In this document: positions 1 through 37,797 of the stretch, piece after piece
Layout: every line of letters begins with the position of its first letter
How positions within the stretch are numbered: position 1 is the stretch's first letter
Assembly (NCBI GenBank): GCA_012270875.1
Contig: JAAXHI010000367.1
Coordinates: forward strand, 1 to 37,797
Direction of reading: 5' to 3'
DNA length: 37,797 nucleotides
Source of the DNA: Candidatus Poribacteria bacterium
Lineage (GTDB): Bacteria; Poribacteria; WGA-4E; WGA-3G
Notes under the pieces: model-generated
The model's input: the letters and a program-made list of their open reading frames with translations, nothing else
What the model was told of the DNA's origin: nothing
Database searches by the model: none
Program-made: the position numbers and the translations under genes

Positions 1-932
1 CCCTCTCCTGGAACAGCGTCGTTGCGGAGAAACTGATCCCGCTCTCTCTCAAGTTCCTCCCACATCCGCTTAATCTGCTGGTAAGCGGCGGGTTCCGGGT
101 CCGCCCGCGGCGCAGTATCGACAGCGGTGAGAATCATATTTGGGTAGACAAGTACTAAGAATCCCCAGACGAACATCGAGAGGATGAGCGCAGTGCTGGT
201 TCGGCGTGTGATTGCAGAAATGAACATACCGATGAGGTAGAACAGCGACAGATAGATGAGCGACGTAAGCACAATCCCACCGATACGTAGAAAATCATCA
301 CTGCTCAAGGAAACCATAGCAGAAGTCGTCAGCAAAATGAGCATCAGGAGTAGACTCATCAACAACGGCACGAGCAAGCAGACCATCGCACCGATATATT
401 TGGCGATCAAGATATACCCGCGTCTCACGGGATGCGATAGCATCAAGCATAGCGTGCCGTGTTCATATTCTCCGGCGATGGCATCGTAGGCGAAAGTGAG
501 TGCGAGCAGGCTGAGGATTCCTTGAAAAATGAGCACAATGTCAATTGAAGTGAGGATATTGAAATACGGATTATCCGCCTCGTGCTTGTTGGCATCCCAA
601 ATTGTCGGCGTAAAAATATAAGAAACTCTAATTTCGTTCCCCAATCGCTTATCTAAACCGGTGTTGAAAATGCTCAACGGATTTGGTGGTCGATCAACGA
701 TAATCGTTCCCCAGTGACTAAGCATTCCATCTGAATAGGTTTTGTTCTCCAGGCGGAGTTCCTGCCGATGGGTTTTGATAGCGGTGTTATAATCTGCCAA
801 CCGCAGTTCATAGTCCTTGATGAGCACAACCGTATTCGCAACGACAAGCAACAGCATAATCACAACAGCTGCCGCAAATCGGAACGTCATGAGATTGTCA
901 AGTATTTCTCGGCGAATGAGTGTTAGAAACAT
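1..932 (-). CDS. ABC-2-type transporter permease (partial, runs off left edge)
   Basis: Open minus frame from ATG at 932 to base 1, translating MFLTLIRREILDNLMTFRF...VVANTVVLIKDYELRL...DAIAGEYEHGTLCLMLSHPVRR; closely paralogous to the 2737-4239 CDS. Missing from the ORF track because it is truncated. Confidence 0.85.
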   Translation of the reverse strand, partial: MFLTLIRREILDNLMTFRFAAAVVIMLLLVVANTVVLIKDYELRLADYNTAIKTHRQELRLENKTYSDGMLSHWGTIIVDRPPNPLSIFNTGLDKRLGNEIRVSYIFTPTIWDANKHEADNPYFNILTSIDIVLIFQGILSLLALTFAYDAIAGEYEHGTLCLMLSHPVRRGYILIAKYIGAMVCLLVPLLMSLLLMLILLTTSAMVSLSSDDFLRIGGIVLTSLIYLSLFYLIGMFISAITRRTSTALILSMFVWGFLVLVYPNMILTAVDTAPRADPEPAAYQQIKRMWEELERERDQFLRNDAVPGE

Positions 933-942
933 CGTATTACCA

Positions 943-1065
943 CCTAATCTGATAGGAGGGCTTCAACCAGCCAAATTAAGGGCTGACGGCTTATGAGGTC
1001 CGAATCTATAAAACTGTATTACCAATTCGGGACTTATCAATCAAGGCAAAAATGGAGTTTCTTTT
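943..1065 (-). pseudogene. Fragment of the C-terminus of the ECF-TPR-redoxin gene (duplication scar)
   Basis: Aligns with ~4247-4370. Minus-strand translation contains LIDKSRIGNTVL and, in another frame, QPLIWLVEALLSD-stop, matching LIDKTGNWQYSLV and QPLIWLVEALLSDA-stop of the intact gene. Confidence 0.8.
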
Positions 1066-1198
1066 CGGTGTTCACAGAAAATTTGTTGAACACACGTTAA
1101 ATGTTGGTGAAATGCTAATATTTTAGCATTTTAGGAAATTATGTCAAGTGAAAATTCAAAAAAAAAATTTAACGTGAATTAACCTAATAGAGGCCTCT

Positions 1199-2635
1199 TT
1201 AGATGTCAACGCGGATGAAGAAAAGAAAAGCACCTGCGAATAACACTACAAAAAACAGCAATAATAACAGAATATCCGTAGCAGCAGTATTGTATGCTCC
1301 ACTGAAACTGATGCGGTCTTCAAATTTCGGAATTGATTCAAAACGCACGGGTTTTTGTGATGTCCCTTCTTTGGGACCGAGTGCGTGTGGACTCTCTGGA
1401 TCGGCACGATCGGTTTCAATGAGAAACGTTCTGAATTCACCGGCGTATCGGCGCACCTGCTTTAAAAATTGGACGTGCCGTGTAAAACCGGTGCCAGCAA
1501 GGGATTCGATAGCATAACGGACGCTTGACGCAGGCGATATGCGGGTTATGGATCTCGCCAGTTGAATCTGGGCAATCTGGGCATCTAAGTACTCTTCATT
1601 CAAACTTTCATTGCGTTTGGCATCTTCCACGATGTATTTCGTCCAGAACAACGTCCCTTCTGTTGCCGGAATCTCCCGTGAAGGGGTTTTGTCGTCATGC
1701 CGACGGCGGATATATTGTGCGTCAAGATTCTGGTACAGACTTTGCCAGCGGGCATTGAATTCGGCACTGGTCATCGTCGGCTGTAAACCACTGGTCATTG
1801 TGCCAAGCGTAGAGGGCAGCAAGACTACCCAAAAGGTCCAAATCAGTAAGAGAATTGTGAGACTCGTTGATGAGTTACTCACACAAGAAGATATGAGCAG
1901 CCCCAGTCCGAGAAAAATTGACACATAAACAAAAGCGATAAGAACGATAACTCCCAGTCGTCCGCACTCACTTGGTCCGAATGAAATACTTCCTGAAGTG
2001 TAAAGGAGAAAGAGGTTAATTAATGCGGTCATCAAAAAAGGGATACTGATAGTTATCAATGCTGTGAGAAACTTGCTTAGCAATACGGTGCCGCGTGAAA
2101 CGCTGTTCGACAGTATCAGTCGCAGTGTGCCGTGTCCTTGCTCCGAGGAGATTGCATCGAAAGTGAATAGGATAGCAATCAAACTTAGAACGACAGAGAT
2201 GATATTACTCCAATCAACGTTTGTGTAATCCGGCATGATATTCCACAGGTTTGGGTTGGACTGTGGATATTCCATTCGCCATATCGCTTTGAATGAAAAA
2301 CGGGTCGGTAACATAACCGAACGATCACTAACGCCGTCAGCGGATTCAGGTATAAATGTCTCACTGCTGCTGGTGCAAAAAGAGAGTGCAGAGGGCTTTT
2401 TGTAGAGTGTGCCTGGTCCTGCTATCAGCAGATTATACAGCGTATCAGCGTTTGATCTCATTTTATTTAAGGACATTGAGACCTTTTTTTGATATGCTGC
2501 GGATTGTGCTTTGTATTTGCCAAGATACCCGATTGCGTTGACGATCATCAGAACGAGCAGCAGTATCATTGTAAAGGCGAATCGCAGACTGTTCAGGTGG
2601 TCATAGAGTTCGCGTTTTGTAATGTGCCAAATCAT
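1199..2635 (-). CDS. ABC-2-type transporter permease
   Basis: MIWHITKRELYDHLNSLRFAFTMILLLVLMIVNAIGYL...DAISSEQGHGTLRLILSNSVSRGTVLLSKFL; multiple TM segments. ATG at 2635 preferred over the 2884 ORF start because that extension overlaps the next gene and runs through a leader element. Confidence 0.85.
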   Translation of the reverse strand: MIWHITKRELYDHLNSLRFAFTMILLLVLMIVNAIGYLGKYKAQSAAYQKKVSMSLNKMRSNADTLYNLLIAGPGTLYKKPSALSFCTSSSETFIPESADGVSDRSVMLPTRFSFKAIWRMEYPQSNPNLWNIMPDYTNVDWSNIISVVLSLIAILFTFDAISSEQGHGTLRLILSNSVSRGTVLLSKFLTALITISIPFLMTALINLFLLYTSGSISFGPSECGRLGVIVLIAFVYVSIFLGLGLLISSCVSNSSTSLTILLLIWTFWVVLLPSTLGTMTSGLQPTMTSAEFNARWQSLYQNLDAQYIRRRHDDKTPSREIPATEGTLFWTKYIVEDAKRNESLNEEYLDAQIAQIQLARSITRISPASSVRYAIESLAGTGFTRHVQFLKQVRRYAGEFRTFLIETDRADPESPHALGPKEGTSQKPVRFESIPKFEDRISFSGAYNTAATDILLLLLFFVVLFAGAFLFFIRVDI

Positions 2636-2735
2636 TTTTTTAATTTTCCTTGCGGTACGGTCAGGTGAAACTTGGCAAGGTAGGTTCGTTACTGGGTTTT
2701 CCCAAAACCCTCTTAACCGACTACCAACTACCATT
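2636..2735 (-). promoter_or_regulatory. Leader element variant (copy 4)
   Basis: Minus strand: GGGTTTTGGGAAAACCCAGTAACGAACCTACC...CTGACCGTACCGCAAGGAAAATTAAAAAA|ATG; shares only the terminal block with the others; perfect GGGTTTT/AAAACCC hairpin. Confidence 0.5.
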
Positions 2736-2736
2736 T

Positions 2737-4239
2737 CTATACTTCCTGCCGCACGAAGATTAAAAACGTTATCATGAACAGTACAATGTTGATAAGCAGT
2801 AGGCAGGCAATATCGCCGCTGGCGCGTTTTGCCCCGATTAATACGTCTGCTCGGTGGTAAGAGAACTGAGGCAAATCGCTCCAATCGACTTTTCCTTGGT
2901 CTTTAGCGAACCATTGCCGCGAGGAAAAAGCCGCCTTATCAAAGAAATAATCAATAATCGTTTGCCGATACTGTTGGACTGTTGTGATGAAATCCTCAAT
3001 GCCATGAAAGTCTGTTCCTGCCCACGCTTCAGTTGCGAAATCATACATTGCCGCTGGTGAGAAACGCATCAGGTTTTTAGCAAAATCTGCTTTGCGAACG
3101 TGGACCTGATTCAGAGTTTTCTGACGAATTTGCCACGTTCGCTCTGCTGCGCGGATCCGTCGGGGTTCTGTGAACTGAAAATAAGCCTTGACATGAGGCA
3201 TCAGGGGTTCTGCCTCGGGCTTGATACCGATACTGCGAGTTTCTGCCTTAGAATACATGAGTGTTGTCGGATTGGAAGTATGAAACGTACCCACAGTTCC
3301 GCCATAGCGTATATTAGCGTTCAGGTCTTCGCCCTCAATTTCATCGTTCCTTAAAAAATCTATCCGATCTCTTTCAAACGCTTCCCAAATCTGTTCAATT
3401 TCACGATAAGCGGATGCCAACTGAGAAGACGTATCCCAAAGCCGATTGACGGCGAATACGCTGAGGCTTGGATAGATGAGAACCAGGGTACTCCATATCA
3501 CCATTGCCAACATCAAGGCAGTCGCAGCACGGCGAGTGATCACGGAGATTAACAAACCTATTAGATAGAAAGCAGAGAGATAGATAATTGAGATTAGCAA
3601 AATGCCACCAATTCGGAGCCAATCGTCACCACTCAGCAAAATTGACCCAGATAGAGAAAATAGAATCAGCACGAGTAGCAGACTCATGAGTATCGGAAGA
3701 ATCAGGCACGCCATCGCGCTGATGTATTTTGCCAACAGAATAATGGGACGACTGACGGGGTTTGCCATCGTTAACCGGAGCGTACCTGCTTCTCGTTCTC
3801 CAGCGATGGCATCGTGGGCAAAAAGCAGTGCCAGTAGACTGAGAATTACCTGAAAGATTAAGATCAAATCAACACTGGTAAACAGGTTGAGGAAAGGGTT
3901 ATCGGCGCTGTGTGATTTAGTATCCCAAAGCGTTGGGACAAGGGTATGCCTGAAATTGATAGAGTTGCCAAGTCGGCGGTCCAAACCGGCATTGAAAATG
4001 CTCAACGGGTTCGGTGGTCGGTCCAAAAAGATTTTCAGACTCGAATAGGTTCTCGCGCTCGAAACTTCCTGAGAGTGTTGTTGTACAGCAGTATTATAGC
4101 TTGTCAGGCGACGTTCATAATCGTCAATCAGTACAACAGTATTCGCAACAACGAGCAGCAGTGTGACAACTATTGCAACGAGAAACCGAAAGGTCATTAT
4201 ATTGGCGAGTAATTCTCGCCGAATGAGTGTCAGAAACAT
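2737..4239 (-). CDS. ABC-2-type transporter permease
   Basis: MFLTLIRRELLANIMTFRFLVAIVVTLLLVVANTVVL...DAIAGEREAGTLRLTMANPVSRPIILLAKYISA; ATG at 4239 is 8 bp past the upstream stop. Confidence 0.85.
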   Translation of the reverse strand: MFLTLIRRELLANIMTFRFLVAIVVTLLLVVANTVVLIDDYERRLTSYNTAVQQHSQEVSSARTYSSLKIFLDRPPNPLSIFNAGLDRRLGNSINFRHTLVPTLWDTKSHSADNPFLNLFTSVDLILIFQVILSLLALLFAHDAIAGEREAGTLRLTMANPVSRPIILLAKYISAMACLILPILMSLLLVLILFSLSGSILLSGDDWLRIGGILLISIIYLSAFYLIGLLISVITRRAATALMLAMVIWSTLVLIYPSLSVFAVNRLWDTSSQLASAYREIEQIWEAFERDRIDFLRNDEIEGEDLNANIRYGGTVGTFHTSNPTTLMYSKAETRSIGIKPEAEPLMPHVKAYFQFTEPRRIRAAERTWQIRQKTLNQVHVRKADFAKNLMRFSPAAMYDFATEAWAGTDFHGIEDFITTVQQYRQTIIDYFFDKAAFSSRQWFAKDQGKVDWSDLPQFSYHRADVLIGAKRASGDIACLLLINIVLFMITFLIFVRQEV

Positions 4240-4246
4240 CGCATTA

Positions 4247-6427
4247 TCACGCATCTGAGAGGAGTGCTTCAACCAGCCAAATTAAAGGCTGACCCTTCAT
4301 CAGATACGGACTTACCAAACTGTATTGCCAATTTCCAGTTTTATCAATCAAGAGAAAAAATGATGATGTTGTTTCAATCTGATAAGCCTTCCTCACCTCT
4401 TGGCGTGGGTCAAACAGAACGGGCCAAGGGGGTGCATGTTCAGCCAGAAACTCCTGTGCTTGGTGAGGCGTGCCACCATCACTGATGCCCCAGACAACGA
4501 CATCATCGTTTTTGCTGAATTTCTCGTAGACAGTTTTGACCTCCGGAATTTTATCGCTGTATACCCCAAATCGCGAAGTCTCAACACTCAGCAAAACAAC
4601 CTTCCCAATCATCGCTGATAGCGAGTAGGTCTCGCCTTCCAGAGTTTCTAACCGGAAATCCGTTGCTTTCTTATTCAATCTATCCGTGATAAATTTCTGA
4701 CGAAATTTTTCGAGATCCGCCGCTTCTCGGCTCCGATATTCGGCTTCGGTAGCTTCAAGGAATGTCTCAAATGTATCAGTGGTTTTCCCTCGTGCCATTT
4801 GATGATAGACGCGCTTCAATCCTGCTTGCGCTTCAACGTGAGGCTTGGGAGCAAAGTGGGCATCGGCATAGTAACGCATTGCTGTTTCCCAATCTCCTAT
4901 GCCTTCTGCTGACCGCCCCAACATATAGAAGTAATTGATGGTACGCTCATTGAACCTTCCCCAGAAGGCTTCCAAAAAATCGGGGGCATTTTCGAGAAGT
5001 CCATCGTATGCTTCTCGCCACCGTTCTTGCTGGAGGTAGACTTCAGCGTGTAAGCGAGAGAAGTCCTTGTTGGCTTCTTCTACAGTTCCGTTGTTGTTTT
5101 CAATGAGCCATATCTGTTCCTCTTTTTCCGATAATCTGATTGCAGCACACGCTAAAATCTCCAAGGCTTTATCTAACCGATTGTTAAACTTTAATCGCCA
5201 TTTAACCGCTTCCTTATAAGCCCAACCGAACCACTGCTGTGTCTCCTTGCACATAGCAAGATGTGCCTTTAAGAGTCCGTCAATAAGTCCATCAAGGTAA
5301 TCATCGCTTGCGAGAGAACGATCTTGCTCGACTAACCTCAGCATTTGTTCGTATGCTAATAGATACCAAGATAATATTGGGGCATCCGAGGCGGTAAACT
5401 CATCAATGACGCGTTGGTAATAGTGCCACTGATGAGATGCATCTTCACTCCGTTCAGCTAATCCTAACAATGCTGTTAGATAAGCTTCAGTTTTGGGGTA
5501 TTGCAACATCTTATCAAACAAACTGTTTGGGACATTCTTGGTGCGGTTAGGAAGGCTCATATATCCCCAATAGGCAGTGTCTAAGACTTCTGAGGTTTCG
5601 GGTTGTGTCCGCAGCGTATATTCGATTTCCGAGCAAATCTTTTTTTTCGCCTCTTCTTCTGGAAACATTTCGCCTATAAGCCTCCATCGAGAACCATAAG
5701 CCTCTAAGTTCGCCGGATTGGATTCCAGTGCCTGTGCGCTAATCTCTAAAGCCTTATCAAATTCGCCGGACCTATGATGGTTTGTAATCTGTATTGCCAG
5801 ATTCTGTTGTTGATTATTACTTGGCATTTGAAAAAATTCTCCTGTCTCTTGTAAACGCTTTCGTGCCCGGTGGAGTCGACTCACAATCGTATTCACCGAT
5901 ACACTTAAACAATCGCCGATCTCCTTTGTTGTCATTTCACCGAGATAGTAGAGGGTCATTACCGTCCGTTCACTCTCCGGTAGTTTTGTCAGAAGTTCTT
6001 CAACGATTTCACAACGACGCTCAATTGCTTCTGATTCACGCTGCTCCAATATATAACGCTCGTAAGTTAAGTTATCTATTGCTTTTACAGACGTGTCATC
6101 CAGCGGTTGCATCACAGGCCTTTGCCTTCGTATCCAAGTGATGCAAAGCCGATTCGCAATCACGTAGAGCCACCCCGCAAATTGGCAGGGGTCCTTAAGC
6201 GTCGCAAGTTTTTCGTATGCTTGGAGAAAAGCGTCTTGCGTAATCTCTTCGGCATAGTGGAAATCGCCTATCTTTCGCCACACAAGGGTATGAACACTTT
6301 GTTGATACTTTTGGACTAAAGTGTTAAACGCCTCATCGTCGCCTGACAAAATTCCGCGGATTAACTGAGCATCGTCTTCTCTTTTCACGAGGTTTTCTCC
6401 TAACAAGCGGGTTCGGTATGTTCGCAT
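4247..6427 (-). CDS. ECF-type sigma-70 factor fused to TPR-like region and C-terminal thioredoxin-fold domain lacking CXXC
   Basis: N-terminal sigma r2 (DEAFNTLVQKYQQSVHTLVWRKIGDFHYAEEITQDAFLQAYEKL) and r4 (LPESERTVMTLYYLGEMTTKEIGDCLSVSVNTIVSRLHRARKRL); helical repeats; C-term DFRLETLEGETYSLSAMIGKVVLLSVETSRFGVYSDKIPEV...VLFDPRQEVRKAYQIETTSSFFLLIDKTG. Confidence 0.88.
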   Translation of the reverse strand: MRTYRTRLLGENLVKREDDAQLIRGILSGDDEAFNTLVQKYQQSVHTLVWRKIGDFHYAEEITQDAFLQAYEKLATLKDPCQFAGWLYVIANRLCITWIRRQRPVMQPLDDTSVKAIDNLTYERYILEQRESEAIERRCEIVEELLTKLPESERTVMTLYYLGEMTTKEIGDCLSVSVNTIVSRLHRARKRLQETGEFFQMPSNNQQQNLAIQITNHHRSGEFDKALEISAQALESNPANLEAYGSRWRLIGEMFPEEEAKKKICSEIEYTLRTQPETSEVLDTAYWGYMSLPNRTKNVPNSLFDKMLQYPKTEAYLTALLGLAERSEDASHQWHYYQRVIDEFTASDAPILSWYLLAYEQMLRLVEQDRSLASDDYLDGLIDGLLKAHLAMCKETQQWFGWAYKEAVKWRLKFNNRLDKALEILACAAIRLSEKEEQIWLIENNNGTVEEANKDFSRLHAEVYLQQERWREAYDGLLENAPDFLEAFWGRFNERTINYFYMLGRSAEGIGDWETAMRYYADAHFAPKPHVEAQAGLKRVYHQMARGKTTDTFETFLEATEAEYRSREAADLEKFRQKFITDRLNKKATDFRLETLEGETYSLSAMIGKVVLLSVETSRFGVYSDKIPEVKTVYEKFSKNDDVVVWGISDGGTPHQAQEFLAEHAPPWPVLFDPRQEVRKAYQIETTSSFFLLIDKTGNWQYSLVSPYLMKGQPLIWLVEALLSDA

Positions 6428-6721
6428 TCGCCAAAAGGCTTAATTGAATTGAATGTTGAGGTTGGTAAAATTATTAAACCGTGTGGCACGAGATTTATGC
6501 CTGCTGTTATTAAAGACGCGATTTTAGGGGGTAAAAATTGCATAATCTGAAAAAATCGGAACAGGACCTATTTTCAGATATTTTATCCCGTTCATTCGTA
6601 GGTTACAAAGCCGGAGATTTTGAAAAAAGGTTGAAAAAAACTTTGCTGAGAAAAGAGTGTTAGGGAAGAATTGCGCGTTGTGTTCAGATTGCTTGAAAGC
6701 GGGGTGAGTTGATTTAAAATA

Positions 6722-6766
6722 CTAAGGCTGCTTAGTTGTCCGAGGTGGATAACTAAACAGCCTTAG
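6722..6766 (-). terminator. Hairpin downstream of the DUF4159 gene, possible intrinsic terminator
   Basis: CTAAGGCTGCTTAGTT (6722-6737) / AACTAAACAGCCTTAG (6751-6766), 15/16 match; minus strand continues TATTTT. Confidence 0.6.
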
Positions 6767-6808
6767 ATAAGATGCGCGGTTAAAAAACCGTGCTAAGAGA
6801 CAAATGCT

Positions 6809-8287
6809 CTATTCAAAACTGCCGACTTTCGCGGCTTCAGGTGCGCGTGTCGGGAGTTCTTTCTTGGCTAACGTGTCTTCTGGCACATAACCGGAATAGT
6901 CAGAAATCTGACCGTGCGTCAACGCATACACCACGACGTTTGTCATGAAACGATACACACCGGGTGAATAGTGGACACTACGTGTCGGGAGACTGACAGA
7001 TTCCATTGCGCACATGTAGTCACGACGGACAACGATAACGGACAACTTTTCACCGACGGAGATACCTTCGAGGTAGTTCCGTTTCGGTGGACGTGTGCCC
7101 CACCAGAAGATGTCGAATCCGACTGGGGGTCCGCCCATCTCATAGAAGTTATCGTAGACTTCGTGATCGTTAGCAATCCGTTCGATCTGATACTCAGGCA
7201 TGACGTAACGCATCTGTGCGAGGAAGAGACGAATCATCGCCTGCGCAGGAGCGTTCACACCGCAGTCGTCAAAGACGAGGAATCCACCTTTTTCGACGAG
7301 GTAGCGGCGCATACCGGCAGCTTCAGTCTCGGTGAGACGGCTGTCCATTTTACCACCACCATACTGCCGTCCGAGCAAGTTACGTGAACGGACGAGAGAC
7401 GGATCGTGTCCTGTCATAAAGACGAACGGTGTTTTGAAGAGGTTAGCATCGGTAAGTTTCAATGCGCCGCCTTCAACGTTCATGTCGGTTTTGATTTTCG
7501 TACGTTCGTTGAGCCACTTCGTCAATGCGTTCAAGGAAGAGGCATCTGCCCACCAGTCAGAGAGACTGTGTCGGATCCGTGTGAAACGGAATACGCCGCG
7601 GATGTCTTTACCTTTACCGATAACGCGACCACCGGGTTCGCCTCTCGGCAGGGGTGGCACTTCAACGTTACCGAGGGTGATGTTTTCAACGACATCGCCG
7701 AGGGCATCGCGTGCTGCACCGACGTTTTCGACCATTGCGAGGCCGGGTGGACGTTCAAAAGCGACTTTCACCTGTACTGCAGTCCCTGCAACACCACGAC
7801 CGATGTTAGCCGGTCCGGCGGAAGGGGCACTTGCGACAGGCGCGGAGAACGCCAAGGCACCAGGAGCATCCGATACGGGTAAATCCGTATGTGTTACAAC
7901 CGTCGGCACCGGGGCGTTGGGTGTAACCACTTTCGGGACATTCGGGTTGATTGGCGCGTCAACTTTGACGGTCTGGTTTGAGAATTCGAGTACCGTCTGC
8001 GGTTGGAAGCTGGACTTCGCGACAAACGCAGTCGTTACACGCGGTTGCACCTGAACCTGTTCGACAACGACCGTGTTTTGCGTCGGGACAGTCGGCTTAA
8101 TAACCGGCTTCACGACGGGTTTCCGTACCTTAGGCTTCGGCGGCTCCTTCGGTTGGAGCACTTCAGCTCCGACGAGGTCTTTAAATTGTTCCGTTTGCGT
8201 GACTAAGTAAATGCCAGCAACGAATATAATGACCGCGTGGAGTATCAATGAAGTCATAAAGGCACCAGAGGTTCTTTTTACACTCAT
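6809..8287 (-). CDS. TonB-like N-terminal anchor + proline-rich linker + DUF4159 domain protein
   Basis: MSVKRTSGAFMTSLILHAVIIFVAGIYL (SxxxH in TM), KEPPKPKVRKPVVKPVIKP linker, C-term FRFTRIRHSLSDWWADASSLNALTKWLNERTKI...LVEKGGFLVFDDCG...YEMGGPPVGFDIFWWGTRPP. Confidence 0.85.
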   Translation of the reverse strand: MSVKRTSGAFMTSLILHAVIIFVAGIYLVTQTEQFKDLVGAEVLQPKEPPKPKVRKPVVKPVIKPTVPTQNTVVVEQVQVQPRVTTAFVAKSSFQPQTVLEFSNQTVKVDAPINPNVPKVVTPNAPVPTVVTHTDLPVSDAPGALAFSAPVASAPSAGPANIGRGVAGTAVQVKVAFERPPGLAMVENVGAARDALGDVVENITLGNVEVPPLPRGEPGGRVIGKGKDIRGVFRFTRIRHSLSDWWADASSLNALTKWLNERTKIKTDMNVEGGALKLTDANLFKTPFVFMTGHDPSLVRSRNLLGRQYGGGKMDSRLTETEAAGMRRYLVEKGGFLVFDDCGVNAPAQAMIRLFLAQMRYVMPEYQIERIANDHEVYDNFYEMGGPPVGFDIFWWGTRPPKRNYLEGISVGEKLSVIVVRRDYMCAMESVSLPTRSVHYSPGVYRFMTNVVVYALTHGQISDYSGYVPEDTLAKKELPTRAPEAAKVGSFE

Positions 8288-8421
8288 TCGTTATTCCTCC
8301 AAGGGATGTTGGTTGCGTATCCTAAAAAAATAAAAGTTGTTGATGCAGAAGATGTATGCAATTTCTATGCCAATGTGAAAAAGACTGAATTTGTGGTAAT
8401 CTCCGCATCAAACAGGTGAAA

Positions 8422-8472
8422 CTGCACAAAAAGGGGCAGCCCACTTTTTTTAAGCTGCACAAAAAGGGGCAG
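8422..8472. repeat. Two direct copies of CTGCACAAAAAGGGGCAG, 33-bp period
   Basis: Identical 18-mers at 8422-8439 and 8455-8472. Confidence 0.85.
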
Positions 8473-8498
8473 TTTCTGGCAAAACGTACAGAATGTTA

Positions 8499-9164
8499 TT
8501 AGACTTTGTCCGCTGTTGTCGTAAAGAAATTACCTGCATCCTTAAGCCGCGGTTTGCCTTTGTGAAAGCCAAAGATACCGAGGTTGTTTTCGGTGATGCT
8601 ATCCAACTGATGAATTTTCCATCCATCCTTGGGATCTTTCATCAAATACAGGTGTGTTTCTCCAGGGAACGAGCCTTTGTAACAGTTATAGCCTATCGCA
8701 CTGGCTTCAATCTTACTCCCCTTATAGCGAATCCAGAAATCTGTCAATTTATCGTTCTGTCCCCACTTTGAACCCTTCGTTCCGATACCGATCCACAAAC
8801 CTTCAATCCCGATTTCAACATTTCTCCATCCTTTGGCTAAAGGCACGGGTTCGTTTCCAGCAAAGATTGTTCCGAAGATGATAGTGGTTGTTTCAACGGT
8901 TTCCTGAATGCCTCTGATATCTTCGTCGTTAAAGGCTGCATAGAATGCGCTGTAGACTTTCTGAATCGCCTGTTTTTCCGCCTCAAAGTCGATCGGTGGT
9001 TTTTCAGCAACAGCGGGTTCTTGAGCCGTAGCAGTGCTTGAGGTGCCCCCCGTTGTCTTATCGGGTGCTTCCTCTTCACTATCGCCACCACAACCCACGA
9101 TGCTGATGCTCATGATGCCGACTGCGAAAATGACAAGCACGAGCCACGTTAATCTCAATTGCAT
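8499..9164 (-). CDS. Lipoprotein with possible SnoaL/NTF2-like domain
   Basis: MQLRLTWLVLVIFAVGIMSISIVGCGGDSEEE signal with lipobox (SIVGC); AIQKVYSAFYAAFNDEDIRGIQETVE resembles NTF2/SnoaL folds. Start at 9164 preferred to 9221. Confidence 0.7.
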   Translation of the reverse strand: MQLRLTWLVLVIFAVGIMSISIVGCGGDSEEEAPDKTTGGTSSTATAQEPAVAEKPPIDFEAEKQAIQKVYSAFYAAFNDEDIRGIQETVETTTIIFGTIFAGNEPVPLAKGWRNVEIGIEGLWIGIGTKGSKWGQNDKLTDFWIRYKGSKIEASAIGYNCYKGSFPGETHLYLMKDPKDGWKIHQLDSITENNLGIFGFHKGKPRLKDAGNFFTTTADKV

Positions 9165-9387
9165 TTCTTTAAATTCCTCCTTTAGATTTGTCACACAACC
9201 TACAGCATTCAATAGCCACATTTATTTATCGTCAAACCTGATTGTGGCACTTTTGATGCGCAGACAAAAACCAATTGCTGAGTGACTAATGCATATTTTC
9301 TATAGACGCTACTTTCATAGACATTATAACTTGTTTTAAAAAATGTGTCAAATTAATTTGTCTTTGCGGTCAAATCTTGCTATTTTC

Positions 9388-10503
9388 TCAAGGCAGATAC
9401 CCACCATTCTCAAGCGTCTGAATTACGTCAGCAACTTGAATTGCGGACATACACCCCTCTTCTCCGAATCGGCAGGTCGTTTCAGGACAAGGGGGACAGT
9501 CAAGTTTCTGTCGAATCGTCTGACACTTTGGTCCCACTGGTCCAAAACGGGTTGGATCACCCGGTCCATAGAGTCCTATTGTCTGTGTATCTACCGCCGC
9601 CGCAAGATGCATCGGACCACTGTCGTTACCGATAAACACATTACATTTAAGCAAAATTGATGCCAATTGGGTCAAGGTCGTTTTCCCGGCAATATTATTT
9701 GACTCCGCCCGCATCAGTGCTCGGATTTCGGTGATTATTGGGATTTCATCTTTCACGCCGACAAACAGAATTTCTGCACGTTTTTGGGCAATGAGCCAAT
9801 CCGCCAATTCAGCATACCGCTCAGGCATCCACCTTTTTATCGGAATAGGGGAACCCGGGTGGATAGCAATTAAAGGACGTTCTCCGTCAATTTGAAGCGT
9901 TGAAAGAAAATCAGATGCCCATTTCTGGTCTTCTGTTGTTATTGAAAAGGTCGTCGTTTGTATGGAGGTCGGTATACCTGCTTTGTGTAAGACATCAAGG
10001 TTGCGTGTCGTTTCGTGGGTTCCAGTAAATTGAGGAAACCCTAATTTGTTCGCTACTTGCAGGGCTGCTCGATTGAGGCGTTTCGGGGTCATTCGCAATA
10101 AAGCGAACCCAACTGTCCGCCAATCACCTCGGAGTTCCACCAACAGATCGTATTTTTGACGATGTAACTCTCGGTAAAGTTGGAACGTTTGCTTTAATGA
10201 AGTCGGTTCCCCTGTACGGCAGAAAGCCGGTGAATTATATTCCAAGACTTTACTGACATTAGGATGTTTCTCCAACACCACGCGACTCCATGCGCCGGTG
10301 AGTGCGTGCAGTTCGGCGTTCGGATACGCTTGACGTAAATTGGAAAACACCGGCGTTGATAACAGGACATCTCCGAGATGATCAAGTTTGATAACGAGGA
10401 TGCGCTCTGGGGTGAAGTCCTTGGGCAAACGTTTCCAATAAAAGAGCCACTGCACGACAGCGGAAGCGATTAAAGTGAGAGTTTCGGAGAGATACTGAAA
10501 CAT
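9388..10503 (-). CDS. Glycosyltransferase family 9 (heptosyltransferase-like)
   Basis: ERILVIKLDHLGDVLLSTPVFSNLRQAYPNAELHALTG...IAIHPGSPIPIKRWMPERYAELADWL...FIGNDSGPMHLAAAVDTQTIGLYGPGDPTRFGP. Confidence 0.9.
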   Translation of the reverse strand: MFQYLSETLTLIASAVVQWLFYWKRLPKDFTPERILVIKLDHLGDVLLSTPVFSNLRQAYPNAELHALTGAWSRVVLEKHPNVSKVLEYNSPAFCRTGEPTSLKQTFQLYRELHRQKYDLLVELRGDWRTVGFALLRMTPKRLNRAALQVANKLGFPQFTGTHETTRNLDVLHKAGIPTSIQTTTFSITTEDQKWASDFLSTLQIDGERPLIAIHPGSPIPIKRWMPERYAELADWLIAQKRAEILFVGVKDEIPIITEIRALMRAESNNIAGKTTLTQLASILLKCNVFIGNDSGPMHLAAAVDTQTIGLYGPGDPTRFGPVGPKCQTIRQKLDCPPCPETTCRFGEEGCMSAIQVADVIQTLENGGYLP

Positions 10504-10741
10504 CGACCTCAGTTTAGCCAATCCACGAAGATTTGTCAAGCGGTATTCTACGTTATCAACAAGGTCTCTGAACCGGCAACTGACTATCGGAATCAAAACT
10601 TCTGCTTGACTATTTTATCCCAAGATGTTATCTTTTCTTTAGTCAGAACGATACCAGATTAGAAGAAGTTCCGTGTGTTAACTACAATCGGCTATTAGGA
10701 AACTCTCATAACTCCTAAAGTTTTGGGTAAAAGAGGTAATT

Positions 10742-11398
10742 ATGATGATAAGCATACAAAGATTTTTCTTATTGATTATTGGATTACTATTTTGTGTACT
10801 GGGTTGCGCTCGCGAGCATGTTGATATGCCTATGCTTGATGATCATGCAGCACCTATGGAAACACATGAACCTGTTGACATTGAGGCTGCTTTTGCGCAA
10901 AACCTTTTGCCGATCCTTACGGCGAGATGTGCGCTCTCTGGATGTCATGTCGCTGACGGTCCTCACGGTTTGGATTTCAGGACGTACGCATCTTTTGTCG
11001 CCGGAGGCGAGCACGGTCCGGCGTTCATTCCAGGGAATGCTGAAGCAAGTGAGGTTATCGAACAAATCGTTGAAGGCAAAATGCCGCCGCCGCCGCGTGA
11101 TCCGCTAACCGATGCCGAGATTCAACTTTTTAGAGATTGGATTAATCAGCAGGAAGCTCAGGATCATGTTGTCCAACACGAGCATGGCGATGAAGAGGAC
11201 ACAGACGACGAGCATGACGAGCATAGCGATGAAGAAGATGCTGACGGAGATCATGATGCTGATGATGACGACGAGCATGACGAGCATGATGACGTGGATG
11301 ACGATGATGGGCATGCCGGTGATGACGACGAGCATGATGACGACGATGACAACGGTCATGACGACGATGACGACGAGCATGACGATGATAACAACTAA
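10742..11398 (+). CDS. Lipoprotein c-type cytochrome (PSCyt1-like, CX4CH) with Asp/Glu/His-rich tail
   Basis: MMISIQRFFLLIIGLLFCVLGCAREH lipobox; ILTARCALSGCHVADGPHGLDFRTY...EGKMPPPPRDPLTDAEIQLFRDWINQ; tail HEHGDEEDTDDEHDEHSDEED...GHDDDDDEHDDDNN. Confidence 0.85.
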   Translation: MMISIQRFFLLIIGLLFCVLGCAREHVDMPMLDDHAAPMETHEPVDIEAAFAQNLLPILTARCALSGCHVADGPHGLDFRTYASFVAGGEHGPAFIPGNAEASEVIEQIVEGKMPPPPRDPLTDAEIQLFRDWINQQEAQDHVVQHEHGDEEDTDDEHDEHSDEEDADGDHDADDDDEHDEHDDVDDDDGHAGDDDEHDDDDDNGHDDDDDEHDDDNN

Positions 11399-11416
11399 AA
11401 ACAGGTTTTCTTAAAC

Positions 11417-11507
11417 AGGACTTACGCATTTTTCCATGATAACGAACATATAATGCACTGCAGGCGGGGTTTGAAACCCCGCCTGCAGTGGGAGCTGCGT
11501 AGGTCCT
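11417..11507. mobile_element. MITE-like palindromic element
   Basis: Imperfect terminal repeats AGGACTTACGCA (11417-11428)/TGCGTAGGTCCT (11496-11507) around a perfect 17-bp inverted repeat CACTGCAGGCGGGGTTT-G-AAACCCCGCCTGCAGTG (11456-11490). Confidence 0.65.
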
Positions 11508-11983
11508 ATTAAAGTCATTGATATTTCACTCCATTGTTGGGGTTGGTATGAAATCAGCCCCAAAAATGCCCTCCAATTCCGAACCCCGGAACAACGACGA
11601 AAAAGGTTCTTCTCCATTCCACAACTTTTTATTTTGTTCATTTTTTGAACAGATTTGTCCATTTTTTTCAGAAAAACCAGATCAACCAATAAAAGAATTC
11701 AGTTTCGATTTTCCATCCAATTTTATAGAGTCGCCACGCCTAAACGCCCACTCCTACCAGCGTATCACTGATTCAATTATTGCTTTTATAGGCAAACTAA
11801 ACACTTCTGCATCCGCTATTCTTAGGATTGGCATCATACTTGCTTTTTTTTATGTATTGTTTGAATCAAGTCCTATAGAACCATAGAGTGTTTAGGGTAA
11901 AAGGTAAAAGAGCATTGAACTTGAAACTGCCCTATAAAATTATTCAACCAAATTTTTAGGCAGCATTATAAGGAGCAACTATT

Positions 11984-12964
11984 ATGTTTACAAATACACG
12001 AAGGTCTTTCCTACTTATCATAGGATTGTTATTTTACTTAGTTGGGTGTGATTCCGAGCGAGGCGGTCTCTTATTGCTCGATAATATTTTATCTGAAAAC
12101 GAGCAGGTTCCGGCTATGGAAAGTGTTGAGACCGCTAACGCTGAAATTACTTTTGAACAGAACCTTTTGCCTCTTCTCACGCAAAGATGCGCGTACGCTG
12201 GTTGCCATGTTGCTGGCGGACCCAAAAACCTTGACTTCAGCACATATCAAGCTTTTATAAAGGGCGGAGATGAAGGTCCCGTATTTATTCCAGGCAATGC
12301 GCAAGGCAGTGCTATTATTGACGAAATCGTCTCCGGTAGAATGCCCATCGGTGGTCCGCAGCTGACCAATGCGGAAATCCAACGCTTTACTGATTGGATT
12401 AACAATCAAGAAGCAATCCCGGATAGATCCTTTGATGAACCACCTGAGACACAAACTCCAGAATCTACTGACGGTACAGTTTCTTTTCAGCAGGACCTTC
12501 TGCCTATTCTCACGGCGCGGTGTGCCTATAGTGGTTGTCATGATGCTAACGGTCCCGACGACCTTGATTTCAGGACATACCAAACTTTCATACGAAGCGC
12601 AGAGGACGAGGATGTATTTGTCCCAGGTAATGCCCGAAGCAGCGATATTATTGAAGAAATTGTCTCTGGCAGAATGCCCCCTGACGGTCCTCCATTGACT
12701 GCTGCGCAAATTCAACTCTTCAGAGATTGGATTAATCAGCAAGACCCTGCCGATTTTCCTAATCTCCGTTATGATGATGACGACTACGACGATGATGACT
12801 ACGACGATGACGACTATGACGATGACGACTATGACGATGACGACTACGACGATGATGACGATGACGACTACGACGATGATGATGACGATGACGACGATGA
12901 TGATGACGACGATGATGATGACGACGATGATGATGACGACGATGATGACGACGATGATGACTAA
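11984..12964 (+). CDS. Lipoprotein with two PSCyt1-like c-type cytochrome domains (CX4CH) and a poly-Asp/Tyr tail
   Basis: MFTNTRRSFLLIIGLLFYLVGCDSERGG lipobox; RCAYAGCHVAGG (12188-12208) and RCAYSGCHDANG (12521-12541); GRMP motifs; tail (YDDDD)x5-YD7-YD30. Confidence 0.88.
   Translation: MFTNTRRSFLLIIGLLFYLVGCDSERGGLLLLDNILSENEQVPAMESVETANAEITFEQNLLPLLTQRCAYAGCHVAGGPKNLDFSTYQAFIKGGDEGPVFIPGNAQGSAIIDEIVSGRMPIGGPQLTNAEIQRFTDWINNQEAIPDRSFDEPPETQTPESTDGTVSFQQDLLPILTARCAYSGCHDANGPDDLDFRTYQTFIRSAEDEDVFVPGNARSSDIIEEIVSGRMPPDGPPLTAAQIQLFRDWINQQDPADFPNLRYDDDDYDDDDYDDDDYDDDDYDDDDYDDDDDDDYDDDDDDDDDDDDDDDDDDDDDDDDDDDDDD
12770..12961 (+). repeat. GAT/GAC codon repeat tract encoding YDDDD repeats and 30 consecutive Asp
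   Basis: 64 codons: 57 Asp and 7 Tyr, mixed GAT and GAC. Confidence 0.95.
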
Positions 12965-13002
12965 ATAACAATGCAAGTATCTTCGTTATTTTACGCAATC
13001 AT

Positions 13003-13027
13003 AGGGGCTGGTTTCAAACCAGCCTCT
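13003..13027 (+). terminator. Hairpin downstream of poly-Asp cytochrome, likely intrinsic terminator
   Basis: AGGGGCTGGTTT-C-AAACCAGCCTCT followed by GTGTTTT. Confidence 0.65.
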
Positions 13028-13143
13028 GTGTTTTAACCTTCCTATTCCTTTTTCAGACAACTCTAAACGCGTTTGCATTCAGTAGATGGGTTCTGCTATA
13101 CTATTTCCAATCGTTTCTACCCTTCACAGACGCATTTTAGTTT

Positions 13144-15720
13144 ATGCAATTTATCAAACACTTCTCAGAAATTGACGAGGCTGACTTGCCCCACGCCGGC
13201 GGAAAAGGATTGAATCTCGGAAAATTGACGAGGGCGGGGTTTCGAGTGCCGCAGGGATTTTGTGTCGTTACAGATGCCTATCGGTTTTCTGTTCGGAATC
13301 TACAGGAACAGAATGCGGATGCTATTAAAGAACTTGTGTTGGCACCGGAACTTGTTGCGGAAATTCAAACGGCGCGAGGGCAACTGCAGACAAGCACAGT
13401 CGCCGTCCGTTCGAGCGCGACCGCGGAGGATTTGGCAGAGGCGAGTTTTGCGGGACAACAGGACACCTTTTTGAATGTAGCGTCCGATGGACTCTTAGAC
13501 GCACTCAAAGCGTGCTGGGCATCGCTCTGGTCGAAACGGGCTATTGCCTATCGGCAAACACAAGGCATCTCCGATGAAGGATTGGCAATGGCGGTTGTCA
13601 TTCAGGAGATGTGTAACGCCGATGTCTCCGGTGTGCTTTTCACTGTCAGTCCTTTTAGTGCGGATGTCTCTATTGTTGAATCGAATTGGGGGTTAGGCGA
13701 ATCGGTTGTTTCGGGTACCATTACACCTGATAGTTTCCATGTATCACGGGAGACCGGCAAGATTGTGGAAAAGAACATCGCTACAAAACGCGAGATGGTA
13801 ACCGCCACCGGTGTGAGCGAAGTGTCGTCTGCACAGCAGGATGTTTCGAGCCTGACGGAGGCACAGTTGACGGAACTCACACAACTCGGTATGCAAATCG
13901 AAACCCTTTACGGACAGCCGATGGATATTGAATGGGCACTTGTGGACGAAGCGTTTGTGTTGCTGCAGGCACGCCATATCACCACACCTATCAGCTCAAC
14001 CGCTACCTCTGAAGAAGCATATTCTGCCCGTGGCACCGATAAAGATGCCGTTGAGAAACGCCGTCAAGAGGAAATTCGGATATTGGCAGCGCGTGCCGAG
14101 GAACATGGAACCGTTTGGTGTCATCACAACATCGCAGAGGTATTACCGGCTCCGTTGCCGATGACTTGCGCGATTGTCAAGGAATTTATGTCGGGAACCG
14201 GTGGATTGGGTAAGGCGTATCGCGGTTTAGGATTTCATCCGAGCGAACGCGTAGATAACGAGGGGATTCTCGACCTGATCTGTGGACGCATTTACGTTAA
14301 TTTGAACCGCGAGGCGGAACTTCATTTCGACGGTTTCCCGTCTGCACACGATTTTAATGCCTTGAAACAGAACCCGCAGCAAGCGATGTACGCGCAGGCA
14401 CAAACTGATATTACCCGAAGCACCGCCTCATTTTGGTTGAAACTACCACTTCATATTATCCGTATGAGTAAGGCAGAGATGCGTCTACGGCAGTATCGCT
14501 CAGACTTTGACCAACGACTCACGGCAGAGATATTCCCTGCGTTTCAAGCGGAGATTGAAGCGGAACGTGAACGCTCGTACGCTGACCTGTCAGATGCGGA
14601 ATTAGTTGCAAAATTTCGGACATGGCGCGCCAAAACATTGGACGATTTCGCGCCGAAAGTGCTCACGGCTACGCTGCTTGCTGGCTTTTCGCTGCAACGA
14701 TTGGAGGCGGCACTCCAGAAGGGGCTGGATGAGACAGCGGCTAAAACCCTCGCGAACCGACTGATGAGTGGGCTTGCGGGGAATCTCACCGTTGAAACCA
14801 ACGAAAAATTGTGGCAGGTGGCGACAGAGGACTTGGCACTTACCGACTTCCTAAAAGATTACGGGCATCGTGCAGTTGACGAGTTTGAATTGGCGCAACC
14901 GAGATGGCGCGAAGATACGACCTACCTCGAACAGGTGATTGCCTCTTTTCAGCAAGAAGTTTCAGGCGCAAACAGACAACAAGAAAGCACGACACATTTC
15001 GCACGACAAGTAGAACAACGTGAGTCGGCAGAGGCAGAACTCAGCACCGTTCTTGGAGAGAAAGCGAATTTGCGGAAACAGATCGAAAGTGAACTGGATT
15101 TCACAAGACGTTACATGCCTTTCAGAGAAACAGCGAAATTTTATCTCATGCTCGGTTATGAACAGATTCGGCGCGCCTTACTTGAATTAGATAACCGCTA
15201 TAAACTTGATGGTGGCGTTTTTTATCTCGTGCCAGATGAATTGGAGCAACTGATTGATGGCGAAGTTTTTGGTGAGGTTATCGCCGCGCGAAAGGCTCAG
15301 CGCGAACTGATGCTACAGATTGAGGTGACCGATGTTATTTTCAGTGATGCATTGGAAGATATCGGCAAACCGATGGCAATAGGTGCAGCGGAGACATATA
15401 CAGGCGTAGGTGTTTCTGCGGGAGTCGCTACAGGGAAAGCGCGTGTGCTTCTGAAACCAACAGATGTGCAACCATCTGACCGTGATTATATTCTGGTATG
15501 TCCATCAACTGATCCGGCATGGACACCACTCTTTCTGCAAGCAGCAGGACTCGTGATGGAGCGCGGTGGACTCCTATCACACGGTGCCGTTGTCGCGAGA
15601 GAGTATGGTGTACCGGCTGTAGCGAACATTCCGAACGCAACTCAGCGTATTACAGATGGACAGATGCTTCGGATTGATGGAAACCAGGGGATCGTCTCAG
15701 TTTGTCACGAAACCTCTTAG
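13144..15720 (+). CDS. PEP synthase / rifampicin phosphotransferase (Rph)-like dikinase
   Basis: N-term GGKGLNLGKLTRAGFRVPQGFCVVTDAYR, VAVRSSATAEDLAEASFAGQQDTFLNV, DVSGVLFTVSP; C-term swivelling His domain GLVMERGGLLSHGAVVAREYGVPAVANI. 858 aa. Confidence 0.85.
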   Translation: MQFIKHFSEIDEADLPHAGGKGLNLGKLTRAGFRVPQGFCVVTDAYRFSVRNLQEQNADAIKELVLAPELVAEIQTARGQLQTSTVAVRSSATAEDLAEASFAGQQDTFLNVASDGLLDALKACWASLWSKRAIAYRQTQGISDEGLAMAVVIQEMCNADVSGVLFTVSPFSADVSIVESNWGLGESVVSGTITPDSFHVSRETGKIVEKNIATKREMVTATGVSEVSSAQQDVSSLTEAQLTELTQLGMQIETLYGQPMDIEWALVDEAFVLLQARHITTPISSTATSEEAYSARGTDKDAVEKRRQEEIRILAARAEEHGTVWCHHNIAEVLPAPLPMTCAIVKEFMSGTGGLGKAYRGLGFHPSERVDNEGILDLICGRIYVNLNREAELHFDGFPSAHDFNALKQNPQQAMYAQAQTDITRSTASFWLKLPLHIIRMSKAEMRLRQYRSDFDQRLTAEIFPAFQAEIEAERERSYADLSDAELVAKFRTWRAKTLDDFAPKVLTATLLAGFSLQRLEAALQKGLDETAAKTLANRLMSGLAGNLTVETNEKLWQVATEDLALTDFLKDYGHRAVDEFELAQPRWREDTTYLEQVIASFQQEVSGANRQQESTTHFARQVEQRESAEAELSTVLGEKANLRKQIESELDFTRRYMPFRETAKFYLMLGYEQIRRALLELDNRYKLDGGVFYLVPDELEQLIDGEVFGEVIAARKAQRELMLQIEVTDVIFSDALEDIGKPMAIGAAETYTGVGVSAGVATGKARVLLKPTDVQPSDRDYILVCPSTDPAWTPLFLQAAGLVMERGGLLSHGAVVAREYGVPAVANIPNATQRITDGQMLRIDGNQGIVSVCHETS

Positions 15721-15735
15721 CGAGGAAAAAGGGAT

Positions 15736-16815
15736 ATGTTATTTGATACCTATTGGGATAAACGACAACAAAAGCGTAGGAAAACTCGCAGAGCGTTTCT
15801 AACGTCGTTAGTTTTGCATGCCGTCGCGATTGCGATTATGAGTATCGGTTACATCCGATGGTATCGTCCGATGCTACCTTCGGAACCGCTTGTGTCAGAG
15901 GCTATTTCGGTAACGGAACTCCAACGTTTTCACGTCAGTAGTACCCGCAAACGTTCGATGCCGACGCGGCGTTCCACACCTCTGCACACAAAGCGTTCCG
16001 CTGCAGCGAGTCAAAATGCTACAAAGTTAACGCATTCAGCACCGCCAACGCTGGCAAGTGCTTCGATTCCAGTCTTGAAGACGGACGCTCGGTTACCGGT
16101 GGCGGAAACCTCTCTCCGTGAACACACGACAGAGACCCCTACGTGGAAAACAATTGCGACAGCACGGGCAAAAGCACCGACAATCACGCCTAAGCCAAAA
16201 ACTACGCAGGAACAAACTGCAGCAGGCGAGGCTACGGGCAGTAAAAGTCCAGCGCAACCGATTGATAGAGATGCCCGGATGGGAGAAGCACTCGAAGGGA
16301 TCGCGGAGAGTATCGCTGACGGTGAAACCGAAACTGCTGTTGACCTCGTTTTTCTGCTTGACATTAGTGGGAGTATGATAGATAATATCCGCGCAGTCGG
16401 TAGACAACTCAATCAGATGGTATCGGTATTTGAAGAAAAAGGGGTTGATTTCACGCTCGGCATCGTTATTTTCAGGTATCTTGAGAGTGATACGATTATC
16501 CATCCACAGACGCGAGATAGTGAGAAATTCAGGCGGTTGCTAACGACGCATGTTGTCGCTGCTGCTGGTGATGAACGCGCACATAACGCCATTGTAAAAA
16601 CAATCCGTCGTGTCAATTTTCGTGAAGGTGCGAACCGCCGATTTGTACTTGTTACCGATGAGCGTACCAAAGGTGCCTACACATTATCAGAAGTGTTGAA
16701 ACAGTGTTTTCAGAATAACATCACTGTCGATGTCATCGGCATCAATCATACCACGCATAGGGCGTTAACAACTAAAACTGGAGGCCTCTGGTTTCCTATT
16801 CCGATACAGGAATAG
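15736..16815 (+). CDS. TonB-like N-terminal anchor + VWA domain protein
   Basis: RRAFLTSLVLHAVAIAIMSIGYI (SxxxH in TM); VDLVFLLDISGSMIDNIRAVGRQLNQMVSVFEEKGVDFTLGIVIFRY with MIDAS DxSxS. Confidence 0.85.
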   Translation: MLFDTYWDKRQQKRRKTRRAFLTSLVLHAVAIAIMSIGYIRWYRPMLPSEPLVSEAISVTELQRFHVSSTRKRSMPTRRSTPLHTKRSAAASQNATKLTHSAPPTLASASIPVLKTDARLPVAETSLREHTTETPTWKTIATARAKAPTITPKPKTTQEQTAAGEATGSKSPAQPIDRDARMGEALEGIAESIADGETETAVDLVFLLDISGSMIDNIRAVGRQLNQMVSVFEEKGVDFTLGIVIFRYLESDTIIHPQTRDSEKFRRLLTTHVVAAAGDERAHNAIVKTIRRVNFREGANRRFVLVTDERTKGAYTLSEVLKQCFQNNITVDVIGINHTTHRALTTKTGGLWFPIPIQE

Positions 16816-16884
16816 CGATCAGCAATCAGAAATCAGCGTCTGGAAAAACAGTTTTCAGTTAAGGGATTCACTTTTAAGGAAAAC

Positions 16885-16973
16885 TTAGCCCGTAACGAAG
16901 TGGAGGGCGGATCTACGGAAAGGTATTTCAAATTTCCAATCCGCCTTAACGAACCGCAAGGAACTTTAAAAAT
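16885..16973 (+). promoter_or_regulatory. Recurrent leader element abutting a start codon (copy 1)
   Basis: TTAGCCCGTAACGAAGTGGAGGGCGGATCTACGGAAAGG...AATCCGCCTTAACGAACCGCAAGGAACTTTAAAAAT|ATG; hairpin GGCGGAT/ATCCGCC. Confidence 0.65.
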
Positions 16974-17738
16974 ATGAAATGGTCGTTGAATACTTATCAA
17001 ACTTGTCAAGAATGGGAGTTAAGTCGGATCCTCGACACCGCTGAGGCTACCGGCTATCACGGTGTCGAATTATTGATGGACTACAAGCAGAAACACGGAT
17101 TCGAGTGGGATACGCCCAGAGAGGCTTGGGACGGATTAAAGGCACAGGTAGATGCAAGTGGCGTTGTAATCTCTTCGCTGACGAGTTGCCAAAATTTCCA
17201 CTCCGAAAACGCCGCCGATCGCGAGGAGACCGTCCGACGCGTTACACGCGTCATCGACATGGCGGAATTCATGGACTGCGATCATGTTCGCGTGCTCGGC
17301 GACCGGTATACTGACGAGAATCGTGATGCGGTCGTCGGTTATGTCACTGACGGACTGAAGGCATTCGGCACTTATGCCGCTGAAAAGGATATTACAGTCT
17401 CTATTGAGATGCACGGTTCTTTTACAGATCCAGACTCGGCGATGCAAGTCATTGAAGGTGTAAATCTCCCGAACGTCGGTTTTGTCTTCAATTCACAATT
17501 CGTCGGTTGCGATGCTGGCAGTATTGAACCCCTGTTTTCACGAGTAGCCGCTCACATCACATCGGTGCATACGCATCGTGTAGAAGAACCAGCGACATTT
17601 GATCTCTATCGTCAGATGTTCCAATGGCTCAATCGCATCGGTTTCTCAGGCTACATCTCCAACGAATGTGCTTATACCGGACCGGATCCCGAAAAGGTGC
17701 TTGCACTCTACGTTGGGCTTTTTAAAGCGTTTGTTTAA
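16974..17738 (+). CDS. Sugar phosphate isomerase/epimerase (TIM barrel)
   Basis: MKWSLNTYQTCQEWELSRILDTAEATGYHGVELLMDYKQKH...DITVSIEMHGSFTDPDSAMQVIEGVNLPNVGFVFNSQF. Confidence 0.88.
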   Translation: MKWSLNTYQTCQEWELSRILDTAEATGYHGVELLMDYKQKHGFEWDTPREAWDGLKAQVDASGVVISSLTSCQNFHSENAADREETVRRVTRVIDMAEFMDCDHVRVLGDRYTDENRDAVVGYVTDGLKAFGTYAAEKDITVSIEMHGSFTDPDSAMQVIEGVNLPNVGFVFNSQFVGCDAGSIEPLFSRVAAHITSVHTHRVEEPATFDLYRQMFQWLNRIGFSGYISNECAYTGPDPEKVLALYVGLFKAFV

Positions 17739-17740
17739 AG

Positions 17741-19102
17741 ATGGACACACCACAATCCGCACATCTCTATAAACGGGTGGCAATCCCGGACATATTTCTA
17801 AACGAAACCGATGGACAGGCGTGGGGTGGCGATATCCGCATCGGTGATTTGACAGGCAACGGCACTGTCGATTTTTTGGTGTATAAGTCGCTCGGCGGTA
17901 TCCATCCGTGCTTCCTCGGCGCGTTTACGCTCGAAGGCGAACCGCTTTGGTCGTTTGGTGACAAGCAACTCGAAATCAGAGACGCGGATGCCAAGGATAC
18001 TCACTTAACAACGCTCTCACCTGACCGCCCGGGTCCCGTCGCTATTTACGACATTGACGCGGATGGGCAGGCAGAAGTTATCTGTTTTTGGGTAGATACA
18101 GATGCTTCGGAGGTGAGTAAATGGGATCTGTCTGCTGTCCACCTAATGATTTTAGACGGTGCGACGGGTGCTATTAAACACACCGCTGCACCAGAGGCGT
18201 TACGGCAGTGTGATGCATACGCTGAAGGTGAACGCCATATCTCTAACTATGTTCATCAACGGTTAATGATCGCTAATTTCTCAGGAAATGCCCAACCCCA
18301 GGATTTTGTCGTAAAAGTAGGTGTGAACCTGCTCGCCTTTAATCATAGACTGGAACTGCTCTGGCAGTACACCGACGAGTGGTTTCGCTATCCGAAGCAT
18401 TCTGCGTATATTCCGGCTGTCGGTGATTTTAATGGCGATGGGCTTGACGAGGTCAATGGTGGCAATTTCGGGCTTGCTGCGGACGGGACGGTGCTTTGGA
18501 ATCGTTTCTTTGGCGATAACATGGACTCGGTCTTAGTTTCGGAGTGGGATGGCGATAAACGAGCGATCCTCTCCGGGGGTGGACAGGTAATTGATACCGA
18601 AGGGAACACAATTCTTTCACTCGGTTTCGATATTGTGCCACACGGACAAGAAATCCGATGCGGTAAATTATTCTCGGACACATCTGAGGATGCCTTAGTT
18701 ATTCGTTACAACGGACACCATCCTGATCTGATGGTAGTAGACAAAAATGGACAAATTAGAAGCCGCTTTCATGTCGATGAAACACCGAACAATACTGGGT
18801 TGGAGGTGATCCGTTGGAATGGTGCGGGGGACCCTGAACTAATTTACAGCCCATCTGCGCTTTTCGATAATGATGGAAACAGAATCGTGATATTCCCTGA
18901 ACTCCCACCCCCGACCGGCGGTAAAATGGGGTGGTATCACTGCTTCCCCGCGGATGTCTGTGGCGATGCCCGCGAAGAGGTTATCCTCTATGATCCTTAT
19001 AGTGATGCAATCTATATCTACACGCCATCTCCTTTTCAACCCGATCTGTTTGATAGGTATCAGCATACCGAAAGGCAATATAATACGCGATTAATGGATT
19101 AA
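17741..19102 (+). CDS. FG-GAP/VCBS-repeat beta-propeller-like protein
   Basis: DIRIGDLTGNGTVDFLVYKSLGG, AIYDIDADGQAEVICFWV, AVGDFNGDGLDEVNGGNFGLAADGTVLW; starts 2 bp after the upstream stop. Confidence 0.8.
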   Translation: MDTPQSAHLYKRVAIPDIFLNETDGQAWGGDIRIGDLTGNGTVDFLVYKSLGGIHPCFLGAFTLEGEPLWSFGDKQLEIRDADAKDTHLTTLSPDRPGPVAIYDIDADGQAEVICFWVDTDASEVSKWDLSAVHLMILDGATGAIKHTAAPEALRQCDAYAEGERHISNYVHQRLMIANFSGNAQPQDFVVKVGVNLLAFNHRLELLWQYTDEWFRYPKHSAYIPAVGDFNGDGLDEVNGGNFGLAADGTVLWNRFFGDNMDSVLVSEWDGDKRAILSGGGQVIDTEGNTILSLGFDIVPHGQEIRCGKLFSDTSEDALVIRYNGHHPDLMVVDKNGQIRSRFHVDETPNNTGLEVIRWNGAGDPELIYSPSALFDNDGNRIVIFPELPPPTGGKMGWYHCFPADVCGDAREEVILYDPYSDAIYIYTPSPFQPDLFDRYQHTERQYNTRLMD

Positions 19103-19103
19103 A

Positions 19104-20372
19104 ATGATGGAAACCAATGGTATCAATAAATTTCTACTGATCTCGATTGATTGTTGGCGGTATGACGCGCTCAGCCGGACCAACCCGCTTCTCAACACGC
19201 CGAAGTTTGATCTGTTGACCGAAGATTTTTCGCTCGCTGAGAAGTTCTTCGTGTCAGCACCCGCGACCCGACCCTCTCATACTTCTTACTTCACAGGACT
19301 TTATCCATTTGAACACGGGGTCTACGGGCAGACTTATCTCAAGATGTTTCAAGGCATTCCGAACCTGTTTCAAATTTTCAATGACGCAGGTTACCATATT
19401 ACGGGACGTTCCGAACGTCCGGAAGTGTTCCGATTTCTCGATTTTGAGCCGTTCATCACATCGGTTGATCCGAATGCAGGGGCGCAGCATCTCGGTTCAC
19501 TTGAAGACCTGATACAACACCTAAAACAACCTTCGGATACACCGCAGTTCTGTTTCCTGCATTTTTGGTATACACATGGTGGGTACGGCATGAGCGGGAT
19601 TCCAGGCGCGCCAAGTCTCAAGTCGCTTGTTGATAACGGTAGGATGGATGAAGCGTTGCGTATCTATTACGCCGCTGCGACACATATTCTTGAGTTTAAA
19701 TTGGTTGAAATCCTGAAGCAACTTAAACTCCCTGAGTGGGCAGTCTTCATCTTCGGGGACCACGGGGAGGGGATCTGTGAAGAACTCATCGATCACGGCA
19801 GCACGCTGAATCAGAATGTACTACATGTGCCGTTGTTAGCGCATATCCCTGGCATGTCAGACCTCGAATTCCCGAAACCGCCGATTTCGGCGATAGACCT
19901 GTTCCCAACGATTCTCAACCTTGCAGGTATTGAGGTCGATTATCACGGATATGGACAAAATCTGCTATCTCCATCAAAATTTGATGAAAACCGCTTGGTA
20001 TTGTCGGAGTTGGATAGTCTGTACGGTATCGGTTTTCTCAGTCGAGATAACTTGGAAATGCCCCATCATCGCGTAACATCTCGGACAACAGTTGACAACG
20101 AGGAGATTAACAGGTATTCGGAAGGCGTTCGGCTCTGGTCACTGACGGATGGTGAACATCTCTATCGCGAGGACGAGCAGACAAGTGAGTTTGTATATCG
20201 GCGTGTCCTGAGCGGTGAAGACCTCACCTGCGAAGACCCTGACCGATTCCGCGACGCTTATGACGACCTCTTGGTGAACTCCAATTACCAGCACCTACAA
20301 GCGCAGGAATCCACAACTGAAGAGACAAAGATTTTAGAGGGTAAATTGCGGGATTTAGGGTATGTTGAGTAG
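19104..20372 (+). CDS. Sulfatase / alkaline-phosphatase-superfamily hydrolase with Thr at the predicted nucleophile position
   Basis: KFLLISIDCWRYDALSR (metal Asp), SAPATRPSHTSYFTGLYPFEHGVYG (TRPSHTSYFTG in place of C/SxPSRxxxxTG), VFIFGDHGEGICEELIDHG. Confidence 0.85.
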   Translation: MMETNGINKFLLISIDCWRYDALSRTNPLLNTPKFDLLTEDFSLAEKFFVSAPATRPSHTSYFTGLYPFEHGVYGQTYLKMFQGIPNLFQIFNDAGYHITGRSERPEVFRFLDFEPFITSVDPNAGAQHLGSLEDLIQHLKQPSDTPQFCFLHFWYTHGGYGMSGIPGAPSLKSLVDNGRMDEALRIYYAAATHILEFKLVEILKQLKLPEWAVFIFGDHGEGICEELIDHGSTLNQNVLHVPLLAHIPGMSDLEFPKPPISAIDLFPTILNLAGIEVDYHGYGQNLLSPSKFDENRLVLSELDSLYGIGFLSRDNLEMPHHRVTSRTTVDNEEINRYSEGVRLWSLTDGEHLYREDEQTSEFVYRRVLSGEDLTCEDPDRFRDAYDDLLVNSNYQHLQAQESTTEETKILEGKLRDLGYVE

Positions 20373-20506
20373 GATAATTTTATGTCGCTAATATCGTGGA
20401 TTCGGATAAGAGAATACAGTCCATGTTTGCGGTAAAATAGATGTTGAAAAAAGAAATAGAAGGAAAAAAGAGAGCCTCCAGTTTGATAACCGGCGGCTTT
20501 CTTGCT

Positions 20507-20776
20507 TTATCTTCTTCTCTTACTTCTTATCAGTGCCATATACCCGTCATGGTCTCCGATCCAAAACCAGACCAGACCTTCCTCGCTTTCAAATGCCAAC
20601 GTTCGATAATTCTCACTGACCTTTGCTCTCCACCACTCGCCAACCTTCTCAAGTTCAAGAGAAGGGTGCCTTGGATTTTCCTTCAGCAAATTAAATTTCC
20701 TGTCTGCGAGTTTTTGAATGGGGGGTGGAAGTTTATCATAACAATCCCAAAACTCAGGGGTGGTCTTATAGATCGG
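20507..20776 (-). pseudogene. RelE/ParE-like toxin with start codon apparently lost
   Basis: Frame open from 20776 encodes (P)IYKTTPEFWDCYDKLPPPIQKLADRKFNLLKENPRHPSLELEKVGEWWRAKVSENYRTLAFESEEGLVWFWIGDHDGYMALIRSKRRR; the track ATG at 20689 would remove about a third of the fold, and there is no ATG/GTG at the expected start. Confidence 0.65.
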
Positions 20777-21071
20777 TTAACCTCCCAGACTCAATATTTT
20801 CAAGTATTTCGTCGCGAAGATGGTCAAGTCTCCCGGCTTTTATATCTTCGTCAATTTGCTTATCCCAAGCATCTGAACGAGCCTTCAAGACTTCATAGAG
20901 ATTGTCTTTTAGAGTTGTCAATAGTGCTTTCTCGGTAGTTCCTTCACATTTATTAACCTCTGGAACATCTGGAATCTGTCCACTCCATCCAGTGGACGTT
21001 CTTGTTACATAAGCAGTATAGGTTTCCTCAAACCGAGGATCCTCTATTATAACTGATATGATACGTGTCAT
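20766..21071 (-). CDS. Antitoxin-like protein of a type II TA module
   Basis: MTRIISVIIEDPRFEETYTAYVTRTSTGWSGQIPDVPEVNKCEGTTEKALLTTLKDNL (HicB-like), overlapping the RelE/ParE-like frame. Confidence 0.6.
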   Translation of the reverse strand: MTRIISVIIEDPRFEETYTAYVTRTSTGWSGQIPDVPEVNKCEGTTEKALLTTLKDNLYEVLKARSDAWDKQIDEDIKAGRLDHLRDEILENIESGRLTDL

Positions 21072-21696
21072 CTAATCTTCGGGCAGGAGACCCAACCCTT
21101 TAGGTTTCGGAGGAATGCCCGCTCCTTTTTTTCTTGGATTAAAAAAGTGGTGCTGTTTTATACCACCCGCACACTGGGTATCTGAATTCTGGTGGGATGC
21201 TTCTTTTCGGAAGTGCTGTCACCATCTCCGATCCGACCTGACCCAGTATCCATATCAGAAGATAAAATGCTGGTAAAGCCTCGTCTCCGAGTGTATGTTG
21301 CCCCATCCACATCACAGTATCCAAGTTTGATAGAGACTTGGGGAGCATCCTTAGCTATCGCTACTACCAGTTCACGATAACGTTTAACTACCATTGTTTA
21401 GGCTGCCACGCCCAGATACTGCGATATTGTGTGTAGAAAACTGTTTAACTTGTGGAGTGGACGTTTGGCATACGCTTCGCACAGGTTTCCCAAGTCTTTA
21501 GACTTGGGTAGTTGACTTGATTGAATTTAAACTATATAACGGGTCTTACATGCAACCCGCCCACTACCATTCCACAGAATTGTATATAATATACAACAGA
21601 TTTTACACCAAAGTCAAACCTTTTTGTTCATTGTTTCTACAAGAAACCCCGATTAGATATTTCAGAACAGGACATGGATAACGAGATAGTGTTGCA

Positions 21697-22011
21697 TCAC
21701 TGTAATCCGTGTTTATTGACTGGAAAGACACTTTCACTGTCGGGTTTGAAAGGATTGTTGTTTACTAACGGGATGTTCCCTTTTTTCCGTTCAACGAGTT
21801 CCCAGTCGCCTGTTTTCCAATGCTTTTCGTAGGCATAGATCACATTGAGACCTTCAAATTCCAGCCAGACGCACTTCGCTTGCGGGTGAATTTCATCGTC
21901 TATAGAAGCGACAGCGTGTTCATGATTTTCAGACCAGATCAGACATTGCCGTTTCGGTTCTCGTGCTTCCCCGTGCGGTGGTGTGAACAGGTCCCTATAT
22001 TTCATCACCAC
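21697..22011 (-). CDS. Hypothetical protein
   Basis: 104 aa ORF immediately downstream of the phosphodiesterase on the same strand, 2-bp gap. Confidence 0.55.
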   Translation of the reverse strand: MVMKYRDLFTPPHGEAREPKRQCLIWSENHEHAVASIDDEIHPQAKCVWLEFEGLNVIYAYEKHWKTGDWELVERKKGNIPLVNNNPFKPDSESVFPVNKHGLQ

Positions 22012-22013
22012 CT

Positions 22014-22499
22014 CTACAACTCATGAATTGTTGCCTCAAGTGTTGCAATATCCACAACGGCGACCGTTGCTTTCCCTGTCGTCCAGCCACCTGTTTCACC
22101 CGGATTGACCAATAGAGATTCACTTTTCTGGATGTCTATCTGATGGGTGTGTCCGTAGACGACGATATCGTAATCGCCGCTTTTGGCGATAGGCATCGCG
22201 AGTTCAGGATAGTGCATCACGGCGATGTCTTTGTCACCAAGCGAAGCACTTGCCAGATTAGGATATACCTCACCACCGATGGCTTCAAACCGTTTCGCAA
22301 CGACGATGCGTTCACCATCATTGTTTCCGAATACACCAACGGCACGGCAATTGAGGTCCCCTAACGGATCAATAGCAAACGGAGCGATAAAATCACCAGC
22401 ATGGACGACCAAATCCACACCGATTTCATTAAAAAGCGCAACAGCACGTTTGACGTTCGGGATATTGTCATGGCTGTCAGACATAACACCAAGTTTCAT
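22014..22499 (-). CDS. YfcE/MJ0936-family metallophosphoesterase
   Basis: MKLGVMSDSHDNIPNVKRAV...VVHAGDFIAPFA...GVFGNNDGE...VVYGHTHQIDIQKSESLLVNPGETGGW. Confidence 0.92.
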   Translation of the reverse strand: MKLGVMSDSHDNIPNVKRAVALFNEIGVDLVVHAGDFIAPFAIDPLGDLNCRAVGVFGNNDGERIVVAKRFEAIGGEVYPNLASASLGDKDIAVMHYPELAMPIAKSGDYDIVVYGHTHQIDIQKSESLLVNPGETGGWTTGKATVAVVDIATLEATIHEL

Positions 22500-22588
22500 A
22501 ATTTTAAATTTCCTTGCGGTTAAACGGCGTGGTTTGTATCTTGACGCTTTCCGCTCAAGATCCGTCCTCCACTACGTTACTGACTACG
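22500..22588 (-). promoter_or_regulatory. Recurrent leader element abutting a start codon (copy 2)
   Basis: Minus strand: GTAGTCAGTAACGTAGTGGAGGACGGATCTTGAGCGGAAAG...CGTTTAACCGCAAGGAAATTTAAAATT|ATG. Confidence 0.6.
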
Positions 22589-22629
22589 GTTTCGTTAAAG
22601 ATGGAAAACCAATTTTCATGCATTCCTAT

Positions 22630-23895
22630 TTAGGCGACTACTGAGATGGGGATCCTGTGGATAACATTTCCGAGGTAGCCTTTGGGGTTCCACGGTTGGC
22701 TGAAAGGCTGCGCGGCACCTGTATCGTCATAAGCGCGTGCCCATATCTCATAATAACCTCTGTTCGCCAAGGCGAGTTCGGTTTCCCAATGGTACCAAGC
22801 GTACTTATTTGATGGCTGGATTAATTGAGTCTCTTGCCATTGAAGTCCGAAATCTGTGGAGATAAGCACCTTATTAATTTGGTTCTCGCCTGCCCATGCA
22901 TGTCCTCTTATCTTTATAGCATCACCCACGTTGAATTCAAGAGATGCTTGTGGCTGCGTAATCAAGGATTTTACCTGCCACGCCGTCGCAATACGCATAT
23001 CCGCAACAGGCGGTTTATCTCCCGGTGCTGTGGGATAAGCCGGGATACGATAAGAATACCCGCTCATTTTTTCGGAGTCGTGAACCCTATCTCTCACCCA
23101 GATACGATTAAGCCATTTCTGCATCGCACTTCCGATCCATCCGGGAACAATCAATCTCGCGGGGAATCCGTGTGCTGCTGGCAACACTTCTCCATTCATC
23201 TTCAAAGCGATGAGCGTATGTTCATCCATCGCCTTTTCGATCGGGATGCCCCGTGAAAAAGGTTCGCTGCCATCATTCGGGACATCTTCCCCATAGTTTC
23301 CGGTATAGACGGCACTCGGCTTCAACCCCGCGGCTTTCAAGACATCTCGCAAACGCACACCCGTCCATTCACTACAAGCGACCGCCCCACGTTGCCACGG
23401 GGTACCACTCACCTCCGGCACAAATAGGCTTCTCCCGTTCCCAGCACATTCCAGGACCACTTCCATAGTGACCTGTGGAAAACGATCTAAGTCATCCATA
23501 GACAGTGCCAGTTTTTTATGAACTTCACCCTCTATAACCAATTTCCATCCATGGGGATCCTGTCTCACGGCTCGTTCTGGAATGCCGCTATTGTTCCGGA
23601 CGAAATGTCGTTCTGTGGGGGTAACATCGTCATTGAGGAGATGCGGCACAAACTCGCCGTTAAAGGGTTGCTCGGTATGAACAAGCATGTCGGGCTTCGG
23701 AAGTCCTGCAGCCTGCGGGTCTTCCAAAACGACGGGCATGAGGCCTCTATCCAACAAACCTCGGTCAACGGCTTCGCAGCCTGCACCAAATATCCCCAAA
23801 CTCGCGAGGAATGCGCTTTTTCCCATCTTGGCAAGAAATCGGCGTCTGGTTTCAAACCTCTCTGTCAAATTGGGTTGGCACTCTATTTTTCGCAT
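22630..23895 (-). CDS. Sulfite oxidase-like molybdopterin-dependent oxidoreductase, Tat-exported
   Basis: ETRRRFLAKMGKSAFLASLGIFGAGC Tat-like signal; MEVVLECAGNGRSLF...PWQRGAVACSEWTGVRLRDVLKAAGL; HGFPARLIVPGWIGSAMQKWLNRI; C-terminal dimerisation domain. Confidence 0.9.
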   Translation of the reverse strand: MRKIECQPNLTERFETRRRFLAKMGKSAFLASLGIFGAGCEAVDRGLLDRGLMPVVLEDPQAAGLPKPDMLVHTEQPFNGEFVPHLLNDDVTPTERHFVRNNSGIPERAVRQDPHGWKLVIEGEVHKKLALSMDDLDRFPQVTMEVVLECAGNGRSLFVPEVSGTPWQRGAVACSEWTGVRLRDVLKAAGLKPSAVYTGNYGEDVPNDGSEPFSRGIPIEKAMDEHTLIALKMNGEVLPAAHGFPARLIVPGWIGSAMQKWLNRIWVRDRVHDSEKMSGYSYRIPAYPTAPGDKPPVADMRIATAWQVKSLITQPQASLEFNVGDAIKIRGHAWAGENQINKVLISTDFGLQWQETQLIQPSNKYAWYHWETELALANRGYYEIWARAYDDTGAAQPFSQPWNPKGYLGNVIHRIPISVVA

Positions 23896-23935
23896 GATTG
23901 TGGCTCATTTTTTATGTGTTTACAAAGAATGCAAT

Positions 23936-24778
23936 CTACCCCAATAACGCTGCGTTGGGTTCGCCACGGTAAAGGACAACGCTATACTGCAACTCCAAAG
24001 CTTCATCGGACGCAAGACGGAGCGGTTCGTAGTAGACGAGTGAGGGATGGATTAAGCAGTAATTCTCGCGATTGCGGACCCACCACGTTGTCGGATAACG
24101 CGGGTTATCGGGGTGATCGACGATAGCGACCCCGTAGGTCTCGTTGTCTGTGAGGTGTTGTGTTGTGAAGCTGCACCAACGGCTCTGTTGACCGAAGATG
24201 TCCATCGGTTCAGTGCGTCCGTCTGCATCCAATAGATTGCCCGGCGTGATGCTATTGTCGAATCGGATCGCCATGCCGCTGTAGAATCTGCCGTCTGCCC
24301 CCGGTTCACCGCGTCGTAAATCTAAGACGACCTCACGATCGTTCGGCTGAAGTGTCAGCGACACAGAAATTTGCATCGCATCTGCTGTCGGTGGATGGAC
24401 GGTTATCTCTCGTTGTTCCGTTAGATGCGTTATGCCTTGCCAATCGATCCAGGCGTTCTCTGTTGTGAGATTCGCGCTGTCGGCATCTGCATTTTGCGAG
24501 ACAATCCGCTGATGCACAATTTTGCCGAAGCCTGTCGGATCGCTACCGGGTGCGGGTTGTTCCCAGAAATTGACTTCGTTGACCTTTTTCCACGCGACCC
24601 ATAATCCTTGGTGATGCACATGATCGCCGGGTTCGTTCATCGTAAGTGGAGGCGCACCGGGTAGGTTCAATGGATGACAGAATGGACGGTTGCCATCTTC
24701 AGGAAAATGGTAACCTAAGACCTGTTGTCCGTCCCAAGCGACAGTTAGACTGTGTTGTGTTTGTGAGAATGTAAACAT
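23936..24778 (-). CDS. PmoA-family / DUF6807 protein
   Basis: GYHFPEDGNRPFCHPLNLPGAPPLTMNEPGDHVHHQGLWVAWKKVNEVNFWEQ...GMAIRFDNSITPGNLLDADGRTEPMDIFGQQSRWCSFT. Confidence 0.8.
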   Translation of the reverse strand: MFTFSQTQHSLTVAWDGQQVLGYHFPEDGNRPFCHPLNLPGAPPLTMNEPGDHVHHQGLWVAWKKVNEVNFWEQPAPGSDPTGFGKIVHQRIVSQNADADSANLTTENAWIDWQGITHLTEQREITVHPPTADAMQISVSLTLQPNDREVVLDLRRGEPGADGRFYSGMAIRFDNSITPGNLLDADGRTEPMDIFGQQSRWCSFTTQHLTDNETYGVAIVDHPDNPRYPTTWWVRNRENYCLIHPSLVYYEPLRLASDEALELQYSVVLYRGEPNAALLG

Positions 24779-24856
24779 ATTTTTATCCGTAATGTTGCTG
24801 ATTTTAGCGTCGATTCAACTAGGCACAAACTAAAAGTTTATGCTACAAATAGTGAA

Positions 24857-25654
24857 TTATGGTGTCTTATCTACATGAAAACCGTGTTCTGTGAGCGTAG
24901 TAGATACAGATGTCCAAATGGATCGTGTTTGTTCAACAGCCTCGGTAGCCTCTGCTTTAGTGGCTCCTTGCATGTCCTCTGGGTAACGGGCTTCAACTGC
25001 CCATCGGGTCAAATCTGACAGGTCTGGATGCGTGGTTTTGAGTTGCCAACTCTCAGGCAGCAAATCCCGTAAAACATTCAAGTCATGTGTTCTCCGAAAA
25101 TCGATCTGTAAGAAAATTAATGCTGCTTTTAACGCCTTTTCAGCACTTTGTTGGGCAAACCAACAGACTTGGCGAGGCGGAACGTATGGATGCTCTAAGA
25201 AGATTTCAGCGGTTGTTAAGTCTTCCTCCGCATGGCGGAGCCAACGTGCGGTGTCTGCGAGTCTATCGGCTGTTTGCATAGAAGACTTTACCTCCTCGTT
25301 GGGTACGCCGCAGCATTGATCCGATCCGCGTGCGACCGCGTTCAAGTTCTTCCAAAGGATTTTACCTTCTTGTTGGGCATACCGCAGCACTGATCCGATC
25401 CGCGTGCGACCGCGTTCCAACTCTTCCGGTGTGGATACGATGATGTCCTTTGCCACAGGCACATCAGATAGTGCGCGCCTAATATCAATGGCAGTTTTCC
25501 GTTTATCCGCGAGTTCCGAGAAAACGACGATCAGGTCTATATCGCTATTTTGATCTGCATCCCCTCGTGCCTGTGAACCGAAGAGGATAATCTGTAGCGG
25601 GTCAAACTCACGCACAATGCGCTCCGTCATGATTGAGATAAATTCGTTATCCAT
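24857..25654 (-). CDS. Fused MNT nucleotidyltransferase-HEPN protein
   Basis: MNT: DPLQIILFGSQARGDADQNSDIDLIVVFSE; HEPN: ARWLRHAEEDLTTAEIFLEHPYVPPRQVCWFAQQSAEKALKAALIFLQIDFRRTHDLNVL. Confidence 0.87.
   Translation of the reverse strand: MDNEFISIMTERIVREFDPLQIILFGSQARGDADQNSDIDLIVVFSELADKRKTAIDIRRALSDVPVAKDIIVSTPEELERGRTRIGSVLRYAQQEGKILWKNLNAVARGSDQCCGVPNEEVKSSMQTADRLADTARWLRHAEEDLTTAEIFLEHPYVPPRQVCWFAQQSAEKALKAALIFLQIDFRRTHDLNVLRDLLPESWQLKTTHPDLSDLTRWAVEARYPEDMQGATKAEATEAVEQTRSIWTSVSTTLTEHGFHVDKTP
25287..25427 (-). repeat. 67-bp direct duplication (25287-25353 and 25361-25427), 74-bp period
   Basis: TTTACCTCCTCGTTGGGTACGCCGCAGCATTGATCCGATCCGCGTGCGACCGCGTTCAAGTTCTTCC vs TTTACCTTCTTGTTGGGCATACCGCAGCACTGATCCGATCCGCGTGCGACCGCGTTCCAACTCTTCC; about 9 differences by eye. 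Confidence 0.93.
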
Positions 25655-25734
25655 TGCCCGCTCCTTTTATCCTTAGGGGCAGTTCTTACGCAAGTTGAAT
25701 AGGTTAACATCATCCAAAAAAGCGTTCATAGTCA

Positions 25735-25974
25735 TCATGATAGTCCTACCCAGAACCATGTTACCGTATCCTCATTTAAGACACCAACTGCACGATAGCC
25801 ACGAGTGATTCTTACCGACCAAATGCTTTCCTTGCTATTAATACATTTGAAATGCAAAGAATTATGAAACGGGTTGGATATCCATAACCGATAAGCCTTC
25901 TTGGCTTGATTCTTAAGCGTTTCGTCAAGGGTTTGATAAGCTGTCCAAAACGAAGGTAATGTTACAGACTTCAT
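25735..25974 (-). pseudogene. RelE/ParE-like toxin, C-terminus apparently frameshifted
   Basis: MKSVTLPSFWTAYQTLDETLKNQAKKAYRLWISNPFHNSLHFKCINSKESIWSVRITRGYRAVGVLNEDTVTWFWVGLS-stop; the next frame continues HDDYERFFG-stop. Confidence 0.75.
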
Positions 25975-26201
25975 AGCCGATCCAAATCCATCGGTTCTGA
26001 TTTTCCTTCTGCAATTTCCTGTTTGGCACGACGAGCGGCCGCCATAAGTTGTTCTTGCGTTCTGTCAAAGGATGCGTTCCAGCGAAGTTCATCCTCTAAG
26101 TCTGCAATGTACTCACGCAGATGATCTACAATCTGATTCTGCAACGCCTCGGGCAGTGTTTCCATCATTCGGGTCATCGTGGTAATAGCATTAGAAGCCA
26201 T
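25971..26201 (-). CDS. Antitoxin of RelE/ParE-type module
   Basis: MASNAITTMTRMMETLPEALQNQIVDHLREYIADLEDELRWNASFDRTQEQLMAAARRAKQEIAEGKSEPMDLDRL; ATGA overlap with the toxin. Confidence 0.8.
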   Translation of the reverse strand: MASNAITTMTRMMETLPEALQNQIVDHLREYIADLEDELRWNASFDRTQEQLMAAARRAKQEIAEGKSEPMDLDRL

Positions 26202-26219
26202 CGTTAGATCCTCCCAATC

Positions 26220-27044
26220 TTAGTTGAGGTATGGGTTAACGACTTCACGTTCGAGTGCCAAGCCTTCCCATTCGTCGTCGCCGGGACCGTCGTAGATGAG
26301 GGTATGCGGTCCAGCAAAACCGGCTTTCTGGGTGAGTTCAAGGCATTGCACGTAGTCTTTGGTGTCCATCTCGCGCGGTCCAGCGAAATGAGCTTTGGTG
26401 TGGCACGACTCTGCCAACGAAGCGATCGCAGCGAGGTCTTCGTATTTTGTATCGCCACGCCAATTACCGAAGTCAAGACAGAGACCCACCTTACCGTCTA
26501 ATCCACCTAAAATGGTGTTGACGTTTTCGGGGGTAGAGAAGATAGAGAACCAGTTTTCGCTCATTAAGCGGATGCCTGCGGTGTCAGCGCGTTCGGTCAG
26601 CTGCGCGAGGACATTGCGACTCTGTGCCAAGGTCTCCGTAGACGGATCCGCTTTACCGCCGATGACGCGGGCGCATTTCGCACCGAGTTCGCCAGCAATG
26701 TCAATCCACTGCTCAATCCACGCAATATCGCGTGCTGCTTCAGATGGGTGCGTGATGTCGCCATCGTCAATCAGCAAGGAGAAAAGTTCGACATCGGCAT
26801 CTGCAAGTGCAGCGCGGAGTTCAGCGAGATACGTTTTCTCAACAGAAGGCAAGTGGAAGTGACAAATCTCCAAAGTCCGAATGCCGAATTCAGCAACGCG
26901 TGCGGGGAGTTCCAAAAGTGGGATAGGTCCCTTATTATGGGTTTCGGTAGGAATCTGCATGCCGTGCGCGGGTCCGGTAAATCCGGGTTTCCCGAGTTGC
27001 CGATGCAAACTCCACGTTGAGACTGAAAGGCGCGGTGTTGACAT
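26220..27044 (-). CDS. Sugar phosphate isomerase/epimerase (TIM barrel)
   Basis: MSTPRLSVSTWSLHRQLG...LPARVAEFGIRTLEICHFHLPS...LMSENWFSIFSTPENVNTILGGLDGKVGLCLDFGNW. Confidence 0.88.
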   Translation of the reverse strand: MSTPRLSVSTWSLHRQLGKPGFTGPAHGMQIPTETHNKGPIPLLELPARVAEFGIRTLEICHFHLPSVEKTYLAELRAALADADVELFSLLIDDGDITHPSEAARDIAWIEQWIDIAGELGAKCARVIGGKADPSTETLAQSRNVLAQLTERADTAGIRLMSENWFSIFSTPENVNTILGGLDGKVGLCLDFGNWRGDTKYEDLAAIASLAESCHTKAHFAGPREMDTKDYVQCLELTQKAGFAGPHTLIYDGPGDDEWEGLALEREVVNPYLN

Positions 27045-27079
27045 AGTTTTAATTCTCCAAAATTACGACCCGAAGATCG

Positions 27080-28237
27080 CTAAACGTGATGCTCACCTAA
27101 TAACAGTTTGAAATACATATCTAATCCGGAGACTGCCTGTTGTTTTTCTATCGAATTTATCTGAAAACGCTTTTTCAGGAAAGGGTGATGTCTAACAGCA
27201 TCGCTGACGAAAGCAGGTTTATATTGCCTGAACAAGTTATCATCTATAAGCACATCACAATTCCCAAAATAGAAAGGGAGTCTATGCAGGTTTCTTTTGA
27301 ACACATCTACGTAGGCGTAATAATCCAATTTCTGCTTGTCAATTACAATCGTATTCGCGCTGTAGTTTTCAACAAAAGTGCGATTTCTTTTTAATGCGTT
27401 GATGTCTCGCATCGTCCAAAAAAATAGAGGCGCATCTTTTTCGGAGTGATGGCCATCTCTCTCCACATCTACCGGTCGATTCTTCTTGGGATATTTATCA
27501 ATGTAATTGTTAATATAATCAAAATCACCGAGACAAAAATCGCTTTTACCATCCGGACGAAAACGAAAAGAACGGATAAAGTTGTACGCCATTCCGCGCG
27601 TGTCTTTCTGGTAAAGGGCAAGGACAATTGGGAAAGGCGTGTGTTTCGCGGATTCAGGAAATTCCCCACTGCTGATCAATAGACCGTCTATCAATCTATA
27701 GTTTGTAGTGAACTCTTTTAAAAGTCTAAAATTGGTCGGCTTAATTAAATAGGACAGTGGATGCAACACACAAATAACGGCTGCTTCGAGTTTATTATAA
27801 GAACGGAGAAACGATATGCCTAAATCGCGACACGCTAAATCTTCATCGATGTCAAAATCGACATCTTTGATATTGTGGCGAATAAGGGATGTTTTATCAT
27901 TATAGGGCGGATTTCCAACGACGATCAAATCGGACTGCTGAGAAATACTGAATTTTGCCCTTGATACGTCGCACAAAGCGTTTGTTTGAAAAAAACGGGC
28001 TGCGTCATTGTTCTTTTTAGCGACACTGATTGCTGTTTCGTCTATATCGCACCCAATTGTGATAGCCTGTCCACAATCTTTCAGAAAATCCCCGTATCCA
28101 CACGCGCTATCAATGACAGTAGTCTGTGAATTCACATAAGGTGCAATCATCTCCCACGCTACATCTACAATTTCAGGCGGCGTGTAGTAACTCCCTAAAT
28201 TCACTCTGTTCTCATACGCTAAGTGTGCTTGACTCAT
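27080..28237 (-). CDS. N6-adenine-specific DNA methyltransferase
   Basis: LGSYYTPPEIVDVAWEMIAPYV...VIDSACGYGDFL (SAM motif I)...SDLIVVGNPPYND (catalytic NPPY). Confidence 0.88.
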   Translation of the reverse strand: MSQAHLAYENRVNLGSYYTPPEIVDVAWEMIAPYVNSQTTVIDSACGYGDFLKDCGQAITIGCDIDETAISVAKKNNDAARFFQTNALCDVSRAKFSISQQSDLIVVGNPPYNDKTSLIRHNIKDVDFDIDEDLACRDLGISFLRSYNKLEAAVICVLHPLSYLIKPTNFRLLKEFTTNYRLIDGLLISSGEFPESAKHTPFPIVLALYQKDTRGMAYNFIRSFRFRPDGKSDFCLGDFDYINNYIDKYPKKNRPVDVERDGHHSEKDAPLFFWTMRDINALKRNRTFVENYSANTIVIDKQKLDYYAYVDVFKRNLHRLPFYFGNCDVLIDDNLFRQYKPAFVSDAVRHHPFLKKRFQINSIEKQQAVSGLDMYFKLLLGEHHV

Positions 28238-28247
28238 TTTTATTGAA

Positions 28248-28960
28248 TCACAACTTTTGGTCTATCCATGCGACGACTTTTTCCACCATGACAGCGGTGC
28301 CGTCGTCAGAAAAAACGTGATCTACGCCGGGAAGCTCAAGGAGTTCTGTCGGTTCGTTTGCGAACTGAAGGATGTCGTGGCTATCTTCAGGTGGAACAAT
28401 ATCGTCTTCTGTACCGTGAACCAGTAGCCACGGCACGGCAAATTTACTGGCACGTTTTGCAACGCTATCAATCGTTGCCATATCGTCCATATATGTTTGT
28501 GAGAGCGGACAATCCGGGTCGTCCCACATGAAACCTGCGTCGGGTGTAACATCGCCGAATTCGCGTTCTGCAAACGCTTTTGTATGCACCATCCCGGCAA
28601 GCGAGACAAGTACCTGGATCCGTTCATCGGTAGCGGCGCGCAGTACGCCGACTGCACCACCCATACTATGCCCGACATAGCAGACTTTATATGCGCTGAG
28701 TGTGTCAATAACGTTACCGAGATCCGCGACCTCTTTCGTGACAGTGGAATCTGTAAACGCTCCTTCTGATTCACCGTTGCCGGAGAAGGAGAAGCGCAGC
28801 GCAGAAATACCGGCTTCAGCGAGTCCTTCTGCTAAAGCGATGAGAGCAGGTCTATCTTTATTACCGGTGACCCCGTGTCCGATCACCACAATTCTATCGC
28901 CTTCACCTTCGTGGAAGGTATAGTCGAGGCGTTCACCGTGTTCATTTCTAATTTCGTTTT
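28248..28960 (-). CDS. Alpha/beta hydrolase (start uncertain)
   Basis: GEGDRIVVIGHGVTGNKDRPALIALAEGLAEAGISALRFSFSGNGESEG...VCYVGHSMGGAVGV...VPWLLVHGTEDDIVPPEDS. ORF extends to 29114 through a leader element; no ATG in frame near the expected start. Confidence 0.85.
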
Positions 28961-29080
28961 TTTTAATTTTCCTTGCGGTTCGATTAGGCAGATTGTATAA
29001 ATGACATGCCTTTTCGTAAATCCGCCCTCCATTTTGCGGCGTACTCGCCCATAAGCGATCTGCTTCATTACGGGCTACGC
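28957..29080 (-). promoter_or_regulatory. Recurrent leader element (copy 3)
   Basis: Minus strand: GTAGCCCGTAATGAAG...AAAATGGAGGGCGGATTTACGAAAAGG...ACAATCTGCCTAATCGAACCGCAAGGAAAATTAAAAAAAA; stem GGCGGATT/AATCTGCC with G-U pair. Confidence 0.6.
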
Positions 29081-29149
29081 GTTGGCCAACCCTCGCAAGG
29101 GAAGGGAGTTGCATAAGTTCTAACTGACATACACTTCCTATTTATGGGT

Positions 29150-29371
29150 TCACAATTCATCAATGTCCATCTTTTGACTGTGCCCTGCTTTAATATCAGC
29201 ACGAACTTTGTGTGCAAGTTGGGCAAGTTTACCTTGTGATTCAGCAAAAGCCTTATTCCATTTCTGTTCATCTTCCAGTTCTTCAAGAATCACAGCAGCA
29301 ATGGCATCCTGTTCTTCAGAGGACAATTTATAAACTTCGCTGAGAGCTTTTTCAAGAAGTGGTGTCATCAA
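29150..29371 (-). CDS. Orphan antitoxin, paralog of 25971-26201
   Basis: LSSEEQDAIAAVILEELEDEQKWNKAFAESQGKLAQLAHKVRADIKAGHSQKMDIDEL; no toxin frame follows. ATG at 29368 or TTG at 29371. Confidence 0.75.
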   Translation of the reverse strand: MMTPLLEKALSEVYKLSSEEQDAIAAVILEELEDEQKWNKAFAESQGKLAQLAHKVRADIKAGHSQKMDIDEL

Positions 29372-29378
29372 TGTTTTG

Positions 29379-29417
29379 GGCGTAGAAAACTTTAACTTTA
29401 GTCAATCTTTCTACGCC
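29379..29417. promoter_or_regulatory. Inverted repeat upstream of orphan antitoxin (candidate operator)
   Basis: GGCGTAGAAA (29379-29388)/TTTCTACGCC (29408-29417), perfect 10-bp IR. Confidence 0.4.
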
Positions 29418-29527
29418 TTCTCTTCTTTTTCACAGGCTTGTTGATAGATAGGTGTCCTTTTACTGGGCACCTACCTATATTCGGATGTGTGCGGCACGAA
29501 TGCCTCGCAAATATCCTTGTATAACAA

Positions 29528-31831
29528 CTACGCACCATGTCCGTTGCCCTTCAAGGCATTGACAACCTTTTCGGGTTTAATCGGCAGCTCGTTAATCCGT
29601 ACGCCGATAGCATCTTTGACAGCGTTCGCCATCGTCGCTAATGTAGGCGTGATGGGGGGTTCGCCAACGCCTTTGGCACCGTACGGACCGTTCGGAGCCG
29701 GAACTTCAACAATAACAGACTCTACAGTGGGTAGATCCGCAGAGGTTGGGACGCGGTAATCAACGAAACCGGGATTGACGTTACCGTTTTCGTCGTACTG
29801 CATCTCTTCCATCATTGCCCATGCGTAACCTTGAACTGTTCCGCCTTCGATCTGCCCTTCAACCGCCATCGGGTTGATAGCGAAACCGACATCTTGCGAA
29901 GCGACGAGCTTAAGAACGCGGGTTCTACCGGTACCGGGATCAACTTCAACCTTAGCAATCTGTGCCGCGAGTGCCGGTGTGCTGGCTTGCCGTGCGAAAG
30001 CACCTTTTCCGACAATCGGACCACCAGTCGTCGAGAGGCTATACGCCGCAAGTTCTCCTAACGAGATAGACTTCGGTTGTTCCGCACTGACGACGTGGAC
30101 TGCCCCATCTTTGAGCTCAAGATCGTCCACATTGATATTGAGTCGTTCTGAGGCGAGTTCGAGAATCCGTTGATGCGCGTCCTCAGCGGCTAACTTCGCG
30201 GTATTGCCCATTGTGAACGTCACAACGCTGCCGCCTGAACCTGTAGAATACGGTGCAGAATCCGTATCGCCGCGTCGAATTGTGACGCTTTCATACGGCA
30301 CCGTCAGGATCTCAGCGATAATTTGTGAAATCGCAGTATCCGTTCCAGTGATGTCCATAGACCCGTGGAAAATACGGACACTCCCATCTTCATGAACGGA
30401 AACGTAGACACCACCAGGACCGCAACCGTTCGTCCAATCACCGACTGCGACACCCCAACCTTGGTTCTCATCGGCTTCGCGATCCCACCAACCGGCAGCA
30501 TCGGCGACAGCCTCCAGGGTCTCTTTATAGCCGACTTTAGGTTCGTTGCTACCCGCTGGAACCGGATCACCCTCTTCACGCATGTTAATGAGACGGAATT
30601 TAACGGGATCCATGCCGATACGTTCCGCTATCTCGTCGAGTTGAGATTCGCCTGCAAAAATGGCTTGTGGCGCGCCCGGTGCTCTATAAGCAGCTGTACC
30701 GGATTTGTTGGTGTGAACGCCGTAAGCGTCTACCTTGAGGTTCGGAATCTTATAGACCCCGCGGACCCGAATGGTGCTTCCGATAGATGCGCCAGAGACG
30801 GAGCCGGAATCCCAGAAAGCGAGTGCCTCGCGTGCGAGGATCTGCCCATCATTCGTGGCTCCTGTTTTCAGTTTAATAACGCACCCGGGTGCCGGTCTGC
30901 CGTCGGTGAATTCCTCTTCGCGCGTCATTTGGACGCGAACCGGACGACCTGTTTTCTGCGAGAGTAGTACGGCTGGAATGTGTGTAATAATAACACCGAA
31001 ACGTCCGCCAAAACCGCCACCCATTGTCGTTCCGATGACGTTAATTTGCGTCAACGGGATACCGAGGGTGCCAGCGATACCGGATCGGATCGCGAAGGGA
31101 CCTTGCGTGGATGCCCAGACAGTAATCTTCCCAGATGAATCCGCACTCGCAACAGAGACGTGCGGTTCCATGTACGTCTGATGGACCCGTGGGATTACAT
31201 AGGTGTCCTCAACGACGATATCTGATTCAGCGAACCCTTTTTCAACATCGCCTGCTTCGGTATGGCTTTCAGCAGAAATATTATAATAAACTTCGTCAGG
31301 ATAATTTTCTAATTCTGCTTCAAGTTTGCTGATTGCATCGCTGTGGTCGTTCTCTTTATCACGAGAGAGTTTCCGAATTTCTCCGCTGACTTCTCGCCGA
31401 TTGGGCCCATCTTTTGTGTCATCACCATGCAAGCGCGGTGCTGAAGGTTTGATGGCTTCCATAACGTTTTGGACCACCGGTAGTACTTCGTAGTCAATTT
31501 TAATGAGTTCAGCGGCTTCTTCAGCGATATCGGGATCGGTTGCGGCGACAGCAGCAATCGGTTCACCCAAGTAAAGCACTTTATCGGTTGCGAAAACGCG
31601 TCTGCCACTTGGCACGTCATCTTGGGTAATAATTGCCCTGACACCTGGCAATTTTTCGGCTTCGCTGGTGTCAATGCTGCGTATATTGGCGTGTGCATGT
31701 TTGCTACGGACAAGTTTGCCGTAGAGCATACCCGGCGGATGAACATCTGCGCCGTATTGGGCGGCACCTGTTACTTTCTCGACCGCATCAACCCGCGCCA
31801 CTTTTTGACCAACAACAGTATATTCTGACAT
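29528..31831 (-). CDS. Xanthine dehydrogenase-family molybdopterin-binding large subunit
   Basis: GQKVARVDAVEKVTGAAQYGADVHPPGMLYGKLVRSKHAHANIRSID...GTTMGGGFGGRFG...GTAAYRAPGAPQAIFAGESQLDEIA...GAKGVGEPPITPTLATMANAV. Confidence 0.92.
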   Translation of the reverse strand: MSEYTVVGQKVARVDAVEKVTGAAQYGADVHPPGMLYGKLVRSKHAHANIRSIDTSEAEKLPGVRAIITQDDVPSGRRVFATDKVLYLGEPIAAVAATDPDIAEEAAELIKIDYEVLPVVQNVMEAIKPSAPRLHGDDTKDGPNRREVSGEIRKLSRDKENDHSDAISKLEAELENYPDEVYYNISAESHTEAGDVEKGFAESDIVVEDTYVIPRVHQTYMEPHVSVASADSSGKITVWASTQGPFAIRSGIAGTLGIPLTQINVIGTTMGGGFGGRFGVIITHIPAVLLSQKTGRPVRVQMTREEEFTDGRPAPGCVIKLKTGATNDGQILAREALAFWDSGSVSGASIGSTIRVRGVYKIPNLKVDAYGVHTNKSGTAAYRAPGAPQAIFAGESQLDEIAERIGMDPVKFRLINMREEGDPVPAGSNEPKVGYKETLEAVADAAGWWDREADENQGWGVAVGDWTNGCGPGGVYVSVHEDGSVRIFHGSMDITGTDTAISQIIAEILTVPYESVTIRRGDTDSAPYSTGSGGSVVTFTMGNTAKLAAEDAHQRILELASERLNINVDDLELKDGAVHVVSAEQPKSISLGELAAYSLSTTGGPIVGKGAFARQASTPALAAQIAKVEVDPGTGRTRVLKLVASQDVGFAINPMAVEGQIEGGTVQGYAWAMMEEMQYDENGNVNPGFVDYRVPTSADLPTVESVIVEVPAPNGPYGAKGVGEPPITPTLATMANAVKDAIGVRINELPIKPEKVVNALKGNGHGA

Positions 31832-31884
31832 GCAAGTCTCCTTTCACTCTGATAAATGTTAGGTATGTCAATACTTCGTATCTG

Positions 31885-32127
31885 CTATTCTTCTGTGTTA
31901 TTCTTGGCAGATGGAAGGACTATTTTTCCACGTTTTATCGCGGCATGAACTTTTTTGCAAACACGAATGGTTTTTCCATCGACCTCATGTTCATACAGTA
32001 ACTTCACACCTGTGCGACCAGATATGGGACAAGTGCCTCGTCCGTTATTATAAAGACCTTCATGAACTGTGCCGTTCGAGTCTACATATAGATGCCTTAT
32101 ACCGCTTCCACGATGTGTTTTCGCCAT
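31885..32127 (-). CDS. Small hypothetical protein inside the XDH operon
   Basis: 80 aa, MAKTHRGSGIRHLYVDSNGTVHEGLYNNGRGTCPISGRTGVKLLYEHEVDGKTIRVCKKVHAAIKRGKIVLPSAKNNTEE; same strand, between large and 2Fe-2S subunits. Confidence 0.6.
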   Translation of the reverse strand: MAKTHRGSGIRHLYVDSNGTVHEGLYNNGRGTCPISGRTGVKLLYEHEVDGKTIRVCKKVHAAIKRGKIVLPSAKNNTEE

Positions 32128-32174
32128 CTTCTTCTCCTTTCTAATTTTGGGGCAGATCTGATCTGCCCGTTACT

Positions 32175-32654
32175 CTATGAAGTTGCCCGTATCTCTTCTG
32201 CCGCTTGCAGAATTGCTTCAAGAATTTTTGTGTATCCTGTACAACGACAGATATTCCCGCCGAGTGCATGTCTGAATTCTTCTTCGGTCCTATCGGGATT
32301 TTCATCTATGAGTGCCTTCGATGCCATAATAAAACCGGGGGTACAGAAACCACACTGATAGCCGCCTGTTTCAATAAACGCCTGTTGGACAGGATGAAGT
32401 TCACCGTCACTGGCTAAACCTTCGATTGTGGTAATCTCTTTTCCAGAGGCTGTAACACCGAGTACCATGCAGGACGTGACGGCTTTGCCATCAACGATCA
32501 CGGTACAGGCACCGCAGTCCCCTGTGCTGCATCCCTCTTTAGTTCCAGTCAAACCGATCGTATCGCGAAGTACAGCCAGCAAGGTTTTGCGCGGTTCAAT
32601 GAGTAGATCGTGTTCATCACCGTTGATAGTTAGACTGACTGGGAGTTTTGCCAT
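32175..32654 (-). CDS. XDH-family 2Fe-2S subunit
   Basis: KEGCSTGDCGACTVIVDGKAVTSCMVLGV...GGYQCGFCTPGFIMASKALI...GNICRCTGYTKILEAI. Confidence 0.93.
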   Translation of the reverse strand: MAKLPVSLTINGDEHDLLIEPRKTLLAVLRDTIGLTGTKEGCSTGDCGACTVIVDGKAVTSCMVLGVTASGKEITTIEGLASDGELHPVQQAFIETGGYQCGFCTPGFIMASKALIDENPDRTEEEFRHALGGNICRCTGYTKILEAILQAAEEIRATS

Positions 32655-32726
32655 ATCTTTTCTCCTTGACTTATTCTTATTGGACGTGCGAGACATGAAG
32701 ACTCGCCTCGCATTAGATATATTTCA

Positions 32727-32766
32727 ATAGCAAGTTTCGGCTTGCGAGCTACGCCGAAATGCTATT
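32727..32766. repeat. Strong hairpin between the XDH FAD and 2Fe-2S subunit genes
   Basis: AATAGCAAGTTTCGGC ... GCCGAAATGCTATT; 14-bp stem with a 2-nt bulge, adjacent to the FAD-subunit stop codon. Confidence 0.65.
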
Positions 32767-33618
32767 TTATCCGTTTGCTCTCTCTGCAGCTTGTTCGAGG
32801 GTCCGCCTTGTAAGGACATCGACCATTTCTTTGCGGTGTTCAGCGGAGCATCGCAGATCGGATATCGGACTGGATGCTGCTGCCGCTGCTTCGCCAGCTT
32901 GTTCGAGAAGTTCTGGTGTCGGTGCGTTACCTTTCAGGAGATCCTCCGCTTCTGTCGCACGAATCGGTGTAGGGGCAACCGCAGCGAGGCCAATTCGGGC
33001 ATCTGTAATTGTCCCGTTGTCCATATTGATAGCAGCGGCGACACCAATAAACGCTAAGTCCATGACTTCGCGGATTTTGTGTTTGATGTAGTGGGAACCG
33101 GATGCCGGACTTGGTAACCGAAAGCGTGTGATAATCTCACCGGGTGTTAGAACAGTCTGTCCCGGTCCCGTAAAAAGTTCGTTGATCGGCACAGTTCGTT
33201 CGCCATCGGCACTTGCGATGTCAACTTGTGCATCAGCGACAAGCAACCCCGCGACCGTATCCGCTGCGGGGGAGGCGTGTGCGATGTTCCCACCGACGGT
33301 TGCAAGGTTTCGGATTTGGATAGAACCGATTTCCGAGGCACCTTCCGCTAACGCTGTGTGGTGTTGCTGAATATCCGCAGACAATTCAATTTCGCGGACC
33401 TTCGTCATCGCACCAATGTTAATGCTATCGCCATCAGTGGTGATACCAGCCAACCCCGGAATCTTCTGTAGACTAATCACAGACTGAGGCGTTTCGGTGA
33501 GCGCCTTCATACCGATAACGAGGTCCGTCCCACCTGCGAGGAGCTGCGCGTGTTCCGCCGCAAATAGACGAGACGCCTCCGCGAGCGTGGTAGGTTCAAA
33601 AAACTCAAAACTTTTCAA
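32767..33618 (-). CDS. XDH-family FAD-binding subunit
   Basis: MKSFEFFEPTTLAEASRLFAAEHAQLLAGGTDLVIGMKAL...IGSIQIRNLATVGGNIAHASPAADT. Confidence 0.92.
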   Translation of the reverse strand: MKSFEFFEPTTLAEASRLFAAEHAQLLAGGTDLVIGMKALTETPQSVISLQKIPGLAGITTDGDSINIGAMTKVREIELSADIQQHHTALAEGASEIGSIQIRNLATVGGNIAHASPAADTVAGLLVADAQVDIASADGERTVPINELFTGPGQTVLTPGEIITRFRLPSPASGSHYIKHKIREVMDLAFIGVAAAINMDNGTITDARIGLAAVAPTPIRATEAEDLLKGNAPTPELLEQAGEAAAAASSPISDLRCSAEHRKEMVDVLTRRTLEQAAERANG

Positions 33619-33673
33619 ATTTAATCCTCCATTTCATGTTCCTTCAAGCAAATTTTTAGTTTGAGGAAGTCCC

Positions 33674-33880
33674 TTCATTCAGACACAAGCCCGACTTGGA
33701 TGTCTGTTAGATTGATACCCCACTGACCTGGATACCGATTGCTTGGATCGGGGTGATCTATCTGTGCAATCTTCGCAACAACCCAGATAAGCGGACTCTC
33801 GCCACAGCACACCCGATGCCTTCCCCTTTAAAGAGTACCCGATTGAAAAGTAATTTGTCAACCTTAAATTCGTCGGATCT
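33674..33880 (-). pseudogene. Degraded gene remnant
   Basis: Minus strand HRVCCGESPLIWVVAKIAQIDHPDPSNRYPGQWGINLTDIQVGLVSE-stop is protein-like but lacks an upstream gene body. Confidence 0.4.
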
Positions 33881-33961
33881 GCCTTTATGAAATCGGCCAA
33901 CTGGGTTGTCGGTTCCGTGTGGAGTGCTTCTTGGTGTAGGTATCCATTTCCGTTCCCCGTC

Positions 33962-34687
33962 TTAGGTGTCTATCTGTGCGCGTGCAAGTTGTTCTCGGAG
34001 GCGTTTGATTTCTTCTTCGGCTTTCTGACGGGTGATAGCTTCTTGCTCCGCGCGTGCCTCGGCGGCTTCCGCGCGTGCCTCGGCGGCTTCCGCGGGGGGC
34101 TGGAGCCACTTCTCCCCAACAGAGTCGTAAATCCCTAAACGCCGCTCTCGGATATGGAAATCTAAACCGAGAATATCTGAACGGATACCACCATCAACGC
34201 CCGGTGGAATAGGGATATAGACCCCATCTATTAACTGAAAGCCCATCAGCGGAGAAGGCAGATAAAGTGCCTCTGCATCATAGAGAAGGTAGTTCGGGAT
34301 ACCAAGCGTCGCGTAGAGGTCCATCTTATCTGTAAGGTCGTTCTGATAGGTCGTTTTACTTGAAAACTCCATCACAAAATCGGGCACTTTCCCCTCCTCC
34401 CACACTTTGTAGGTGTGGCGCTGCTTTTGCCCGATGCCGAAAGAGACCAGCACATCCGGTGCCACGACCGCACGTGGGTCGCCCTCCGTGTAATACGTCA
34501 GAATATCACCCGAGACATAGACATCCGGTCTCTGCGCGAAATGCGCTTTTAGCGTCTGCAAAAGCCAGATGAGGATTTCAAGGTGGAGGTCACTCGCTGC
34601 CATAGGTTCACCGTCCGTGTCAGGGTAGAGGTCCGCCGTATCTGTCGGAGCATAAGGCACGTTGGGCCAATTTGTGTAGGTATCCAT
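33962..34687 (-). CDS. Uma2-family (DUF820) endonuclease-like protein
   Basis: PRAVVAPDVLVSFGIGQKQRHTYKVWEEGKVPDFVMEFSSKTTYQNDLTDKMDLYATLGIPNYLLYDAE; C-terminal AEAAEARAEAAEARAEQEAITRQKAEEEIKRLREQLA. Confidence 0.9.
   Translation of the reverse strand: MDTYTNWPNVPYAPTDTADLYPDTDGEPMAASDLHLEILIWLLQTLKAHFAQRPDVYVSGDILTYYTEGDPRAVVAPDVLVSFGIGQKQRHTYKVWEEGKVPDFVMEFSSKTTYQNDLTDKMDLYATLGIPNYLLYDAEALYLPSPLMGFQLIDGVYIPIPPGVDGGIRSDILGLDFHIRERRLGIYDSVGEKWLQPPAEAAEARAEAAEARAEQEAITRQKAEEEIKRLREQLARAQIDT
34050..34091 (-). repeat. 21-bp tandem repeat x2 in the Uma2 C-terminal region
   Basis: GCGCGTGCCTCGGCGGCTTCC twice, encoding AEAAEAR heptads. Confidence 0.9.
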
Positions 34688-34839
34688 CGGTATTCTCCTT
34701 GCTGTGGGATACATGATGCATGATTTAGGATCGAATCTGTTAATGCGTCGCGGCGCGACTTGTTATTGGGACAACAGCACCTTGATATACTTCAGTGTAG
34801 CATAAAAAAATGCTGCTGTCAAATGCCTTGAGCGTGCCA

Positions 34840-36084
34840 TTAGGGAATCGGCCAACCCGGTGTCGGTTCGGTGCGGAGTGCCTCTATTTCATACAGTTCT
34901 TCTACGCTGATTTCGCGTCCAAGTTTCGCTGACAAGAGCGAACCGCTCATAATCTCTGTAACCTTTAAACCGACATCACCATTACTAACGGGTTGCGCGT
35001 CGCTGTTACAGGCGTTGAGAAAATCGCGGAACTTATCAGGGAAAGACTGCTCTGGAAGTTCTAACGGCGTTTCGACGAGATCGCTTTGATAACGCCTACG
35101 ATTGCCTTGATCGTCGGTATCCCACTTCCCTTTCTCAAGAAAAAGTTTATTACCGCTGAACGAACCTTTGGAACCGAAGATGAAAATGCCTTGCGGGTGT
35201 TCTGCCAAATTCCCTGCCCAACCGTGTTCATACGTAAAGGACATGCCGTTGGTGAACCGGACAAAAATAGACACGTGTTCCTCGACATCGTTAATCTCTT
35301 CACCTGTGTATTCCGGGAGCATACCCCGGTAGGCGATACCGCTGATCGTAGCCGGTTGTGGAGAACCGAGGAGATAGATAGAACGGTTGATATCGTAGAC
35401 CCCCGTATCGTATACCGTGCCGCCGCCGCTATAAGCAGAATTGAGGAACCATCTGCCGAAGCCGAACATATCAACATTCGGTCTGCCCCGGACGCGGTAA
35501 CTCGTGAGTCTGCCGTAGTAGACATCGCCAAGGTTGCCAGCAGTGATGTAGTCTCGGATGGCATAACTCGTCGGATCGAGACATGTACCACCGCTCTGAT
35601 ATGCGAGTTTAACGCCAGCCGCGTCGCAGGCATCACGCATATTTCTCGCCTCTGTTGCTGTACGCGCCATCGGCTTTTCGCAGAAGACATGTTTTCCAGC
35701 CTGCGCAGCTGCAACAGTAGGTCCTTCATGGACAAACGGCGGGGTCGCGAGACTGACGGCATCTAAATCGCATTCCTTGATCATCTCATTGTAATCGCTA
35801 AAGATTTGGACACCGTTGTCGGCATATTCCGCCCAGAGCGCAGCATTGGCTTTCAGTTGTTCACGTGCTTCTGCGGTTTCCGCCTTTGCTGCGTCGGCTT
35901 TTGCGGTTTCCGCGCGGGACGCTGCGCCTGACAAAACTTCTCCATGTCGCCGCTTTACGTTCGCGTCTACGGTATCGCATACAGCGACGATTTCGGCGTG
36001 CTGCGGATGCGCGAGGTAGCCGTTGACGTGTGAACCGGATATCATGCCACACCCGATAATTCCGATTTTAATCCGTTTTGACAT
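34840..36084 (-). CDS. Gfo/Idh/MocA-family oxidoreductase
   Basis: IKIGIIGCGMISGSHVNGYLAHPQHAEIVAVCD...DAVSLATPPFVHEGPTVAAAQAGKHVFCEKPMARTATEARNM...GGGTVYDTGVYDINRSIYLLG. Confidence 0.93.
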   Translation of the reverse strand: MSKRIKIGIIGCGMISGSHVNGYLAHPQHAEIVAVCDTVDANVKRRHGEVLSGAASRAETAKADAAKAETAEAREQLKANAALWAEYADNGVQIFSDYNEMIKECDLDAVSLATPPFVHEGPTVAAAQAGKHVFCEKPMARTATEARNMRDACDAAGVKLAYQSGGTCLDPTSYAIRDYITAGNLGDVYYGRLTSYRVRGRPNVDMFGFGRWFLNSAYSGGGTVYDTGVYDINRSIYLLGSPQPATISGIAYRGMLPEYTGEEINDVEEHVSIFVRFTNGMSFTYEHGWAGNLAEHPQGIFIFGSKGSFSGNKLFLEKGKWDTDDQGNRRRYQSDLVETPLELPEQSFPDKFRDFLNACNSDAQPVSNGDVGLKVTEIMSGSLLSAKLGREISVEELYEIEALRTEPTPGWPIP

Positions 36085-36170
36085 TCTAATGCTCCTTGGT
36101 GGCTTTTTCGTAAGGTCAAGTTTCTAAAAGAGATTCTGCGCTTAAGAGCGTCGCTATCAAGAAATCGCGC

Positions 36171-36836
36171 CTACAATGAACCCGACGGCGAGGCACCAGC
36201 ACCTACTTTGACGTGTGTATCTGCCAACTGGACTTCTACATGCGCAATACACTCTTGAAGGTTCTTAAACGGAGAACTTGGATATGATTCTATGCTGAAA
36301 TTCAAGTCGTTCTCGCCGAAGGTTACCATATCCACCCCCGGTTTTGCCAATTTTTGGACATTAATCACGGCATCAACAGACTCAATCTGTATGATGAGGA
36401 TACCGGTGTTGTTCCACCACTCGGCATATTCAAGGCGGTCCATGCCGCGGTCGATGCTGTATCCACTACTGGGACCCCAACTCCGTTTACCCTTCTGCGG
36501 ATAGTAGAATGCATCGATTGCTTCATCTACCGTTTCGACTTTCTCAACCTGTGGCACAACAATAGCAAGCGGACCTAAATCCAACAGATTGCCTATCAGG
36601 TAAGCATTTCGGGTGTGTTTAATGCGGAGTTGCACACCGATACCGAATTCGTTTGCCATCTTGCAGTATTCCACGAGTTTGTCTTCGTTCGCGGGTCCAT
36701 GCTGGTGATCGTTTCCGATTAGATCATAGTCATCGCCACTGAGGACGGCTTCCATCTCGTCGCGGGTACAGCCGAAAGGCGCGCCACCAGCGATCTTAAT
36801 CGGTTCTTTATTATGAATGCGTTGTTTTAAAGACAC
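36171..36836 (-). CDS. HpcH/HpaI aldolase-family protein
   Basis: MSLKQRIHNKEPIKIAGGAPFGCTRDEMEAVLSGDDYDLIGNDHQHGP...IVVPQVEKVETVDEAIDAFYYPQKGKRSWG...IIQIESVDAVINVQKLAKPGVDMVTFGENDL. Confidence 0.85.
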   Translation of the reverse strand: MSLKQRIHNKEPIKIAGGAPFGCTRDEMEAVLSGDDYDLIGNDHQHGPANEDKLVEYCKMANEFGIGVQLRIKHTRNAYLIGNLLDLGPLAIVVPQVEKVETVDEAIDAFYYPQKGKRSWGPSSGYSIDRGMDRLEYAEWWNNTGILIIQIESVDAVINVQKLAKPGVDMVTFGENDLNFSIESYPSSPFKNLQECIAHVEVQLADTHVKVGAGASPSGSL

Positions 36837-37077
36837 AGGGATAACCTCCTGAGTTCCACCAGATTGTGATGTCCATTATAGGCGGTTGCAGATTTTTGTC
36901 AAGCGTTTTGAATTTTTGGAGTTGTAACCCCGATTATGACATCTCCAATCCTGATGCTGATTCACCAACAACTGCGTACTGAAAACTGACAACCATTCCC
37001 CGAAATCTTGAAAATTTTACGAAATTCTGCTAATCTGTATTCTTAACACATTCAGGAACTGCGGAGAAAGAAAAATA

Positions 37078-37797
37078 ATGCATACCATCCATTCCACTTT
37101 GACCGAAGCGGAGAAGTGGTATTTCGATTTACACGGATTTCTCGTTTTGCGGAATGTTATCCCGAAGGACGAGATTGAAGAGATGCTAAAGGTGCTTCAA
37201 CATTGGTTAACAATCGATGAAACCGACATCCCACCGCCGCTTGACCGCGGGCGGCAAGAACCTTGTAAAACACACATCGGGCATATCCAATATGGACACC
37301 ACCTCTTTCAAGACCTTGCGATGAATCCTGAGATTATGCGGGTTGTTGCGGGGTTGACGATGAACGCGCCGCGCCTATTTCATTGCAATTTTACGATGAT
37401 GACGAAGCACGACGCGCCGCAACACTTTCATCGTGATGACAGCGGATTTAAATTCCCACCCGGATTTCGTAATCCACACAACGATTATCAAGCCGCTGCG
37501 GGACATATCTATTGTAGCCATATTGCGACGTGGGTGGCTTTGGTAGACGTGCCACCCGGCACCGGTTTTTGCCTCGTTCCCGGTAGTCATAAATCCCTGT
37601 TTCAGACACCGGCGAATTTACCTGTACGGCACGATCCGCCTACTTCGATTACACTCCCAATGACGGCAGGTGATGTGGCAATCTTTTCAACAAATCTACT
37701 TCATGATGCGAGTCCATGGACAGAGGATTACCCGCGGATGAATATTTTTCAACGTTACCAATTGAGCGCGTATTTTATAGTAGATCCCGAAAATAAG
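37078..37797 (+). CDS. Phytanoyl-CoA dioxygenase (PhyH) family protein (partial, runs off right edge)
   Basis: Open frame from ATG 37078 to the window end: MHTIHSTLTEAEKWYFDLHGFLVLRNVIPKDEIEEML...APQHFHRDDSGF...DVPPGTGFCLVPGSHKS...TAGDVAIFSTNLLHDASPWTEDYPRMN. HxD iron motif. Missing from the ORF track because it is truncated. Confidence 0.9.
   Translation, partial: MHTIHSTLTEAEKWYFDLHGFLVLRNVIPKDEIEEMLKVLQHWLTIDETDIPPPLDRGRQEPCKTHIGHIQYGHHLFQDLAMNPEIMRVVAGLTMNAPRLFHCNFTMMTKHDAPQHFHRDDSGFKFPPGFRNPHNDYQAAAGHIYCSHIATWVALVDVPPGTGFCLVPGSHKSLFQTPANLPVRHDPPTSITLPMTAGDVAIFSTNLLHDASPWTEDYPRMNIFQRYQLSAYFIVDPENK

Follow-up and report, generated by a model that had tools for sequence, protein, structure and literature searches.

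The window analyzed here, a stretch of 37,797 nucleotides from Candidatus Poribacteria, contains a gene (4247-6427, minus strand) in which an ECF sigma factor is joined through a long TPR-like helical array to a redox-dead redoxin domain of the TlpA/ResA type. This sigma-TPR-dead redoxin architecture is a new form of C-terminally extended ECF factor. Because the fused copies found all lack the catalytic Cys and most free-standing copies retain it, the comparison suggests that a dead enzyme has been reused as a signal sensor in the fused sigma tails. The reading favored here, at roughly even confidence, is an autoregulated ECF sigma factor with a pseudoenzyme sensor tail that came from a duplicated TPR-oxidoreductase and works through protein contact, not thiol chemistry.

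Domain organization of the fused protein

The single open reading frame of 726 aa recognized in the first-pass annotation stands and is free of internal stops. The strand, which had been left unstated, is the minus strand, and the start is probably a GTG at position 6388, giving a product of 713 aa, because the TTAGGAG...GTG context (TTAGGAGAAAACCTC-GTG) is conserved among orthologues. Near the N-terminus lie Sigma-70 region 2 (residues 36-102; 6122-6322, minus strand; Pfam PF04542 Sigma70_r2, E 1.2e-12) and Sigma-70 region 4 (residues 139-191; 5855-6013, minus strand; Pfam PF08281 Sigma70_r4_2, E 7.9e-14), and the NCBIfam sigma70-ECF model scores 98 bits over a cutoff of 42.9. No model for region 3 is present among the Pfam and NCBIfam matches of the protein, which is an ECF sigma factor (sigma-70 group 4) bearing regions 2 and 4 without region 3. 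No transmembrane helix, signal peptide or hydrophobic segment was found in the fused window protein.

The sigma domain is followed by a TPR-like helical array (residues 206-581; 4685-5812, minus strand), the helices of which are mostly predicted by AlphaFold at pLDDT 85-95 and are matched by Foldseek to consensus TPR and OGT TPR structures; Pfam TPR matches in the protein are weak. The redoxin domain occupies the C-terminal end (residues 582-726; 4250-4684, minus strand), with Pfam AhpC-TSA covering residues 584-697 (E 3.2e-13), and contains no Cys. At the former WCGPC site (residues 619-623; 4559-4573, minus strand) the protein reads RFGVY, and phmmer alignment to thioredoxin-family structures in the PDB places SRFGVY over SWCGPC column for column, in agreement with the earlier claim that both Cys are gone. 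The former cis-Pro site likewise reads SS in the alignment, as had been proposed (residues 688-689; 4361-4366, minus strand), within a TTSS stretch with one additional residue. This last change is common only to the window copy and its closest orthologue, a Pro at this site being kept in other sigma-fused copies.

A model of the tail (residues 575-726), built from a deep alignment of 77 related domains, has a pLDDT of 87 and a pTM of 0.86; ResA structures match it best in the PDB, at a TM of about 0.86 (by target length), which confirms the predicted thioredoxin fold. The pLDDT falls below 50 only within the former active-site loop. The tail is weaker in the first full-length model, yet TPR proteins and ResA were already matched by it. 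Taken with the Pfam and NCBIfam matches, the fold bears out the domain order given by the first-pass annotation, namely sigma regions 2 and 4, helical repeats and an AhpC/TlpA-type end. A chance AhpC match is ruled out by fold and alignment, and a redox switch is rejected for the window copy because Cys is absent from its redoxin domain.

Pairwise dN/dS of the dead redoxin is about 0.20-0.28 in six of seven fused pairs and 0.53 in the pair formed by the window and L078, where synonymous change is low in that stretch. The dead domain is still under purifying selection; with dN/dS well below 1, the fold is maintained though the catalytic loop varies freely. The redoxin is kept in every full-length type-A copy (the window type, below), and its constraint by dN/dS is about equal to that of the TPR part.

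Fusion and cysteine loss among relatives

The closest relatives of the window are all Candidatus Poribacteria MAGs, and orthologues of the fused gene occur in more than 12 other genomes, single-contig assemblies included. The first-pass annotation had allowed that the reading frame might be an assembly fusion, an explanation ruled out by the identical fusion in many independent MAGs, among them single-contig chromosomes.

Redoxin domains were surveyed by running our own HMMs over all fetched loci and removing duplicates, which left 39 sigma-fused and 89 other domains. The nucleophilic Cys is kept in none of the 39 distinct sigma-fused domains (34 lack both Cys and 5 have the second Cys only) and in 75 of the 89 stand-alone, BlaR1(M56)-fused or open-ended relatives, giving a Fisher p of 2e-21 for Cys loss against fusion in a simple test that ignores relatedness. 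The fused redoxins divide in the tree into two separate groups, one being type A and the other uniting types B, C and D, which does not support a single fusion event for all types. Because the tree places the fused copies in two separate groups only, the independent support for fusion with Cys loss is two events, with which a sign test cannot reach significance; the tree-based test of fusion against Cys loss gives a p of 0.5 from too few pairs.

All sigma-fused copies of type A lack both Cys. The un-fused copies, both in type-A clusters and in other families, carry an intact WC(G/A)xC, and the sole seemingly un-fused type-A copy to break this pattern represents the 3' half of a fused gene whose frame is broken. 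In relatives, the fused gene often adjoins an intact WCGPC copy, as in L236, from another genus of the family, where a fused dead redoxin protein of 715 aa lies beside an intact copy of 587 aa. The second fused lineage is represented in the window's own genome by a type B copy (C230, L009) that reads WKVWNDFG and adjoins two ABC-2 genes. Among fused relatives, the second Cys is retained in some (type D), and in others a Cys lies close to the cis-Pro site.

As a guard against locus selection, the window's own genome and five relatives were searched with PF00578, and no sigma-fused redoxin with intact Cys was found among the long ORFs checked; the fetched, unexplained PF00578 ORFs of more than 600 aa have no sigma domain. 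Inspection of orthologues for CXXC, as the first-pass annotation had advised, found it intact in no sigma-fused orthologue examined. Cys loss as a unique mark of fusion is ruled out, some stand-alone copies having lost the first Cys too.

One clade of stand-alone redoxins lacks the first Cys only (WNSFC, WHSFC and WNGFC; L188:10452-11507, L079:15517-16692, L192:2470-3642 and relatives), and several first-Cys-less stand-alone redoxins share gene clusters with M56-redoxin receptors. Very long ORFs with two redoxins were also seen, one of which (L186:3002-6733, with M56) bears one dead and one intact domain and another (L185:724-3501) two dead domains.

The junction in the window looks like the product of an in-frame fusion between two adjacent genes, because a relic Met and an upstream AGGAG or AGGGG coincide with the start codon of the un-fused gene. 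The putative remnant of the start region of the once free-standing gene (5825-5843, minus strand) consists of AGGAG, 11 nt and the ATG of Met201, where homology with the un-fused proteins begins in the window and six orthologues; this ATG and the residues after it are the same as in un-fused relatives and are kept in all seven orthologues with this junction. The junction of other fused copies lies further along, inside the TPR part, and may reflect either a further fusion event or a deletion that came afterwards. A single origin within type A is not rejected (AU p 0.229).

Operon, promoter-like element and proposed mechanism

The sigma-redoxin gene is followed by the genes for ABC-2 permease a (2737-4239, minus strand; Pfam ABC2_membrane_2 and DUF3526) and ABC-2 permease b (1199-2635, minus strand; Pfam), both in an order kept in relatives. 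The ATG of permease a (4239) lies 7 nt past the sigma-redoxin stop codon, and this gap and the conserved gene order sustain the link to a downstream permease that had been proposed earlier. Beyond permease b lies a broken remnant of another TPR-redoxin C-terminus (947-1084, minus strand; 44% identity over 45 residues, 3 stops), which a tandem duplication of the unit has left behind. It is followed by a further copy of permease a, truncated by the contig end (1-932, minus strand; 59% identical to permease a); the window contains one unit together with these two fragments. The upstream neighbor encodes a DUF4159 protein (6809-8287, minus strand; Pfam, gene order), and a 492-aa ORF occupies the DUF4159 place in most relatives' clusters. 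The order in relatives is DUF4159, sigma-TPR-dead redoxin, intact TPR-redoxin, permease a and permease b, repeated up to three times, where the intact TPR-redoxin often has a signal peptide-like start and the cluster often ends in BlaI and an M56 receptor with a TPR-redoxin of its own. ABC-2 permease genes follow most fused gene types, the permease family is large in the window's own genome, and the loci examined show no ABC ATPase next to the permeases. Elsewhere in the window, two proteins (10742-11398 and 11984-12964) carry long C-terminal stretches of low complexity, rich in Asp or in His and Asp.

A predicted ECF-type autoregulatory promoter, ATTATGCAATTTTTACCCCCTAAAATCGCGTCTTTAA, lies at 6510-6546 (minus strand) and presents a -35-like ATGCAAT and a -10-like CGTCTTTAA in a conserved block. 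Orthologous clusters share the conserved 37-bp block, ATTATGCAATNTTTTCTGCCCRAAATCGCGTCTTTAA, upstream of their fused genes, and the window copy (6546-6510) is located about 120 nt 5' of the GTG start. Its spacing and CGTC box presumably mark a resemblance to an ECF promoter. A PWM also locates the block upstream of further sigma family members and gives no match in the shuffled control. Upstream of long-tailed sigma genes, a strict regular expression matches in 51 of 152 cases, as against 38 of 772 for other long ORFs and none of 152 for shuffled upstream regions. With a relaxed pattern, the window's own genome yields 21 places, as opposed to 0 with its reverse, and the window site alone is free of mismatches. 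Reading by eye reveals a type-specific variant of the element at the equivalent place in each of types B, C and D. We infer that the 37-bp element would be read by the window's own sigma factor. More broadly, an ECF-like element, ATTATGCA-N-CGTCTTTAA, is common to many sigma-fused and other genes, and the paralogue-specific variants of its -35 part could permit the mapping of a lineage-specific sigma-promoter code.

In the proposed mechanism, a gene for a TPR and TlpA-like oxidoreductase of the same cluster would have been duplicated and joined in frame behind the ECF sigma gene, after which the joined copy would have lost its catalytic Cys while keeping its fold and TPR surface. The tail, presumably cytoplasmic, would bind the partner or client of the intact copy, or pair with the intact copy itself, and the availability of sigma regions 2 and 4 to RNA polymerase would depend on this binding. 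Free sigma factor would then read its own ATGCAAT...CGTCTTTAA promoter and raise expression of the operon, comprising the sigma factor itself, the intact oxidoreductase where present and the two ABC-2 permeases. Both the control of the sigma domain by the tail and the tail's binding target are drawn from inference. For the titration idea in the window strain, it bears noting that no intact type-A partner was found in its own genome, which is about 81% complete. The dead tail and a live copy adjoin in relatives' clusters, making the likely trigger a testable question. A broader proposal, which we put forward tentatively and at somewhat less than even confidence, is that of a recurrent sigma-pseudoenzyme design, whereby ECF sigma factors of one family have at least twice adopted a duplicated redox enzyme stripped of its catalytic Cys, a decoy that senses the availability of a partner or client and not redox.

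Alternatively, the sigma domain could be controlled by a tail that acts as a generic TPR scaffold or lid, in line with the proposal made for ECF42; the dead redoxin would then just cap the array and recognize nothing linked to the former enzyme. TPR tails are essential in ECF42 (PMC8999054), the TPR part is the longest and best predicted part of the window protein, and a cytoplasmic tail type without redoxin (L034) also precedes ABC-2 genes. Nevertheless, the presence of the redoxin in every full-length type-A copy under about the same constraint as the TPR part, and the dead redoxin of a second, separate sigma lineage, make a mere cap rather unlikely. That the tail is a roleless leftover of fusion, with a sigma factor that is constitutive or controlled by other means, would suit an active-site loop that varies freely among fused copies and has the lowest confidence in the tail model, but is improbable given that the dead domain has a dN/dS well below 1, that many species maintain the full length and that there are two lineages. 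Equally doubtful is the production of both the full sigma fusion and a free dead TPR-redoxin subunit from the relic AGGAG-ATG (5825-5843): although the ATG and a purine-rich AGGAG or AGGGG are present in all seven orthologues with this junction, the 11-nt spacing is long, the junctions of other fused types (S2, L065, L080) have no relic start, and the conservation may reflect the protein sequence GEF(F/L)QM. A redox or metal role that persists by way of other residues, or by contact with the disulfide of the intact copy, might draw on the second Cys of type D or the Cys near the cis-Pro site of some fused relatives, but is very improbable for a window domain without any Cys.

Relation to other sigma factors and redoxins

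The sigma family to which the window protein belongs numbers at least 38 copies in its own genome and is abundant in many others of its family, with few copies in the other families of the phylum. In most paralogues the sigma domain is followed by a single transmembrane helix and a long outer part made of Sortilin/BNR, WD40 or Kelch propellers, or of trypsin and TPR; the roughly 38 paralogous sigma factors of the own genome (loci L009-L037) display a family-wide expansion of membrane-anchored Poribacteria ECF factors. The window protein belongs to a smaller class without a transmembrane helix, and 36 of the 48 long-tailed ORFs of this class in the sample fall in the two redoxin-tail groups. 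Another tail of this class, TPR-like and about 385 aa long, is found in L007:364-2064, L034:2452-4134 and L146, directly 5' of an ABC-2 permease pair in L034. A protein of about 400 aa that joins an ECF-like sigma factor to the GTPase part of a tubulin/FtsZ protein is conserved in three genomes (L014:9050-10255, own genome C149; L153:597-1826; L157:3134-4348). Within this Poribacteria family, many members carry at least 38 related sigma genes per genome, and many of these genes have a promoter variant of their own, which points to a signaling layer in sponge symbionts; the literature searched, with incomplete coverage, contained no description of it and nothing relevant on Poribacteria ECF factors or sigma-redoxin/thioredoxin fusions.

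Precedents for C-terminally extended ECF factors are ECF41, ECF42 and ECF57 (PMC8999054, PMC8103513), the triggers of which are mostly unresolved according to reviews (PMC8103513). ECF42 of Streptomyces, Xanthomonas and Pseudomonas shares with the window protein an ECF core and a C-terminal TPR tail, with no anti-sigma gene seen adjoining, and its TPR extension is essential for activity (PMC8999054) and thought to act through protein contact (PMC8999054, PMC8103513). The ECF42 tail is about 200 aa long, whereas that of the window protein comprises about 380 aa of TPR and the redoxin; no Pfam match to YCII, an ECF42-type neighbor, was found among the window neighbors scanned, and no ECF42-specific model is among the listed NCBIfam matches of the protein. 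ECF57 and the planctomycete WD40-tailed ECF factors resemble the Poribacteria sigma factors in their lineage-specific expansion and long C-terminal modules (PMC8999054, PMC8567305), many own-genome paralogues likewise carrying WD40 or other propellers, and the planctomycete factors are a precedent for the wider Poribacteria family (PMC8567305). The window protein differs from both in having neither a transmembrane helix nor a propeller and in ending in a dead redoxin. ECF41/SigJ and ECF56, with its SnoaL_2 tail, offer another likeness, since a small enzyme-like fold on the sigma core tunes activity (PMC8999054, PMC3426412, PMC7730460), although the window tail is of a different fold and has an intact sister enzyme in relatives' clusters.

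Among redoxins, the BlaR1-type M56 receptors of relatives' clusters carry a related TPR-redoxin as the tail of another, nearby signaling protein, and in contrast to the sigma-fused tails their redoxins keep both Cys in 13 of 14 cases. In L064:1920-4675, L081:3226-5981 and others, BlaI accompanies a BlaR1-like M56 receptor in which a TPR-redoxin with intact CXXC replaces the usual penicillin-binding domain. The TlpA/ResA/DsbE oxidoreductases share the thioredoxin fold of the window tail (ResA, TM about 0.86), and the ResA family model is the best NCBIfam match, below cut-off, of an un-fused sister protein. Unlike these oxidoreductases, the window tail has lost both catalytic Cys of the CXXC and the cis-Pro (RFGVY, SS), and the fused form, being without a hydrophobic segment, has no signal peptide or membrane anchor.

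Follow-up and report, generated by a model that had tools for sequence, protein, structure and literature searches.

Very probable origin of a fused MNT-HEPN gene in Candidatus Poribacteria by out-of-frame tandem duplication across a gene overlap

The fused gene and its internal repeat

The DNA analysed here is a contig of 37,797 nucleotides (the window) from a MAG of Candidatus Poribacteria. On its minus strand, a single open reading frame encodes a protein of 265 amino acids that carries an MNT domain (PF01909) followed by a HEPN domain (PF05168). The features of this gene are as follows.

24857..25654, minus strand: fused MNT-HEPN gene, 265 aa; Pfam matches to NTP_transf_2 (4.4e-11, residues 12-84) and HEPN PF05168 (7.1e-20, residues 137-250)
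25355..25654, minus strand: MNT domain (nucleotidyltransferase, antitoxin-type), residues 1-100; GSX10DXD motif G26-S27...D38-I39-D40, third Asp D70
25354..25427, minus strand: copy 1 of a 74-bp duplication, read in the MNT frame; C-terminal helix and strand of MNT
25353..25354, minus strand: duplication junction ...ATCCTTT/GGAAGA..., within codon W101
25280..25353, minus strand: copy 2 of the duplication, read in the HEPN frame; linker residues ~102-125
25291-25296, minus strand: AGGAGG motif, 11 nt upstream of the M126 ATG
25277..25279, minus strand: probable former HEPN start codon ATG, now internal M126
24860..25279, minus strand: HEPN domain, residues 126-265; H190 of RTHDL, R223-Y224-P of the ARYP motif

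The presence of both Pfam domains on one polypeptide, with PF05168 scoring 71.8 bits against a cut-off of 22, makes the product an MNT-HEPN-T fusion. Its GSX10DXD motif (with ten residues between S27 and D38) and third Asp are intact, and these motif residues are unchanged across 21 fused homologs. The His of RTH and the ARYP motif are likewise retained in nearly all intact fused HEPN domains; H190 is missing in one fused gene (L035), and the Asp that follows it is often Asn. The Rx4-6H RNase motif was not found in the fused HEPN domain, where ARYPEDM has no correctly spaced His and the conserved His lies elsewhere (RTH190DL). Against the NCBIfam MntA_antitoxin equivalog, the fused protein scores 35.9 bits, under the cut-off of 60.

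The two domains are joined across a repeat, which the original prediction had described as two 67-bp copies lying 74 bp apart. The 74-nt spacing is correct, but the copies are not separate 67-bp units with a spacer between them. Rather, exactly 74 bp were duplicated in tandem, head to tail and with nothing in between; copy 1 (25427-25354) and copy 2 (25353-25280, in gene order) are identical at 62 of 74 positions. As a direct repeat, the pair has a spacing of 74 nt with 86% identity over 70 nt, and TRF reports a period of 74 and 1.9 copies at 25287-25427. This similarity far exceeds what composition yields, with a mean of 19 and a maximum of 34 identities out of 74 when copy 2 is shuffled, and at most 30 of 50 in codon-shuffled genes versus 44 of 50 observed. 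The reading frames are those that had been proposed: copy 1 is translated in the MNT frame as ELERGRTRIGSVLRYAQQEGKIL, and the near-identical copy 2 is translated in the HEPN frame as a linker, which begins after the junction codon TGG (W101) as KNLNAVARGSDQCCGVPNEEVKSS and runs into M126 of the HEPN domain.

Low-complexity arrays excepted, this duplication is the strongest short-range repeat of the window. Two such arrays are located on the plus strand at 11178-11395 and 12776-12963, with periods of 9-24 and GAT/GAC-rich units, and lie in open reading frames 10742-11398 and 11984-12964, where they probably encode Asp-rich acidic repeats. A perfect 21-bp tandem repeat of 2.3 copies is also present at 34047-34094, within open reading frame 33962-34714.

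The window belongs to a fragmented MAG of 597 contigs, a circumstance that invites the reading of the repeat as an assembly or sequencing artefact, and an error of this kind at 25287-25427 had been named in advance as something that would overturn the prediction. We regard this reading as virtually impossible because 33 loci from independent assemblies, some of them single-contig genomes of 5-7 Mb, have the same insertion at the same place.

Split relatives and the origin of the fusion

Close homologs with separate MNT and HEPN genes and no duplication, which the original prediction had proposed to seek, do exist. Such two-gene relatives are present in the same genus, in the same family and in other families of the order, as overlapping genes that carry a single copy of the repeat unit, and some occupy the same chromosomal position as the fused gene. 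Of 16 split pairs, all but L024 share one geometry (three of these 15 come from other families): HEPN begins 14 nt before MNT ends, in the +1 frame, and exactly 73 nt lie between the MNT core and the point where HEPN coding begins. Moreover, split pairs of the window's family have no stop in the HEPN frame over the 33-61 codons that precede the HEPN start (2-27 codons in three outgroup loci), and therefore the DNA under the MNT C-terminus was already readable in a second frame.

In the 33 fused relatives, the corresponding distance is 147 nt (73+74), or else 150, 144, 132 or 117 nt, all of them multiples of 3. Every one of the 33 carries an extra 74 nt, or 74 nt plus or minus a multiple of 3, and the same fusion without the duplication, which would have spoken against the proposal, was not encountered among them. 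A fusion that is independent of the repeat was rejected because the difference between fused and split spacing equals the repeat length exactly. Fused and split forms can also reside in one genome at different loci, as in the single-contig genomes G036 and G035 and in G008, each of which has a fused gene together with a split pair or its remnant.

These observations bear out the earlier proposal that a frameshifting tandem duplication joined a two-gene pair, and very probably the MNT/HEPN overlap was fused by one out-of-frame duplication of 74 bp. The ancestor would have been a two-gene pair with the HEPN start 14 nt inside the MNT end in the +1 frame, and in the window's family at least 33 codons ahead of that start would already have been free of stops in the HEPN frame. 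A single head-to-tail duplication over the MNT C-terminus (74 mod 3 = 2) would then remove the MNT stop from the reading path. Copy 1 would keep the entire MNT C-terminus in frame, and in copy 2 the same DNA would be entered in the HEPN frame, yielding a linker of ~25 residues that leads into a complete HEPN domain. Gaining or losing 1 or 2 bases close to the end of MNT could likewise bring the frames together, but at the cost of either having no linker or losing the MNT C-terminus; the duplication would keep both proteins whole while adding ~25 flexible residues in one step.

The number of such events is a separate matter. In 31 fused genes the junction is at the identical position, inside the new Trp codon (TTT/GG, with a few TAT/GG or TGT/GG), and the same 31 share WK codons (WQ in one) and group together as a single clade, with support of 96/90 in the HEPN tree and 87/82 in the concatenated one. 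The fusion is common to at least three genera. The remaining two, L045 and L072, differ in having a 77-bp unit and another junction, and they branch apart from this clade, so that a second, independent duplication is possible for them; the MNT of L045 is frameshifted, and this locus is probably a pseudogene. These two loci, along with the copies of L043, which are identical at 73 of 74 positions despite the age of the clade, could point to recurrent independent duplications of ~74 bp rather than to one ancient event followed by gene conversion. Given the common junction and codons of the 31 genes, and an AU test in which a single origin of all 33 fused genes is not rejected (p=0.21), we consider such recurrence unlikely.

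Divergence of the copies, HEPN retention and the chromosomal site

After the proposed duplication, copy 2 would have drifted under mild constraint, admitting only indels that preserve the frame. Its dN/dS is 0.43 in the fused frame versus 0.81 in the old MNT frame, and that of copy 1 is 0.11 in the MNT frame. Stop codons occur in copy 2 in none of the 33 genes in the fused frame, compared with 26 and 14 of the 33 in the other two frames. Residues 106-127 are predicted with pLDDT below 50, and therefore the linker encoded by copy 2 is likely to be flexible or disordered.

Simple divergence between the copies describes most lineages, but in some, the window included, copy 2 appears to have been partly overwritten by copy 1. 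Variants peculiar to a gene's own copy 1 are shared by its copy 2 in L001 (3 of 3), L006 (3 of 5), L036 (3 of 6) and L043 (5 of 5), where 0.5-0.9 would be expected, and a permutation test of the pairing over 14 genes gives p=0.014, all these figures taking related sequences as independent. We take this pattern of shared variants as evidence of gene conversion, in four lineages including the window, between copies that encode different peptides. Recombination of another kind is suggested by L039/L042 and L040/L041/L044 (genus g4), in which the MNT half groups with the MNTs of some split pairs and the HEPN half falls within the fused clade, as if the exchange had occurred inside the fused gene.

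Fused and split loci differ strongly in how often the HEPN frame is broken: 12 of 23 split loci versus 1 of 33 fused loci (Fisher p=2.4e-5, uncorrected for phylogeny). Within the family, HEPN is broken in 8 of 16 split loci (p=2.1e-4, again uncorrected). Of the 12 split loci with a broken HEPN gene, 11 retain an intact MNT core, and since the truncation points differ among these loci, the losses are mostly separate events. This distribution suggests that fusion stabilised the putative toxin domain. Breakage in split loci fits a HEPN domain that acts as a costly toxin, and retention in fused loci is in keeping with a fusion through which HEPN became harmless or useful.

The window's site, adjoining sugar-isomerase-like and DUF6807 genes, is where the gene sits in 23 fused-form genomes of genera g1 and g4; in a few of them only one flank falls within the stretch analysed. 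The same site holds a split pair in four genomes and HEPN alone in one (L030). Thus, the explanation that fused and split forms are mere paralogs at different loci was rejected as a full account, because both are found here. In the trees of both flanking genes, these five non-fused genomes fall among the fused genomes, yet in the HEPN tree the split pairs lie outside the main fused clade. The split alleles therefore look like allelic replacements rather than ancestors at the site, and the site itself does not show the transition. Read most simply, these trees mean that the site has long held the fused allele and that a split pair replaced it later in some species. The idea that L025-L028 are revertants from the fused form is unsupported by the HEPN tree. 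L024, however, may represent fission of a fused gene via recombination between its copies, to judge from the 5′ part of its unit, which resembles copy 1 (0.88 versus 0.74 for split), and its 3′ part, which is closest to a copy 2; AU tests on L024 as a revertant are not decisive.

Several further observations concern this neighbourhood. The HEPN-only gene of L030 (G025:C113) has GTDDL in place of RTHDL and so has lost the conserved His, and its upstream DNA resembles copy 2 of the fused genes; MNT seems to have been deleted here, with the His lost alongside. At 25735-26201 on the minus strand of the window, immediately upstream of the fused gene, lie a ParE-like toxin gene (PF24732) and, overlapping it by 4 nt, its small partner on the upstream side. 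Some relatives have these genes at the same site and others lack them, so the site collects toxin-antitoxin genes. An RHH/ParE-like pair often stands between the genes that flank the fused gene at the isomerase/DUF6807 site. A type II DNA methyltransferase-like gene (PADLOC MTase_II, E 9e-90) is also found nearby at 27080-28237 on the minus strand.

Possible functions and relation to known systems

The product would be either a toxin-antitoxin in a single chain or an enzyme domesticated from such a protein. We rate the chances of a single-chain toxin-antitoxin function as about even. In such a protein, MNT would be tethered 1:1 to HEPN and would probably AMPylate the conserved C-terminal tyrosine Y224 of ARYP, either in cis or within a homodimer by the MNT of the partner chain. 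Tethering would lift the burden of an unbalanced toxin, which would explain why HEPN is frequently lost from split pairs and almost never from fused genes. Speaking against a toxin role, the canonical Rx4-6H is absent from the fused HEPN domain (ARYPED, with the His elsewhere).

The same protein could instead be a domesticated single-chain nucleotidyltransferase, in which HEPN binds a substrate for MNT and some other molecule is modified, as with kanamycin nucleotidyltransferase. The near absence of HEPN loss after fusion is expected of a useful enzyme rather than of a selfish toxin, the protein model resembles ANT enzymes and HalB in fold along its whole length, though weakly, and domestication of this type has been proposed for MNT-fused HEPNs, most of which have no catalytic residues and serve in binding or regulation (PMC3710099). 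However, the His and ARYP residues persist in nearly all fused HEPNs, and the NCBIfam aminoglycoside nucleotidyltransferase models score 15 bits against cut-offs of 340-350. Relaxed selection on the fused HEPN was not seen either, with dN/dS of 0.24 in the fused and 0.27 in the split set, and thus no change of constraint is visible. We judge domestication to be plausible but somewhat short of an even prospect.

It is also conceivable, although rather improbable, that the gene yields two products, namely the fusion and a free HEPN protein initiated at the old internal ATG (M126) from a Shine-Dalgarno-like motif in copy 2. The ATG is retained in 28 of 33 fused genes (ATA in 4, GTG in 1), and the window has AGGAGG upstream of it. 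This motif is rather far from the ATG, though, and neither copy 1 nor the split pairs match it consistently less well. Furthermore, the ATG has become ATA in at least two lineages (L019; L040/L041/L044), whose fused open reading frames are essentially full-length.

Bacterial gene fusions are common, but the causal mutation is seldom still readable. Here it can be read, and outgroups as well as the same chromosomal site hold the unfused pair. We see from this case how two genes can be joined by tandem duplication across their overlap, with neither truncated and with a linker drawn from an alternative frame. As a tentative generalization, to which we lean less than halfway, overlapping toxin-antitoxin genes might be a substrate for one-step fusion by short out-of-frame duplications that keep both proteins whole and recruit a linker from the second frame. 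This would have happened at least twice in Poribacteria (the 74-bp and 77-bp units), with gene conversion homogenising the copies and recombination between them undoing the fusion (L024), so that the pair would move between fused and split states while fusion protects the toxin domain from loss. The comparability of fused and split relatives (~60-75% HEPN identity) permits a direct test of antitoxin-toxin tethering.

In the limited set of literature searched, we found no precedent for fusion via out-of-frame tandem duplication across a gene overlap. Fusions born of deletion and overprinting in bacteria (PMC12803068) likewise join genes through structural mutation, but the present event involves a small out-of-frame tandem duplication over an overlap, leaves both proteins whole and takes its linker from a second frame. 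MNT-HEPN fusions as such are already known. HEPNs of PF05168 are tabulated both alone and fused to MNT (PMC3710099, Table 1), with the same two domains per chain as here, and some HEPN-T proteins have Asp in place of the Rx4-6H His, with a His elsewhere (PMC3710099). That source records the architecture alone, whereas in the window's family one can see which mutation made the fusion, where its linker came from and what the unfused relatives look like; the conserved His and ARYP residues are also retained. Two distant fusions in the same genome (G000:C215 and C396; ~33% identity) share the domain order and a similar length but have no internal duplication, and represent a fusion separate from that of the window.

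The closest two-gene counterpart is MntA/HepT type VII of Shewanella oneidensis (SO_3165/SO_3166), in which MntA AMPylates a HepT tyrosine and the proteins form a 2:6 complex (PMC7641770). The likeness consists of MNT and HEPN partners and the GSX10DXD motif, and our split relatives are likewise overlapping two-gene pairs with MNT first. The window protein, in contrast, is one chain from one open reading frame, its HEPN belongs to PF05168 (HEPN-T) with no canonical Rx4-6H, and fusion forces a 1:1 ratio where the published complex is a 2:6 octamer. Aminoglycoside nucleotidyltransferases, such as kanamycin nucleotidyltransferase, provide the best whole-length fold matches, with a nucleotidyltransferase domain followed by a HEPN-like helical bundle in one chain. 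This similarity is weak (TM 0.42, 13% identity), the window protein matches none of the family models for these enzymes, and it has a long predicted disordered linker. Nevertheless, the fused gene bears on the proposal that single-chain nucleotidyltransferases arose from MNT/HEPN pairs.
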